Assembly: GCA_016794525.1 (NCBI GenBank)
Contig: JAEUJY010000164.1
Coordinates: 62,001 to 126,000, forward strand
Origin: Myxococcales bacterium
GTDB taxonomy: Bacteria > Myxococcota_A > Polyangia > Haliangiales > Haliangiaceae
Direction: 5' to 3'
Length of the DNA: 64,000 nucleotides
Part shown: in pieces, positions 1 to 64,000 of the stretch
How positions within the stretch are numbered: position 1 is the first letter of the stretch
Layout of the letters: each line of letters starts with the position of its first letter
The notes under the pieces: model-generated
Database searches by the model: none
Told to the model about the DNA's origin: nothing
The model's input: only the letters and a program-made list of their open reading frames with translations
Position numbers and translations under genes: made by a program

Positions 1-1406
1 CGTACCTCACCGACGCGCTCACGCTGCCCGAGCCGTTCGTGATCCCCGACATGCGGCTGGAGCCGCGCGCCGACCAGGCGCAGGTCGAGTTCTTCGGCAA
101 CCGCACCATCGTCAACGTGCCGATGATGCGGCTCGGGGGCGAGCGGTTCGGCGCGTTCACGGTCGGCACCTTCGCCGCCGAGGGCGTCATGCCGCCGACC
201 CCCGACGAGTTCGACGTCATCGTCCAGGTGGCGGCGCTGGTGTCGGCGGCCGCGGCGCGGATCCGGGCGGAGGACGAACACCGTCAGCTGGTCGTGCAGG
301 TGCAGGCGGCGCAGCGCCTCGAGGCGCTCGGCCGGCTGTCCGGCGAGGTCGCGCACGACTTCAACAACCTCTTGACCACCATCACCGGCAACGCCGAGCT
401 GGCCCGGACCCAGCGCGAGCTGGCGCAGGTCTGGCCGTGCCTCGACGACATCCTCGCCGCCGCGCAGCGGGCCACGGCGCTGACCCGGCAGCTGCTGGCG
501 TTCTCGCGCAACCAGCCCCGGCAGCCGCGCCCGCTCGCCATCGATCCGCTGCTCGCGCAGTTCCAGCCGCTGCTGGCGCGGCTCCTGCCGGCCGGCGTGG
601 TGCTCGACGTCCGGCTCGGCGCCGACGTCGCGGTGGTCGCGGATCCGGGCCAGCTCGAGCAGGTGGTGATGAACCTGGTCGTCAACGCCCGCGACGCGCT
701 CGGCGGCGTCGGGCGGATCGAGATCACCACCGCGGTCGAGCCGCCGGCCGCCGGCGGGCCCGCCGCCCCGCACGTCGCGATCTCGGTCGCCGACACCGGC
801 CCGGGCATCCCCGACGAGGTGCGGGCCCGGCTGTTCGAGCCGTTCTTCTCGACCAAGCGCGCCGGCGCCGGCACCGGGCTCGGGCTGGCGGTGGTCGACA
901 ACGTCGTCCGCCAGCACCACGGCTGGGTGACGGTCGGCAACCCGCCCGACGGCGGCGCGCGCTTCACCGTCTACCTGCCGGTGCACGCCGGCGCGGCCGC
1001 GCCCGCGACGGCCGCGCCCCGCGACGAGCGGCCGATCGCCCCGGCGCGCGCCGCGGCCCGGGTGCTGGTCGTCGACGACGATCCGGCGGTGCGCGGCGTG
1101 GTCAGCCGGATCCTGACCGGCGCCGGCTACCAGGTCAGCGCGGTCGGCGACGCCGAGGCCGCGCTGGCCCTGCCGACCCTCGGCTCGCTCGCGGCGGTGG
1201 TCACCGACCTCGTGCTGCCCGGCCTCGACGGCATCGGGCTGGCCCGGCGCCTCGCGGTGACCGCGCCCGCGCTGCCGGTGCTGCTGATCTCGGGCTACGC
1301 GCCCGACGGCGTCGACACCCGCGGCACGCACCTCCTGGCCAAGCCGTTCACCCGCGCCAGCCTGCTGGCCAAGGTCGACGAGCTGGTCGGCGTCGCCGCG
1401 GCGTGA
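1..1406 (+). CDS. Hybrid sensor histidine kinase/response regulator, 5'-truncated by window edge
   Basis: The reading frame is open to the first base, so the N-terminus lies outside the window. The visible part starts with a GAF-like sensory segment, followed by a dimerisation/phosphoacceptor helix with the H-box LSGEVAHDFNNLL (His codon near 354), an HATPase domain with N-box NARDAL and G-boxes DTGPGIP and GTGLGLAV, and a C-terminal receiver domain (VLVVDDDP, phospho-Asp in TDLVLPG, Lys in LLAKPF). Autophosphorylation on His with transfer to the receiver is expected of this family. The last gene before it is unseen, so its partner is unknown. It converges on the mla operon with a 15-base gap. 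Confidence 0.9.
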   Translation, partial: YLTDALTLPEPFVIPDMRLEPRADQAQVEFFGNRTIVNVPMMRLGGERFGAFTVGTFAAEGVMPPTPDEFDVIVQVAALVSAAAARIRAEDEHRQLVVQVQAAQRLEALGRLSGEVAHDFNNLLTTITGNAELARTQRELAQVWPCLDDILAAAQRATALTRQLLAFSRNQPRQPRPLAIDPLLAQFQPLLARLLPAGVVLDVRLGADVAVVADPGQLEQVVMNLVVNARDALGGVGRIEITTAVEPPAAGGPAAPHVAISVADTGPGIPDEVRARLFEPFFSTKRAGAGTGLGLAVVDNVVRQHHGWVTVGNPPDGGARFTVYLPVHAGAAAPATAAPRDERPIAPARAAARVLVVDDDPAVRGVVSRILTGAGYQVSAVGDAEAALALPTLGSLAAVVTDLVLPGLDGIGLARRLAVTAPALPVLLISGYAPDGVDTRGTHLLAKPFTRASLLAKVDELVGVAAA

Positions 1407-1421
1407 GCGGCGGCCGGCCCG

Positions 1422-2998
<1,577 letters not shown>

Positions 2999-3002
<4 letters not shown>

Positions 3003-3796
3003 GGCGCGGCTCCCGCGGCGGCGACGCCGGAGGTACGGATGAACTCGTACAGGTACGGGATCTCGGACCCGCGGATCTCGTCGACCGTGCCGGCCACCAG
3101 GATCTGACGCTCGTGCAGCATCGCGATGCGATCGGCGATGCGGAACACGGACGCCATGTCGTGGGAGATGACCACCGAGGTAACCTTATACCGGTCCATC
3201 ACGCCCAGGATCATGTCGTCGACGTTGCGGGTGGCCAGGGGGTCGAGGCCGGTGGTCGGTTCGTCGAAGATCAGGATCTCCGGCTCGAGGACCAGCGCCC
3301 GGGCCAGGCCCACCCGCTTCCGCTGGCCGCCCGAAAGTGATCCCGGATACATCGCCTGCATGCCGTCGAGGCCCAGCGCCGCCAGCCGGTCGCGGACGAT
3401 GTCCTTGATCTCGGCCTTGGACTTCTTGGTGTGCTCGCGCAGCGGGAACGCGCAGTTCTCCTCGACGGTCAGCGAGTCGAACAGCGCCGAGAACTGGAAC
3501 ACCAGCCCGAACTTGCGGCGGAACAGCGACAGCGGCTGGGTGCCGAGCGCGAACACGTCGGTGCCGTCGACCCAGATCGAGCCGCGGTCGGGGCGCAACA
3601 GGCACATGAAGTGCTTGATCAGCACGCTCTTGCCGGCGCCCGAGGCGCCGATGATCACGTTGACCTTGCCGCGCTCGACGTCGAGGTCGAGCTTGTCGAG
3701 CACCAGCTTGGCGCCGAACGACTTGGTCAGCCCGCGCACCCGCAGGTGCCAGCGCGGGTGGGCCTGGGCCAGCGGGACGTCGTCGGCGTCGCTCAC
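2999..3796 (-). CDS. mlaF: ABC transporter ATP-binding protein, MlaF type
   Basis: 265 residues from a GTG that overlaps the permease stop by GTGA. It shows Walker A GASGAGKS, a Q-loop in FQFSALFDSLT, the signature LSGGQRKRVGLARAL, Walker B ILIFDEP and the switch His in VVISHDMASVF. These match the MlaF/Ttg2A branch of ABC ATPases, which power phospholipid transport with an MlaE permease and MCE protein. Both partners flank it in overlapping reading frames, so translation is probably coupled. The long upstream extension of the frame is a shadow of the permease gene; the start was chosen at the stop-start overlap. Confidence 0.93.
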
Positions 3797-4631
3797 CGGA
3801 CCCCGGTGTCCGAGGACATCACCCGCAACAGGATGTCCGACAGGAAGTAGTCGCTGATCAGGATCGTCACCGACGAGAACACCACCGCGCGGGTCGTGCC
3901 CAGGCCGACGCCGCGGCCGCCGCCGGCGGCGTTGTAGCCCTGGTAGCAGCCGATCAACGTCACGATCAGCCCGAAGACGATCGACTTGAGCATGCCCTGG
4001 GCGACGTCGGTGGTCGTCAACAGGTCGCGGGTGTGCAGCACGAACTGGCCGTGGTCGACGTGCTGCACGACCACCGCGAGGAAGTAGCAGCCGACCATCG
4101 CGACGATGAAGAACAGGAGCGACAGGATCGGCGCCATCAGCATGCCGGCGATCAGCCGCGGCAGCACGAGGAACTGCAGCGGCGACACCGCCATCGACTC
4201 GAGCGCGTCGATCTGCTCGGTGATGCGCATCGTGCCGAGCTCGGTGGCGATGCCGGCGCCCGAGCGCCCGGCCACCATCAGCGCCGACAGCACCGGCGCC
4301 AGCTCGACGGCGAGCGCCTTGCCGGTGGTGCCGCCGGCGAACGACTCGAGCTGGAACTGCCGGAACGCGTAGACCGCCTGCAGGCCCATCACCGCGCCGG
4401 TGAAGAACCCGACCAGCAGCACGATCGGCAGGCTGCCGACGCCGATGTACTCGCACGCCTCGAGGTAGTTGGCGGGGCGGAACGGGCGCCGCGGCAGCCA
4501 CGCCAGCGAGCGCGCCAAGAGGATGACGTGGTCGCCGAACCGATCGAGCAGGCGCACGACCGGGCGGAACGCGTCGCCGACGCCGGTCACGACCTCGGCG
4601 CCGAACGATCGCCGGGGCGGCGGGCTGGGGT

Positions 4632-4635
<4 letters not shown>
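3793..4635 (-). CDS. mlaE: MlaE-family lipid ABC transporter permease
   Basis: 280 residues starting at a GTG overlapping the alr stop. It has five or six hydrophobic segments and the MlaE-type amphipathic region with the conserved stretch RSGAGIATELGTMRITEQID followed by DALESM. In the family this membrane subunit pairs with MlaF and an MCE protein to move phospholipids between outer and inner membrane. Gene order and overlaps with mlaF support an obligate complex. The frame stays open upstream only because it shadows alr. Confidence 0.93.
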
Positions 4636-5819
<1,184 letters not shown>

Positions 5820-5906
5820 GCCTAGAGGCTTGGCGCGTTCGGCCGTGGCTGTCAACCCAAGCGCCTGGATCTGCGGGGGATCGGCCGCCGCCGACGGCGC
5901 GGGCGA

Positions 5907-5925
5907 GGGCGCGCCGCGCGCGCCC
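5907..5925 (-). terminator. GC-rich hairpin 3' of the Crp/Fnr gene
   Basis: A perfect 8-bp inverted repeat (GGGCGCGC / GCGCGCCC) with a 3-base loop lies 4 bases past the stop of the Crp/Fnr gene, in the 110-base gap before alr. There is no T-run, so it could be a pause site, a transcript-end stabiliser or a weak terminator. Confidence 0.4.
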
Positions 5926-5929
5926 GACC

Positions 5930-6706
<777 letters not shown>

Positions 6707-7074
6707 GGCGGACTCCTTGGGTTCGTGTCCAGGCGAAGCGAGTGACCAAGCCAGGGGACGGCCGGGAGTAAAGCAAGGCAGGTGCCGTCGCCCCGCTCTC
6801 GACGATCTCCGCTGTTCTTGACGGTTTGGCGACAGTCCCCAGACCCCCACCGTGACCTCCGCTTCACATTTCCGTTGGCACCCGCGGCGTGGGTGTCATG
6901 GTTTCTGTCGCGCGGGTCACACTCTGCGCGTCGCGTCAGTGTCGGGTGCGACCCCGACTGCGGTGAAATCCCGACGGAAAGTGCCGCAGTCATCAACGCC
7001 GCCGCCGACTGTGAGGTGGGCCACGAACCGGGCTCGCGATCGCGGCCGCCGTGTCAGGGGCCCGCGGCCCGCGC
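6707..7074. other. 368-base intergenic region upstream of the Crp/Fnr gene
   Basis: No ORF with coding character was recognised. It holds the promoter region of the Crp/Fnr gene (transcribed leftward) and the 3' flank of the GH1-like gene. A GTGA-N8-TCAC inverted pair is present at 6852-6867, but the spacing differs from the CRP norm of N6. No confident promoter, RNA or repeat was recognised. Confidence 0.4.
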
Positions 7075-8760
7075 TCACGGCGGGTAGAGGGTGCCGCAGC
7101 TCGTGACCGACGCCGGCGTGCCGGGCTCGGGCGTCATCGGACCGTCCCCGCCGTATTGCTGGCGCTGCGCGGTGGTCAGCGTGCGCGCGCCGGCCACCGC
7201 GCCCAGCACCGTGGCGCCCTCGGTGGCGCTGCGCTCGAGCGTGCCCGGCGCGACCGCGTACAGCCCGAAGTGCGGGCGGAAGCCCTCGGCCCACTCGAAG
7301 TTGTCGGTGAGGCTCCAGTAGTAGAAGCCGCGCACGTCGACGCCCTCTTGCTTGGCGCGCTCGATCTGCTCGAGCACCCGCACGATGTTCTCGGCGCGGC
7401 GCGCGCCGGTGTCGGTGGCGATGCCGGACTCGGAGACCACCAGCGGCAGGGTGGGGTAGCGCGCGCCCATCTTCACCAGCACGTCGTGGATGCCCGGCGC
7501 GTAGAACTCGTAGCCCATCGTCGGCACGCAGTAGCTGACGTCGCCCGGCGGCAGGCACGAGCCGAAGTCGAACATGCCGAAGCACGGCGACACGCCGAGC
7601 TCGCGGATCGCCGCCGACTGGCCGGTGACGCCGGTGCGGAAGTAGTACTGCACGCCGAGCCAGTCGAGCTTGCCGCGCCAGTCGGGGTGATCCTCGTCGA
7701 GCTGCCCGTCGAGGTCGGCGTCGAAGCCGCCGCGGGTGATCGCGTCGATCGGCAGGTAGTGGTAGACGTACTCGACCTTGTCGCGGGCGGCGACGTCGCG
7801 CGGGTCGGTCGACGGCTGGTTGTTGCCGGCCGCGGTCCAGTCGGCGACCGACAGCGTCAGCCCGACCGCCGCCGCGACGCCGTCGCCGTCGGCGTCGATC
7901 GTGTCGTTGGCCTTGATCGCGTCGTACATCGCGGCGTGGGCCGCGAGGTAGTCGCGGACGATCGGGATGAAGTCGGTGAACAGGGTCGAGATCGTGAACC
8001 GGCCCGGCGGGAACGTGCCGATGCCGTAGGCGGCCAGCAGGTAGTTGACCGGCTCGTTGAGCGTGCCCCACTCGTCGACGCGATCGCCGTAGCGCCGGGC
8101 CAGCTCGCCGGCGTACTGCGCCATCTGCGCGATCACCTGCGGACCGCCGGCGCCGCCCAGGCCGCACAGGTTGGTGTCGGTCGGCTGCCCCGGGGTCGGG
8201 TTGTTGGCGCAGATCGGATCGCGGGGATCGGCGATCCACACCGGGTTGGAGAAGTGGTGGACCGTGAGCATCGGCCGCACGCCGGCGGCGATCAGCGCGT
8301 CGAGCACCTGGCCGTAGTGGGCGAAGGCCGGCTCGTCCCAGGCGTCGCGGGTCGGCTCGACCCGGGCCCACTCGACGCTGAAGCGGTAGCTGTCGAGGTG
8401 CAGCCCGGTGATCAGCGGCACGTCGGTGAGCGCCCGGGTGTAGCCGCCGACCGCGTCGCCGATGAACTCGCGGCCCTTGCCCATGCCGCCGGCGGCGACC
8501 GGTCGGGTCCACAGGTACCAGTCGGTGTTGGTGTTGCCGTCCTCGATCTGGGTCGCGGCGCTGGCGGCGCCGAACCGGAACCCGGTCCTGCCGGCGTCGC
8601 CGACCAGCGGGCCGATCGTCCCGTAGGTGATCGGCGCCGGCGGCGGGGTGGCGCCGTCGTCGCCGCAGGCGGCGAGGCCGACGATCAGCGCCGCGATCGA
8701 GGCGGCGCGGCGCCGGGCGCGGGAGGCGAGCATCCAGGGGCGAGCGAGACGCGCGAGCAT
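7075..8760 (-). CDS. Glycoside hydrolase family 1-like lipoprotein (beta-glycosidase)
   Basis: Up to 561 residues. A second ATG at 8733 gives a neater signal peptide (MLASRARRR then a hydrophobic stretch and lipobox GLAAC), so the protein is probably a lipoprotein. GH1 landmarks are present: FRFGAASAATQIE near the N-terminus, SYRFSVEWARVEP, the acid/base motif TLNEP and the nucleophile strand VVSESGIATD, where the usual TENG is SESG. The family cleaves beta-glycosidic bonds by a retaining mechanism. The neighbours give no substrate hint. Placement on the cell surface or in the periplasm fits a predatory or scavenging lifestyle (inference). Confidence 0.8.
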   Translation of the reverse strand: MLARLARPWMLASRARRRAASIAALIVGLAACGDDGATPPPAPITYGTIGPLVGDAGRTGFRFGAASAATQIEDGNTNTDWYLWTRPVAAGGMGKGREFIGDAVGGYTRALTDVPLITGLHLDSYRFSVEWARVEPTRDAWDEPAFAHYGQVLDALIAAGVRPMLTVHHFSNPVWIADPRDPICANNPTPGQPTDTNLCGLGGAGGPQVIAQMAQYAGELARRYGDRVDEWGTLNEPVNYLLAAYGIGTFPPGRFTISTLFTDFIPIVRDYLAAHAAMYDAIKANDTIDADGDGVAAAVGLTLSVADWTAAGNNQPSTDPRDVAARDKVEYVYHYLPIDAITRGGFDADLDGQLDEDHPDWRGKLDWLGVQYYFRTGVTGQSAAIRELGVSPCFGMFDFGSCLPPGDVSYCVPTMGYEFYAPGIHDVLVKMGARYPTLPLVVSESGIATDTGARRAENIVRVLEQIERAKQEGVDVRGFYYWSLTDNFEWAEGFRPHFGLYAVAPGTLERSATEGATVLGAVAGARTLTTAQRQQYGGDGPMTPEPGTPASVTSCGTLYPP

Positions 8761-8831
8761 CGCGGCATGGTGCCAGCCGCGGGCCGGCGGATCACCCCTC
8801 TAAAGCCCCGGAACTCCTGCCGTGATGTGCC

Positions 8832-8859
8832 TTGACTCCGAGGGCGACGTCCATATACT
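8832..8859 (+). promoter_or_regulatory. Strong sigma-70-like promoter for yceD-rpmF-plsX
   Basis: TTGACT (8832-8837), a 16-base spacer, and TATACT (8854-8859), each one mismatch from the -35 and -10 consensus. Transcription should begin near 8866, which rules out the upstream ATG codons at 8822 and 8825 and supports the GTG at 8882 as the yceD start. Confidence 0.7.
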
Positions 8860-8881
8860 CCTGCGCCTCCCGAGACAACCC

Positions 8882-9478
8882 GTGCGTCCGCCCCACCAGC
8901 CCAGCTCGCCGTACCACGTCGCCGTCCGCGACCTGCCGGTGACCCGCCACGTCGACGTCGCCCCGGCGTTCGTCGCCGAGGCGGTGGCGGGCATGCCGCT
9001 GCGCGAGGCGCTGGGCGACGAGCACGGCCCGGTCGTCGACGGCGGCGAGGTCGACGTCGAGCTGACCGCCGACGGCGACACGATCTTCGTCCAGGGCGCG
9101 ATCAAGGGCACGATCGCGATCGCCTGCAGCCGCTGCGTCACGCCGATGGCGATCACCTTCGACGAGCGGGTCCGCGTCACGTTCGTGCCCGCCGCCGAGC
9201 TGGCGCCGGCCGACGCCGCGGCCACCGCCGAGGACGACGGCGTCGAGCTCAGCTCCGACGAGCTCGACGTCTTCCCCTACGCCGACGAGCAGATCGATCT
9301 CGCGCCGCTGGTGCGCGAGCAGTTCGTGCTGGCGGTGCCCTACGCGCCGCTGTGCCGCGAAGACTGCCAGGGCCTGTGCCCGCAGTGCGGCGCCGACAAG
9401 AACGTCGCGCCGTGCACCTGTACCCGTCCTGCCGATCCGCGCTTCGCCGCGCTGGCCGGCGTGAAGCTCCCGTCCTAG
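8882..9478 (+). CDS. yceD: YceD/DUF177 family protein
   Basis: 198 residues if started at GTG 8882, the first start downstream of the predicted transcription start. It has the DUF177 pattern: a CSRC pair in the middle (ACSRCVTP), an acidic stretch, then C-terminal LCREDCQGLCPQCG and a further CTCT pair that could bind zinc. The family sits directly upstream of rpmF in most bacteria, as it does here (26-base gap), and is linked to 23S rRNA/large-subunit accumulation. The leader is only about 16 bases and has no clear ribosome-binding site. Confidence 0.88.
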   Translation: MRPPHQPSSPYHVAVRDLPVTRHVDVAPAFVAEAVAGMPLREALGDEHGPVVDGGEVDVELTADGDTIFVQGAIKGTIAIACSRCVTPMAITFDERVRVTFVPAAELAPADAAATAEDDGVELSSDELDVFPYADEQIDLAPLVREQFVLAVPYAPLCREDCQGLCPQCGADKNVAPCTCTRPADPRFAALAGVKLPS

Positions 9479-9504
9479 TCCCACGTCTGACCCGAGAGTA
9501 AGTC

Positions 9505-9711
9505 ATGGCCCTTCAGAAGCGTCGCCGCGGTCCCGCTCGTACTGCCCAACAGCGTTCTGCCTGGATGAAGAAGTCCGGCGAGAACCGTCCCGCCGTCAAC
9601 GCGTGCCCGAACTGCTCGGCGCCGCGCATCCCGCACCGCGTGTGCATGGCGTGCGGCTTCTACGACGGCCAGCAGATCACGGCCGGCAAGCAGACCGAAG
9701 CCGGCGAGTAG
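9505..9711 (+). CDS. rpmF: Large ribosomal subunit protein bL32
   Basis: 68 residues with a basic N-terminus and four zinc-ribbon cysteines (Cys34, Cys37, Cys47, Cys50) in CPNCSAPRIPHRVCMACG. It is the expected second gene of the yceD-rpmF-plsX operon. The N-terminal MALQKRRRG differs from the common MAVPKRK start but keeps its basic character. A dispersed two-hairpin element follows 15 bases after the stop. Confidence 0.95.
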   Translation: MALQKRRRGPARTAQQRSAWMKKSGENRPAVNACPNCSAPRIPHRVCMACGFYDGQQITAGKQTEAGE

Positions 9712-9726
9712 CGTTGATTGGTTGAA

Positions 9727-9782
9727 GAGGGTCTTTCGCAAAGACCCTCCCCCACGAGACGTGGGGCCCCCACCCGAAACGC
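9727..9782 (+). repeat. Dispersed two-hairpin element, copy A
   Basis: A perfect 10-bp hairpin with a 3-base loop (9727-9749, GAGGGTCTTT / AAAGACCCTC) is followed at once by a second hairpin (9750-9766, CCCCAC / GTGGGG) and a conserved tail ending CACCCGAAACGC. It lies 15 bases after the rpmF stop and ends 28 bases before plsX, in the rpmF orientation. Three more full copies are in the window (B, C, D). Confidence 0.85.
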
Positions 9783-9810
9783 GAGACTCGGGGGGAGCAT
9801 TCTGACCAAC

Positions 9811-10836
9811 GTGACCACGCCGCTGGTGATCGCGGTCGACGCGATGGGCTCCGATGGGGCGCCCGGGCCTGACGTGGCCGGGGCGGTGGCGGCCGTGCGC
9901 GAGGCGCCGCTCGAGGTCGAGCTGTGCGGCGACGGCCCGCGGCTCGAGGCCGAGCTGGCGCGGCTGGGCGCGCGCCACGAGCGCGCGGTGCGCGTCATCC
10001 ACGCGCCCGAGGTGGTGACGATGGACGACCACCCGGCACAGGCGTTCCGCGCCAAGCGCGCCAGCTCGCTGCGGGTGGCGATCGATCGGGTGAAGTCGGG
10101 GGCCGCCGCCGCGGTGATGTCGGCGGGCAACAGCGGCGCGGTGCTGGCCCACGCGCTGTTCGTGCTGGGCCGCAGCCGCGGCGTCGAGCGGCCGGCGCTG
10201 GTGACGGTGTTCCCGACCACCGCCGGGCCGCTGACCCTGTGCGACGTCGGCGCCAACGTCGAGCCGCGGCCGAGCATGCTGGCGCAGTTCGGCGTGCTCG
10301 GCGCGGCCTACGATCGCGTGGTCCACGGCCGCAGCCGGCCGCGGGTGGGCCTCCTGGCCAACGGCACCGAGGCGGGCAAGGGCACCGAGCTGACCCGCGC
10401 CGCCGCGCCGCTGCTGGCGGCGGCCGCGGCCCGGGGCGACTTCCGCTACGTCGGCTACGTCGAGGGCTCGGGGATCTGGGACGGCGCCGTCGACGTCGTC
10501 GCCACCGACGGCTTCACCGGCAACGTCGTGCTGAAGGCGTGCGAGGGCGTCGCCACCGCGCTGTTCGGGCTGGTGCGGCAGCGGCTCACGGCCACGCCGC
10601 GGGCCAAGCTGGGCGGCGCGCTGGTGGCGCCGGCGCTGCGCGATCTCGGCCGGCGGATCGACTTCGCCGAGACCGGCGGCGCGCTCCTGGCCGGCGTCGA
10701 CGGCGTCGTGGTGATCGCCCACGGCCGCAGCGACACCACCGCGATCAAGAACGCGGTCACGCTGGCCGGGCGGTTCGCCCGCGCCGACCTGGCGACGAAG
10801 ATCGCCGCGGCGGTGCGCGCCGCGGTGGCGGCATGA
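9811..10836 (+). CDS. plsX: Phosphate acyltransferase PlsX
   Basis: 341 residues from GTG 9811, with GGGGGAG about 13 bases upstream. The longer frame runs through a repeat element and is not credible. It carries IAVDAMGSDGAP at the N-terminus, SAGNSGAVL, DVGANVEPRP and ANGTEAGKG, all typical of PlsX, which converts acyl-ACP to acyl-phosphate for phospholipid synthesis. It is third in the yceD-rpmF-plsX order. The usual next gene, fabH, is absent, and a reversed lipoprotein gene follows. Confidence 0.95.
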   Translation: MTTPLVIAVDAMGSDGAPGPDVAGAVAAVREAPLEVELCGDGPRLEAELARLGARHERAVRVIHAPEVVTMDDHPAQAFRAKRASSLRVAIDRVKSGAAAAVMSAGNSGAVLAHALFVLGRSRGVERPALVTVFPTTAGPLTLCDVGANVEPRPSMLAQFGVLGAAYDRVVHGRSRPRVGLLANGTEAGKGTELTRAAAPLLAAAAARGDFRYVGYVEGSGIWDGAVDVVATDGFTGNVVLKACEGVATALFGLVRQRLTATPRAKLGGALVAPALRDLGRRIDFAETGGALLAGVDGVVVIAHGRSDTTAIKNAVTLAGRFARADLATKIAAAVRAAVAA

Positions 10837-10869
10837 CGCCGGCGCCGGCCGGCCCGGGCGTGGGGTTGG

Positions 10870-12234
10870 CTAGTACTCGAGCGACGTGATCGTCCGCGAC
10901 GCGGCGGGCCCGACCGGTGCCGGCCGTTGCCGCGGTTGCTGCCGGAAGTCGTCCCACCGCAGGTCGCTCTGATCCACGACCTCGATCGTCGACGACATCA
11001 GCCGGTCGCCATCCAGCCCCGGTGACGTCAGCGGCGGCGGCAGCGCGGGGACCCGGAACTCGGTCGCCCCCGGCGGCAGGTACACGGTCCAGGTGGTGAG
11101 GAGCGCGCCGCCGCCCCCCGACGTCAGCGTGAGCCGGACGTAGCCCGTGGTGCCGGCCGCGTTGCCGGACCACGTCAGGCGCGGGCGGCCCGGCACCGGC
11201 GTGGTGATCGAGGGCCCGCCCAGCCGCGGCGGCAGCGCCGCCGTGACGTCGACGGCGACGGTGGCCGGCGGCGGGGAGGCCATCGGCGGCAGCGTCGCTT
11301 CGCGCCGCTGCGTCCAGGTGCCGCCGGTGCCCGGCACGAGATCGTGCACGACCAGGCGGGTCGCCTCGGCCGGCGCGGCGTCGTAGGCGAGGTCGAGGGT
11401 CGGCGGCAGCGGCGCCGCGTGGCCGACGTCGCCGAGGACTCGCCACGGCAACCGCGGCGAGCCGGTCCGCTGCAGCTCGATCCAGTCCCAGCCGGCGGCC
11501 GGTGGCTGCGCGATCGCCAGCGCCAGGTGCGCGGTGCGCGGCGTCTGCCACGGGCCGAGCGTCAGGCTGGCGCCGAACGGGACGTCCTGCGCGACCGCGA
11601 AGCCGACCTCCTGGGCCGGCCCGGGGAACGGCGCCGAGGTCGCCAGCGCCTCGACGTCGATCAGGTCGTCGGTGCGGCAGCCGTCGAGCGAGGTCGGCGC
11701 GCTGGTCACTAGCGCGCCGGCGCAGTCGCTCGTGACGGACACCCAGCCGCTGCCGACGGCGATCGGCGGCAGCGTGACCGCGATGCTGCCGCGCACGGTG
11801 GGGCGGGGCGGGGCGTCGGCGATCACGATCTGGTCGCCCGGCTGCACGCCGGCGATGGTCGTGTAGTACGCGTCGCCGTTGAACCACAGCGCGGTCAGCT
11901 GGTCGCCGGGTTCGACGTGCACCATCGCGGTGCCGTCGGCGGAGGTTTGGGTCGCGCTCCGCGCCTGCCCGGTGGACGCCGACACCGCGACCCAGAGCCC
12001 GTCGACGGGCGCGGCGGGGCCGCGCTGGATCCGGACCGTGAGGTTGGGCGCGCCGGCGTCGGTGGCGCCGGCGTCGGTCCCGTCGGCGTCGCTGGCGCCG
12101 GCGTCGGTCGCCCCGTCCACCGCCGCGTCCACGGCGCCGGGGGCATCGAGATCGGGCCCGTCGGCCGGACTCGACGCGCCTCCGTCGCACGCGGCCACGA
12201 TCATCCACAGCACACCAGGTAGCGCTACCCGCAC
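10870..12234 (-). CDS. Hypothetical lipoprotein with Asp/Ala-rich spacer
   Basis: 454 residues from GTG. The signal peptide ends in a lipobox (MIVAAC, Cys16), followed by an Asp/Ala/Gly-rich linker of about 40 residues typical of surface lipoproteins in this group. The rest is beta-rich with repeated blocks suggestive of carboxypeptidase-regulatory-like or fibronectin-like sandwiches. I do not recognise a family. It is transcribed against the fatty-acid genes on both sides and sits between plsX and fabD. Its divergent start lies 157 bases from fabD. Confidence 0.7.
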
Positions 12235-12391
12235 CGTTGCTTGGTGTCGCCCGCGCGCCCGAGCGTTCACCCGGGCCTTCGCCCCTCTGACGCGCTGCGT
12301 CCCCGGCGCGTAGCCACGGTGGCACCGCGCGGAGTTTTTCGCGCGTCGACCGGCTTCCCCCGCGACGGGGGCTGTGCAAGAAAGCCCGTCC

Positions 12392-13324
12392 ATGACCACC
12401 GCCCTCCTGTTTCCGGGCCAAGGCTCGCAGCGGGTCGGGATGGGCCGCGACCTGGCCCACCGCTTCGAGCTGGCGCGCGCCACCTACGCCGAGGCCGACG
12501 CCGCGCTCGGCTTCGCGATCTCGGCCCTGTGCTTCGACGGGCCCGAGGACGACCTCACGCTCACCCAGCACAGCCAGCCGGCGATCCTCGCGACGTCGAT
12601 GGCGGTGTTCCGGGTGCTGGTCGCCGAGAAGGGCCTGCGCTTCGACGCGGTCGCCGGCCACTCGCTCGGCGAGTGGACCGCGCTGGCCGCGGCCGGCGCG
12701 ATCGGGTTCGCCGACGCGGTCCGGCTGGTGCACCTGCGCGGCCAGTTCATGCAGGACGCGGTGCCGGTCGGCGTCGGCGCGATGGCGGCGCTGATGGGCC
12801 TCGAGCTCGGCGCGACCCGCGGCCTGTGCGCCGAGGCCAGCGCGCCCGGCGAGCCGTGCGAGCCGGCCAACCTCAACGGCGGCGGCCAGATCGTCATCTC
12901 GGGCCACGCGGCCGCGATCGATCGCGCGCTGGCGATGGCCAAGGCCAAGGGCGCGAAGCGCGCGGTCAAGCTGCAGGTCAGCGCGCCGTTCCACTGCTCG
13001 CTGATGAAGCCGGCCGCCGATCGCCTCGCGGCGGCGCTGGCCGACGTCGAGATCAAGGCGCCGGTGGTGCCGGTCTACGCCAACGTCTCGGCGGCGCCGA
13101 CCCAGGACCCCGCGGTCATCCGCCGCCAGCTGATCGAGCAGGTCACCGGCACGGTGCGCTGGGAGGAGTCGGTGCAGGCGCTGGCCGCCGCCGGCGTCAC
13201 CCGCGCGTTCGAGCTGGGCGCCGGCAGCGTGCTGCGCGGCCTGGTCAAGCGCATCGCCGACGGCATCGACTGCACCACCATCGGCGAGCCCCACGAGGTC
13301 GACGCCTTCACCGCAGGAGCGTAG
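12392..13324 (+). CDS. fabD: Malonyl-CoA:ACP transacylase
   Basis: 310 residues. LFPGQGSQ lies near the N-terminus, the nucleophile Ser91 in GHSLGEW, the malonyl-binding Arg in LRGQFMQ, the catalytic His in SAPFHCSLM and the late NVSA strand. It loads malonate onto ACP (substrate of FabF). It is the first gene of fabD-fabG-acpP-fabF and is separated from fabG by 2 bases. Confidence 0.96.
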
Positions 13325-13326
13325 CC

Positions 13327-14091
<765 letters not shown>

Positions 14092-14107
14092 GCCGCCCGC
14101 GCCGCTG

Positions 14108-14134
14108 TTGCCGGCGCTCCCCGTTCCGTACTAA
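14108..14134 (+). promoter_or_regulatory. Possible internal promoter ahead of acpP
   Basis: TTGCCG (14108-14113) and TACTAA (14129-14134) separated by 15 bases, about 25 bases before the acpP start. The spacing is short and the boxes are imperfect. An extra promoter here would fit the high expression that ACP needs. Confidence 0.28.
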
Positions 14135-14158
14135 GAGAACCCGTCGAAAGGATCCCCC

Positions 14159-14398
14159 GTGAGCGATATCGAGAAGAAGGTCAAGGAACTCATCTGCCAG
14201 CAGCTCGAGGTGTCGGAGGACAAGCTCAGCCCTGAGGCTTCGTTCATCGACGACCTGAAGGCGGACTCGCTGGCCGTGGTCGAGCTGGTGCTCGCCCTCG
14301 AGCAGGAGTTCGGCATCGAGATCCCCGAGGAGGACACCGAGCGCATCAAGACGGTCGGCGACGCGATCGGCTACATCAAGAGCCACGCGAAGGCCTGA
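14159..14398 (+). CDS. acpP: Acyl carrier protein
   Basis: 79 acidic residues from GTG, with GAAAGGA upstream. The phosphopantetheine Ser37 is in [10 protein letters not shown] and helix III follows as [12 protein letters not shown]. It is a standard fatty-acid-synthesis ACP between fabG and fabF. A strong hairpin lies 9 bases after the stop. Confidence 0.97.
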
Positions 14399-14407
14399 TT
14401 CGGCCAC

Positions 14408-14427
14408 CCGGGGCGCCCGCGCCCCGG
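14408..14427 (+). terminator. Hairpin after acpP (attenuator or transcript-end stabiliser)
   Basis: A perfect 8-bp stem (CCGGGGCG / CGCCCCGG) with loop CCCG, followed by CCCTTCGATT. It may end a share of transcripts between acpP and fabF or protect the acpP mRNA. No strong T-run follows. Confidence 0.45.
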
Positions 14428-14504
14428 CCCTTCGATTCCCCAGGCGCGCGGTCGGCCGCCGCCGAGCGCGCGCATCGCCTGTGCGTCATTCGACGGAGTT
14501 CTCC

Positions 14505-15754
<1,250 letters not shown>

Positions 15755-15755
<1 letters not shown>

Positions 15756-16204
15756 TGCGCTGGTTCGTCGGATCGGATCACGCCGGGTTCGCGCTCAAGC
15801 GCCACCTGTCCGAGTTGCTGCGCGGGCTGGGCGACGAGGTCGCCGACCTCGGCACCGACAGCGAGCAGTCGGTCGACTACCCCGACTACGGCGCGGCGGT
15901 CGGCCGGGCGGTGGCGTCGGCGCGGACCCCGACGCTCGGCCTGATCATCTGCGGCACCGGCGTCGGCATCTCGATCGCCGCCAACAAGGTGCCCGGCGTG
16001 CGCTGCGCGCTGTGCACCGAGGCGTTCACCGCCACCGCGTCGCGCGCCCACAACGACGCCAACGTCATCGCCCTCGGCGCGCGGGTCATCGGCGCCGGCG
16101 TCGCCGAGGCCTGCGTGCGGGCGTTCCGCGACACCGCCTTCGAGGGCGGGCGCCACAGCCGCCGCGTCGCCAAGCTGACCACCCTCGACGACTCGTCCCG
16201 CTGA
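15755..16204 (+). CDS. rpiB: Ribose-5-phosphate isomerase B
   Basis: 149 residues starting inside the fabF stop. [10 protein letters not shown] at the N-terminus, the catalytic Cys region [16 protein letters not shown], and [15 protein letters not shown] are diagnostic of RpiB/LacAB. It interconverts ribose-5-P and ribulose-5-P; ribulose-5-P is the riboflavin precursor used by the RibB domain at 32.6 kb. It overlaps nrdR downstream. Confidence 0.94.
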
Positions 16205-16668
16205 TGCGTTGCCCGTTCTGCGGCGCCGACGAGGACAAGGTCAACGACTCGCGTCAGTCCAAGGACGCGCGCGAGATCCGGCGCCGCCGCGAGTGCCTCA
16301 AGTGCGGGCGCCGCTTCACCACCTACGAGCGCATCGAGGAGTCGATGCCGGTGGTGATCAAGAACGACGGCCGGCGCGAGCCGTTCGATCGCCACAAGAT
16401 CGAGCGCGGCATCGGCTTCGCGGTGATCAAGCGCACCGTGCCGGCCGAGCAGGTGCGGCGGATCGCCGAGGACCTCGAGCGCGAGATCAGCGAGCTGGGC
16501 CTCGACGAGATCCCGTCGCGGGCGATCGGCGAGCGGGTGCTGCCGCGGCTCAAGGCGCTCGACCAGATCGCCTACGTGCGGTTCGCGTCGATCTACCGCG
16601 ACTTCCGCGACCTCGACGAGTTCGCGCGCGAGCTCGAGGCGATGCAGGGCGAGGACGGCAGCGAGTGA
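16204..16668 (+). CDS. nrdR: Transcriptional repressor NrdR
   Basis: 154 residues. A zinc ribbon (Cys3, Cys6, Cys31, Cys34) is followed by [17 protein letters not shown] and an ATP-cone domain with the [11 protein letters not shown] start. NrdR represses ribonucleotide reductase genes through ATP/dATP sensing. No NrdR box or nrd gene was seen here. Its position rpiB-nrdR-ribD with overlapping ends matches the common nrdR-ribD association. Confidence 0.95.
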
Positions 16669-17801
16669 CCGTCACCGACGCGGCCGACCAGCGGCACATG
16701 GCGCGCTGCCTGGCGCTGGCCGCGCGCGGCGGGCGGACCTCGCCCAACCCCCAGGTCGGCTGCGTGATCGTCTCGGCGCGCGGCGAGGTGCTGGCCAAGG
16801 GCTGGCACCGCGGGCCCGGCACCGCCCACGCCGAGGCCGACGCGCTGGCCAAGCTGGGCGGGCGCGCGCCCGGCGCGACGCTCTACGTCAACCTCGAGCC
16901 GTGCAACCACCAGGGCCGCACGCCGCCGTGCGCGCCGGCGGTGATCGCCAGCGGCGTGGCGCGGGTGGTGATCGGCGCGCTCGACCCGATCCCCGGCCAC
17001 GGCGGCGGCGCGCGGCGGATCGCCCGCGCCGGCATCGCGGTGACCGCCGGCGTGCTGGCCGACGCCTGCCGCGCCCACAACCGCGGCTTCTTCACCTGGG
17101 GCGAGCGCGGGCGGCCGTGGTTCACGCTCAAGGCGGCGGCGACGCTCGACGGGCGCATCGCCACCTCGACCGGCGAGTCGCAGTGGATCACCGGGCCGGC
17201 CGCGCGGGCCGAGGTCCACGCGCTGCGCGCGGCGCACGACGCGGTGCTGGTCGGCATCGGCACCGTGCGCGCCGACGATCCGCGGCTGACCGTGCGCGAC
17301 GCCAAGGGCCGCGATCCGATCCGGGTGATCGTCGACTCGCGGCTGCGCACGCCGGCCACCGCGGCGTGCCTGGCGCCGGGCGCCCGCACGATCATCGCCG
17401 GCCGCGCGCCGGTGGCGCTGGCGCGGGTGCGCGCGCTGACCGCCGCCGGCGCCGAGGTGTGGTCGCTGCCGGCCACGACCGACGGCCACGTCGACCTGGG
17501 CGCGCTGGCCGGGGCGCTGGCCGCGGCCGGCGTCACCAGCGTGCTGGTCGAAGGCGGCGGCGCGATCCACGCCGGGCTGATCGCCGCCGGGCTGTGCGAC
17601 GAGCTGCAGCTCCACGTCGCGCCGATCGCGCTCGGCGGCCGGCGCGGCGGTCCGGCCTGGCTGGGCGGCGCCGAGGTCGCGCGGCTGGCCGACGCGGTCC
17701 GCTTCACGCCGATCGGCTGCCGGGTCACCACCGACGGCGACACGCTGCTGACGTTCGCGTCGGCGCCCGCCCGGCGCCCGGCGCGCGGCCGCGCGTCGTA
17801 A
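16665..17801 (+). CDS. ribD: Bifunctional riboflavin deaminase/reductase RibD
   Basis: 378 residues from a GTG overlapping the nrdR stop. The N-terminal deaminase has HAEADAL and the [11 protein letters not shown] zinc motif. The C-terminal reductase has [24 protein letters not shown], and [12 protein letters not shown]. It catalyses steps two and three of riboflavin synthesis. The rest of the pathway (ribE, ribBA, ribH) is 14 kb away at 31.9-34.2 kb. Confidence 0.95.
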
Positions 17802-17813
17802 GCTCGGCGCGCC

Positions 17814-18842
17814 ATGGTCCACCACCGCGCCGCCGTCGCGCTCCTCGCGCTGGGCGCGCTCGCCACCTGCGGGCGTGGCCGCCGCGCGCCCGACAGTCGC
17901 CTCGAGCCAGCGCGCGACGCCGTGGCGGGGCGGCCGCGCCTCCGGCAGTGCACCGGCCGCCCGTTCACGCCGGCGCCGGCCGAGTCGTGGCGCCACCGCC
18001 ACGCGTCGCCGATCACCACGCTGGCCGGCGAGCCGCGCCACGCCGCCGACGACGCGATCGCCGTGGCCGGCGGTCCGCTGGTGATCGCCGGCAAGTTCGC
18101 CTACGGCATGGTCAGCAAGGACCTCGAGGAGGAGGACGTGCTGGTGTTCCTCGACGACTGCACCGGCTGGGTGGCGCTGGGGCGGCACACCACCGACGAG
18201 GAAGGCCGGATCGCGGTGCCGGCGCCGGCGCTGCCGGTCGGCGTGTACCAGGTCGAGCTGCAGGTCGCGGGCGATCAGAGCCGCGCCACCGGGTGGCTGT
18301 GGGTCGTGCCCGCCGGCACCCACGTCGTCGTGACCGACATCGACGCGACGCTCACCACCAGCGATCGCGAGGTGTTCGCGCAGATCCTCGACGGCAGCGT
18401 CGTGCCCGAGCCGTACCCCGGCGCCGCGGCGCTCACCGTCGCGCACCGCGAGCGCGGCCACGTCGTGATCTACCTGACCGGGCGGCCGGCGTGGCTGGCC
18501 GACGCGTCGCGCGCGTGGCTGGCCCGGCTCGGCTTCGCGCCCGGCCCGCTGCGGCTGGCGCGGGCCAAGCGCGACGTGCTGCCGCACGACGACGGCGTCG
18601 GCGCGTTCAAGCGCGGGCAGCTCGCCGGCTGGCGCGCCGCCGGGCTCGTCGTCGACGCGGCGTACGGCAACGCCAGCACCGACCTCACCGCGTACCTGGG
18701 CGCCGGGCTGCCCGCCGACGCGGTGTGGATCATCGGCCCGCACGGCGGCGAGCAGGGCACCCACGCGGTCGCCGGCGACTGGACGCCGCGCGCCGCCGCG
18801 GTCGCGCAGGGGCCGCGGGTCGCGCAGCCGTTCGACTGGTGA
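17814..18842 (+). CDS. Lipin/LNS2-like HAD phosphatase, probable lipoprotein
   Basis: 342 residues. The N-terminus is a lipoprotein-type signal ([13 protein letters not shown]). A beta domain occupies about 60-175. The C-terminal half is an LNS2/App1-like HAD domain with [13 protein letters not shown], where the usual DxDxT is DIDAT, then [14 protein letters not shown], a Lys in FKRGQL, and [16 protein letters not shown], equivalent to the FGNRxxD strand of lipins. The family dephosphorylates phosphatidic acid. Export plus a lipid phosphatase fold fits an envelope-lipid role (inference). It lies 12 bases after ribD but is functionally unrelated to it. Confidence 0.75.
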
Positions 18843-18983
18843 GCGCGGCGCGTCGGCGCGCGGCGACGGTCGGATGGTGCCGGAGATTTTCGTTGCCGGT
18901 CGCGGCGGGCTCTGGCAGTGTGGCGGCCACGTCGAGATCGTGTGGGCCGTGTATCGCCCGCCGCCGACGCCGAGGGACGTGTC

Positions 18984-19718
18984 ATGGCGAAGCTGAACCA
19001 GATCCTGGCCATCGAGAAGGGCCTGAAGACCCGCGTGTACGCGGAGTTCACCGAACTGCACAACGCCACCCAGAAGCCGGGCCTGATGAACGGCTTCCAC
19101 AAGGCGTACCAGCCGCGCGACGAGGAGGGCGAGACCTATCCGCCCGAGTCGCAGAAGGTGCAGCACAACGCGAGCGAGGTGTTCGAGCGGGTGGCCGCCA
19201 TCCTCACCGAGCTGTTCGACATCACCGCGACCAAGGACTGGGCGAACTGCCACGCCAAGGCCGACGTGGTCATCGACGGCCGCGTCCTGCTCAAGGACGT
19301 GCCGGCGACGTACCTGCTGTTCCTCGAGAAGCAGCTCTCGGATCTGTCGACGTTCGTCGCCAAGATGGCCGAGCTCGACCCCGGCTCCGACTGGTCGGTC
19401 GATCCGTCGACCGGGCTGTTCCGCACCGAGCCGCAGGCCACCCAGCGCACCAAGAAGGTGCAGCGGCCGATCGTGCTGTACGACGCCACCGAGCACCACC
19501 CGGCGCAGACGCAGCTCATCACCGAGGACGTGATCGCCGGCCAGTGGGTCACGATCAAGCACTCGGGCGCGCTGCCGGCGCCGCGCAAGAAGCTGCTGCT
19601 CGCCCGCATCGAGCGGCTGTCGAACGCGGTGAAGTACGCCCGCGAGCAGGCCAACGCGATCGAGTCGCCCGATCAGAAGCTCGCGAAGGACGTGTTCGCG
19701 TACCTGTTCGCGCCGTGA
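18984..19718 (+). CDS. DUF7873-type conserved protein of unknown function
   Basis: 244 residues from ATG with GAGGGA upstream. The sequence [13 protein letters not shown], the motifs [23 protein letters not shown] and HPAQTQLI, and the C-terminal coiled region ([20 protein letters not shown]) match a family I remember mainly from Actinobacteria (name DUF7873 from memory). It is soluble, with no signal peptide. No function is known to me. A hexanucleotide array begins 9 bases after the stop and an unusual RNA locus follows. Confidence 0.8.
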
Positions 19719-19726
19719 GATAGGCG

Positions 19727-19876
19727 CTTCCGGTTCCGGCTCCGGCTCCGGTTCCGGCTCCGGTTCCGACTCCGGCTCCGGCTCCGGCTCCGGTTCCGAC
19801 TCCGGCACCGGCTCCGGCTCCGGCTCCGGTCCCGACTCCGGTCCCGACTCCGGCTCCGGCTCCGGCTCCGGCTCCG
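19727..19876 (+). repeat. Hexanucleotide array (GGCTCC/GGTTCC/GACTCC)
   Basis: About 25 tandem hexamers, mostly GGCTCC with GGTTCC, GACTCC and GTCCCGACTCC variants, directly after the DUF7873-type gene. Reading frames through it give only Gly-Ser, Arg-Leu-type or Pro-Glu repeats and are not genes. The same unit, on the other strand, makes the array at 54.1-54.3 kb and the E2 linker at 61.4 kb. Confidence 0.9.
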
Positions 19877-19923
19877 ATTTTCGATCCACAGGCACGAGGA
19901 GGTGCCCACCCCGTTTCTCCGTT

Positions 19924-20109
19924 GGGAGACAAGCTCAGACTCAGATTCAAGCTCAAGGAGCAGTCGACCAGGCGTGGAGGTTCGAATCCTCCCGGGAGCA
20001 CCGACGGTTCGCCGTCCGTGACGTCCCGCCCCCGTGGCGAAACTGGTAGACGCGGGTCGCACAATCGCGGCCTGTCTGGTCCGGCTGACGCAATCTGAGA
20101 CTCTCTCCC
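19924..20109 (+). ncRNA. Permuted tRNA-like RNA 1 (Leu-type D-arm)
   Basis: The 3' half precedes the 5' half. 3' half: CGACC (19965-19969), variable loop AGGCGT, T-arm GGAGG-TTCGAAT-CCTCC (19976-19992), acceptor CGGGAGC (19993-19999), A73. A 28-base linker with hairpin GACGG-TTCG-CCGTC follows. 5' half: acceptor GCCCCCG (20028-20034), D-arm TGGCGAAACTGGTAGACGCG, then GGTCG (20055-20059). GGTCG falls at positions 27-31 and pairs fully with CGACC; the acceptor pairs 6 of 7 (one C-A). T8, A14, A15/T48, G18, G19, G26, T54-A58 and C61 are in place. The flanks pair: CTCAGATT with AATCTGAG, and GGGAGA with TCTCCC. No anticodon loop with U33 can be assigned and no CCA is encoded. A decayed tRNA is the main alternative. 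Confidence 0.5.
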
Positions 20110-20141
20110 AGCCTCAACCGGCCGAGCTCGCCATCTCCATC

Positions 20142-20246
20142 GTCGTCGCCCAATGCCCAGGATGCCGGTTCGATTCCGGCAGTCGGCGCCATCTATGCCG
20201 ACTTGGACCAAAGGCAAGTCATGGGTACTAAGACCTGAGCGACGAC
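20142..20246 (+). ncRNA. Permuted tRNA-like RNA 2, CCA encoded
   Basis: 3' half: GCCCA (20155-20159), variable loop, T-arm GCCGG-TTCGATT-CCGGC (20164-20180), acceptor AGTCGGC (20181-20187), G73 and an encoded CCA. After 5 bases, the 5' half: acceptor GCCGACT (20197-20203, 7 of 7 pairs), T8, D-stem GAC/GTC around a loop with AAAGGCA, A26, and TGGGT (20222-20226), which pairs with GCCCA (one G-U). A15/T48 and the T-loop invariants are present. Beyond the anticodon stem, GTCGTCGC (20142-20149) pairs perfectly with GCGACGAC (20239-20246), so the transcript ends are held together. The anticodon loop is replaced by an asymmetric internal loop, and U33 is not evident. Confidence 0.5.
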
Positions 20247-20298
20247 AACCGCCGTTGGCGTGCGAACACGGCACCTGCGCAGGGATGCTGCGCAGTCC

Positions 20299-20338
20299 GA
20301 ACCCCGGAGTAGGCTACACTCCCGGGGTTCACTATTTT
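20299..20338 (+). terminator. Rho-independent-type terminator of the RNA locus
   Basis: A 12-bp stem with one bulged C (GAACCCCGGAGT / ACTCCCGGGGTTC), a 7-base loop, and then ACTATTTT. It is preceded by another perfect 7-bp hairpin (CTGCGCA / TGCGCAG, about 20275-20295). It lies about 50 bases past the second tRNA-like RNA and before the convergent damaged gene. Confidence 0.6.
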
Positions 20339-20361
20339 CGGCGCCGCCGCGGGCGCTGGGG

Positions 20362-20862
20362 TCAGCCCCAGTGCCGCGCGAAGTGCTCGACGAGGATCGC
20401 ATCGTCGACGCCGCTGGGCAGCCAGCCGGCCGGGAACGCCGTCCCGCGCTCGATGGCCAGCGCGACCCGCGCCGCGCGCGCTCCCCAGCCCGGGGCCGCA
20501 GCGACGGCGAGCGACCATCGCGCGGCCACGACCTGGCACGCCCACGCGCTGCCGGCGACGAGCGCGTCAGGCGTCGGCCAGCCGCCAGGCAGCGACTCGT
20601 GCAGCAGGCGCACCAGCAGGTCGCGCGCCGCCGCGTCGCCGTCGCCCGCGCGCAGCGCTTCGGTCAGCAGCTGGCGCTCGAGGTGGAACGAGGTCACCTC
20701 GGCGAGCCCGAGGGTGGCGGCCATCGTGTCGAGCGAGGTCGTCGGCCGCATCGCCAGGAACTCGCCGACCGAGCGGTAGCCGAGCGCCTCGAGCCGGGCG
20801 GTGATGCGCTCGCCGAACAGCGTCTCGACGGCCGCCGCGAGGGTGTGGTTCGGCGACGTCCC
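20362..20862 (-). pseudogene. Orphan C-terminal coding segment fused out of frame to an S41 peptidase
   Basis: About 167 codons with helical, protein-like composition (RITARLEALGYRSVGEFLAM and later helices, ending FARHWG), in a different frame from the S41 gene upstream. It has no credible start codon of its own. The frames join at GCGGGACG (20857-20864); one added base would make a single protein reading LIAG then TSPNHT. It is not like the usual S41 C-terminus, so it is either the decayed remainder of another gene joined by deletion or the product of a frameshift (mutation or sequencing error). Confidence 0.5.
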
Positions 20863-22163
20863 GCGATCAGCGTACCGAGCCCGAGCGTCTGCACGCGCCA
20901 CGCGAACTGGAACGTCGCCGAGCTGTTGCTCGCGTCGACCAGCACGACGAGCTTGCCGCGGAACCGGGGACGCGCCGGCGCCAGCGTCGCGGCGCCCGGC
21001 TCGTCGGCCAGCCGGAACCACGCCGGATCGGCGGTGGCGATCGCGTCGTCGCCCCAGTCGAAGAAGCTTGCGTCCCAGGTGTCGAGCGGCGGCCGCAGCG
21101 CCGCCGGCACCGCGCGGTAGCGGACCCACCGCTCAGTGCCACGCGCGGCGATCGGGCGGGTGATCACGTGGGCGAGGATGCGGTCGCCGACGTCGCTGCC
21201 GCCCTCGTTGCCGCGCAGGTCGACGATCAGCCGGGCGCCCTTGCGTCGGGCCACCGCGGCCATCGTCCGGTCGAGGTCGGCTTGCCAGTCCCACCGCGTC
21301 CGGTACGCGACCCAGGTCGGCATGCGCAAGTAGGCGGTGGTGGCGTCGAGCCAGGTCAGCGCCCACAGCGGCGCGTCGTCGGTGGCGGCCGGATCGGGCG
21401 CCGCGGCGACCCGGTCGGCCGCCGACATGGCCGCCACCTCGATCTGCCGGACCTGGCCGTCGGGCGCGACCAGCTTGAGCGCGTACGGGGGGCTGATCGT
21501 CGGCGCCACCAGCGGCAGGTAGATGTCGAACGCCTCGACGCGATCGCCGCCGTGGATCTCGAGCGACGCGAGCCGCTTCGCGCGGTTGCTGCCGTCGGCG
21601 CGGCCGAGCGGCAGCAGCCGGGTCAGCAGGTCGCCGTCGGCGACGCCGTCGATGGCGCGCACCCGCGTCCCCGGCGCCAGCCGGGCGTCGTCGACGAACG
21701 CCCGCGTGATCACCATCGCGCCGTCGATCCAGCGGAACGCGAACGGCAGGCGCGGCCCGTCGAGCACCGCGGCCGCGACCGCGTCCGACTGGTTGTGCGG
21801 GTTGGGGAACGTGTGGCCGCAGGCCAGCCGGGCGGTGAGCCGCGCCAGCGCCAGGTACACGTCGGCGACGCGCGGCCGGTCGCCGAGCGCGGCGGCGGTC
21901 GCGGCGAACGCGGCGTCGAGCTCGGCCGGCGTCACGTAGCGGTGCAGCCCGGGGTGGAGCGCGTCGAGGGTCGCGCGCAGCGTCGCCAGGTCGGCCGCGA
22001 CGTCGGCGGCGGTGAGGCCGGGGGCGGCGTCGACGACCGGCGGGACGGCGGGCGCGTCGACGGTGGCGGCGACGGCGGCGTCGGCGGCGTGCGCGGGGAG
22101 GCGCGGCGGCGGCGGGGCGGGCGCGGCGCACGCGGCGAGCAGCACACAGGCGAGGGCGCGCAC
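20694..22163 (-). CDS. S41-family peptidase lipoprotein, 3' end probably frameshifted
   Basis: The frame gives 489 residues, but the last 55 or so (20694-20860, Arg/Ser-rich) look out of frame. The signal ends in lipobox LLAAC (Cys12). An N-terminal helical domain includes LDALHPGLHRYV, an interdomain region follows, and the tail-specific-protease core has LIVDLRGNEGGSD and the nucleophile region VLVDASNSSATFQFA. S41 enzymes are serine/lysine proteases. The sequence after GTLIAG, which should contain the catalytic lysine region and closing strands, is lost or replaced. The protein may therefore be inactive unless the frameshift is artefactual. Confidence 0.7.
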   Translation of the reverse strand: MRALACVLLAACAAPAPPPPRLPAHAADAAVAATVDAPAVPPVVDAAPGLTAADVAADLATLRATLDALHPGLHRYVTPAELDAAFAATAAALGDRPRVADVYLALARLTARLACGHTFPNPHNQSDAVAAAVLDGPRLPFAFRWIDGAMVITRAFVDDARLAPGTRVRAIDGVADGDLLTRLLPLGRADGSNRAKRLASLEIHGGDRVEAFDIYLPLVAPTISPPYALKLVAPDGQVRQIEVAAMSAADRVAAAPDPAATDDAPLWALTWLDATTAYLRMPTWVAYRTRWDWQADLDRTMAAVARRKGARLIVDLRGNEGGSDVGDRILAHVITRPIAARGTERWVRYRAVPAALRPPLDTWDASFFDWGDDAIATADPAWFRLADEPGAATLAPARPRFRGKLVVLVDASNSSATFQFAWRVQTLGLGTLIAGRRRTTPSRRPSRRCSASASPPGSRRSATARSASSWRCGRRPRSTRWPPPSGSPR

Positions 22164-22428
22164 CTGGCTCGGACGCGGGCGCGGCTGTGTCGGTTACGTG
22201 GCCGAGGTGATCGCGTGCGGCATTTTTCCGGACCGTCGCCGGCGCCGCGACCGATGTGGGCCGATGTCCGCGGCGCGTCGTGGCGCCGACTTGACGCTCC
22301 GCGGCGGCGCGCCCGACGTGGGATCGCCGCCCACCTGGTGGACCTTGCGGCCTACACCGGGGGCCTCGGTAACGTTCGCGCGCCAACGGTGTTTCTCTGA
22401 AGTCACTTCTCGAACTCTGGAGGTCCTC

Positions 22429-23253
22429 GTGAACGCTCGCTTCTCGACTGCGATGGCTCTGGTGCTGGGTGTGGCGGCGGCGTGTGGTGGTTCCGGGTCG
22501 GACGTGCTCACCTACGACGAGTTCAAGGCGCAGGCCTTCCAGGAGCCGGACACCGGCGCCTACGTGCTCAACGGCGACGAGCTGGTCGAGTCGGAGGCGG
22601 CGATGCAGGACCTCTACGACCGCTACCTCGACTCGGTCGCCGCGGCGGCCGATCGCGCGGACGGCCTCGGCAGCGCCGCGTCGAACCTGATCGTCAACCG
22701 CGTCGGCGGCGCCGACGATCGCTGGCCGGCGGCCACCGCCGCCAACCTCACCTACTGCGTCAGCCAGTCGAGCTTCGGCAGCCGCTACGCCGCGGTGGTC
22801 AGCGCGCTCGACTCGGCCACCGCCGCGTGGGAGGCGACCGCGCGGGTCAACTTCGTCCACGTGACCGCGCAGGACGGCAACTGCCGCTCGAACAACAACA
22901 ACGTCGTGTTCAACGTCCGCCAGGTGACCACCACGCAGTACCTGGCGCGCGCGTTCTTCCCGAGCTCGTCGCGCCGCAGCCGCGAGGTGCTGATCTCGAC
23001 GTCGTCGTTCGGCAACATCGCGCCGTGGACGCTGACCGGCGTGCTGCGCCACGAGCTCGGCCACACGATCGGCTTCCGCCACGAGCACACCCGCCCCGAG
23101 AGCGGCACCTGCTTCGAGGACAACAACTGGCGCGCCCTGACCGCGTACGACGCGTCGTCGGTGATGCACTACCCGCAGTGCAACGGCACCCAGAACGGCG
23201 ACCTGGTGCTGACCAACCTCGACAAGCAGGGCGCGAGCGCGCTGTACCCGTGA
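22429..23253 (+). CDS. Zinc metalloprotease lipoprotein (HExxHxxGxxH metzincin type)
   Basis: 274 residues from GTG with CTGGAGG 6 bases upstream. The lipobox is VAAACGG (Cys19). The catalytic zinc site is HELGHTIGFRHEH, followed by VMHYP, the pattern of an astacin/M12-like or related zincin with a Met-turn equivalent. Four cysteines may form disulfides, fitting an exported enzyme. Myxobacteria secrete many such proteases for predation. It is a single gene, convergent with the flippase gene across a strong hairpin. Confidence 0.82.
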   Translation: MNARFSTAMALVLGVAAACGGSGSDVLTYDEFKAQAFQEPDTGAYVLNGDELVESEAAMQDLYDRYLDSVAAAADRADGLGSAASNLIVNRVGGADDRWPAATAANLTYCVSQSSFGSRYAAVVSALDSATAAWEATARVNFVHVTAQDGNCRSNNNNVVFNVRQVTTTQYLARAFFPSSSRRSREVLISTSSFGNIAPWTLTGVLRHELGHTIGFRHEHTRPESGTCFEDNNWRALTAYDASSVMHYPQCNGTQNGDLVLTNLDKQGASALYP

Positions 23254-23339
23254 GCGGCGCGCCCCGCGCCGGTCGTTCCAGCGAGCCGTTCCGTTGAGCA
23301 CCGGGCGGCGCGTCGGGAGTCTCGCGCCTCGGGGGGCGG

Positions 23340-23365
23340 CTCGTCGGGGACCTAGCCCCGACGAG
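23340..23365. terminator. Bidirectional hairpin between convergent genes
   Basis: A perfect 10-bp inverted repeat (CTCGTCGGGG / CCCCGACGAG) with a 6-base loop lies in the 137-base gap between the metalloprotease and flippase stops. No T-run is present on either side. Confidence 0.5.
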
Positions 23366-23390
23366 GGGGCTCGGCGGCGAGCCCTGGAAC

Positions 23391-24851
23391 TCACCCGCCG
23401 CGCTTGAGCGCGCGCTTGAGCTGGGCCAGGAAGTCGCGGGCGATCGGGCGGGCGAACAGGAACGCGGCGGGGACGTAGGCGGCGGCGCCCACGGCGATCT
23501 CGATCGGCACCAGCGCCGCCGGGTGGGTGACGCCGACGGCCTGCAGGCCGTGGCGCGCGCCCAGCACCGCCGCGGCCATCACCGCGCACGCCAGCAGCGG
23601 GCGCACGAACGCGCCGATCATCGGCCCGGCGGGGATGCCGTCGAGCTTGATCACCACGCCGATCGTGATCAGCGACTGCACGCCGAACGCGATGCCGACC
23701 GAGCCCGCGGCCCAGGTCGGCCCGAGGTGCTGGAAGCCGATGATGCAGCCGAACAGCAAGACGACCTTGGCCGCCTCGAGGATCATCAGCGTGCGGTTGC
23801 GGCCGTAGCTGGCCAGGTACGACGACACGCCCCAGGCCATCGGCCGCACCACCGACAGCACGCTCAGCACGGTGAGCAGCGGCGCGACGCCCTGCCACTT
23901 CGGCGACAGCAAGAGCGCGATCAGCGAGTCGGCGACGGCGCCGAGCCCGACCGCCATCGGGAACACCGCCAGCGCCATCAGCCCGGTCGAGCGCACCACC
24001 GCGGCCTTGCGCTGATCGGGATCGAGCGACGACATCGCCGGCAAGAGCACGCCGCTCATCTGCTCGCCGAACTGCACCGCCGGGATGTCGGCCAGGTTGT
24101 AGGCCATGTTGTACATGCCCGCGACGCCGGTGCCGAAGAAGCGGGTGAACAGCAGGTTGTCCCAGTAGCGCGACGCGAAGTTGAAGACCTGCGAGACGCC
24201 GGCCGGGATGCCGAACCGCATGATCTCGGTGAACCTCGACCACTGCCACGGCGAGCGCGTGAGCCAGCCGAAGCGCGTGTAGCGGAGGATCAGGCCGGTC
24301 GTCACCGTCGACTGGACGATGTTGCCGATCACGATCGCGTCGCCGCCCAGCGACGTGGCGGCGGCCAGCGTCAGCGCGGTCACCGTGAACATCAGCTCGC
24401 CGGCGCCGTTGGCGATGGCCAACTCGCGGAACCGCATCTCGCGGGCGAGGATCTTGTCGGGCACCGCGCCGAAGCGGCGGATGAACACCGACAGCACCAG
24501 CCCCGGCAGGTAGCCCGACAGGTGCGGCGCGTCGAACACCGGCTCGAAGGTCGGCCCCAGGAACGCGGCGATCGTCAGGCCGATCACCGCGAACGACCAG
24601 TTGGTCATCGCCGCGTGGTAGGTCGCGGCCGGCGACTCCGGGCCGCGCACGATCATGTACTGGTTGAAGCCCCAGTTCGACAGCCAGTTGGCGGTCTGGG
24701 CCAGCACCATCGCCGCCGCGACCTCGCCGACGACGTCGGGGTCGAGCAGGCGGGTCATGTACAGCGTGCCGATCAGCCCGATGACGCGGGCTCCGACCGA
24801 CGACGCGACGCTCCACAGGGCTCCGCTGGCAGCGCGCTTTCCGACCGACAT
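23391..24851 (-). CDS. Polysaccharide flippase, WzxC/MOP type
   Basis: 486 residues with 12 or more hydrophobic segments and the N-terminal pattern of oligosaccharide flippases (GALWSVASSVGARVIGLIGT, then RLLDPDVVGE). The MOP family moves lipid-linked sugars across the inner membrane. It is the first of two flippases in the region; the other is at 28.5 kb on the opposite strand. The CDP-alcohol phosphotransferase gene lies 20 bases upstream on the same strand, which suggests co-transcription in glycolipid or exopolysaccharide assembly. Confidence 0.88.
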   Translation of the reverse strand: MSVGKRAASGALWSVASSVGARVIGLIGTLYMTRLLDPDVVGEVAAAMVLAQTANWLSNWGFNQYMIVRGPESPAATYHAAMTNWSFAVIGLTIAAFLGPTFEPVFDAPHLSGYLPGLVLSVFIRRFGAVPDKILAREMRFRELAIANGAGELMFTVTALTLAAATSLGGDAIVIGNIVQSTVTTGLILRYTRFGWLTRSPWQWSRFTEIMRFGIPAGVSQVFNFASRYWDNLLFTRFFGTGVAGMYNMAYNLADIPAVQFGEQMSGVLLPAMSSLDPDQRKAAVVRSTGLMALAVFPMAVGLGAVADSLIALLLSPKWQGVAPLLTVLSVLSVVRPMAWGVSSYLASYGRNRTLMILEAAKVVLLFGCIIGFQHLGPTWAAGSVGIAFGVQSLITIGVVIKLDGIPAGPMIGAFVRPLLACAVMAAAVLGARHGLQAVGVTHPAALVPIEIAVGAAAYVPAAFLFARPIARDFLAQLKRALKRGG

Positions 24852-24871
24852 GCCGGTTCAGCCTCGCACGG

Positions 24872-26074
24872 TCAGGCGCGCGACGCGCGCAGCGACCGCA
24901 CGATCTTCAGGTGGGTGGGGATGACCACCGCCAGCGTGACCAGCGCGCCCACCGACAAGAGCACGAACCCGATCTCGGGCAGGTGGACCAGCGCCAGCAC
25001 CAGCACCCCCAGGTCGATCGCGTCGCGGCGGATGATCTGCGCCGCGAAGTCGGCGATCGCCGCGCCCAGGCCGCGCGGGCCGTCGGCGCGGACGCCGGGG
25101 CCGATCTGCAGGGCCTTGGTGTAGTCCTGGTTGTTCGACGAGTGGATGACGAAGATGCAGTACCAGTAGATCAGCACCAGCGAGGCGACGGTCATCGCCA
25201 GCGCGGCGCCGGTGATCGGCAGCGCGTGCCAGTCGGGGTGGAGGTGCGAGACGTGGATGCCGATGCCGGCCACCAGCGCCAGCCGGGCCATGTCGTCGCC
25301 GATCGCGTCGAGCCAGGCGCCGGTCTTGGACATCTCGAGGCGCAGGCGCGCGACCTCGCCGTCGTTGGCGTCGACGATGCCGCCGGCCACCAGGATCGCC
25401 AGCCCGATGATGTGATCCATCCGCGACGGCCCGGCGGCGATCGCGCAGCCGACCAGCGACAGGATGATCGAGATGACGCTGATCGCGTTGGGGGTGAACG
25501 GCGAGCGCAGGAACAGCTTGGTCAGCGGCCGGGCCAGCGGCCGGTAGAAGTAGCGGCACAGCCACGAGTCGAGCGGCTTGTCGACCAGCTCGTACTGCCA
25601 CTTGTCGGCGGCCCGGACCGCCGCGCGATCGGGCACCGGGAAGCGGGCGCGGCGCGGCACCGGCACCGCGGTCGAGGCCGTCGGGTGCGCGGTCGCCGAC
25701 GCGCCGAGGTCCGCGACCAGCGCGGCGATCACCGCGGCGGCGTCGCCGCCGTCGACCACCAGCGCGCCGACCGCCGCGTCGCCGCGGGCCGGATCGATCG
25801 CGTGGCGGGCGCCGGGCAGCGCGGGCTCGAGGGCCTCGATCAGCTCGGCCGCGACCACCTGGTCGCGGGCGTCGATCACCAGCAGCGCACCGGTCAGGCG
25901 GGGCTGCGCGGCGCGGAGCTCGTCGGCGCTGGTGACGACGACCAGGCGATCGCCGGTGAACCCGGCGCGGGTCGCGACCCGCCGGCCGCGCTCGCCCAGC
26001 GTCAGGCCGGTCACGATGCGTCGGTCGCCGGCCGCCGTGGCCAGCACCAGCGCGGTGCGTTCAGGTCCGGTCAT
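24872..26074 (-). CDS. CDP-alcohol phosphatidyltransferase with degenerate nucleotidyltransferase-like N-terminus
   Basis: 400 residues from ATG 26074. The C-terminal part has five or six membrane segments and the full CDP-alcohol signature: Asp and DG in VDANDGEVARL, then Gly and two Asp in GAWLDAIGDD. The soluble first 150 residues contain Rossmann-like strands (LVLATAAGDRR, LLVIDARDQVV) but no GxGxR loop. This is the domain order of the IPCT/DIPPS fusion that makes di-myo-inositol-phosphate-phosphate, with the first half decayed. It lies between the flippase and the aminotransferase genes on one strand. Confidence 0.82.
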   Translation of the reverse strand: MTGPERTALVLATAAGDRRIVTGLTLGERGRRVATRAGFTGDRLVVVTSADELRAAQPRLTGALLVIDARDQVVAAELIEALEPALPGARHAIDPARGDAAVGALVVDGGDAAAVIAALVADLGASATAHPTASTAVPVPRRARFPVPDRAAVRAADKWQYELVDKPLDSWLCRYFYRPLARPLTKLFLRSPFTPNAISVISIILSLVGCAIAAGPSRMDHIIGLAILVAGGIVDANDGEVARLRLEMSKTGAWLDAIGDDMARLALVAGIGIHVSHLHPDWHALPITGAALAMTVASLVLIYWYCIFVIHSSNNQDYTKALQIGPGVRADGPRGLGAAIADFAAQIIRRDAIDLGVLVLALVHLPEIGFVLLSVGALVTLAVVIPTHLKIVRSLRASRA

Positions 26075-26179
26075 GGGCGCGCAGTCTGCCAGGGTTCCTG
26101 GGGCTCGACGAGAGGGCAGGACACGGTTCCTCGACGGACCACGCGTCATCCACCCAACCCGCGCCGCACGCTCCGGGCC

Positions 26180-26233
26180 GTTTCGGGTGGGGGCCCCACG
26201 TCTTGTGGGGGAGGGGCTTTGCGAAAGCCCCTC
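26180..26233 (-). repeat. Dispersed two-hairpin element, copy B
   Basis: On the minus strand the first hairpin (26211-26233) begins on the base after the aminotransferase stop codon. Its stem reads GAGGGGCTTT / AAAGCCCCTC: a T to G change on one side is matched by A to C on the other, relative to copies A, C and D. The second hairpin and the tail to CCCGAAACG are conserved. Confidence 0.85.
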
Positions 26234-27457
26234 CTAGCAACACGCGGGCGACATCGTCGCCAGCGCGCGGTGCAGCGCCTCGGCGACCCGCTCCATCTCC
26301 AGGCCGATCGTGATGCGCACGTAGCCGTGGAACCGCGCGCTGATGTCGCGCACGTAGATGTGGTCGTCCTCGAGCCGCTTGCACAGCTCGGCGGTGCGGC
26401 CCTCGGGCACGCGCACGCAGACGAAGTTGCCGGCGCCGCCGGTGCGGACGTCGATGCCGCGGCTCTCGAGATCGGCTACGAACGCCTCGCGCGCCTCGTG
26501 GGTGGCCTCGATGTACGGCTGGTAGTAGCTCGCGAACTCGCGCAGCGCCGCGGTGGCCGCGACCTGGGCCAGCTGGTTGACGCTCTTGGGGTTGTAGAAC
26601 GGGCGCAGCTCGTCGAGGGTCGCCGGGTGGGCGATGACGTAGCCGCAGCGCACCGACGCCAGGCAGAACGCCTTGGAGAAGGTGCGGGTGACGACGACGT
26701 TCTTCATCGACATCGCCAGCGGCGCGCAGGTGATCGGGCGGCCGGTGCGGGCGTCGATGCCGGCGAACTCGTGGTAGGCCTCGTCGACGACGAACGTGAT
26801 GTCCGGGAACCGGACCGCCAGGGCGCGGACCTCGTCGGCCGCCCACTGGATGCCGGTCGGGTTGTTCGGCGAGACCAGGTACACCATCGACGGGCGGTGG
26901 TAGGCGATGCCCGCGGCCAGCGCCTCGGGGTCGGCCACGAACGGGTCGTCGAGGTCGAAGCGGACCAGGCCGGCGCCGGTGCCCAGCACGTTCACGCAGA
27001 AGTGCTCGTAGGTCGGGGTCGGCGCCAGCGCCGACTTGCCGGCGCCCAGCATGCCGTGGCACAGCAGGATCAGCGCGTCGTCCGAGCCGTTGGTGATGAG
27101 CAGGTTCTCGGTGCCGACGCCGCAGTACGTCGCCAGCTCCTGCTGCAGCGCCTCGCCGCCCGAGAGCTGCGGGTACCACTTGAGGAAGGCGCCGTCGTTG
27201 GCCTGGATGTGGGCCACCATCGCGGCCGAGACCGAGGCCGGGGGCGCGATCGTCCCCTCGTTCCAGTCCAGCTTCTGCACCGCCGACGGCGGCAGGTCGC
27301 TCCGCAGGATCTTGTCCAGCGACGTGGTGGGGCTGTAGCGGGGCAGCCCCTGCGGCTCGCGCCGGGCGTCCCGGACCGCGGCGAGATCGACCACGTCGGA
27401 GTCGTTGGCGGAGACGATGGCGAGCTGAGAGCGGGGGGCCATTTGGGCGCTGACCAT
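26234..27457 (-). CDS. PLP-dependent class I/II aminotransferase, histidinol-phosphate aminotransferase-like
   Basis: 407 residues from ATG 27457. It carries the fold-type I landmarks: ITNGSDDALILL, SPNNPTG, VVDEAYHEFAG, the PLP lysine in FSKAF, and a late Arg region. The first 45 residues are a non-conserved extension. HisC-like enzymes of this type also act as phosphothreonine or aminophosphonate enzymes. Its neighbours are nucleotidyltransferases and CDP-alcohol transferases rather than his genes, so a role in making an amino-alcohol or amino-sugar head group is possible (inference). Confidence 0.82.
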   Translation of the reverse strand: MVSAQMAPRSQLAIVSANDSDVVDLAAVRDARREPQGLPRYSPTTSLDKILRSDLPPSAVQKLDWNEGTIAPPASVSAAMVAHIQANDGAFLKWYPQLSGGEALQQELATYCGVGTENLLITNGSDDALILLCHGMLGAGKSALAPTPTYEHFCVNVLGTGAGLVRFDLDDPFVADPEALAAGIAYHRPSMVYLVSPNNPTGIQWAADEVRALAVRFPDITFVVDEAYHEFAGIDARTGRPITCAPLAMSMKNVVVTRTFSKAFCLASVRCGYVIAHPATLDELRPFYNPKSVNQLAQVAATAALREFASYYQPYIEATHEAREAFVADLESRGIDVRTGGAGNFVCVRVPEGRTAELCKRLEDDHIYVRDISARFHGYVRITIGLEMERVAEALHRALATMSPACC

Positions 27458-27619
27458 GCAAACCCTGAACCGGCGCGGATTTCGCGTGGTTATGTCGGAG
27501 GATGTCGGCTTTTCACCACTTGTTGACGGGTGTCTGACACCGAGGTGACGTGGATGGGTCAGCGGGGTGCCGCCCGGGGCCGCCGTGCCAGATCCGGGCC
27601 GGCGGGATCGCATGCAGGA

Positions 27620-28435
27620 TCAAGGGTTCGCGCCGGGCCCGGGGCCAGGCTCCGCCGGCTCCAGCTCCCGGATCCGGCGGTCGGCCCGGACCACCTCGAG
27701 CGTGCGGACCGTCAGCATGATCACCATCTGCAGCACCTGGGTACCGGCCAGGATCCACACCATCAGCGGCAGGCGGTCGATGACCAGCGCCAGGCCGAGC
27801 CAGAACCACAGGTCGACCTCCTCGAACCGCCAGATGCGGCCGAGCATGGTCAGGCCCCAGCGCAGCCACTCGCCGGTCGTGCGGGCCGGCGGCCGCGACA
27901 CCACGATCGGCCGGGTGCGGGCGGCCACCGCCGCCGCCGGATCGACCCGGGCCTCGAGCCAGCGCACGCGTTCGGTCTCCGCCACCGCCAGCCACTTCAC
28001 GTAGCCGCACACGTTCATGCCCAGCACCGAGGCCAGCGCCAGCGCCTGGTAGTACGCCTCGCCGGTCTCGACCGCGGCGCGCCACCCGGCGACGCCGACG
28101 ATCACCGTCCAGGTCACCATGTCCGAGGCCTTGTCGTAGAACGAGCCCAGCTTGGTGAAGGCGCGGCGGTAGCGCGCCAGCGTGCCGTCCATGTGATCGA
28201 ACAGCACGCCGACCTGCAGCAGCACCGCCGCCCAGATCCAGTGGCGTGGATCGAGCATCAGCGCCGCGGCGCCCAGCTTGGCCAGGTTGCCGATCGTCGT
28301 GCAGCGGTTGGGCGTCAGCCAGCGCCAGTCGGCGATCGGGTACAGCACCGCGATCGTCAGCGGCCGGATCACCAGCGCGGCGTAGAACTCGCCCGACTGG
28401 TAGTTGCGCAGGCGCGTAAGGCGGTCGCGATCCAT
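27620..28435 (-). CDS. CDP-alcohol phosphatidyltransferase family membrane protein
   Basis: 271 residues from ATG 28435. The CDP-alcohol signature is complete: FDHMDGTLARYR, then GSFYDKASD. Membrane segments flank it, and a long cytoplasmic insert around 150-205 is rich in Arg. The C-terminal tail is Pro/Gly-rich. It is a clear paralogue of the protein at 40811-41635 (same RxRNxQS N-terminus, same TPNR-TTI motif). It starts 94 bases from the divergent flippase gene. The acceptor and head group are unknown. Confidence 0.85.
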   Translation of the reverse strand: MDRDRLTRLRNYQSGEFYAALVIRPLTIAVLYPIADWRWLTPNRCTTIGNLAKLGAAALMLDPRHWIWAAVLLQVGVLFDHMDGTLARYRRAFTKLGSFYDKASDMVTWTVIVGVAGWRAAVETGEAYYQALALASVLGMNVCGYVKWLAVAETERVRWLEARVDPAAAVAARTRPIVVSRPPARTTGEWLRWGLTMLGRIWRFEEVDLWFWLGLALVIDRLPLMVWILAGTQVLQMVIMLTVRTLEVVRADRRIRELEPAEPGPGPGANP

Positions 28436-28529
28436 CCGGGCGCGCGATACCACAAACCATCCGCGCTGGGTGATCGGGCAGGTGTCAGGCGACGTTGGCA
28501 GGGCTATTGCGTGTAAGGTGCACACGCCG

Positions 28530-30038
28530 ATGGCCGGGTCGACCGAGATCAAGAGCGACGTCAACCGCGGCCTGGCGTGGATCGGCCTGGCCAGCTCGCT
28601 GGTCGGCGTCCTCGACTTCCTGGCGATCCTGCTGATCCTCGGCTTCTGGATCGACCAGGAGCAGTACGGCATCGCCACGATGGCGGTGTGGATGTTCCCG
28701 ATCCTCGATCAGGTCACCGACCTCGGCCTGTCGGCGGCGGTGATCCAGCGCGACCGCACCGACGACGACGTGATCTCGTCGGTGTTCTGGATCAACTTCG
28801 CGATGGCCGGGCTGTTGTTCCTGGTGCTGCTGATCGGCGCGCCGGCGGCGTGCGAGGCGTTCTACGACCACCGCGTCGTCGGCTGGCTGCTGGTGGCCTA
28901 CGGCTCGAAGCTCCTGTGGCAGAACGTCTACTTCATCCCGGTGGCGCTGATGAAGCGCGAGCTCCGCTTCAAGGAGCTGTCGGTGATCCGCATCATCGCC
29001 AACCTCACCGAGTTCGCCGGCAAGGTCGGGTTCGCCGCCGCCGGCTTCGGCATCTGGGCGTTCGTGCTCGGGCCGCTGGGCCGCGTGCTCGTCACCGGCA
29101 TCGGCGCGCAGATCTGCCACCCGTGGCGGCCCAAGGCCGTGCTCAAGCTGCGCGAGACCTGGGACCACGCCGCGTTCGGCATCAAGGCGTCGGCGTCGCA
29201 GATCCTGTTCTTCACGTACACCAACCTCGACTACCCGGTGGTCGCGCACTACTTCGGCGCGGCCGCGCTCGGCGTCTACCGCTTGGCCTACGAGGTCGTG
29301 CTCGAGCCGGTGCGGATGATCTCGAACGTCGTCGTCGACATCGCGTTCCCGACGTTCGCCAAGCTGCGCCACGACCGGCCCAAGCTGATCGCCCAGTTCG
29401 TGTCGTTCACCCGCATGAACCTGGTCACGGTGATGCTGTACTCGGCGATCGTCTTCGTGGCCTGCGAGGAGGTGATCACGGTGTTCTTCCCGAAGTTCGG
29501 GCTGACGCCGGTCGACTCGGTGCGGGTGCTGCTGGGCGTCGCGGTGCTGCGCTCGCTGTCGTACGTGCTGCCGCCGCTGCTCGACGGCATCGGCCACCCC
29601 AGCCGGACGCTGATCTACACGATCGTCGCCGCGGTCGTGCTGCCCGCGTTCTTCGTGATCTCGGCGCACGTGCTGGGGCCGCGCTACGGCTTCGAGTCGG
29701 TGGCGATCGCGTGGGCGGTCGGCTACCCGATCGCCTTCGTCGTGCTGCTGTTGCTGGTCACGTACACGATCGACCTGAAGGTGATGGAGTTCCTGCGCCA
29801 GGTGATCGGCGTGCCGCTGTGCATCCTGGCCGCGGCCGCGGTCGGGCAGGGCGTCAAGTGGGCGACGATGGAGCTGCCGCTGGCGGCGCGGCTGATCGCG
29901 GTCACGGTCGTGATCGTCGGCGTGGCCGGCGTGCTCTTGGCCTACACCCAGGGGCTGTCGCCGGCCCGGGCCCGGGCCGCGCTGCGCGGTACGCCGCCGC
30001 CGGTGGATCCGCCCGCGGACGCGCCGCCGGCAGCGTAG
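28530..30038 (+). CDS. Polysaccharide flippase, MOP type (second copy)
   Basis: 502 residues with about 14 hydrophobic segments. The N-terminus (NRGLAWIGLASSLVGVLDF) and the central ASASQILFFTYTNLDYPVVA resemble lipopolysaccharide and exopolysaccharide flippases of the WzxC type. It differs clearly from the 23.4-kb flippase, so it is not a recent duplicate. It is divergent from the CDP-alcohol transferase at 28435 and convergent with the nucleotidyltransferase at 30055, 16 bases away. Confidence 0.85.
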   Translation: MAGSTEIKSDVNRGLAWIGLASSLVGVLDFLAILLILGFWIDQEQYGIATMAVWMFPILDQVTDLGLSAAVIQRDRTDDDVISSVFWINFAMAGLLFLVLLIGAPAACEAFYDHRVVGWLLVAYGSKLLWQNVYFIPVALMKRELRFKELSVIRIIANLTEFAGKVGFAAAGFGIWAFVLGPLGRVLVTGIGAQICHPWRPKAVLKLRETWDHAAFGIKASASQILFFTYTNLDYPVVAHYFGAAALGVYRLAYEVVLEPVRMISNVVVDIAFPTFAKLRHDRPKLIAQFVSFTRMNLVTVMLYSAIVFVACEEVITVFFPKFGLTPVDSVRVLLGVAVLRSLSYVLPPLLDGIGHPSRTLIYTIVAAVVLPAFFVISAHVLGPRYGFESVAIAWAVGYPIAFVVLLLLVTYTIDLKVMEFLRQVIGVPLCILAAAAVGQGVKWATMELPLAARLIAVTVVIVGVAGVLLAYTQGLSPARARAALRGTPPPVDPPADAPPAA

Positions 30039-30054
30039 GTCGGCCTGGCTCGGC

Positions 30055-30801
30055 CTAGCGCGCCGCGCCTTCGCGGGCGCGGACCAGCGCGTCGGCGCGC
30101 GCCAGATCCTCGACGTTGTCGATCTCGGTGACCATGCACGCGTGGACGTCGACCACGCCGAACCGGACCTCGCCGCGGCGGATCAGCCGCAGGTACGCGC
30201 CCTCGTAGTACTCGTTGGTCAGGCCCTCGTCGCGCAGCGCGTGCAGCTCGCGGAACACCTTGGCGGCGGCGTCGGCCGACAGCCGCGAGATGCCGATGTA
30301 CTCGCCGGCGCAGGTCGCGGGATCGAGCTGCTTGGACAGGCCGGTGACGTCGCCGGCGGCGTCGACCTGGGCCTTCATCGTCTCGTCGTCGAGCTCGTCG
30401 CGGACGTCGACCGCGAGCAGCGCGTCGCCGGGCGCCGCCAGCATCTTGGGCAGCAGCGCCGGGTCGAGGATGACGTCGCCATCGAACTGCAGCACGGCGT
30501 GGCCGCGCACCGCCGGCTCGGCCACCGCCAGCGACCAGAAGTTGTTCCACGGCTCGTACATGTCGTTGAAGATCACCGTGCACGCGGCGAAGCCGTTGGC
30601 GGCCAGCTCGGCGCGCAGCGTGTCGACCCGGTAGCCGCCGACGATCACGACGTCGGCGAGGTCGAACCCGGCGGCGGTGAGGTGATCGAGCTGGCGGAAC
30701 AGGATCGGCCGCCCGGCCACCGGCACCAGCACCTTGGGACGATCGTTGGTGAGCGGGGCCAGGCGCGAGCCCATGCCGGCGGCGAGGATGATGGCCTTCA
30801 C
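30055..30801 (-). CDS. Sugar/alcohol-phosphate nucleotidyltransferase
   Basis: 248 residues from GTG. The N-terminus is ILAAGMGSRLAPLTNDRPKV, with PLVPVAGR-like VPVAGRP next, FNDMYEPWNNFWSL, and a metal-binding Asp in LQFDGDVIL. This is the LicC/IPCT branch that makes CDP-choline, CDP-inositol or similar from CTP. Together with the divergent CDP-alcohol transferase 78 bases away (30880), it could supply its activated substrate. The substrate cannot be read from sequence alone. Confidence 0.85.
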   Translation of the reverse strand: MKAIILAAGMGSRLAPLTNDRPKVLVPVAGRPILFRQLDHLTAAGFDLADVVIVGGYRVDTLRAELAANGFAACTVIFNDMYEPWNNFWSLAVAEPAVRGHAVLQFDGDVILDPALLPKMLAAPGDALLAVDVRDELDDETMKAQVDAAGDVTGLSKQLDPATCAGEYIGISRLSADAAAKVFRELHALRDEGLTNEYYEGAYLRLIRRGEVRFGVVDVHACMVTEIDNVEDLARADALVRAREGAAR

Positions 30802-30879
30802 GGCCGGGGACGATAGAGGATCGCGCGGGCCGGCGCGAGCCCGCTTGCTGCGATCGCGCGGCTGTGGCATCACGCGCGC

Positions 30880-31899
30880 GTGTCCGAGGTGTTCGTCGAC
30901 TATGCCGGGCGCGAGGCCGTGGCCGCGATGCGGCTGGGCGGGATGTCGATCGTCGAGCGGGTGCTGCGCGAGGCGGCCCAGGCCGGCGCGACCCGGGCGC
31001 GGGTGCGGCTGCCGGCGGCGGCGCGGCCGGCGCTGCCGCCGCTGGCGCTGGCGGTCGAGTTCACCGACGGCGACGCCCCGGCCGACGCCCGGCCGGTGGC
31101 CGGCGACGTGATCGCCGGCGTGACGGTCACCGACGCCGGGTCGCGGCGGCGCGCCGAGCGCGCGCTCTTGCAGGCGTGCCGGCGCAGCTACGACGGCCTC
31201 GGCGACACCTACGTGATCCGGCCGGTGTCGCTGCGCCTGACGCCGTGGTTCGCGCGGGTCGGCCTGACGCCGAACCAGATCACCGTCGCCAACACCGTGG
31301 TCGGCGCGCTGGCGTGCGCGCTGTTCGCGTGGGGCGGCGCGCGCGGGAACGACGGCGGCCGGGCCCTGCTGGCGGCCGGCGGCGCGGCGATCTTCCTGCA
31401 GGTCGTGCTCGACTCGTGCGACGGCGAGCTGGCCCGGGTGCGCCACCTGTACTCGAGCTTCGGCCGGATGCTCGACAACGTCTCCGACGACGTGATCGAC
31501 ATCGGCATGACGCTGGCGCTGGGCTGGGCGGTGGGCGGCTGGTGGTGGCCGGTGGCGATCGCCAGCGCGGTGGCGCGCGCGTCGTGCGCGGCGATGATCT
31601 TCCGGGCGGTGGCGCGCATCGGCAAGGCCGGCGACGTGCTGGCGTTCCGCTGGTTCTTCGACCGCGCCGAGGCCGACCTGGCCGACCGCTTCGAGCACAA
31701 GCTGACGCCGCTGGCGGTGCTGCGGTCGTTCGGTCGCCGCGACGTCTACACGCTGGTGTGGGCGGTGTGCGGGTTCACCGCGGTGCTGCTGCCGGGGCTG
31801 ATCCTCGGGCTGATCGTGGCGTTCGGGTACTTCGGGCTGTCGGTGGTGCACCGGGCGGTACGGGCCCGGACCCCGGCGGCCGAACGCGTCGGCATGTGA
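30880..31899 (+). CDS. CDP-alcohol phosphatidyltransferase with remnant N-terminal domain
   Basis: 339 residues from GTG. Residues 1-110 form a short soluble domain without nucleotide-binding loop, although SIVERVLREA resembles the second helix of nucleotidyltransferases. From about 125 a membrane domain starts with TPNQITVAN and has the full signature DSCDGELARV...GRMLDNVSDD. This arrangement again matches the second half of IPCT/DIPPS. Its partner nucleotidyltransferase is divergent at 30801. The riboflavin operon begins 41 bases downstream. Confidence 0.82.
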   Translation: MSEVFVDYAGREAVAAMRLGGMSIVERVLREAAQAGATRARVRLPAAARPALPPLALAVEFTDGDAPADARPVAGDVIAGVTVTDAGSRRRAERALLQACRRSYDGLGDTYVIRPVSLRLTPWFARVGLTPNQITVANTVVGALACALFAWGGARGNDGGRALLAAGGAAIFLQVVLDSCDGELARVRHLYSSFGRMLDNVSDDVIDIGMTLALGWAVGGWWWPVAIASAVARASCAAMIFRAVARIGKAGDVLAFRWFFDRAEADLADRFEHKLTPLAVLRSFGRRDVYTLVWAVCGFTAVLLPGLILGLIVAFGYFGLSVVHRAVRARTPAAERVGM

Positions 31900-31940
31900 C
31901 CGGATTCAGGGGCTGTCGTCTGGCGCCGCGCTCGTGCTAG

Positions 31941-32555
31941 ATGACGCCCGTGTTCACCGGCCTGATCGAGGACCTCGGCACGATCGTCCGCGCCGACCGC
32001 CGCTCCGACGCGCTGGTGCTGACGGTGCGGCCGGCGGCGATCGCCGCGGCGGCGCTGGGGCTGGGCGAGTCGATCGCCCACGACGGCGTGTGCCTGACGG
32101 TCACCGCGATCCACGGCGACAGCTACGAGGTGCTGGCCGGCGCCGAGACGCTGGCCAAGACCACGCTCGGCGAGCGCCGGGTCGGCGATCGCCTGCACCT
32201 CGAGCGCGCGCTGGCGCTGGGCGCGCGGCTGGGCGGCCACCTGGTGGCCGGCCACGTCGACGGCGTCGGCGAGCTGGTCAGCCGGGTCGACCGCGGCGCC
32301 AACCTGGTCCTGACCTACCGGCCGCCGGCCGCGCTCCTGCGCTACGTCATCGTCAAGGGCTCGATCGCCATCGACGGCGTCAGCCTGACGGTCAACACCG
32401 TCGACGAGACCACCTTCGCGGTCGCGATCATCCCCCACACCGTGGGCGCCACCCACCTGGGCCAGCGTCGGCCCGGCGCCCGCGTCAACCTCGAGGTCGA
32501 CCTCATCGGCAAGTACGTCGAGAGGTTGGTCGCCCCGTACCAGGAGAAGCCGTGA
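31941..32555 (+). CDS. ribE: Riboflavin synthase alpha chain
   Basis: 204 residues if ATG 31941 is used; GTG 31950 would give the more usual (M)FTGLIE start. Two lumazine-binding repeats are visible: GVCLTV with GDRLHLERAL then GGHLVAGHVDGVG, and a second GVSLTVN with LGQRRPGARVNLEVD. It dismutates two lumazines to riboflavin. Its stop overlaps the next gene (TGATG). No FMN riboswitch was seen in the 41-base gap upstream. Confidence 0.95.
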   Translation: MTPVFTGLIEDLGTIVRADRRSDALVLTVRPAAIAAAALGLGESIAHDGVCLTVTAIHGDSYEVLAGAETLAKTTLGERRVGDRLHLERALALGARLGGHLVAGHVDGVGELVSRVDRGANLVLTYRPPAALLRYVIVKGSIAIDGVSLTVNTVDETTFAVAIIPHTVGATHLGQRRPGARVNLEVDLIGKYVERLVAPYQEKP

Positions 32556-33742
32556 TGCGCCTCGCCACCCCGTCCGCTCGCGTCGAAGCCGCGCTGGCCG
32601 CCATCCGCGCCGGCCAGATGGTGATCATGGTCGACGACGAGGATCGCGAGAACGAAGGCGATCTGGTGCTCGCCGCCGACAAGGTGACGCCCGAGGCGAT
32701 CAACTTCATGGCCACCCACGCCCGCGGCCTGATCTGCCTGGCGATGGACGGCGCGCTGATCGACAAGCTCGAGCTGGCGCCGATGGTGCGCGACAACCAG
32801 GCCAGCCTGGGCACCGCGTTCACGGTGTCGATCGAGGCCCGCCACGGCGTCTCGACCGGCATCTCGGCCAAGGACCGCGCGACGACGGTGCGGGCGGCGA
32901 TCGCCGACGACGCGCGCCCCCACGACCTGGTGTCGCCGGGCCACGTCTTCCCGCTGCGCGCGCGCAAGGGCGGGGTGCTGGTGCGCACCGGCCAGACCGA
33001 GGGCTCGGTCGACCTGGCGCGGCTGGCCGGGTGCAAGCCGGCCGGCGTGATCTGCGAGATCATGAAGGACGATGGCGAGATGGCGCGGATGCCCGAGCTC
33101 GAGGCGTTCGCCGCCCAGCACGACCTGGTGATCTGCTCGGTCGCCGACCTGATCGCCTACCGCCTCGAGCGCGAGCAGATCGTGCGCCGCCGCCGCGAGC
33201 ACGGCATGCGCCCGGGCTTCCTCGGGCCGGGCGAGCCGTGGCGGGCGTTCGTCTACGACACCGAGGTCGAGGACACCGAGTACCTGGCGCTGGTGCGCGG
33301 CGCGCCCGAGGCCGCGGCCGGCCCGGTGCTGGCGCGGGTCGCGGTGCTCGACCCGGTGGTCGACCCGCTGGCGCTCAAGCCCGACGTCGAGATCGCGCTG
33401 CGCCAGATCGACGAGGCCGGCTGCGGGGTGTTCCTGTACGTCTACAGCCGGACCCGGACCAGCGTCGAGCGGGCCTTCGCCAAGCTCACCGAGGGCGCGC
33501 CCCGCGCCGGCGTGCGCTCGCCCGAGGCGTCGAGCGAGGCGCTGCGCGACTTCGGCCTGGGCGCCCAGGTGCTCGCCGATCTCGGCCTGTCGAAGATCCG
33601 GCTCTTGTCCAACAGCGACCGCAAGATCGTCGGCATCGAGGGCTTCGGCATCGAGGTGGTCGAGCGCGTGCCGCTGACCAGCCGCGCGCTGCGCGGCGCA
33701 GATCGGGCCGCGGCCACCGCCGCCGGCGCCGAGGTGAGGTAG
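32555..33742 (+). CDS. ribB: DHBP synthase fused to a GTP cyclohydrolase II-like domain lacking zinc cysteines
   Basis: 395 residues. The N-terminal RibB domain is intact ([55 protein letters not shown]) and makes dihydroxybutanone phosphate. The C-terminal half aligns with RibA ([15 protein letters not shown] at its start; [20 protein letters not shown] and [15 protein letters not shown] at its end). The zinc segment, normally CLTGDxxxSxRCDC, reads [14 protein letters not shown] and the following RQEGRG region is also lost. GTP cyclohydrolase activity is therefore not expected, and a separate RibA must be elsewhere. Confidence 0.92.
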
Positions 33743-33752
33743 ATTGCGCGCC

Positions 33753-34229
33753 ATGCCGACCGTCCTCGAAGGCCAGCTGTCCGCCGCGGGCCTGCGCTTC
33801 GCCATCGTCGCCAGCCGCTTCAACGGCCTCATCGTCGAGCCGCTGATCGCGGGCGCGGTGGACGCCATCACCCGCACCGGCGGCCGCGCCGACGCGATCA
33901 CGATCGTCAAGTGCCCGGGCGCGTTCGAGCTGCCGCAGGTGGTGCGGCAGGTGGTGGCGCGTGGCGGCGTCGACGCGGTGATCGCGCTGGGCGCGGTGAT
34001 CCGCGGCTCGACCCCGCACTTCGACTACGTCGCCGGCGAGGCGGCCAAGGGCGTCGCCAGCGCGGCGGCCGCGGCGCCGATGCCGGTGGTGTTCGGCGTG
34101 CTGACCACCGACACGATCGAGCAGGCGCTCGAGCGGGCCGGCGTCAAGGCCGGCAACAAGGGCTTCGACGCGGCGATGGCGGCGATCGAGATGGCGCAGC
34201 TGTTCCGCGCGCTCGGGACCTCGGCGTGA
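33753..34229 (+). CDS. ribH: Lumazine synthase
   Basis: 158 residues from ATG 33753. [10 protein letters not shown], the catalytic and binding stretches [24 protein letters not shown] and [17 protein letters not shown] are all present. It joins the RibB product with the RibD-pathway product. It lies between ribBA and nusB, whose GTG overlaps its stop (GTGA). Confidence 0.95.
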
Positions 34230-34702
34230 GCGAGTCGGTCACCACCCGCCGGGCCGCGCGCGCGCTGGCGTTGCAGGTGCTGTTCGGCCTCGACGACGGG
34301 CTCGACGACGGCGACGCCGCCGGCGCGGTCGCCGCCTGGGCCGATCGCTTCGAGCTGCCGGCCGATCAGGCGGTGCGCGAGCTGGCCACCGGGCTGGTCG
34401 CGCTGGTGGTGGCCCACGGCCGGCGCGGCGGCGTCGACGACGCGATCGTCGCCGGCTCGCGCAACTGGCGGCTCGAGCGGATGGCGCGGGTCGATCGCAA
34501 CATCCTGCGGCTGGCGGTCGGCGAGCTGATCCACGCGCCCGAGACCCCGGTGCGGGTGGTGATCAACGAGGCGGTCGAGCTGGCCAAGCGGTTCGGCACC
34601 GCCGAGTCGTCGGCGTTCGTCAACGGCGTGCTCGATCGCATCGCCGCCAACCTGGGGCGGCGCGCCGACGGCGAGCCCGCGAGCGAGCCCGAGGCGACGT
34701 GA
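34226..34702 (+). CDS. nusB: Transcription antitermination factor NusB
   Basis: 158 residues from GTG. The N-terminal [13 protein letters not shown], the central [15 protein letters not shown] and the late [14 protein letters not shown] with [11 protein letters not shown] are the NusB signature. It acts in rRNA antitermination with NusE. The ribH-nusB order is common among bacteria. Overlapping junctions on both sides suggest translational coupling. Confidence 0.94.
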
Positions 34703-35202
34703 AGCTGTCGCTCTTGCCGCTGGATCTCGGCAAGTGGGACGAGACGCCCCGCGAGGCGCTGCTCCTGCCGGTGTTCAGCGACGAGCGGCCCCTGCGCGGC
34801 GCGGCCGGCCTGAGCGACTGGCGGCTGTGCGGGCGCCTGACCCGGCTGTGCAAGGCCGGCCGGCTGGTCGGCAGCCGCGGCGAGACGATGATGCTGCCGC
34901 CGGGCCGGCGCCTGCCGTTCAAGCGGGTGTTCCTGTTCGGGCTGGGCCCGTCGAGCGGCTACCGCGACACGTCCCTGCGCGACGACCTGCGGTGGATGCG
35001 CGAGGTCGTCGCCGCCGCCGGCGTGCGCGACTTCGCGCTCGAGGCCCCCGGCCGCGCCACCGGCGTGATCGGCGCGCGGCGCGCGCTCGAGGTCGTGCTC
35101 GAGGAGACCGATCGCGGCGACGGCGCGGTGTGGCTCATCGACGGGCCCGCCGGCCACAAGGACATGGCCGAGCTGCTGCGCCTGCAGGGCCGCCGAGACT
35201 GA
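34699..35202 (+). CDS. Stand-alone leucyl aminopeptidase N-terminal (M17_N) domain protein
   Basis: 167 residues from a GTG overlapping the nusB stop. The fold matches the macro-like N-terminal domain of M17 aminopeptidases (LLLPVFSDERPLRG, RVFLFGLG, and a helix resembling the AARxA region). The catalytic C-terminal metallopeptidase domain is missing altogether; the frame stops cleanly and is followed by intergenic sequence. In PepA this N-domain mediates hexamer contacts and DNA binding, so a regulatory or binding role is possible. It may be co-transcribed with the riboflavin genes. Confidence 0.7.
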   Translation: MKLSLLPLDLGKWDETPREALLLPVFSDERPLRGAAGLSDWRLCGRLTRLCKAGRLVGSRGETMMLPPGRRLPFKRVFLFGLGPSSGYRDTSLRDDLRWMREVVAAAGVRDFALEAPGRATGVIGARRALEVVLEETDRGDGAVWLIDGPAGHKDMAELLRLQGRRD

Positions 35203-35270
35203 GCGTCAGGGGCGTCGCCGCGCCTCTCGGGCGGTTGGTCGAGCGCACTCGAATCCACGAGGAGGATCTC

Positions 35271-35326
35271 GCGTTTCGGGTGGGGGCCCCACGTCTTGTG
35301 GGGGAGGGTCTTTGCGAAAGACCCTC
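35271..35326 (-). repeat. Dispersed two-hairpin element, copy C
   Basis: On the minus strand the first hairpin (35304-35326) starts 6 bases after the stop of the LON-domain gene, followed by the second hairpin and tail CCCACCCGAAACGC. It lies between two convergent genes. Its sequence is almost identical to copies A and D. Confidence 0.85.
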
Positions 35327-35331
35327 CAAGG

Positions 35332-36024
35332 TCAATTGACGGCGCCGCGGCAGGGCACCAGCTCGCACAGCAGCTTGCCGACGTGCTCGGCGACGCGATC
35401 GAGGCGGGCCACCGGGTCGAGGCGCTCGAGCAGGGCCTGGCGCTCGTCGTGGTCGTAGACCAGCGCGGCGGCGATCGCGTCGGCGCAGGCGCCGGGGCAC
35501 GCGCACGACGCCAGCAGCGACCGCAGCTGATCGCCGCCGCGGTCGAGCGCCTGCGACAGCCGCTCGCACAGCGCCAGCAGCTGGCCGTGGGCGCGGCCGA
35601 GCTTGTCCTGGCAGCACGGCGCGTCGGGCAAGAGGCGCGCCGCCACCTCGCGGTAGCTGCGCTCGGCCGGCAGCTCGCGGCTGACGTCGACGCGGCCGAC
35701 GCCGCGCACGACCATCATGTAGCGGCCGTCGGCGGTCTCGTCGCAGGCGATGATCCGGCCGATGCCGGCGTGGGCGTAGACCGGCGGCCGGCCGTGGTAG
35801 TCGCGCTGGTAGCCCGGGCGCAGCCGGGCGATCGCGAGCAGCCGGTGGCCGGCGAGCGCGTCCTGCACCATCTCGCGGTAGCGCGGCTCGAACACGTGCA
35901 GCGGCATCAGCCCGCCGGGCAGGAGCACCGCGTTGGGCAGCGGGAAGATCGGCAGCCGCGCCAGCTCGGCGTCGGTGATCACGTCGTCGACGCAGCACGG
36001 GTCGAGCGCGGCGGCGTCGCTCAT
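35332..36024 (-). CDS. LON peptidase N-terminal substrate-binding domain protein
   Basis: 230 residues, ATG overlapping the SDR stop. The LON N-domain is seen at about 20-210 (LARLPIFPLPNAVLLPGG, LHVFEPRYREMVQDAL, GRIIACDETADGRYMMVV). No AAA+ or protease domain follows. Several unusual cysteines occur (ALDPCCVDD near the N-terminus; CCQDK; CACPGAC), perhaps a metal site. Stand-alone proteins of this type are widespread but of unclear role. It is last in the DUF3501-lipoprotein-SDR-LON run. Confidence 0.85.
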   Translation of the reverse strand: MSDAAALDPCCVDDVITDAELARLPIFPLPNAVLLPGGLMPLHVFEPRYREMVQDALAGHRLLAIARLRPGYQRDYHGRPPVYAHAGIGRIIACDETADGRYMMVVRGVGRVDVSRELPAERSYREVAARLLPDAPCCQDKLGRAHGQLLALCERLSQALDRGGDQLRSLLASCACPGACADAIAAALVYDHDERQALLERLDPVARLDRVAEHVGKLLCELVPCRGAVN

Positions 36025-36713
36025 CCGAACACGTCCAGGCACGAGCCGGTCATCGCGGCCGGGGCGTCGGCGGCCAGGAACAGCGCCGTGGCCGCGACGT
36101 CGTCGACGGTCATGGCCGGGGAAGCGCCGGGCATGCCATGGCGTAGCATGTCGGTGTCGACCGAGCCCGGGCAGATCGCGTTGACCGCGACCTCGCCGCG
36201 CCACTCCTCGGCCAGCGCCCGGGTCAGGCCGACCAGGCCGTGCTTGCCGGTGCAGTACGCGGCCAGGAGCGGCGTGCCCTGGCGCCCGGCGATCGACGCG
36301 ACGTTGATCAGCCGGCCGCGGGTCGCGCGCAGCGTCCGCGCGAAGGCGCGCGCGACGTAGAACGGGCCGTCGACGTTGACCGCCATCATCTGCCGCCACT
36401 CGCCGTCGGTGATGTCGGCGGTCGGCTTGCGCAGGACGATGCCGGCGTTGTTGACGACGATCGCGATCGGCCCGAGCGCGGCGCCGAGGCTGCGCGCCAT
36501 CGCGTCGACCTCGTCGGCCTTGCCGATGTCGGCGGTGGCGGTGGCGACGGTGGCGCCGGCGGCGCGCAGCTCGTCGGCGAGGCGCTCGAGGTCGGGCACC
36601 GAGCGCGCGGTCAGCCCGACCGCGGCGCCCGCGGCCGCGAACCGGCGGGCGATCGCCGCGCCGATGCCGCGGCTGGCACCGGTGATGACGCAGGCGCGGC
36701 CGGCGAGGCTCAC
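36021..36713 (-). CDS. Short-chain dehydrogenase/reductase
   Basis: 230 residues from GTG. NAD(P)-binding TGASRGIGAA, NNAG, the active-site Ser in NVASIAG and YxxxK in YCTGKHG, then PGSVDTDM are present. It is related to FabG but has a different C-terminus and lies outside the fatty-acid operon. The substrate is unknown. Both ends overlap neighbours, so it belongs to the four-gene run starting at 37818. Confidence 0.9.
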   Translation of the reverse strand: MSLAGRACVITGASRGIGAAIARRFAAAGAAVGLTARSVPDLERLADELRAAGATVATATADIGKADEVDAMARSLGAALGPIAIVVNNAGIVLRKPTADITDGEWRQMMAVNVDGPFYVARAFARTLRATRGRLINVASIAGRQGTPLLAAYCTGKHGLVGLTRALAEEWRGEVAVNAICPGSVDTDMLRHGMPGASPAMTVDDVAATALFLAADAPAAMTGSCLDVFG

Positions 36714-37222
36714 GGGTCGTCGGGGTCCTTCTTGGTCGACGTGTCGCGCTTGGCCTTCTCGGCGGCGAGCAGGTCGAGCTGATCGACCATGACGTTGTAC
36801 GGGTAGGGCAGGGGGCCGGCGTTGGTGCAGGCGAACTCGGCGTGGCCGTTCCAGTCGTTGACGTCGAAGCTGTAGGCCGGGTCGTTGTCGCCGCCGGTGC
36901 CGGCGCAGTCCTCGAGGTAGCGCCAGCCCGAGCTGTCGATCTTCTCCCACACCCGCTCGAACTCGGTGACCGTGAGCGACTGGGTCTGCTCGTCGCGGGT
37001 GCCGTCCTGATCGGCCTTCCACTGGACGATCCGCGGGCCGGCCTCGCGGCAGTCGATCATCACCCCCAGCTCGTGCGCGGCCAGGCCGCCCATCACGACG
37101 TAGCTGGCGGTGCGGTCGTTGCACTGGAAGTTGCGGTTGCGCTCGAGCTCTTCCTTGTACGGGTTGCCGCAGGCGGCGGCGACGACGACGCCGCCGAGCC
37201 CGACGACGCGCAGCGCCCTCAC
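36710..37222 (-). CDS. Small lipoprotein of unknown function
   Basis: 170 residues from GTG. A short signal with lipobox VVAAACG (Cys19) is followed by about 150 residues with four or more cysteines (FQCND, IDCREAG, EDCAG, FACTN) and a charged C-terminal tail rich in Lys and Asp. I do not recognise a family. It lies between the DUF3501 and SDR genes with overlapping ends on both sides. Confidence 0.7.
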
Positions 37223-37818
37223 AGGCCGTAGTCTCCCGCCAGCGACGCGCGGAACCCGTCGGGCGCCACGGTCGTGTGCTGGTAGTTCGGGTGGTCGATC
37301 GTCAGCGCGATCGGCGTGCCGGCCACCGCCAGCGCGGCCTTGGCCGCCGGCGGCAGCGGGAACCGCAGGTACTGCACCGCCGAGATCCGATCGTCCTCGG
37401 CGCGCCCCGGCTCGAACGCCGCCGGCAGGCGGTGGTCGCCGATCACCAGCGCGACGTGCTCGTCGAGGCCGACCAGCTTGCCCAGCTCGACCCGTGGGTC
37501 GGCGTCGGCGGGCAGCTCGACGAACAGCGTCGCCGACAGCGAGTCGTCGGTCGGCATCAGCGCGTTGTAGACCTCGATCTCCGCCTCGATCTGCGGATCG
37601 GCGGTGAGGCCCTCGGCCCGGCACATCTCCTCGATCTGCAAGGTCAGCGTGTGGCGGTTCTCGAAGACCAGGCTGACCCGGTCGCCGACCAGCAGCCGGC
37701 GCGGCCGCTTCCATTCGATGACGCGCCGACGGTAATCGTCGCGGATGGGCGCGTACTGCGCAGGACCCCGGATGTCCCTGCGCGTGATCGGGCGAACCAG
37801 GCTGTGGCTGATCGTCAC
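37219..37818 (-). CDS. DUF3501 family protein
   Basis: 199 residues from GTG 37818. The pattern [60 protein letters not shown] is that of DUF3501, a family often next to rubrerythrin-like or Fe-S genes. No catalytic residues can be assigned. It starts the leftward run DUF3501-lipoprotein-SDR-LON and is divergent from the ribbon-helix-helix gene across a repeat-containing 65-base region. Confidence 0.82.
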
Positions 37819-37865
37819 GCTTCTTCGTGTAGCACCGCTGGCGGCTCCCGGGACGGCCTTGACAT

Positions 37866-37904
37866 GTGACACGGCGTGACACATGATGTATCACGTTGTG
37901 ACAC
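37866..37904. promoter_or_regulatory. GTGACAC operator-like half-site array
   Basis: GTGACAC occurs at 37866-37872, 37876-37882 and 37898-37904, plus a near-match in inverted orientation (GTATCAC, 37888-37894). Start-to-start spacings are 10, 12 and 10 bases, close to one helical turn. The array lies between two divergent genes and overlaps the start of the ribbon-helix-helix gene, which makes autoregulation likely. Confidence 0.55.
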
Positions 37905-38356
37905 GAAGACGCCCCAGCGAGTCCGACCCCGAGCCGCCCAAGGACGACGACAAGAAGGAGCGCGTGCTCCACACCCGCGTCCCCGAGCGGCTCGAGGCCG
38001 AGCTGAAGGAGCGCGCCGCCGACCTCGGCGTGTCGGTGTCCAACCTGGTGCGCAACGTGCTGACCCACGCCTTCGGCCTGGTCGGCGACATCGTCGCCGA
38101 CGGCGCCCAGGTCGCGCGCTCGGCCAGCGGCGGCCGGCGCCCCGCCGAGGCCCCGGCGCCCGCGGCGCGGCCCGGCGACGTCGTGGGCTGGCAGCCGATG
38201 ATCCTGGGCAAGAACGCGGTGTGCGCCGCGTGCAACGACGTGCTCATGCGCGGCGCCGACGGCGCCGTCGCCATCACCGACGGCGCCGGGCCTCGCCCGA
38301 TCGTGTGCCCGCGCTGTCTCGAGGAGATCCGCCATGGACGAGACCCGTTCGCGTGA
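37883..38356 (+). CDS. Ribbon-helix-helix DNA-binding protein with C-terminal zinc ribbon
   Basis: 157 residues from ATG 37883 (GTG 37898 is an alternative). Residues 28-60 ([16 protein letters not shown], then [13 protein letters not shown]) are an Arc/CopG-type ribbon-helix-helix. A Pro/Ala linker follows, then CAACNDV and CPRCLEE, a likely zinc ribbon. A repeated GTGACAC array overlaps its start, fitting a self-regulated repressor. Its last 23 bases overlap the UbiB-like gene. Confidence 0.75.
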
Positions 38357-39827
38357 GCCGACCCCGCCGCCGTCGTTCTTCGGCGCGGTCTCGGAGCTGC
38401 TGAGCAAGACCGGCGCCCACCTCGATCGGCTGTCGGTCGATCTGGCGCGCGACCTGGGCGAGGTGGCGCGCGGCGGCGTCGCCGTCGCCGACGCCGCCAA
38501 GGCCGAGTGGCTCGACGTCAGCGCCAAGGTCGAGGCGGCCTGGGCCCAGGCCCGGGCGCAGTCGCGCGGCGTGCCGCGGGTGACCCGCGTCGTCCGCGCC
38601 GGCCTGGCCATCGCCGCCACCGCGCGCTGGTACCGGCTGCGCGCCGCCGCGGCGGGCTTCGACGCGATCCTGCCCGCCGACCACCGGCTGCTGGCCGAGC
38701 GCACCCGCGCGGTGTGCATCGAGCTGCGGGGCGGCGTGCTCAAGCTGGGGCAGGTGGCGTCGTGCCGGCCCGATCTGATCGGCCCGATCTGGGCCGGCGC
38801 CCTCGCCGAGCTGCAGGACCGGGTGCCGGCGGTCGACGCCGCGGCGATCACCGCCCGCGTCGAGGCCGAGCTGGGCGCGCCGATCGCCGATCGGTTCGCC
38901 GCGTTCGACGCCGAGCCGCTGGCCGCGGCGTCGCTGGCCCAGGTCCACGGCGCGCGCCTGGCCGACGGCCGCGCGGTCGCGGTGAAGGTGCAGGTGCCGG
39001 GCATCGACGACGTGGTCCGCGCCGACGTCGCCGCGCTGGGCATCCTCGCCGGCGCGCTCGGCGATCTGGTCCCGGGCGACCTGGCGGCGATCGCCGCCGA
39101 GCTGGGCCGCGCGCTCACCGGCGAGCTCGACTACGTCGCCGAGGGCGCGGCCGGCGCCGAGGTCGCGCCGACCCTGGCCGGCACCGCGCTGTTCGTGCCG
39201 GCGGTGGTCGCGTCGCACTCGACGCCGCGGGTGCTGACCACCGATCGCGTCGACGGCCGCCGCCTGACCGAGGCCCTCGACGCCGCCGACCGCGCCGAGC
39301 GCACCCGCATCCTGCGCGCGCTGTGCGACGGCATCGCGCGCCAGATCTTCCGCGGCGGCGTGGTCCACGCCGACCCGCACCCCGGCAACTTCCTGTGCAC
39401 CGCCGACGGCCGGATCGCGGTGCTCGACTGGGGCTGCGTGCTGCGGCTGACGCCGGCCGAGCGCGGCGGCTACGCGCGGCTGATGCTGGCGCTGGCCGCC
39501 GGTGACGGCGCCACCGCCGAGCGCGAGCTGCGCGGGCTGGGGTTCGGCGGCGACGGCCCGGCGCTGGCCGACATCGCCGCGTCGATCACCGCGGTCATGC
39601 GGCCGGGCGTGTCGGCGGCCACCGTCGACTGGGAGGCCCAGGCCCGCAGCTTCGTCGCCGACGTCAGCGTCCGCGCCAAGGCCGCGGCGGTGACCGTGCC
39701 GCGGTCGTTCGTGCTGCTCGGCCGCGTGCTCGGCACGCTGGCCGGCCTGGTCGCGGTCTACAAGCCCGACCTCGAGCTGGCCCAGATCATCGGGCCGCAC
39801 CTGGCGGCCGCGCTGGCCGCGGCCTGA
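38334..39827 (+). CDS. AarF/UbiB-family atypical kinase
   Basis: 497 residues. The signature KxGQ motif is in LRGGVLKLGQVASCRPDLI, the Ala-rich loop in PLAAASLAQVHGARL, the catalytic Lys in VAVKVQVPG, and the HRD-equivalent and metal site in HADPHPGNFL and VLDWGCV. These kinase-like ATPases support ubiquinone or isoprenoid-lipid metabolism. The N-terminal 100 residues are helical and less conserved. Its overlap with the ribbon-helix-helix gene suggests shared control. Confidence 0.9.
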   Translation: MDETRSREPTPPPSFFGAVSELLSKTGAHLDRLSVDLARDLGEVARGGVAVADAAKAEWLDVSAKVEAAWAQARAQSRGVPRVTRVVRAGLAIAATARWYRLRAAAAGFDAILPADHRLLAERTRAVCIELRGGVLKLGQVASCRPDLIGPIWAGALAELQDRVPAVDAAAITARVEAELGAPIADRFAAFDAEPLAAASLAQVHGARLADGRAVAVKVQVPGIDDVVRADVAALGILAGALGDLVPGDLAAIAAELGRALTGELDYVAEGAAGAEVAPTLAGTALFVPAVVASHSTPRVLTTDRVDGRRLTEALDAADRAERTRILRALCDGIARQIFRGGVVHADPHPGNFLCTADGRIAVLDWGCVLRLTPAERGGYARLMLALAAGDGATAERELRGLGFGGDGPALADIAASITAVMRPGVSAATVDWEAQARSFVADVSVRAKAAAVTVPRSFVLLGRVLGTLAGLVAVYKPDLELAQIIGPHLAAALAAA

Positions 39828-39837
39828 GCGGCCGCGC

Positions 39838-40674
39838 TCAGCTCGCGGTCGGCCGCGCGACCTGCGCCACGCGCGCCTCGAGGCGCGCGCGCTGCTCGGG
39901 GCGGCTGGTATGCAGGCCGATGAAGTTCTCGATCGTGTGGCGTCCCCAGTGGACGTCGCGATCGTACTCGGCGAACGGGCGCAGCCGCTGGCGATCGAAG
40001 AACAGCACCTCGTAGCCGCGGTCGCTGAGCCACGCGGCGAGCTTGGCGGGCGCGCCGGGGTTGTGCTCGTCGTTGCATTCGACGAGCAGGTTGGGGCGGT
40101 GCCGCGCGATCGTCTGCTCGCCGCCGGCCAGCACGGCCAGCTCATGGCCTTCGACGTCGACCTTGATGAAGCCGACCGACTCCCAGCCATACGCGTCGAG
40201 GGGGCGCACCTCGACCTCCAGCTCCTCGACGCGCGCGACGACCTCGTTGGTCAGGGCGTTCTTGGGCTCGATGGTCGCGCGCCCGTACTCCCAATCACCG
40301 CTGGCGCTGTACGGGAGGCGCATCTTCACCCGGCCCGCCTCCGACGACACCGCGACTGGCTCGATGTGGCCGCGCTTGCCCTCGAACACCGCCCGCAGCA
40401 TCTCGTGGAACAGCGGGATCGGCTCGAACACGACCACGTCCGACGAGTTGGCGCGGATGCGATACGTGTACATCCCGACCTTCGCGCCGATGTCGATCCC
40501 CGTCTTGTCGCGGTCGCACAGCGCCGGCAGGAGCTCCATCTCGCGCTCGTAGTTCGCCCGGGCCAGCCTCCGCCACAGGTGGGTGATGCGGGGCAGCCGG
40601 CGGTACATCCACATGGGGCCGTTCATGCCGACCCGGCATGCAAGCGCCGGGCAACGCCGGGTGGCCTGGCCCAT
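39838..40674 (-). CDS. FkbM-family methyltransferase
   Basis: 278 residues from ATG 40674 (ATG 40626 also possible). A SAM-binding loop GIDIGAKVGMYTYRI, acidic VVVFEPIP, and the FkbM hallmark FIKVDVEGHELAVLAG followed by LLVECNDE are present. FkbM enzymes O-methylate sugars and polyketides. Being next to CDP-alcohol transferases and a second methyltransferase suggests modification of a glycan or head group. It is divergent from the transferase gene at 40811. Confidence 0.88.
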   Translation of the reverse strand: MGQATRRCPALACRVGMNGPMWMYRRLPRITHLWRRLARANYEREMELLPALCDRDKTGIDIGAKVGMYTYRIRANSSDVVVFEPIPLFHEMLRAVFEGKRGHIEPVAVSSEAGRVKMRLPYSASGDWEYGRATIEPKNALTNEVVARVEELEVEVRPLDAYGWESVGFIKVDVEGHELAVLAGGEQTIARHRPNLLVECNDEHNPGAPAKLAAWLSDRGYEVLFFDRQRLRPFAEYDRDVHWGRHTIENFIGLHTSRPEQRARLEARVAQVARPTAS

Positions 40675-40810
40675 CGACAGATCTCGGGTGGATACGAGGG
40701 CCGCGGTGTCGAGGGCTGGTCGGGGGTGTCGAGAATCCACCGTTGCCCGGTGGCGCAAATCCGCGGCGGCGGGGCGCTACGGTGCGACCGTGCGCGGTAG
40801 TGTCCGCGCG

Positions 40811-41635
40811 ATGTCCGGGTTCATCGACCGCGAGCGCCTGAAGCGCATGCGCAACTTCCAGAGTCAGGATTGGTATCCAGCGGTCGCGATCCGGCCGTTG
40901 ACGATCTTGATCATGCTGGTGATCGGCGACTGGAAGTTCCTGACGCCCAACCGCCTCACGACGATCGCCAACCTGTTCAAGGTCGCGACCGTCGTGTTCC
41001 TGGTGCCGGAGTGGACGGCGCGACTGGGGTTCGCGCCGTGGCCGGCGACGGTGTGGGCCGTCGTGTTCCTGCAGCTCGGCATCATCTTCGATCACCTCGA
41101 CGGCACGATGGCGCGCTACCGCCGGACCTTCACGACGCTCGGCTCGTTCTACGACAAGTCGAGCGACATCGTGACCTGGTTCGCGATCTGCGCCGCGCTC
41201 GGCTGGCGCGCGTACGCCGGCACCGGCGACGCGTTCTTGATCATCCTCGCGACCGGGTCGGCCGGGTTCCTGGCCTTCCGCGGCTACATGAAGTGGCTCA
41301 GCACCGCCGAGCACGAGAAGCTGCGCTGGCGCGAGGCCGCGGCCGATCCGGCCGGCGTGATCGCCCGGCGCACCGCGCCGCCGAAGATCAGCGAGCCGCC
41401 GGTGCGGACCGCGGCCGAGTGGTTGCGGTGGTTCGGCAGCCGCACGCTGCGCATCTTCTGGTTCGAGGAGATGGACCTGTTCTTCTGGGTCGGCCTCGGG
41501 CTCTTGCTCGATCGCCTGACGCCGCTCCTGTGGTTCATGTTCGTGACCCAGGGCGCCGGCTTCGCGGCGATCTTCGTCTACCGCCACGTCGAGGCGCACC
41601 GCGTCGACCTCGCGATGCGCAAGCCGCCGGCGTGA
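40811..41635 (+). CDS. CDP-alcohol phosphatidyltransferase family membrane protein (paralogue of 27620-28435)
   Basis: 274 residues from ATG 40811. The full signature FDHLDGTMARYR...GSFYDKSSD is present, with about six membrane segments. It matches the 27620-28435 protein along its whole length (RMRNFQS, TPNRLTTIAN, YMKWLSTAE, EWLRW). The two sit 12 kb apart on opposite strands, an old duplication. Neighbours are FkbM and a second SAM methyltransferase. Confidence 0.86.
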   Translation: MSGFIDRERLKRMRNFQSQDWYPAVAIRPLTILIMLVIGDWKFLTPNRLTTIANLFKVATVVFLVPEWTARLGFAPWPATVWAVVFLQLGIIFDHLDGTMARYRRTFTTLGSFYDKSSDIVTWFAICAALGWRAYAGTGDAFLIILATGSAGFLAFRGYMKWLSTAEHEKLRWREAAADPAGVIARRTAPPKISEPPVRTAAEWLRWFGSRTLRIFWFEEMDLFFWVGLGLLLDRLTPLLWFMFVTQGAGFAAIFVYRHVEAHRVDLAMRKPPA

Positions 41636-41651
41636 CCGCCGCCGCCCGCGC

Positions 41652-42701
41652 TCAGGCCGGCTTGCGGCAGGCGACCCGCAGCTCGCTGCCGGCGCCGAAG
41701 AACCGCACCAGCGACGACATCGCCACGGGCACGTCGAAGGCTGCCAGCAGCCAGTCGGGATCGCGGGTCATCTTGGTGCCGAACCACCCATTGAGCGTGT
41801 GGCGGAACCCGCGCAGCCAGCTCGAGGCGCCGGTGCGGGTCGTGATCTGGACGTCCTCGAAGCCCGTACGCTCGAGGTACGCGCGGATCGTGGCGGCCTC
41901 GAACTGGAACAGGTGGCGCGGCGCGTCGGTGCTCCACCAGTAGCGCCCGAACAGCGCGGCGTGGATGCTGCGGAAGTTGGGGACGCACAGGAAGAAGCGT
42001 CCGCCCGGCTTGAGGTAGCGGTAGGCGTTCGCCAGCGCCAGGCTGGGCGTGTGGGTGTGCTCGAGCACGTGCCACATGTACGCCGCGTCGAAGGTCCCCT
42101 CCGGGTGCGCCAGCGCCTCGGCGGTGCCGACCTCGACCTTGTGGCCCTTGGCGCAGGCGCGCTCGACCGCGCTGGCGGCGAACTCGACACCGTAGGTCTC
42201 CCAGCCGAGCTTCTGCATCGTATCGAGCAGCTTGCCGCTGCCGCAGCCGATGTCGATGAAGCGCCCGCCCTGCTCGAACGGCGGGATGAAGTACCAGGAG
42301 ATGTCCTGGCGCACCCGCACCCGCAACCGCTGCAGCACCCCCGGCGCCGGCGCGCCCTTGCCGCCGGCCAGCTGCTGCCAGCGCTGCAGCGGCCGCGCAA
42401 CGTTCATGTGGGCGCCGTAGTCGGCGGGGTAGTACTCGCCGATCACGCTCGGCCCGGGACGAGGGTTCAGGAAGCTAAGCGCGCAGCCGGTGCAGCGCAC
42501 CAGGCGGAACTGCTCGCCGGTGAACAGCAGGTACTCGGGGTAGACCTTGCGCGGCGCGAACTCGGTGCCGCCGCACAGGTCGCAGCGTTCGATCCACTCG
42601 AAGCCCGGGCGGAACGCGAGCTGCTTACCGAACGCGACGAGCTCGCGGCCCGGGCCGGGTGGGGATGACGCGGCGGCCGGGGATTCGCTCGGGATGTCCA
42701 C
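41652..42701 (-). CDS. Class I SAM-dependent methyltransferase with N-terminal zinc-ribbon-like motif
   Basis: 349 residues. The N-terminus has CDLCGG and, 26 residues later, CTGCAL, a likely zinc site seen in sugar C-methyltransferase-like proteins. The methyltransferase core has FIDIGCGSGKLL, the acidic loop YGVEF, and MWHVLEHTHTP, then YLKPGGRFFLCVPN. It probably acts on a nucleotide sugar or glycan in the same pathway as its neighbours (inference). Confidence 0.86.
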   Translation of the reverse strand: MDIPSESPAAASSPPGPGRELVAFGKQLAFRPGFEWIERCDLCGGTEFAPRKVYPEYLLFTGEQFRLVRCTGCALSFLNPRPGPSVIGEYYPADYGAHMNVARPLQRWQQLAGGKGAPAPGVLQRLRVRVRQDISWYFIPPFEQGGRFIDIGCGSGKLLDTMQKLGWETYGVEFAASAVERACAKGHKVEVGTAEALAHPEGTFDAAYMWHVLEHTHTPSLALANAYRYLKPGGRFFLCVPNFRSIHAALFGRYWWSTDAPRHLFQFEAATIRAYLERTGFEDVQITTRTGASSWLRGFRHTLNGWFGTKMTRDPDWLLAAFDVPVAMSSLVRFFGAGSELRVACRKPA

Positions 42702-42809
42702 GGCCGTCTTTACCTTCTCGCTCCCTGCCGAGGCAAGCCGGACCGTCCCCGCGGCCGCGCCGGTGGCCGTCCTTTACAGCGGTCGAATGACCATGTTACC
42801 CGTGGCGTC

Positions 42810-43496
42810 ATGTCGACGTGGCCGGCGCTGAAGGCGGACGAGATCGCCGCCGTGATGTTCGATCTCGACGGGACGCTGGTCGACACGATGGGTGGGTTCG
42901 CCGACCTGGCGGCGCTGGTGATGGCCGCCCGCCATGGCGCCGACCCGGTGGAGGCACGGGCGCGTTACCTCCAGACCTCTGGCATCCCGTTCTGCAAGCA
43001 GCTCGAGGTGATCTACCCGGGCCACGCCGCCAACCAGGCCGCGTCCGACGAGTTCGAAGCGCGCAAGCTGGCGGTGTGCGAGGCGGCGATGATGGACGCC
43101 GACACGCTGACCGGCCTGCGCGCGCTGGCCGCCGACGGCCTCAAGCTGGTGGTGTCGTCGAACACCGGCCAGCCGGTCGTCCAGACGTTCCTCGACCGCG
43201 AGGGCTTCCCGTTCGACCTCGCGCTCGGCTTCGACCCGGCGATCGGCCTGGCCAAGGGCGAGCCGCACGTCGCGCAGGTGTGCGCCCGGTTCGGGGTCGC
43301 CCGCCACCAGCTGCTGTTCGTCGGCGACTCGCTCAAGGACGCCGAGCTGGCGCAGGCGGCGGGCGTGCCGTTCGTCGGTCGCCTCGGGACGTTCTCGGCG
43401 GCCGACTTCCGCCGTCAGAACCCGCAGGCGGCCACGGTCGCCAACGTCATCGAGCTGCCGTCGCTCCTCGCGGCGGCCCGAGGGAGCCACCCATGA
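42810..43496 (+). CDS. HAD-superfamily phosphatase
   Basis: 228 residues. Motif I is VMFDLDGTLVDT, motif II VVSSNTG, motif III Lys in IGLAKGEPH, motif IV LFVGDSLKDAELA. The cap is helical (type C1). It overlaps the next nucleotidyltransferase gene by 4 bases (ATGA). In inositol and sugar-nucleotide pathways such enzymes remove phosphate from an intermediate, for example in the last step of di-myo-inositol phosphate synthesis; the match here is only contextual. Confidence 0.88.
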   Translation: MSTWPALKADEIAAVMFDLDGTLVDTMGGFADLAALVMAARHGADPVEARARYLQTSGIPFCKQLEVIYPGHAANQAASDEFEARKLAVCEAAMMDADTLTGLRALAADGLKLVVSSNTGQPVVQTFLDREGFPFDLALGFDPAIGLAKGEPHVAQVCARFGVARHQLLFVGDSLKDAELAQAAGVPFVGRLGTFSAADFRRQNPQAATVANVIELPSLLAAARGSHP

Positions 43497-44227
43497 ACGC
43501 GATCATCCTCGCCGCCGGACTCGGCAGCCGCCTGAAGGACCTCACGACCGCCACCCCCAAGGCGCTGATCGAGGTCGGCGGACGACCCCTCATCGACTAC
43601 GCGCTGGCCTTCGCGCGCGCGGCCGGCGCGACGCACCGGATCGTCGTCGGCGGCTTCCACCACGACGAGGTGGCGGCCCGGGTCGCGGCGGTGGATCCCG
43701 ACGCCCAGGTGCTCGAGAACCGCGAGTACCGCAAGGGGAACCTGATCTCGATGCGGGCCGGCCTGCCGGGGCTCGCCGCCGGCGCCGACTTCTTGCTGAT
43801 GAACACCGACCACGTCTACCGCCCGACCATCGCCGCGGTGGTGGCGGCGGCGTGCCGCGCGGCCACCGAGGTCACCGGCTTCTCCGACACCGATCGGACG
43901 CTCGGCGCCGACGACATGAAGGTCGCCGTCGACGCGGCCGGGCGCGTCGCCGACATGGCCAAGACCCTGGCGCGCTGGGACGTCGGCTACGTCGGGATGA
44001 CGTTCGTGCCCGCCGCGCGCCGCGCCGACTACCTCGCCGCCGCCGAGGCCGTCCTCGCCGCGAAGGGCGAGGCGGTCCACGTCGAGTCGATCCTGGTCGA
44101 GCTGGCGCGGCGCGGGACGCCGCCGGCGCTGGCCGACATCAGCGGCCACGGCTGGCTCGAGATCGACGAGCCGCACGAGCGCGATCACGCCGAGCGCGTG
44201 CTCGCGGCCGAGCGCTGGTGGGCGTGA
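43493..44227 (+). CDS. Sugar/alcohol-phosphate nucleotidyltransferase
   Basis: 244 residues. N-terminal IILAAGLGSRLKDLTTATPK, then ALIEVGGRPLIDY, ENREYRKGNLISM, metal-site Asp in LMNTDHVYRP, and a late GWLEIDEPHE. It is of the same branch as the proteins at 30055 and 45731. The KGN and NTDH motifs are those of LicC/IPCT-like enzymes. It is translationally coupled to the HAD phosphatase and convergent with ino1. Confidence 0.86.
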   Translation: MNAIILAAGLGSRLKDLTTATPKALIEVGGRPLIDYALAFARAAGATHRIVVGGFHHDEVAARVAAVDPDAQVLENREYRKGNLISMRAGLPGLAAGADFLLMNTDHVYRPTIAAVVAAACRAATEVTGFSDTDRTLGADDMKVAVDAAGRVADMAKTLARWDVGYVGMTFVPAARRADYLAAAEAVLAAKGEAVHVESILVELARRGTPPALADISGHGWLEIDEPHERDHAERVLAAERWWA

Positions 44228-44255
44228 AGGCGCGGCCGGGCGGCCGCGCGCGCGA

Positions 44256-45575
<1,320 letters not shown>

Positions 45576-45693
45576 GTCCTGATCTCCTGAGTGAAGCTCG
45601 CCCTGCGGCGCGAGCGCCGAGGTAGTACCGCAAACGGCGCGGGGGCGGGGGGCTCAGGCGCGGCGATCGTGATGCGGGCCGCAGCCGAGCGAT

Positions 45694-45722
45694 TTGACAG
45701 ACCGTCGATGCAGGTCGAGACT
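45694..45722 (+). promoter_or_regulatory. Possible promoter for the IPCT-like gene
   Basis: A perfect -35 TTGACA (45694-45699), a 17-base spacer and a poor -10 GAGACT. The start ATG at 45731 would lie only a few bases past the transcription start, so the mRNA may be leaderless. No ribosome-binding site is visible. Confidence 0.35.
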
Positions 45723-45730
45723 GCCGGACG

Positions 45731-46456
45731 ATGTCCGACACCGCCGTGATTCTCGCCGCTGGCCGCGGGACGCGCCTCGCTGGCAGCGGTGACGCCGAGA
45801 CCTTCTCCAAGCCGCTGATGGCGGTCGGCGGCAAGACCATGCTCGAGCGGTGCATCGCCGGCTGTCGCGCCGGGGGGGCGCGACGCATCGTCGTGGTCAC
45901 CGGCTTCCGGCACCAGCTGATCGAGGCCGAGGTCGCGCGCCTGAACCGCGGCGACCTCGAGACGGTGTTCAACCCCGCGTGGTCGAAGTCCAACGGCATG
46001 TCGGTGTACGCCGTGCGAGACCACGTCGACGTGCCGTTCGCGCTGATGATGAGCGACCACGTCTTCGAGCCGTCGATCCTCGCCGACCTGCTGGCCCTCG
46101 AGCCCGCCGCTGGCACCGTCACGCTGGCGATCGATCGCAAGATCGCCGAGGTGTTCGATCTCGACGACGCCACCAAGGTGCTGGTCGAGGGCGACAAGAT
46201 CGTCCAGATCCACAAGCAGCTCGCGACCTACAACGCCGTCGACTGCGGCCTGTTCCTCTGCACGCCGGCGGTGTTCCCGGCGCTCGGTGAGGTCGTCGCG
46301 CGCCGCGGCGACACGACGCTGTCCGAAGGCCTGGAGATCATCGGCGCCCGCGGCCAGTTCTTGCCGTTCGACATCGGCGACCGCTGGTGGCAGGACGTCG
46401 ACACGCCCGAGATGCTCGAGCAGGCCTCCGCGCAGCTCGCCAAGCGCGGCCTGTAG
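45731..46456 (+). CDS. CDP-inositol-type nucleotidyltransferase (IPCT-like)
   Basis: 241 residues. VILAAGRGTRLAG at the N-terminus, SKPLMAVGGKTMLER, FNPAWSKSNGMSV, the IPCT-like stretch LMMSDHVFEP, then DLDDATKVLVEGDKI and NAVDCGLFLCTP. The MSDH and DATKV motifs are those of the cytidylyltransferase half of archaeal IPCT/DIPPS, which makes CDP-inositol from inositol-1-phosphate and CTP. Being divergent from ino1 makes this assignment much more likely than that for the other two nucleotidyltransferases. Confidence 0.8.
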   Translation: MSDTAVILAAGRGTRLAGSGDAETFSKPLMAVGGKTMLERCIAGCRAGGARRIVVVTGFRHQLIEAEVARLNRGDLETVFNPAWSKSNGMSVYAVRDHVDVPFALMMSDHVFEPSILADLLALEPAAGTVTLAIDRKIAEVFDLDDATKVLVEGDKIVQIHKQLATYNAVDCGLFLCTPAVFPALGEVVARRGDTTLSEGLEIIGARGQFLPFDIGDRWWQDVDTPEMLEQASAQLAKRGL

Positions 46457-46475
46457 GCCTCCGCGCCGCCGGGGC

Positions 46476-46495
46476 AGGGCTTCGCGAGAAGCCCT
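46476..46495. terminator. GNRA-loop hairpin between convergent genes
   Basis: A perfect 8-bp stem (AGGGCTTC / GAAGCCCT) with tetraloop GCGA, 20 bases after the IPCT-like stop and 8 bases after the ligase-like stop on the other strand. It resembles the first hairpin of the dispersed element in sequence (GGGCTT) but lacks the second hairpin and tail. Confidence 0.5.
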
Positions 46496-46503
46496 CCATC
46501 AGG

Positions 46504-48078
<1,575 letters not shown>

Positions 48079-48204
48079 GGTGGCGGGCGCACATAGCGCG
48101 CCGCGCGGCACTGTAGCAGCGTCAGCCCGATGGCTCAAGCCTGCCGGCTCGCAAAGCCAGTGCGTGCTTGATCCCGGGGCCGCTTTGGCCATACTCGCCG
48201 GCCC

Positions 48205-49098
48205 ATGGAACCCACCGACACCCCCGACGGCGACCTGCGCGTCGAGCTCGACGGCCTGCGCCGCCGCCTCGACGATCACGCGCTGCTCCTGCGGAAGGTC
48301 CAGCAGGGCACGACCGAGCTGGCCGAGTCGGTCGGCCGGCTGGTCACCGGGCAGCGCCGTCGGGATCGGTGGGTCAGCGTCAACTCGTTCGTCGCCTACC
48401 TGCTGTTCACCGCCATCCTGGGCGGCGCGATGCTGGTGCTGTACCGGTCGCGGGCCGGCCAGCTGGTGCGCGACCGCGACAGCGCCGTGGCCGAGCGCGA
48501 CCTGGCCCGGGCCCGGGCCAAGACCCTCGACGATCAGCTGACCGCCCGCACCGCCGCCGGCGAGCAGGCGTTCGCCTATTACCAGCTCCTGACCACCGGC
48601 AAGCGCACCGAGGCCGTGACCCGGTTCGGGGAGCTCGACCAGGCCAACCTGACCGCGACCGAGCGCGCGGTGTTCGAGCAGGGCCACAAGCAGGCCCGCG
48701 CGGAGATCATCGACGCCGGGTACCTGACCGGCCTCGACGCGGCCCGCGCCGGCGATCACGCCAAGGCGATCTCCGAGCTGCGCCGGGCGCTGGCCTACGA
48801 GGACGAGGGCCCGCGGGCGGCGCAGATGCGCTACTTCCTCGGCGTCGCGCTGCTGAAGACCAACGCGCCCAAGGACGCCCGCCACGAGCTCGAGCTGGCG
48901 CTGGCCGGCCGGGTCGAGCAGGCCGGCGCGACCGACGCGCGCTACTACCTGGCGAGCGCGATCGAGGCCATGGGCGACCTCGACCAGGCGCGCCGCGAGT
49001 ACGACAAGTTCGCCAGCGCCGCGGCCCAGCATCCGCTGGCCGCCGCCGCGCGCCGCAAGGCGATGGCGCTGGCCCGGCAGACCAAGCCGAGCAATTGA
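48205..49098 (+). CDS. Membrane-anchored TPR-like protein
   Basis: 297 residues. An N-terminal coiled coil (about 10-45) is followed by one membrane segment (about 60-80), a second coiled coil, and TPR-like helical pairs from about 135 (AGYLTGLDAARAGDHAKAI, MRYFLGVALLKTNAPKDA, ARYYLASAIEAMGDLDQA). Such proteins are scaffolds. It stands alone, divergent from the ligase-like gene. No specific partner can be read from the context. Confidence 0.75.
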   Translation: MEPTDTPDGDLRVELDGLRRRLDDHALLLRKVQQGTTELAESVGRLVTGQRRRDRWVSVNSFVAYLLFTAILGGAMLVLYRSRAGQLVRDRDSAVAERDLARARAKTLDDQLTARTAAGEQAFAYYQLLTTGKRTEAVTRFGELDQANLTATERAVFEQGHKQARAEIIDAGYLTGLDAARAGDHAKAISELRRALAYEDEGPRAAQMRYFLGVALLKTNAPKDARHELELALAGRVEQAGATDARYYLASAIEAMGDLDQARREYDKFASAAAQHPLAAAARRKAMALARQTKPSN

Positions 49099-49135
49099 CG
49101 CGGGCCGCCGCGGCGCCCGCGACGGTTGCGCTGCG

Positions 49136-49546
49136 CTAGGCCGACTTCTGCTGGCGGGCGATGGTCGCGTACTTGGTGTCGACGCCGAGGATGTGCGACT
49201 TCAACCAGCCCTTCAGGAACTGGAAGAAGGCGGGCGCCAGCACGGTGTCGCGGCTCGCCACGAAGGCGCGCTTGTGCTCGTCGAGCTTCTCGAGCAGCTG
49301 CTTGTGGATGATGCCGTGGAGCTTGCGATCGGCGAACCCGATCCGCTCCATCAGCGCCTCCTCGTCGCGGAAGTGCGTCACCGTGAACGCGGCGAGGGCG
49401 TCCACCGCGGTCAGCACGGCGGCCTTGGGCGCGCCGGCGTCGCAGACGGCCTGCAGCTTGGCCATCAGCTGCAGCAGCACCTGGTGCTCGCGGTTCATCG
49501 ACGTGACCCCGATGTCGTAGGCCGGATCCCAATCGAACATGCCCAT
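49136..49546 (-). CDS. Bacteriohemerythrin
   Basis: 136 residues. The di-iron ligands of the hemerythrin fold are visible: His in NREHQVLL, HFRDEEALM, the HGIIHKQLLEKLDEH pair and HILGVDTKY near the C-terminus. It binds O2 reversibly and may buffer or sense oxygen. It is a single gene. Confidence 0.93.
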   Translation of the reverse strand: MGMFDWDPAYDIGVTSMNREHQVLLQLMAKLQAVCDAGAPKAAVLTAVDALAAFTVTHFRDEEALMERIGFADRKLHGIIHKQLLEKLDEHKRAFVASRDTVLAPAFFQFLKGWLKSHILGVDTKYATIARQQKSA

Positions 49547-49667
49547 GGTGCCCTCTGCGGTGTGGTGACGAGCCGTGCGGTCGATCGAGCGACTCGACCG
49601 GTCGCGGGCTGCTGGAAGGGCCGACCGATGCGACCTGCTGCCGCAGGCCTACGGTAGAGTCCCGGCC

Positions 49668-50110
49668 ATGGCCCCCGCCCCGCGCCGCGACCCGCGCCGC
49701 TTCATCTACGTCGGCCTCGACGTGGCGTTCACGATCCTCTACCTCGTGCTGCTCACCACGACGCTGCACAACCGGCACGCCGGTGCGCGCATGGTGCTGT
49801 ACTTGCTGCCGGTCGCGTCGACCGCGATGGCGATCGGCACCGGCGCCGGGCGCCGCTGGGGCTGGTGGCTGACGATCGCCGGCGGCGCGACCTTGCTGGC
49901 GTGGACGGTGGGCTTCGTGATCCTGCTCCTCACCACCGCGGCCTACCTGTCGGGGGTGTACGGCGCGTTCGGCAAGGCCGCCGCGTCCGGGGCGATCCTG
50001 GCGGTGTTCCTGGTGATCGAGGCGGTCGCGTTCCTGCCGGCGCTGCAGCTCAAGTGGGCGCTGACGCGAGCCGGCCGGCGCGCGTTCGGCCTGGCGCCGA
50101 AGGCTGCGGC

Positions 50111-50114
<4 letters not shown>
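49668..50114 (+). CDS. Small integral membrane protein, unknown function
   Basis: 148 residues from ATG 49668 with about four hydrophobic segments (LDVAFTILYLVLLTTTL, MVLYLLPVASTAMAIG, WWLTIAGGATLLAWTVG, AILAVFLVIEAVAFLPAL). No family was recognised. Its stop overlaps the GTG of the next gene, so the two are likely co-translated. Confidence 0.68.
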
Positions 50115-51988
<1,874 letters not shown>

Positions 51989-52053
51989 CGGCGGGCCGCG
52001 GCGCTCGACGTTCACCCGGCCGCGGCGGGGTGGCCGTGCTAGGATCTCGTACG

Positions 52054-53964
<1,911 letters not shown>

Positions 53965-53970
53965 CCAGGA

Positions 53971-54060
53971 GAGGGTCTTTCGCAAAGACCCTCGTGTTGC
54001 CAGAGAGGGTCTTTCGCAAAGACCCTCCCCCACAAGACGTGGGGCCCCCACCCGAAACGC
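53971..54060 (+). repeat. Dispersed two-hairpin element, copy D, with a duplicated first hairpin
   Basis: An extra copy of the first hairpin (53971-53993) starts 7 bases after the kinase stop. A full element follows (54005-54060): hairpin 1, hairpin 2 (54028-54044) and tail CCCACCCGAAACGC. It is in the orientation of the upstream gene. Tandem duplication of hairpin 1 alone shows that the two hairpins can be separated. Confidence 0.85.
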
Positions 54061-54120
54061 CAGAGCGTGGCGCGGGGATCGGGTGATGAGATCGAGACGA
54101 AGTGCCGGCGCGGAGGGGGA

Positions 54121-54345
54121 GGGAGCCGGAGCCGGTGTCGGAAACGGGAGCCGGAGCCGGAGTCGGAGCCGGAGCCGGAGTCGGAGCCGGAGCCGGAGCC
54201 GGAGCCGGTGTCGGAGCCGGAGCCGGAGTCGGAACCGGAGCCGGAGCCGGAGCCGGTGTCGGAGCCGGAGCGGGAGCCGGATCCGGAGCCGGTGTCGGAG
54301 CCGGAGTCGGAGCCGGAGCCGGAGTCGGAGCCGGAGCCGGAACCC
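54121..54345 (+). repeat. Hexanucleotide array (GGAGCC/GGAGTC/GGTGTC)
   Basis: About 37 tandem hexamers, complementary in unit to the 19.7-kb array. It continues into a degenerate CGCGCCCG-rich stretch to about 54410. It fills most of the 497-base gap between the kinase and the hydrolase genes. Frames through it give only simple repeats. No other gene was recognised in this gap. Confidence 0.9.
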
Positions 54346-54461
54346 GCGCCCGCGCCGGAACCCGCGCCCGCGCCCGCCCCCGCGCCCGCGCCCGCGTCCG
54401 CCCCGAGATCGGGCGCCCGCTCCGTGCCGCAGCCCCGCCGGGGAGTAGACTTCCATCCGCC

Positions 54462-55355
54462 ATGAACCAGCGCACCGGTCGCGCCCGCGTGGGTGACGTC
54501 GAGATCGCCTACGACATCTTCGATGGCGGGCCGCGCCGGATGGTGCTGGTGATGGGCATCGGCGCGCAGCGCGTGTTCTGGGACGACGCGCTGTGCGCGC
54601 GGCTGGCCGATCAGGGCTTCGCGGTGGCGCGGTTCGATCACCGCGACATCGGCGAGTCGACGCGGCTCGATCACCTCCCGGTGCCGCGCCCGGGCCGGAC
54701 GATGATGCGCGGCATGCTCGGCCTGCCCGTGCCCGCGCCCTACACGCTGTCGGACATGGCCGCCGACGTGATCGGCCTGGTCGATCACCTGGGCTGGGAC
54801 CGCGTTCACGTGGTCGGCGCGTCGATGGGCGGCATGATCGCGCAGCACCTCGGCTTCGAGCACGGCCCGCGGCTGGCGTCGCTCACGTCGATCATGTCGA
54901 CCACCGGCGCGCGGCGCTACACGCTCCTGACGCGCCCGGCCGCGCTGAAGGCGCTCATGGGCAAGCCGCCGCGCACCGCCGACGAGTCGGCCGAGTACGC
55001 GGTGTCGCTGTTCAAGGCCATCGGCGGCCCCGGGTTCGCGGCCGACGAGGAGGCGCTACGCAAGAACGGCCGGCTGGCGTTCGAGCGCAAGCCGTCGCCG
55101 CGTGGCTTCTGCCGGCACTTCGCGGCGATCGGCGCGTCGGGCGATCGCACGCAGCGGCTGGCGGCGATCCGCACGCCGACCCTGGTCTTCCACGGCGCCG
55201 CCGACCCCCTGATCGCGGTGGCCGGCGGTCGGGCCACCGCCCGGGCCATCCCGGGCGCCCGGCTCGAGGTCGTCGACGGCATGGGCCACCACATGCCGCC
55301 CGGGGTCTGGGATCGCCTGGTCGGGGCGATCACCGCCAACGCCGCGCGCGCCTGA
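54462..55355 (+). CDS. Alpha/beta-hydrolase
   Basis: 297 residues from ATG. The oxyanion and nucleophile elements are [12 protein letters not shown] and [10 protein letters not shown], with a catalytic Asp in GAADPLIAV and His in MGHHMPPG. It belongs to the esterase/haloperoxidase-like group. A His next to the catalytic His is unusual but not diagnostic. It follows the hexamer array directly. Confidence 0.9.
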
Positions 55356-55394
55356 ATCCTGCGACCGCGAGGGGGCGTCGCGCGACCAACGGGG

Positions 55395-55586
55395 ATGCGA
55401 CGCCTGTTCGTGATCTCGCTGGTGGCTGGAATCGCCCTGTCGGGCTGTGTCGTCCGGACCCGGCCCGGGGCCGTCTACCGCGGCGGCCACGGCGATCGCT
55501 CGTCGGAGCGCCACTGCCACGATCGCGGGGGCAAGCACCACAAGACCGTCTGCCACGCGCACCCCCACGGCCCCGGCCATCACTGA
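55395..55586 (+). CDS. Small His-rich lipoprotein
   Basis: 63 residues. The signal peptide with lipobox ALSGC (Cys18) leaves a mature part of about 45 residues with ten His and a few Cys (RHCHDRGGKHHK, CHAHPHGPGHH). This suggests metal binding at the envelope (Ni, Zn, Cu or Co). No family was recognised. It stands just ahead of a Cys-cluster protein gene. Confidence 0.65.
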   Translation: MRRLFVISLVAGIALSGCVVRTRPGAVYRGGHGDRSSERHCHDRGGKHHKTVCHAHPHGPGHH

Positions 55587-55621
55587 GCCCGGCCCGCGCG
55601 GGCCGTGATACCAACGCTGGC

Positions 55622-56221
55622 GTGAGCGACGACGAGCCTGTCCGGGACCTGACCTCGGCGCTGAGGTTCCTGCAAGTGGCGGTGGCCAGGCAGCGCGAGG
55701 ATCACGAGCGCGTCGACGCGACGCTCGAGGCGCTGATGGCCGCGCTGATCGAGGCCGGGGTGATCACCGACGAGGCGATCGACGATCACTTGATGGTGGC
55801 GAGCCGCACGGCGCGCCAGCGCCGGCCCGAGGAGCTGTCCGTCCGGCTGTGGTCGGGGGACGACAAGTACGCCATCCCCGATCCGGGCATCGACTGCGAG
55901 GCGCGCATGCACCTGTGCCAGGGCCGGTGCTGCAGCTTCGACTTCCCGCTGTCGGAGCAGGATCTCGACGAGGGGCAGGTCCGCTGGCGCCACCACCAGC
56001 CGTACATGATCGCGCAGCGCGAGGACGGCTACTGCGTCCACAACGATCCCGCGACGCGGGGCTGCGGCGTCTACGCGCACCGGCCCGGCACCTGCCGGCA
56101 GTACAGCTGCCGCACCGACAAGCGCGTGTGGATCGACTTCGAGGCGCGCATCCCGGCGCCGCTCGACGTGCGCCCGCGGCTGATCGAGATCCGCCGGCCG
56201 GCCAAGAAGCCGACGCCGTAG
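55622..56221 (+). CDS. YkgJ-family cysteine-cluster protein
   Basis: 199 residues from GTG 55622. A helical N-terminal region is followed by the CxxxCCxx-type cluster (LCQGRCCSFDFPLSEQD), CVHNDPATRGCGVYAHRPG and TCRQYSC. This is the zinc or Fe-S binding pattern of the YkgJ/UPF0153 family, often linked to metal handling. It has no signal peptide, so it is cytoplasmic. A His-rich lipoprotein gene lies upstream. Confidence 0.86.
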   Translation: MSDDEPVRDLTSALRFLQVAVARQREDHERVDATLEALMAALIEAGVITDEAIDDHLMVASRTARQRRPEELSVRLWSGDDKYAIPDPGIDCEARMHLCQGRCCSFDFPLSEQDLDEGQVRWRHHQPYMIAQREDGYCVHNDPATRGCGVYAHRPGTCRQYSCRTDKRVWIDFEARIPAPLDVRPRLIEIRRPAKKPTP

Positions 56222-56283
56222 CGACCACCGCGGGCGCGCACCTGCGGGAGGTCCGGCAAACGCCGTGATAGCCTGATTTCCAC

Positions 56284-58845
56284 ATGGCGGCGACTTCGCT
56301 GAATGAGGTGGAGGCGATGGCGGATCGTGGGGAGCGCATCGCGGCCTACCGCGCGCTCCTGACCGCCGAGCCGGCGCACTCGCTGGCGTGGTTCAACCTC
56401 GCCGTCGACGAGCTCGACGACGGCGCCGTGGTGGCGGCGCGGCGGGCGCTGCTGCGCGCGCTGACCGTCGACGAGGGGCTGCGGGCCAAGCTCCTGCCGC
56501 GGCTGGTCGAGCTGGTCGACGTCGGCGGGATCACGCTGACGACCGAGCTGGCGGTGTCGCCGACGATGCTGCTGTACAGCGGCAAGGCCGACGACGGCAG
56601 CGCCGCGCTGGTGCGGGCGCTGCGCGATCGCCCGCCGGCCGCGGCGCTCGCGGCGTACGACGCCCACGCGAACCTCGCCGGCTCGCACCCCGATCTGATC
56701 CGGGCGCTGCGGGTCAGCGCGCCCAGCGGCGGCGAGCGGTTCCAGATCCTCGAGTACGCCCACGGCCAGCCGATCGGCGTGCTCTTGCGCGGCGCCGGGC
56801 CGCACCAGGGCTTCGCGATCGCCAAGGTGCCGCGGGTCGACGTGCGCGTCGCCAGCGCGCTGGCGATCGAGATCCTCGACGTCGTCTACCGCAACCGCGC
56901 CGAGGTGGTGCTCGAGCCCAACCCCGATCTGTGGATCCGCACCCGCGGCGGCGTGCTGGCGCTCGGGCCGCCGGGCCTGAGCCCGTCGGTCGAGTGGATG
57001 ACGCCCGAGGAGCGCGACGGCGCGGTCGACCCCGAGCGCGGCCTGGCCTACCGGGCGGCGCTGACCCTGTGGGTGGCGATCGCCGGCGTCGCGCCCCCGA
57101 CCTTGCACCTGTCCGGAACCCGGACCATCGACGCGGCGGCGCTGCCCGAGCCGCTGCGGGTGCTGGCGCCGACGCTGCAAGCCGCGGTCGACCGCGATCC
57201 GGCGGCGCGCCCGACGCTGGCGGCGCTGCTCGAGCGCGTGCGCGGCCTCTTGCAGGGGCCGATCACGATCGACGGCCAGGCGCCGCCGGCGATCCCCGGG
57301 TACCGGCTGCTCAAGCCGCTGGGCGAGGGCGGCTTCGGCGCGGTCTACGAGGCGGTCCGCGCCGCCGACAACACCCGGGTCGCGGTGAAGATCCTCCACC
57401 GCCACCTGGCGTCGAGCGGCGAGGCGCGGATGCGCTTCTTCAACGAGGCCGAGATCGCGTCGAAGGTGCACCACCCCGGCGTCGTGCGCGCGCTCGATCA
57501 CGGCAGCGCCGACGGCACCGACTACATCGCGATGGAGCTGGTCGACGGCATCTCGCTCGATCATCACCTGGCCCGCAGCGGGCCGCTGGCGCCGGCCGAG
57601 GTGGTGGCGCTGGGGCGGCAGACCGCGGCGGCGGTGGGCGCGGTGCACCGCACCGCCGGCGGGGTGATCCACCGCGATCTCAAGCCCGGCAACCTGCTGC
57701 TGTCGAGCGAGCTGCTGCACGTCGCCACCGGCCCGAGCGCGCCGACGATCGCCGGCGCGCAGTGGACGGTGAAGGTCACCGACTTCGGCATCGCCAAGCT
57801 GCTGGGCGAGCCGACCGAGCGCGGCCTGCCGTTCACCCAGACCGGTCAGTGGAACGGCACGCCGCCGTACATGGCGCCCGAGCAGTGGCGCCAGGAGGCG
57901 GTCGATCCGCGCACCGACGTCTACGCGCTCGGCTGCGTGCTGTACGAGTGCCTGACCGGCCGGCCGCCGTTCGTCGGCTCGCGACCGTACGAGCTGCTCG
58001 AGGCTCACCTGCACAAGGCGCCGGCGCCGCTGCCGGCGACGGTGCCGGCGCCGCTGGCGGCCGCGGTGATGCGGATGCTGGCCAAGCGGCCCGAGGATCG
58101 CTTCCCCGACATGGCCGCGGTCGAGGCCGCGCTGGTGCTCGACCCGCCGACCCCACCGCCGCCGGTGCCGCCCCCGACGCCGCCCACGCCACCGCCGGCG
58201 CCGCGCTCGCGGCGGCCGCTGTGGATGGCGGCGGGCGCCGCCGCGATCGTCGCCGCCGCGGTGGCCGGCGCGGTGCTGGTGCCGCGCTGTGGCGGTGGGC
58301 ACCCCGCCACGGTCGTCGACGCCGCGATCGACGCGCCGCCGACGCCGTCGATCGACGCGCCCGCCGCGCCGATCGACGCGGCGATCGATGCGGCGGGCGA
58401 CACCGCCGACGCGCGCTGCGCCGATCGGGTGCTGCTCGAGTGGCCGCCGGCGGTGTGCGCCGGCAACGCCGAGGGCGTCTGGGAGTGGACCGCCGCGGCG
58501 GGCTGCGTGAGCCGGCGCTTCACGATCGCCGAGCTGCAGGTCGAGCTGCGCCTGCTGCGGCGCCGCCCCGGCAGCGGCTTCGAGTGGCTGCCGGCCGATC
58601 TCGCGCTCGAGGTGTACGGCCCGACCGGCATGGGCGTGCGCATCCGCGACGGCGGCGGCGCCGACCTCGGCAACGTGCTGATCGGCTACGCCGGCGGCGA
58701 CGCGCGCGACGGCGGCCTGCGCAACACCCGCAAGGTCGGCAACCGCACGATCTGGTCCGCGCCGGCGTACCTGTCGCGCCAGGGGTTCTGGTGTGATCCG
58801 GCCGGCCACGTGCTGACCCGCGCGCGCCCGCGCCAGATCCCGTGA
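56284..58845 (+). CDS. Ser/Thr kinase with N-terminal pseudokinase-like half
   Basis: 853 residues. The C-terminal kinase (about 338-620) is complete: GEGGFGAVYEA, VAVKIL, HRDLKPGN, DFGIAKL, GTPPYMAPEQ. Residues 1-60 contain one or two TPR-like helices. Residues about 100-325 look like a second kinase fold without the catalytic residues: LALGPPGLSP stands where DFG would, then WMTPEERDG in the APE position and an RDPAARPTLAALL end. A membrane segment at about 645-666 and an Asp/Ala-rich, then Cys-containing C-terminal domain follow. The pseudokinase half probably regulates the active one (inference). Confidence 0.88.
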   Translation: MAATSLNEVEAMADRGERIAAYRALLTAEPAHSLAWFNLAVDELDDGAVVAARRALLRALTVDEGLRAKLLPRLVELVDVGGITLTTELAVSPTMLLYSGKADDGSAALVRALRDRPPAAALAAYDAHANLAGSHPDLIRALRVSAPSGGERFQILEYAHGQPIGVLLRGAGPHQGFAIAKVPRVDVRVASALAIEILDVVYRNRAEVVLEPNPDLWIRTRGGVLALGPPGLSPSVEWMTPEERDGAVDPERGLAYRAALTLWVAIAGVAPPTLHLSGTRTIDAAALPEPLRVLAPTLQAAVDRDPAARPTLAALLERVRGLLQGPITIDGQAPPAIPGYRLLKPLGEGGFGAVYEAVRAADNTRVAVKILHRHLASSGEARMRFFNEAEIASKVHHPGVVRALDHGSADGTDYIAMELVDGISLDHHLARSGPLAPAEVVALGRQTAAAVGAVHRTAGGVIHRDLKPGNLLLSSELLHVATGPSAPTIAGAQWTVKVTDFGIAKLLGEPTERGLPFTQTGQWNGTPPYMAPEQWRQEAVDPRTDVYALGCVLYECLTGRPPFVGSRPYELLEAHLHKAPAPLPATVPAPLAAAVMRMLAKRPEDRFPDMAAVEAALVLDPPTPPPPVPPPTPPTPPPAPRSRRPLWMAAGAAAIVAAAVAGAVLVPRCGGGHPATVVDAAIDAPPTPSIDAPAAPIDAAIDAAGDTADARCADRVLLEWPPAVCAGNAEGVWEWTAAAGCVSRRFTIAELQVELRLLRRRPGSGFEWLPADLALEVYGPTGMGVRIRDGGGADLGNVLIGYAGGDARDGGLRNTRKVGNRTIWSAPAYLSRQGFWCDPAGHVLTRARPRQIP

Positions 58846-58970
58846 CGCCCCGCGCATCCCGCGCACACCGCGCGGCGGCGCCGCGTCGGGCTGCGCGGCC
58901 CGTCAGGGCCCGGCCCACTGATCCGGGGCGCGCGCGCGGACCGAGGCGCGCCGTCCGCCGGCGCCGTCGC

Positions 58971-60409
58971 TCAGAGGTGGATCGCGTGGCCCAGGGCGTC
59001 CTCGGTGGCCTCCTTGATGGCCTCGGCGAACGTCGGGTGGGCGTGGATCGTGTAGACGAGGCTGTCGGCGTTGACCTCGGTGGCCTTGGCCAGCGTCAGC
59101 TCGGCGATCAGGTCGGTCACCGCCGGGCCGATCATGTGGGCGCCGACCAGCGCGCCGGTCTCGGCGTGCCACAGCACCTTGACGAAGCCGGTGCCCTCGC
59201 CGGCGGCCATGGCCTTGCCCAGCGGGCGCCACGGGAACTTGCCGACCTTGATCGGCACGCCGCGCTCCTTGGCCTTGGCCTCGGTCAGGCCGACCGACGC
59301 GATCTCGGGGTGGCAGTACGTGCAGGCCGGGATCGTCGTGTAGTCGACCGCGACCGTCGGCGCGCCGGCGATCTGCTCGGCCACCCACACGCCCTCGGCC
59401 GACGCGGTGTGCGCCAGGCCGCGGCCGATGACGTCGCCGATCGCCCACAGGCCGTCGCCGCAGCGCAGGTGATCGTCGACGACGATGAAGCCGCGCTCGA
59501 GCTTGATGCCGTGGTGCTCGAGGCCGATGCCCTCGGTGTTGGGGGCGATGCCGGCCGCGCACAGCACGACGTCGGCGGTCAGCTCGACCGGCCCGCCCTT
59601 GGTGGCGTCGACCGGCTCGACCGTGACGGTCGCGTGATCGCCGGCGTTGGTCGCGCGGGTGATCTTGTGGGCCAGCTTGAGCTTGATGCCGCGGCGATCG
59701 AACGCCTTGCCGAGCTCGGTCGAGACCTCGGCGTCCTCGTTGGGCACCAGCCGGGGCAGGTACTCGACGATCGTCACCTCGGTGCCGAGCCCGCGGTAGA
59801 AGCTGGCGAACTCGACGCCGATCGCGCCGGCGCCGATCACGATCAGCGACTTCGGCTGCGCCGGCAGGGTCATCGCCTTGCGGTACTCGATGATGCGCTC
59901 GCCGTCGAAGACGATGCCGGGCAGCGGCTTGGCGCGGGCGCCGGTGGCGAGGATGACGTGGCGGGTGTCGAGCGTGCGCGTGCCGCCGGCGGTGAGCGCG
60001 ACCTGCACCTGGTGCGGGCGCCACGCGCCGGGCCGCGGCGCCAAGGTCGCGGTGCCGGCGACGTGCTCGATGCCGTTCTTCTTGAGCAGGAACGTGACGC
60101 CCTTGGAGATCTTGGCGGCGACGTCGCGGCTGCGCTTGATCACCGCCGGGAAGTCGACCTCGACCGGGCCGGCCTTGAGGCCGAACTCGCCGGCGCGGTG
60201 GAACAGCTCGAGCACCTCGGCGGTGCGGAGCAGCGCCTTGGTCGGGATGCAGCCCCAGTTGAGGCAGATGCCGCCGAGCTCGGCCTTCTCGACGCAGGCG
60301 ACCTTGAGCCCGAGCTGCGCGGCGCGGATCGCCGCGACGTAGCCGCCCGGGCCCGAGCCGATCACGACGACGTCGAACGGCTTGGCCGGATCGTGGGCGA
60401 CCGGCGCGG

Positions 60410-60413
<4 letters not shown>
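58971..60413 (-). CDS. lpdA: Dihydrolipoyl dehydrogenase (E3)
   Basis: 480 residues. FAD loop VVIGSGPGGYVAAIRAA, redox disulfide GGICLNWGCIPTKALL, NAD loop VIGAGAIGVEFASF, WAIGDV and the catalytic base His in HAHPTFAE. It reoxidises dihydrolipoyl groups of the E2 protein encoded just upstream (overlap ATGA). It is the last gene of the pdh operon. Confidence 0.96.
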
Positions 60414-61762
<1,349 letters not shown>

Positions 61763-61818
61763 CTGATTCCTCTGATGCGGGCCATCGGCCCGCGGTCTCG
61801 CGCGCTGTCCGCGCCAGG

Positions 61819-62799
<981 letters not shown>

Positions 62800-62801
62800 G
62801 G

Positions 62802-63803
<1,002 letters not shown>

Positions 63804-63911
63804 GGGTGGCGCACCATAGCGACTCGCCCTCGCGCGCGCACGCCGGCCGCGCGGCTTTTGCGTGGCGATCCAGCGCGCGCGATGGCGCGTCGCGTCAGCG
63901 CGTTGCGGAAG

Positions 63912-64000
63912 TCAACGCGTGAGGTCGAGCGTGAGCACGCCGTTGCTGCCGATCGAGCTGCCGGTGGCGAAGCCGCCGCGCTGGCCCGACAGCCCGAACG
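63912..64000 (-). CDS. C-terminal end of an unidentified protein, truncated by window edge
   Basis: The last 28 residues of a leftward gene (FGLSGQRGGFATGS, ending GVLTLDLTR, stop TGA at 63912). Gly/Ser-rich with alternating beta character, suggesting a beta-sandwich or surface protein. Too short to assign. Confidence 0.5.
   Translation of the reverse strand, partial: FGLSGQRGGFATGSSIGSNGVLTLDLTR

What the first reader, a model, noticed from the sequence alone, without database searches (positions are those of the whole stretch)
19965..20059. tRNA-like RNA 1 in circularly permuted order
Seen: T-arm GGAGG-TTCGAAT-CCTCC plus acceptor CGGGAGC at 19976-19999, and 28 bases later a Leu-type 5' half GCCCCCG + TGGCGAAACTGGTAGACGCG. 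The five bases that fall at positions 27-31 (GGTCG) pair fully with CGACC located where 39-43 should be in the upstream half. The acceptor pairs 6 of 7 (one C-A). T8, A14, A15-T48, G18, G19, G26, T54, T55, C56, A58 and C61 all sit where a tRNA needs them. Known: permuted tRNAs are described in algal nuclei and one archaeon, and permuted tmRNA in bacteria; I know of no permuted bacterial tRNA. Weak points: no U33/anticodon assignable, no CCA encoded, one acceptor mismatch.
Basis: partly seen in the sequence, partly recalled or inferred. Interest (0 to 1): 0.85.

Follow-up and report, generated by a model that had tools for sequence, protein, structure and literature searches.

The report
Twin permuted tRNA-like RNA beside DUF7873
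A small RNA shared by soil bacteria and many phages carries two tRNA look-alikes whose halves are written in reverse order, almost always next to one gene of unknown function; it is a new RNA family whose job can now be tested.

Summary
At 19924-20329 lies a conserved ~400-nt RNA downstream of a DUF7873 gene (18984-19718). It holds two circularly permuted tRNA-like modules: the reported one (19976-19999 / 20028-20053) and a second (20164-20187 / 20197-20220; CCA encoded, acceptor 7/7). Modules follow DUF7873 in Myxococcota, Actinomycetota, an acidobacterium, a planctomycete, and 75 of 80 viral contigs examined. Acceptor stems differ almost everywhere yet pair: covariation 0.82 against 0.20 in shuffles.

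Not a decayed tRNA array; not the tmRNA, which is elsewhere. Closest kind: YrlA Y RNAs, whose tRNA-like domain has the same permuted order. This RNA differs: two modules, tRNA-like ends (CCA at 29 and 33 of 67), a UNA-repeat leader, DUF7873 instead of Ro60.

Best reading: a precursor cut by RNase P and tRNase Z between the halves into a three-piece RNA that works with DUF7873 as a tRNA-mimicking ribonucleoprotein. Anatomy and linkage are shown; processing, binding and function are inferred.

The parts
18984..19718 (+). DUF7873 gene (244 aa), near-constant neighbour of the RNA
   Evidence: PF25283, E 3.7e-102; linkage, exceptions listed in the report
19924..19929 (+). P1, 5' strand GGGAGA (leader)
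   Evidence: can pair with 20104-20109; changes with its partner in relatives by eye (GGAGCG/CGCTCC in Actinomycetota); weak in the controlled test (11 of 67 at p<=0.05)
19934..19957 (+). Leader repeat: four hexamers NTNANN (UNA every 6 nt)
   Evidence: 59 of 67 loci match at least 7 of 8 key positions; 44 of 1340 base-shuffled leaders do
19961..19973 (+). Strand that can join module 1 to its own 5' half (pairs with 20074-20087)
   Evidence: duplex energies -16.2 to -28.2 kcal/mol in 10 Myxococcota loci, no control in that call; controlled test over all loci 21 of 67 at p<=0.05
19976..20000 (+). Module 1, 3' half: T-arm 19976-19992, acceptor 3' strand 19993-19999, A73
   Evidence: sequence; helices 1 and 2
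20001..20027 (+). Spacer 1 (rest of the stretch between the acceptor strands)
   Evidence: distance between acceptor strands 5-106 nt in 67 loci; holds a predicted tRNA in L077
20028..20053 (+). Module 1, 5' half: acceptor 20028-20034, D-arm 20035-20053
   Evidence: sequence; helices 2 and 3
20055..20072 (+). Local hairpin GGTCGC-ACAATC-GCGGCC at the place of an anticodon arm
   Evidence: in the MFE; local hairpins also fold in the 9 other Myxococcota loci tested
20074..20087 (+). Partner of 19961-19973
20104..20109 (+). P1, 3' strand TCTCCC
   Evidence: alignment
20127..20133 (+). Distal helix between segments B and C, 5' strand (partner 20256-20262)
   Evidence: 86.1% paired, 7 of 7 pairs with double changes
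20142..20149 (+). Proximal helix B:C, 5' strand (partner 20239-20246)
   Evidence: 6 aligned pairs 90.6% paired, all with double changes; 9-pair helix 91.1% in the actinobacterial/phage set
20155..20191 (+). Module 2, 3' half: 39-43 GCCCA, T-arm 20164-20180, acceptor 20181-20187, G73, CCA 20189-20191
   Evidence: helices 4 and 5; R1 115 bits, window is in R1's training set
20192..20196 (+). Spacer 2 (TCTAT)
   Evidence: distance between acceptor strands 6-185 nt in 67 loci
20197..20226 (+). Module 2, 5' half: acceptor 20197-20203, D-arm 20204-20220, 27-31 TGGGT
   Evidence: helices 5 and 6; 27-31:39-43 at least 4/5 in 52 of 67 loci against 14.9 on average when swapped
20239..20262 (+). Segment C: 3' strands of proximal (20239-20246) and distal (20256-20262) helices
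20300..20338 (+). G+C hairpin followed by CACTATTTT, probable 3' end
   Evidence: in the MFE; similar hairpin in the relatives aligned; does not meet the terminator scan's rule

Best explanation
A non-coding RNA encoded beside DUF7873 folds into two tRNA-like elbows. In each, the 3' half (T-arm, 3' acceptor strand, often CCA) is transcribed before the 5' half (5' acceptor strand, D-arm). RNase P and tRNase Z are predicted to cut between the halves as on pre-tRNAs, leaving three RNA pieces held together by the acceptor stems, the anticodon-side helices and perhaps P1. The product has two mature-looking tRNA heads and no anticodon. DUF7873 is its predicted protein partner, with the UNA-repeat leader as a candidate binding site. 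The particle most likely works as Y RNAs are thought to: tRNA mimicry brings tRNA-handling enzymes to it, or distracts them. Shown here: the anatomy, covariation, wide spread and linkage to DUF7873. Supported only by comparative signs: the cuts. Inferred: protein binding and function.
For: Covariation of both modules: 98.5% paired, score 0.819 against 0.198 shuffled and at most 0.181 slid, 31 sequences; 97.3% and 0.825 in 22 actinobacterial and phage sequences. An extra interrupted B:C helix covaries. A model of module 2 (R1) finds loci it was not built from: 18 of 30 sources at E<1e-9 (15 of them above 57 bits) and 24 of 30 (22 above 57 bits; L139 and L140 carry the same modules as training loci L035 and L036). 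Signs of tRNA-type processing (67 loci): CCA at 74-76 in 29 (module 1) and 33 (module 2), 0.97 expected each; G1 in 55 and 59; T at -1 in 48 of module 2; 5-185 nt between acceptor strands; a predicted tRNA-Arg inside spacer 1 of L077. Linkage to DUF7873; in 1.5-4 kb flanks no other gene cluster spans more than 7 of 136 loci, apart from the antisense frame of DUF7873. Not a fixed mRNA tail: divergent from the gene in L150, separated from it by another ORF in L100/L101 (by eye). Resemblance to YrlA: L113 36.4 bits, L040 32.9, L057 29.7, L039 28.7, L049 27.9, all below the gathering score of 69.
Against: No expression, cleavage or binding data. CCA is not encoded in about half the modules. T at -1 is weak in module 1 (30 of 67). 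P1 and the module 1 joining helix are weakly supported across loci (11 and 21 of 67 at p<=0.05). The window RNA alone folds only modestly better than shuffles (z -2.29; 5 of 100 as good), and no promoter- or terminator-like site was found by the scan. R1 also scores 54-57 bits on tRNA-like arrays in G019, G015 and G028, so hits below that are not specific. Sub-threshold YrlA matches also occur in 7 of 14 control genomes. The DUF7873 model has no informative structural match. L045, L107 and L108 have DUF7873 without the RNA beside it (L108 not run against R1), and second-group DUF7873 copies (L160-L162) have weak or partial matches. ARAGORN reads one canonical tRNA-Ser over the leader and 3' half of module 1 in L083, 1 of 5 loci scanned there.
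Confidence: 0.5

Rival explanations
1. Precursor of genuine tRNAs: the halves are rejoined at the anticodon side, as in algae and Thermofilum, to give decoding tRNAs.
For: Permuted order, T/D/acceptor features, encoded CCA; module 2 keeps a 27-31:39-43 stem in 52 of 67 loci, module 1 in 29 of 67 (10.9 on average when swapped).
Against: No anticodon or U33 assignable; the anticodon side of module 2 continues into covarying helices; 5' half 1 and 3' half 2 share one segment; 63 tRNA-model hits in the genome.
Confidence: 0.04
2. A tmRNA-like factor: one or both heads are charged and enter the ribosome.
For: Permuted tmRNAs work unligated in two pieces (PMC3978253, passages); module 2 continues into a long interrupted helix, as tmRNA does (tmRNA shape recalled); CCA ends.
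Against: No tmRNA hit at the locus; G000 has a full-length tmRNA hit elsewhere (164.5 bits); G3-U70 occurs in 1 of 67 modules 1 and 0 of 67 modules 2; I saw no conserved tag frame, but did not search for one systematically.
Confidence: 0.12
3. Remains of tandem tRNA genes or integration sites: a 3' half of one tRNA beside the 5' half of the next.
For: In 4 of 9 phage loci read the gene lies among many tRNA genes; tandem tRNAs can mimic permuted order (L170, L174).
Against: The two modules have different acceptors that covary across phyla; flanking helices covary too; the 13 bacterial loci have no tRNA gene in the stretch.
Confidence: 0.02
4. A cis-acting 3'-UTR element of the DUF7873 mRNA, cut by RNase P/tRNase Z to stabilise or end the message.
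For: Downstream of the gene on the same strand in most loci; tRNA-like cleavage signals.
Against: Divergent arrangement in L150; ORF between in L100/L101; two modules plus long-range helices exceed what a processing signal needs.
Confidence: 0.12
5. Decoy or resistant substrate: the heads occupy or inhibit tRNA-cleaving or tRNA-modifying effectors in phage-host conflict.
For: 417 IMG/VR stretches and 73 phage records encode DUF7873 relatives, some among tRNA genes.
Against: Also in 7 of 7 genomes of this Myxococcota genus (prophage status not tested); no PADLOC match.
Confidence: 0.2

Closest known systems
YrlA-type bacterial Y RNA (Rfam RF02553)
   Same: tRNA-like domain in permuted order (T-arm, acceptor stem-loop, D-arm); module 2 of L113 aligns to it below threshold
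   Different: two modules per RNA; encoded CCA and long variable spacers; UNA-repeat leader; encoded with DUF7873, not beside Ro60/TROVE (G000's one TROVE hit is on another contig)
Two-piece (circularly permuted) tmRNA
   Same: permuted gene order; pieces expected to stay unligated
   Different: two tRNA-like heads; almost no G3-U70, no tmRNA model match at the locus, no tag frame seen
Circularly permuted tRNA genes of algae and Thermofilum pendens
   Same: 3' half before 5' half, spacer between acceptor ends
   Different: no anticodon assignable, two modules in one RNA; those genes are rejoined into tRNAs (PMC3978253, passages); BHB not searched here
GOLLD / ROOL large phage RNAs
   Same: large structured RNAs found in phages (recalled)
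   Different: no Rfam gathering hit to any family in the window

Membership tests
tRNA (RF00005) | Canonical 5'-to-3' cloverleaf above the gathering score | tested here: not met
   ARAGORN 0 genes, Rfam none at gathering in the window; best sub-threshold tRNA match at the locus 14.4 bits
tRNA (RF00005) | Acceptor, T- and D-arm with invariant tRNA bases | tested here: met
   in permuted order:
tRNA (RF00005) | Anticodon loop with U33 and anticodon | tested here: not met
   none assignable in the window; a local hairpin or long helix takes the place
Permuted tRNA gene (algal/archaeal) | BHB motif and ligation into one tRNA | not tested
   no BHB search was run and no RNA data exist
tmRNA, one- or two-piece | Match to tmRNA models | tested here: not met
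   none at gathering in the window nor up to E 10 in 19700-20400; RF01849 0 of 56 genomes
tmRNA, one- or two-piece | G3-U70 alanine identity | tested here: not met
   1 of 67 (module 1), 0 of 67 (module 2)
tmRNA, one- or two-piece | Tag reading frame | tested here: inconclusive
   leader can be read as alternating Leu/Lys-like codons, but 7-nt repeat spacings in L035 and L120 break the frame; no systematic search
Y RNA (YrlA) | Permuted tRNA-like domain | tested here: met
   alignment of L113 to RF02553
Y RNA (YrlA) | RF02553 gathering score 69 | tested here: not met
   best 36.4 bits among the DUF7873 loci scanned; window region none up to E 10
Y RNA (YrlA) | Encoded near a Ro60/TROVE gene | tested here: not met
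   G000's one TROVE hit is on C7, the RNA on C47; other genomes not searched for TROVE; none named among annotated neighbours of 9 phage loci, but most of those are 'hypothetical protein'
Y RNA (YrlA) | Binds Ro60 through a stem of its two ends | not testable with these tools
   needs a binding assay

The most novel reading that the evidence does not exclude
A first RNA with two circularly permuted, CCA-ended tRNA heads: cut by RNase P and tRNase Z into three unligated pieces, assembled with DUF7873 into a particle that presents two tRNA elbows at once (to the ribosome, to a synthetase, or to tRNA nucleases), and carried by bacteria of several phyla and by many phages.
Probability: 0.35. Interest if true: 0.92.

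Novelty: new variant of a known kind. Interest (0 to 1): 0.8.

Why it matters
It adds a widespread RNA family, absent from Rfam 15 at gathering thresholds, with strong covariation support, and ties a protein family of unknown function to it. It shows that permuted tRNA mimicry in bacteria is not limited to tmRNA and Y RNAs, and gives a compact two-component system in which to ask what tRNA mimics do in bacteria and phages. Arthrobacter, Gordonia and Rhodococcus phages that carry it have named laboratory hosts in their records, so the question is open to test.

Tried and rejected
Reading it as tmRNA: rejected. Reading the leader as an ORF (alternating Leu/Lys): GC-rich loci such as the window use AGA/AGG there rather than CGN, and 7-nt spacings in L035 and L120 break any frame, so I take it as an RNA motif; no formal coding test was run. 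DUF7873 fold (AlphaFold2, pLDDT 92.9): no Foldseek match at E<=1e-3 in PDB or BFVD; weak Cas7 rows, a crAss-like phage protein (A0A7M1RW91) and VIA Z up to 6.6 are leads only. PHROGs, NCBIfam and PADLOC gave no match at E<=0.01; the PDB by sequence gave E 0.2 at best. Literature: ten searches; none of the listed titles or abstract starts concerns DUF7873 or such an RNA. The library lacks most subscription papers, including two Y RNA papers I asked for, so novelty in print is not proven.

R1 in 95 relatives gives matches in 76 genomes at E<=0.01. Most rows cover only model positions of about 49-121, the part shared with tRNAs; I did not check each. 16 genomes exceed 65 bits, and in each of these DUF7873 stands on the same contig beside the hit, judged from coordinates, contig lengths or upstream sequence. 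I looked into two hits below that (G019, G015): they lie in tRNA-like arrays described under Noticed in passing.

Full report
WHAT IS THERE. The reported features are at the stated coordinates, but they are one end of a longer RNA. Reading downstream shows a second module in the same order: GCCGG-TTCGATT-CCGGC, AGTCGGC, G, CCA (20164-20191), five bases, then GCCGACT and a D-arm TGGACCAAAGGCAAGTC (20197-20220). ARAGORN finds no tRNA or tmRNA in the window and Rfam nothing at gathering.

CONSERVATION. The 361-base region has matches in 7 of 7 genomes of the genus and in 17 of 56 genomes searched, some of these only short tRNA matches. Upstream stands a DUF7873 gene (PF25283). With DUF7873 as bait, a pattern scan that reaches close relatives only gave 13 loci in species genomes: Kofleriaceae, other Polyangia, Blastocatellia, Planctomycetota and Nonomuraea. 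I read the sequence downstream of DUF7873 in L032 and L035-L039 and in 13 phage and plasmid loci. DUF7873 relatives are encoded in 73 of 50,697 phage records, 4 plasmid records and 417 IMG/VR stretches, of which 80 were fetched. PF25283 matches 27 of 377 genomes of the phylum, 26 above cut-off.

MODULE TEST. In 107 loci (window, 13 genome contigs, 13 phage/plasmid loci, 80 IMG/VR) the detector found at least two modules in 75, one in 26 and none in 6, against 0.03 per shuffled sequence. Because that detector uses acceptor pairing, I repeated the test by locating T-arm and next D-arm only: 166 successive pairs from 99 of the 107 loci gave 122 distinct acceptor pairs, of which 108 have at least 6 of 7 pairs; mean 6.40 against 3.55 for swapped partners. 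Of the 14 others, several look by eye like wrong D-arm assignments.

A covariance model of module 2 (R1, built from 39 loci) finds loci outside its training set: 18 of 30 sources at E<1e-9 (15 above 57 bits) and 24 of 30 (22 above 57 bits, two of these carrying the same modules as training loci). The sources include two that are not DUF7873 loci (L016, L020), which gave no strong hit. Exceptions among DUF7873 loci: L079 is cut short; L045 and L107 lack the RNA nearby (L045 has a weak match about 2 kb away; L108, with the same downstream sequence as L107, was not run); the weak DUF7873 hits L157-L159 lack it; second-group copies L160-L162 have weak or partial matches. R1 is not perfectly specific: tRNA-like arrays in G019, G015 and G028 score 54-57 bits.

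STRUCTURE. On 31 sequences the two acceptor stems, T-arms and D-arms give 98.5% paired cells, 26 of 30 pairs with double changes and a covariation score of 0.819, against 0.198 in shuffles and at most 0.181 when slid. On 22 actinobacterial and phage sequences, adding two helices between the segment before module 2 and the segment after it, the values are 97.3% and 0.825. Those two helices alone on the first alignment: 88.1% and 0.900 against 0.256; one measure there, pairs with double changes, is reached by 178 of 500 shuffles. The helices were picked by a scan of the same alignments. So module 2 continues on its anticodon side into a long interrupted helix. Module 1 in the 10 Myxococcota loci tested can form a local hairpin where the anticodon arm would be, and a joining helix 19961-19973:20074-20087. 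Over all 67 loci the joining helix and P1 are weaker (21 and 11 at p<=0.05), the B:C pairing stronger (37). The window RNA alone folds with z -2.29 (5 of 100 shuffles as good). The leader has UNA every six bases, four times, in 59 of 67 loci.

PROCESSING SIGNS. The stretch between the acceptor strands runs from 5 to 185 nt in the 67 loci. In L077 it contains a predicted 96-nt tRNA-Arg; in the near twin L076 ARAGORN reports none, although a 7/7 acceptor pair is there too. CCA stands at 74-76 in 29 and 33 of 67 modules, 0.97 expected; G1 in 55 and 59; T at -1 in 30 and 48. Position -3 is mostly a pyrimidine (61 and 58) and -2 a purine (53 and 56). These are what cutting by RNase P and tRNase Z would need. 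No transcript data were available.

WHAT IT IS NOT. Not tmRNA: no match at the locus, G3-U70 nearly absent, and a full-length tmRNA hit elsewhere in G000. Not a scar of a tRNA array: acceptors covary and differ between the modules. Not simply a 3' UTR: it is divergent from DUF7873 in L150 and separated from it by another ORF in L100/L101 (by eye).

CLOSEST KIND. A permissive Rfam scan matched module 2 of several loci to YrlA, the Y RNA-like family (L113 36.4 bits, L040 32.9, L057 29.7, L039 28.7, L049 27.9; gathering 69). Such weak matches are not specific: 7 of 14 control genomes also give sub-threshold YrlA matches. That a Y RNA tethers Rsr to PNPase, and that YrlA has a tRNA-like domain, is from passages of PMC7790460. 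The present RNA fails YrlA's gathering score and its linkage to Ro60/TROVE in G000, so I do not file it as a Y RNA; I say it probably works like one.

MECHANISM. I commit to a three-piece tRNA-mimic particle with DUF7873. Shown: order, covariation, linkage. Supported by comparative signs: the cuts and CCA ends. Inferred: DUF7873 binding, perhaps to the UNA repeats (its predicted fold gave no informative match), and action on tRNA-handling enzymes. In 4 of 9 phage loci read it lies among many tRNA genes, which favours a role in tRNA surveillance or conflict. The 13 bacterial loci have no tRNA gene in the stretch held, so it is not only a companion of phage tRNA arrays.

NOVELTY. PMC3978253 (abstract and passages) counts 34 permuted tRNA genes, in algae and one archaeon, and cites permuted tmRNA in bacteria. 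PMC10085705 (passages) names known natural RNA permutations without this one. Ten paper searches listed nothing on it; the library is partial.

Noticed in passing
L165:10016-10990 +; L166, L167, L169 (- strand): Arrays of 4-6 permuted tRNA-like units that have anticodon arms (loops read by eye as GCA, CTT, CAA, TCC, CCA, GTT and others), each with complementary flanks and the motifs CCTACACGC / ACTCGG. In L165 an ORF with a vWA match just below cut-off follows; YrlA matches are sub-threshold, so these may be Y RNA arrays.
   Followed up: partly
L182-L202: 21 IMG/VR stretches match CCTACACGC followed by a T-arm; not examined.
   Followed up: no
L077:3341-3436: A predicted tRNA-Arg nested in the spacer of module 1; ARAGORN does not report it in the near twin L076.
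   Followed up: yes
L100, L101: An ORF that looks like an HNH endonuclease (by eye) sits between DUF7873 and the RNA.
   Followed up: partly
L150: The RNA is transcribed divergently from DUF7873.
   Followed up: yes
L083, downstream stretch 69-158: ARAGORN reads a canonical tRNA-Ser over the leader and the 3' half of module 1.
   Followed up: no
window:19727-19877: Long CCGGCT/CCGGTT simple repeat between DUF7873 and the RNA; not seen in the 11 other loci.
   Followed up: no
L041:4374-5246: Band-7-like membrane protein gene two features after DUF7873 in Rhodococcus phage NiceHouse.
   Followed up: no
G000:C7:40244-47899 (L177): Dense tRNA array of mostly canonical order around the genome's one TROVE (Ro60) hit at 45599-46486, with a weak YrlA match at 43395-43519; another weak YrlA match (39.4 bits) at C38:16678-16741.
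   Followed up: partly
window:19997 / 20030: The C-A mismatch at 3:70 of module 1 recurs: CA in 6 of 67 loci.
   Followed up: partly

Follow-up and report, generated by a model that had tools for sequence, protein, structure and literature searches.

What kind of RNA is encoded directly downstream of the DUF7873 gene in the 64,000-nucleotide stretch of Myxococcales DNA analyzed here (the window)? A preliminary description had regarded this segment as two tRNA-like RNAs (RNA 1 and RNA 2), each with its 3' half placed before its 5' half and without a usable anticodon. This view was borne out across the homologues, and all strings quoted in its support were found in the sequence where they had been placed. 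The conserved RNA unit has a size of ~410 nt (Table 1) and consists of two circularly permuted tRNA-like domains, domain 1 (RNA 1) and domain 2 (RNA 2); the segment is conserved throughout the genus (7/7 genomes) and in other members of the family. Compared with dinucleotide-shuffled controls the locus folds more stably, moderately so for RNA 1 (19924–20109; z = -2.2), clearly for RNA 2 (20142–20246; z = -3.3), and with z = -2.0 for the whole locus. Neither ARAGORN nor Rfam detected a tRNA, a tmRNA or any other family in the window, Rfam had no match at the locus or over the homologous segments, and tmRNA covariance models did not match the locus; an identity as ordinary tRNA or tmRNA was rejected. 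Elsewhere, the source genome encodes numerous normal tRNAs as well as an ordinary one-piece tmRNA (at C26). Neither the anticodon nor U33 is conserved across the homologues in either domain, and decoding is unlikely because no anticodon has been kept. Junctions of tandem identical tRNA genes are a real source of false permuted matches (L124, L125); this artefact is excluded here because no intact tRNA lies within the window.

Table 1. Features of the DUF7873-associated RNA locus (positions in the window) and of a further protein family with permuted RNAs (positions in the respective loci).
Feature	Position	Strand	Evidence or remark
DUF7873 (PF25283) gene	18984..19718	+	Pfam 341.6 bits; co-occurs with the RNA; probable RNA partner
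Whole conserved RNA unit	19923..20333 (ends approximate)	+	Alignments A1 and A2; homologues in 12/56 relatives
Leader with GGGAGACA and hexameric repeat (YTNARN)n	19924..19955	+	Pattern count; conserved in alignment
Domain 1 variable arm, 3' strand (CAGTC GACCAGGC)	19961..19973	+	Pairs with 20074–20087; partner swap 0/2000
Domain 1 T arm GGAGG-TTCGAAT-CCTCC	19976..19992	+	Alignments across homologues
Domain 1 3' acceptor strand CGGGAGC, discriminator A73, CC	19993..20002	+	A73 in 43/48
Domain 1 5' acceptor strand GCCCCCG, then TG and Leu-like D arm	20028..20053	+	6/7 acceptor pairs
Domain 1 anticodon-arm-like hairpin without conserved anticodon	20055..20072	+	Alignments across homologues
Domain 1 variable arm, 5' strand (GTCTGGTC C GGCTG)	20074..20087	+	Partner swap
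Conserved middle segment with CTCTCTCCCAGCCTCA	20092..20119	+	Alignment, hexamer pattern; contains GGGAGA/TCTCCC partner strand
Domain 2 helix P4, 5' strand	20126..20133	+	Pairs with 20256–20263, one T-T mismatch here; partner swap 0/2000; relatives
Domain 2 helix P3, 5' strand GTCGTCGC	20142..20149	+	Covariation; partner swap 0/2000
Domain 2 anticodon-stem 3' strand GCCCA	20155..20159	+	Covariation
Domain 2 T arm GCCGG-TTCGATT-CCGGC	20164..20180	+	Homologue comparison
Domain 2 3' acceptor strand AGTCGGC, G73, CCA	20181..20191	+	CCA in 27/51 homologues
Domain 2 linker TCTAT and 5' acceptor strand GCCGACT	20192..20203	+	Probable RNase P site T20196/G20197; U-1 33/51, G+1 43/51
Domain 2 D arm	20206..20220	+	Homologue comparison
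Domain 2 anticodon-stem 5' strand TGGGT	20222..20226	+	Covariation, partner swap
Domain 2 helix P3, 3' strand GCGACGAC	20239..20246	+	Covariation
Domain 2 helix P4, 3' strand	20256..20263	+	Relatives; partner swap
3' hairpin, terminator-like, conserved GGNTA loop	20300..20329	+	Conserved in alignments
~700-aa family and permuted RNAs	L126 2483–4612 and 4664–4763; L133 5058–7166 and 4673–4921; L137

Domain 2 is a class-I-like element; its opening lies in the anticodon loop, and its arms continue into a jointed stem (helices P3 and P4). Its parts follow each other in the order P4, P3, anticodon stem, T arm, acceptor, NCCA, linker, acceptor, D arm, anticodon stem, P3, P4. Covariation was computed in 12 homologues, with percentages referring to paired cells: helix P3 (GTCGTCGC/GCGACGAC) is 97.7% paired with two-sided changes at six of its eight pairs, and the GCCCA/TGGGT stem is 95% paired with two-sided changes at three of five. 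A partner-swap test, in which 3' partners were exchanged among 33 loci in 2000 permutations and helix quality was compared, found no permutation as good as the real pairing for the anticodon stem, P3 or P4. Of the outer helices of the preliminary description, by which a long jointed helix would replace the anticodon loop in both RNAs, those of RNA 2 are confirmed. In the Myxococcota the D loop of domain 2 (20210–20216) could pair with a downstream GCCGTT segment (20252–20258) to form a pseudoknot, which is not clearly seen in the phages.

Domain 1, judging from its sequence, is a tRNA-Leu opened in the variable loop rather than in the anticodon loop, with a hairpin still present in the anticodon position. 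Its order is variable-arm 3' strand, GT, T arm, acceptor 3' strand, A73, linker, acceptor 5' strand, TG, Leu-like D arm, degenerate anticodon-position hairpin and variable-arm 5' strand. Across loci, RNA 1 is consistently read as this hairpin combined with the long variable arm. For the variable arm, none of the 2000 permutations was as good as the real pairing; its pairing drops to 50% when alignment A2 is read in the fixed register of the window, owing to small insertions by which the relatives differ. The pairings originally assigned to RNA 1 fared differently. GGGAGA/TCTCCC is conserved and 93% paired, but shows no covariation because it is nearly invariant, whereas CTCAGATT/AATCTGAG is not conserved (66% of cells paired; 4–7 of 12 genomes at five of the eight positions) and the CGACC/GGTCG stem is unsupported, with 3–9 of 12 genomes pairing per position.

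Outside the two domains, a hexameric YTNARN repeat marks the leader and the middle segment of the RNA; the pattern T-N-A-R-N-B-T-N-A has 111 matches in 34 loci, with 17 expected. Pairing of the leader is weaker than that of the domain helices (1/2000 permutations as good in the partner-swap test with 33 loci). An array of GGCTCC/GGTTCC-like hexamers at 19727–19880, between the DUF7873 stop codon and the RNA, is absent in the aligned relatives. The 3' hairpin was not called by the terminator scan; its GGNTA loop is kept from Myxococcota to phages, and the hairpin is perhaps more than a plain terminator.

Features of the acceptor loop bear on whether the domains are cut into two pieces, as had been proposed for both RNAs. 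Among 51 non-redundant copies of domain 2, 27 carry CCA, 33 U-1 and 43 G+1, and among 48 copies of domain 1, 43 carry A73 and 13 CCA, although the binomial p-values for CCA, U-1, G+1 and A73 are overstated since the sequences are related. The conservation of CCA, U-1 and G+1, as would be expected at an RNase P site, favors a two-piece product for domain 2, for which the idea appears reasonable; the chances that RNase P nicks this loop are estimated to be about even. Domain 1, in contrast, may stay closed, since its acceptor linkers can be as short as 4–6 nt and its U-1 is not significant. The further suggestion that the helix guides a joining of halves found no support. A73 of domain 1 would be compatible with leucine. 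N73 of domain 2 varies (U in 30, G in 11, A and C in 5 copies each), which argues against one conserved synthetase. A relation between the CCA state of domain 2 and CCA coding in neighboring tRNAs was suggestive, but exceptions were present and the independent cases were too few for it to be upheld.

The RNA is linked to the DUF7873 gene. Among 56 related genomes, DUF7873 was found in 13 and the RNA (E ≤ 1e-5) in 12, with an overlap of 12, so that at this threshold none had the RNA without DUF7873. The thirteenth DUF7873 genome (G007, locus L045) contains a divergent copy, missed by blastn, with two permuted domains beside DUF7873. For a wider survey, DUF7873 relatives were drawn from bacterial genomes, viral contigs, phages and plasmids and scanned with a detector for a T arm, 3' acceptor strand, linker, 5' acceptor strand and D arm in permuted order. 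At least one permuted domain was present within 700 nt downstream in 53 of the 57 DUF7873 loci (Planctomycetes, Actinomycetes, viral contigs, named phages), and matches were dense downstream of DUF7873 (74 in 39.7 kb) compared with the remainder of the same loci (6 in 887 kb); shuffled sequence yielded none in 794 kb. Some loci, from Rhizobium and Vibrio phages, seemingly have one domain only, and the detector found no permuted domain at the DUF7873 locus of a Microcoleus phage. In one Myxococcota locus (L063, 3741–3905, minus strand) two domains lie upstream of DUF7873 on the other strand.

Bacterial carriers beyond the Myxococcota include Streptomyces and Nonomuraea. Phage carriers include Arthrobacter phage Mimi, Gordonia phages Phendrix and Ziko, Rhodococcus phage NiceHouse, Pseudanabaena phage Pam2, Klebsiella phage KpLz-2_45, Rhizobium phages, Vibrio phage K479 and RHph_Y65. 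In several phages the cassette occupies a stretch of a tRNA array in which no genes are annotated; the phage records list the DUF7873 gene as hypothetical and do not annotate the RNA. The tRNA array of Phendrix also contains an Rfam tmRNA match of 89 bits (L113, 3075–3603) that is not annotated in the record. Neither the protein partner nor the phage spread had figured in the preliminary description.

The DUF7873 protein has no recognizable fold or catalytic site, although its AlphaFold (AF2) model is confident (pLDDT 92.6). No clear fold match was obtained in the PDB or BFVD: the best Foldseek hit in the PDB (E 3.6e-3) had a TM of 0.16, the best VIA-align result (Z 6.0 at 13 Å rmsd) gave no useful lead, and the sole hint is BFVD entry A0A7M1RW91 of phage cr118_1 (prob 1.00, TMt 0.59, E 0.027). 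Comparison with PADLOC, PHROGs and PDB sequences revealed nothing significant, and neither DUF7873 nor such an RNA is named in the literature searched, which covered few subscription journals.

The locus is best read as encoding a Y-RNA- or tmRNA-like tRNA-mimic ribonucleoprotein (RNP) with DUF7873 as its likely partner. It represents a conserved and widespread RNA class that has apparently not been described before, and that this class is real can be regarded as nearly certain. The DUF7873 protein is probably the partner of the RNA, and it is more likely than not that the whole is one structured noncoding RNA with two permuted tRNA-like domains working as an RNP with this protein. The data establish the permuted architecture, the covariation and the linkage to DUF7873; from them we infer one transcript, protein binding, processing, function and a mechanism as follows. 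The RNA would present tRNA elbows and acceptor stems to tRNA-binding machinery, and the protein would bind the stems or the hexameric leader repeats, comparable to the YrlA tRNA-like domain with Rsr. RNase P might open the acceptor loop of domain 2, leaving two pieces held together by the acceptor stem and the outer helices, one of them with a 3'-CCA end. Because the cassette is often found in phage tRNA arrays, tRNA handling or resistance to tRNA-directed defense would be the likeliest role, but a role in tRNA handling is proposed tentatively. The full picture, an undescribed bacterial and phage RNP class in which DUF7873 and a double RNA, nicked by RNase P into a CCA-ended two-piece mimic, act in tRNA quality control or against tRNA-directed phage defense, is likewise conceivable, with somewhat less than an even chance of being correct.

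Several other explanations have to be weighed. If RNase P and 3' trimming freed CCA ends while the halves stayed paired, the products could be two-piece aminoacylated tRNAs serving as charged amino-acid donors, in line with the CCA, U-1 and G+1 counts of domain 2 and A73 of domain 1. The leucyl-tRNA synthetase (LeuRS) of E. coli does not need the anticodon. However, the variable N73 of domain 2, the scarcity of CCA in domain 1 and the fact that an unsystematic look at the neighborhood noticed no synthetase or transferase as a conserved neighbor make this reading rather improbable. A decoy or sponge for tRNA-cutting defense enzymes or RNases, carried by phages along with their tRNA arrays, would fit the position of DUF7873 and the RNA inside such arrays and an RNA that offers no anticodon to cut; it is improbable, as the Myxococcota also have a stand-alone chromosomal locus with no tRNAs nearby and PADLOC gave no match.

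The RNA could also be a bacterial Y RNA proper, YrlA-like and bound by the TROVE protein Rsr, with DUF7873 merely an associated gene. YrlA combines a long basal stem with a tRNA-like domain that comprises D, T and acceptor arms (PMC8394870), an architecture also found in domain 2. Searches with a covariance model built from domain 2 moreover recovered permuted domains next to TROVE genes in tRNA arrays, and these domains are consistent with Y RNAs. TROVE is also present in 11 of the 13 DUF7873-bearing relatives. Yet no TROVE match was obtained in G007 and G020, which carry both DUF7873 and the RNA, nine genomes contain TROVE but lack DUF7873, and the neighbor of the RNA is DUF7873 rather than rsr, the TROVE gene of G000 lying on another contig. 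This reading is thus unlikely, and because DUF7873 and TROVE are partly independent, the RNA is called Y-RNA-like in its working and not a Y RNA. Permuted tRNA genes in the true sense, whose products would be spliced into decoding tRNAs as they are in algae, are very improbable: in algal permuted pre-tRNAs the 3' half is likewise upstream of the 5' half and leader and trailer pair (PMC3978253), and an RtcB ligase is present, but an anticodon loop with U33 and anticodon after joining is not conserved across the homologues in either domain.

Two side observations concern similar loci. G000:C7 (L127) and G006:C80 (L128) each contain a large tRNA array with many low-scoring members, a TROVE (Rsr) gene and permuted matches that are probably Y RNAs. 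A family of ~700-aa proteins without Pfam match lies beside at least one permuted tRNA-like RNA with a GGCTATG...CTTCCTTCT motif and possibly represents a further such RNP.

The tRNA-mimic RNP with DUF7873, if true, would add a widespread further case of tRNA mimicry with its own conserved protein of so far unknown function and fold, and give DUF7873 a first testable function. It is present in Arthrobacter, Gordonia, Rhodococcus, Klebsiella, Rhizobium and Vibrio phages, and would provide a way into the question of why tRNA arrays are carried by large phages. Among bacterial noncoding RNAs, tmRNA and Y RNAs are the main known cases of tRNA mimicry, and a two-headed tRNA mimic with its own protein partner was found neither in Rfam nor in the literature searched. 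With two-piece tmRNA, whose transcript is processed to two RNAs (PMC10085705), the locus shares a permuted tRNA-like domain without anticodon, but it has two such domains, the genome has a separate ordinary tmRNA, and in place of the alanine identity pair G3-U70, domain 1 has C-A and domain 2 has C-G at position 3-70. Algal and archaeal permuted tRNA genes resemble it in the order of the halves and the pairing of leader and trailer; here, however, the anticodon is missing, the hosts are bacteria and phages, and domain 1 is opened in the variable arm. The resemblance to YrlA extends to a long stem ending in a tRNA-like domain with D, T and acceptor arms and to the permuted order seen in the candidates beside TROVE, but the present RNA differs by two domains per unit, DUF7873 instead of TROVE as neighbor, a variable arm in its tRNA-Leu-like domain, hexameric repeats in the leader and CCA in the acceptor loop.

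What the first reader, a model, noticed from the sequence alone, without database searches (positions are those of the whole stretch)
20154..20227. tRNA-like RNA 2: adjacent second permuted cloverleaf with encoded CCA
Seen: T-arm GCCGG-TTCGATT-CCGGC, acceptor AGTCGGC, G73, CCA, then only 5 bases before GCCGACT, its perfect 7-bp partner. Downstream come a D-stem GAC/GTC around a canonical-looking loop with GG, A26, and TGGGT pairing with GCCCA upstream of the T-arm. A15-T48 and the T-loop invariants again fit. Two neighbouring loci with the same unusual order make chance much less likely. A plain hairpin at the tRNA end (AGTCGGC/GCCGACT) is a competing reading, but does not explain the D-arm and anticodon-stem matches.
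Basis: partly seen in the sequence, partly recalled or inferred. Interest (0 to 1): 0.8.

Follow-up and report, generated by a model that had tools for sequence, protein, structure and literature searches.

The report
Widespread RNA mimicking two tRNAs
The sequence is one half of a previously unlisted ~410-base bacterial and phage RNA that folds into two tRNA look-alikes with their halves in swapped order, and it nearly always lies next to the gene of one uncharacterised protein (DUF7873), so it probably acts as a tRNA-mimicking scaffold or decoy rather than as a working tRNA.

Summary
In detail: every base and pair named is present at 20155-20226. It is not chance. But it is not a permuted tRNA gene. 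Two more covarying helices continue the anticodon stem, leaving no anticodon loop. 'RNA 1' and 'RNA 2' are domains of one ~410-nt RNA (19924-20338) beside a DUF7873 gene (18984-19718). DUF7873 with this RNA recurs in Myxococcota, Planctomycetota, Acidobacteriota, Chloroflexota, Armatimonadota, Actinomycetota and phages: a model of module 2 finds a full-length match in 78 of 94 DUF7873 loci tested. U8 is invariant and the Levitt pair 15-48 covaries, so real tRNA tertiary folds are mimicked. Closest known is YrlA, the tRNA-mimicking Y RNA of Ro60: same circular permutation, but one module, closed acceptor loop, Ro60 partner. Rfam has no family for this RNA. Function is inferred, not shown: a Y-RNA-like tRNA-mimic RNP.

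The parts
18984..19718 (+). DUF7873 protein gene (PF25283, 244 aa, ATG start at 18984), partner of the RNA
   Evidence: Pfam E 5e-102; RNA found beside it in most homologous loci
19924..20338 (+). whole conserved noncoding RNA, GGGAGACA... to terminator-like hairpin and T-run (ends inferred)
   Evidence: conserved block in 12 Kofleriaceae genomes
19924..19929 (+). GGGAGA, 5' strand of the helix closing module 1 (pairs with TCTCCC 20104-20109 region)
   Evidence: consensus fold; bases read
19976..20000 (+). module 1: T-arm GGAGG-TTCGAAT-CCTCC, acceptor 3' strand CGGGAGC, A73
   Evidence: scanner, sequence
20028..20059 (+). module 1: acceptor 5' strand GCCCCCG (6 of 7 paired, one C-A), U8, D-arm GCG-AAACTGGTAGA-CGC, GGTCG stem strand
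20121..20272 (+). module 2 complete (tRNA-mimic core plus three extension helices)
   Evidence: 40 pairs, 97.7% of cells paired, 23 pairs changed on both sides
20126..20133 (+). extension helix, 5' strand (pairs with 20256-20263)
   Evidence: 6 of 8 pairs with changes on both sides
20142..20149 (+). GTCGTCGC, helix that replaces the anticodon loop (pairs with GCGACGAC 20239-20246)
   Evidence: 6 of 8 pairs with changes on both sides
20155..20159 (+). GCCCA, 'anticodon' stem 3' strand (pairs with TGGGT 20222-20226)
   Evidence: 95% of cells paired
20164..20180 (+). T-arm of module 2
   Evidence: 100% of cells paired
20181..20191 (+). acceptor 3' strand AGTCGGC, G73, CCA
   Evidence: acceptor pairs 100% kept, 5 of 7 with changes on both sides; CCA kept in 11 of 12 Kofleriaceae genomes
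20197..20203 (+). acceptor 5' strand GCCGACT
20206..20220 (+). D-arm GAC-CAAAGGCAA-GTC
   Evidence: U8 76/76, Levitt 15-48 73/76 over wider family
20299..20338 (+). conserved hairpin and T-run, likely intrinsic terminator
   Evidence: alignment and folds; did not pass the consensus scan

Best explanation
Shown: the locus is a two-part cassette, a DUF7873 protein gene and a ~410-nt noncoding RNA with two circularly permuted tRNA-mimic modules (order: anticodon-stem 3' strand, T-arm, acceptor 3' strand, loop, acceptor 5' strand, D-arm, anticodon-stem 5' strand), each prolonged by further helices where a tRNA has its anticodon loop. Inferred: the RNA is made with or beside the DUF7873 mRNA, RNase P (and RNase Z or trimming) opens one or both acceptor loops so that tRNA-like ends with a discriminator base and CCA appear, DUF7873 binds the RNA, and the RNP shows its mimic modules to enzymes that handle tRNA (RNase P, TruB/Dus-type modification enzymes, PNPase, synthetases or tRNA nucleases) in order to recruit, specialise or sequester them, as YrlA does with Ro60 and PNPase.
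For: Covariation in 12 genomes; over 90 model matches from several phyla and phages all 40 pairs show changes on both sides, 94.9% of cells paired against 56% shuffled (alignment fitted to the model). U8 76/76 in both modules; Levitt pair 15-48 kept in 73/76, shuffled mean 45 for module 2, 0/2000. Linkage: 141 of 160 DUF7873 loci have at least one module just downstream, 77 have two; 78 of 94 DUF7873 loci have a full-length module-2 match, none of 6 loci without DUF7873 do. Module identities differ: A73 in 63/76 first modules, U or G73 in 73/76 second modules; CCA at 74-76 in 24/76 and 28/76 against about 1.6% by chance. YrlA beside Ro60 has the same permuted core and Rfam's YrlA model gives sub-threshold hits on both modules of an Actinospica DUF7873 RNA (35.0 and 30.9 bits). 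The cassette lies in or beside phage tRNA arrays and DUF7873 co-occurs with Ro60 among 282 phylum genomes (8 of 15 against 22 of 282; Fisher p 1.7e-6).
Against: No transcript, processing or binding data. DUF7873 has no PDB sequence or fold match, its predicted pI is 6.4, and RNA binding is unproven. CCA is not encoded in most copies. Ro60 is absent from 7 of 15 DUF7873 genomes and from all +/-6-kb neighbourhoods, so the Y-RNA mechanism may not carry over. Co-occurrence was not corrected for phylogeny or genome size.
Confidence: 0.6

Rival explanations
1. Decoy against tRNA-directed weapons: tRNA bodies without an anticodon loop occupy, but cannot be cut by, anticodon nucleases or other tRNA-targeting enzymes in phage-host conflict; DUF7873 assists or delivers it.
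For: Found in phages inside or beside tRNA arrays and patchily in bacteria (15 of 282 phylum genomes); no anticodon loop; a competitive-inhibitor role was proposed for YrlA (PMC7790460).
Against: No defence gene recurs in the neighbourhood (which missed about half of the known DUF7873 copies and so has limited power); no functional data.
Confidence: 0.25
2. Genuine circularly permuted tRNA genes whose halves are joined to give decoding tRNAs, as in red algae and Thermofilum.
For: Order of halves, full acceptor, T, D and anticodon stems, encoded CCA.
Against: The anticodon loop is replaced by a covarying 8-bp helix and a second one; no constant anticodon, and the second base after the stem (position 33 in a tRNA) is C, not U, in all 12 genomes; the bulge-helix-bulge splicing enzymes are not known in bacteria (general knowledge).
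Confidence: 0.03
3. A cis-acting 3' UTR element of the DUF7873 mRNA (autoregulation through tRNA-processing enzymes), with no separate RNA function.
For: Mostly 50-400 nt downstream on the same strand.
Against: In L106 the twin module lies upstream on the opposite strand.
Confidence: 0.1
4. A variant bacterial Y RNA that works with Ro60 in trans.
For: Co-occurrence with Ro60; shared permuted core.
Against: 7 of 15 DUF7873 genomes lack TROVE; the window's genome has its own YrlA-like hit in the tRNA array that holds Ro60; no YrlA hit on the window RNA.
Confidence: 0.12

Closest known systems
YrlA / bacterial Y RNA (Rfam RF02553; Ro60/Rsr partner; PDB 6CU1)
   Same: Circularly permuted tRNA mimic (PMC11472068) with T, D and acceptor arms; opposite end continues as a long stem; found in bacteria and phages; Rfam YrlA gives weak hits on some DUF7873 RNAs.
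   Different: YrlA has one module; in the Ro60 loci read here the acceptor stem is closed by about 4-6 nt (GAAA, CTCG, TTCTGT) without CCA; partner Ro60; shorter (90-150 nt, PMC8394870). Here: two modules with distinct N73, longer loops often with CCA, partner DUF7873, about 410 nt, no YrlA hit on the window RNA.
Circularly permuted tRNA genes (Cyanidioschyzon, Thermofilum)
   Same: 3' half before 5' half, CCA between them.
   Different: Those are joined and processed into decoding tRNAs with an anticodon; here helices replace the anticodon loop.
Permuted (two-piece) tmRNA
   Same: Permuted tRNA-like domain in a longer RNA, acceptor loop that could be opened by processing.
   Different: Full D-stem, two modules, no Rfam tmRNA match at the locus; the genome has an ordinary one-piece tmRNA.
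GOLLD / ROOL large structured RNAs of phages
   Same: Large noncoding RNAs often near phage tRNA genes (from memory).
   Different: No Rfam match to any such family.

Membership tests
YrlA / bacterial Y RNA | Rfam YrlA covariance model match | tested here: not met
   No YrlA hit at E<=10 on 19850-20420, while YrlA beside Ro60 in relatives scores E 1e-14 to 1e-9; weak sub-threshold hits on some distant DUF7873 RNAs
YrlA / bacterial Y RNA | circularly permuted tRNA-mimic module | tested here: met
YrlA / bacterial Y RNA | encoded near Ro60 | tested here: not met
   Ro60 on another contig of the same genome, none found within 6 kb in the fetched DUF7873 loci
YrlA / bacterial Y RNA | binds Ro60 and tethers PNPase | not testable with these tools
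   needs biochemistry
permuted tRNA gene | anticodon loop restored when halves are joined | tested here: not met
   covarying helices extend the anticodon stem
permuted tRNA gene | 3' half before 5' half with pairing acceptor strands | tested here: met
permuted tRNA gene | joined, aminoacylated product | not testable with these tools
   needs RNA data
permuted tmRNA | tmRNA covariance model match / missing one-piece tmRNA | tested here: not met
   no tmRNA hit at the locus; ordinary tmRNA elsewhere, E 1.4e-66
DUF7873-associated twin tRNA-mimic RNA (proposed here) | two permuted modules beside a DUF7873 gene | tested here: met

The most novel reading that the evidence does not exclude
A new, widespread RNP class in which one RNA, cut open at both acceptor loops into base-paired pieces, carries two different tRNA-like ends (A73 in one, U/G73 in the other), possibly chargeable by two different synthetases and held by DUF7873, and is used by phages and bacteria to control tRNA enzymes.
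Probability: 0.25. Interest if true: 0.92.

Novelty: new variant of a known kind. Interest (0 to 1): 0.8.

Why it matters
A ~410-nt RNA with two tRNA mimics, present in several bacterial phyla and in named phages, has no Rfam family and a partner protein of unknown function and no known fold match. It shows that circularly permuted tRNA mimicry is not confined to Ro60 Y RNAs, gives DUF7873 a testable role, and offers a system for asking what tRNA mimics do in phages and bacteria. The two modules' different discriminator bases make it directly testable whether they are opened, CCA-tailed and charged.

Tried and rejected
Ordinary tRNA/tmRNA or known Rfam family: ARAGORN and Rfam negative at the locus, tmRNA elsewhere. 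Plain hairpin: rejected by covariation of the other arms. Permuted decoding tRNA: no anticodon loop. Simple Y RNA: Rfam YrlA model works on Ro60 loci but not on the window RNA. A conserved third gene near DUF7873: none found among 58 loci, but that clustering was weak. Fold of DUF7873: confident model (mean pLDDT 90.8), no useful match in PDB or viral models. Literature: no paper in the open library holds DUF7873 or PF25283, and other searches found no such RNA; the key Y RNA papers are not held, and preprints were not searchable. A first automatic split into module 1 and 2 was wrong and was replaced by order along the RNA. Consensus promoter/terminator scan found nothing.

Full report
What is there. 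A scanner written for this anatomy (5-bp T-arm with TTCRANY-type loop, seven acceptor bases that pair with a stretch 3-110 nt downstream, D-arm with GG, anticodon stem) finds exactly two places in the 64-kb window, at 19976 and 20164, and none in 20 shuffled windows. ARAGORN and Rfam at gathering scores are silent in the window.

Conservation. The locus is found in all six same-genus relatives and several genera of the same family; record titles place them in Kofleriaceae, Myxococcota. In an alignment made on sequence alone, module 2 (20121-20272) has 40 pairs in seven helices: 97.7% of cells form standard pairs (83.6% after shuffling), 23 pairs have changes on both sides (12.1 shuffled, 0/500), and slid controls fall to 29-38%. 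The acceptor stem is paired in every genome although its sequence changes (AGTCGGC/GCCGACT, AGCTGGC/GCCAGCT, AGCGAGC/GCTCGCT, AGAAATC/GATTTCT and others). The D-stem (one pair changed on both sides) and the GCCCA/TGGGT stem (three pairs) covary too.

Not a decoding tRNA. Where a tRNA has its anticodon loop, the 5-bp stem leads through an internal loop into two further 8-bp covarying helices and a 4-bp closing helix. Modules 1 and 2 are parts of one conserved block, 19924 to about 20338, ending in a hairpin and T-run. The genome has an ordinary tmRNA elsewhere.

The partner. Upstream lies a DUF7873 gene (PF25283, E 5e-102). DUF7873 occurs in 15 of 282 genomes of the phylum sample, in over 550 matching stretches of GTDB genomes including Streptomyces, Nannocystis, Herpetosiphon, Ktedonobacter, Planctomycetota and Acidobacteriota, in 336 IMG/VR stretches and in 73 GenBank phage records. 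Of 160 such loci, 141 have at least one permuted module and 77 have two just downstream, with few elsewhere in the loci. A covariance model of the Kofleriaceae module 2 finds full-length matches in 78 of 94 DUF7873 loci and in none of six other loci (my count of the table). In L106 the RNA lies divergently upstream. In the class-wide genome search, five strong matches outside the window's genus (L267-L271) were checked for DUF7873 and all five have it.

Tertiary mimicry. In 76 loci with two well-spaced modules, U8 is T in 76/76 of both modules. The Levitt pair 15-48 is A-U or G-C in 73/76 of both; for module 2 the shuffled mean is 45 and no shuffle of 2000 reaches it. U8 and the 15-48 pair were not scanner criteria; acceptor pairing and an A near position 14 were, so those are not independent. 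N73 is A in 63/76 first modules and U or G in 73/76 second modules; 12 second modules combine U1-A72 with G73. CCA follows in 24/76 and 28/76. Many of these loci are related (for instance Streptomyces), so the counts are not independent events.

Relation to Y RNA. The same scanner finds permuted modules beside Ro60/TROVE genes in other myxobacteria and in phages, and Rfam calls those in L080-L083 YrlA over the full model. Their acceptor stems are closed by short loops without CCA. Rfam's YrlA gives nothing at E<=10 on the window RNA but weak hits on both modules of an Actinospica copy and one of a Streptomyces copy. Conversely the module-2 model hits YrlA loci only in the tRNA core (model positions 37-102). 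The tRNA core is therefore of the YrlA kind (shared ancestry or convergence is open), the rest is different. YrlA as a circular permutation of tRNA is established (PMC11472068; PMC8394870). Ro60 is on another contig of this genome, inside a tRNA array with its own YrlA-like hit. Over the phylum sample DUF7873 and TROVE co-occur (8 of 15; p 1.7e-6), but 7 DUF7873 genomes lack TROVE, and no Ro60 was found by tblastn in the +/-6-kb DUF7873 loci.

How it may work. By analogy with YrlA and from the anatomy I favour a tRNA-mimic scaffold or decoy RNP with DUF7873. The association with phage tRNA arrays fits a role in tRNA biology during infection. Steps inferred only: transcription, opening of the acceptor loops by RNase P, DUF7873 binding, and the identity of the recruited enzymes.

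Limits. No expression data; single-sequence folding of the window does not give the cloverleaf; E-values from the short-calibrated model are rough; A8 is fitted to the model; the literature library lacks the main Y RNA papers and preprints, so an earlier description of this RNA cannot be excluded.

Noticed in passing
L045 3243-11037 (G000 contig C7): 27-tRNA array (ARAGORN) with the Ro60/TROVE gene in its middle; several tRNA-Leu are only 75-78 nt, and a YrlA-like hit (30.5 bits) lies at 6396-6520 minus strand.
   Followed up: partly
L045 about 9700-9940, minus strand: Three similar ~65-nt hairpins just upstream of Ro60 that may be further Y RNAs.
   Followed up: partly
L061, L062, L063: A divergent second DUF7873 paralogue (about 30-33% identical) with a tRNA gene a few hundred bases downstream.
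   Followed up: no
L253 (Arthrobacter phage Mimi), L254 (Gordonia phage Phendrix): DUF7873 (as hypothetical protein) and the unannotated twin RNA lie in or beside phage tRNA arrays; a PcfJ-like protein is encoded inside the Mimi array.
   Followed up: partly
window 19730-19880: GGCTCC/GGTTCC hexamer repeat between DUF7873 and the RNA; relatives read here have a shorter gap without it.
   Followed up: no
window 12241-17801: Ordinary neighbourhood by translation: FabG-like reductase, beta-ketoacyl synthase, RpiB- and NrdR-like ORFs, RibD-type deaminase/reductase (only some tested against Pfam).
   Followed up: partly
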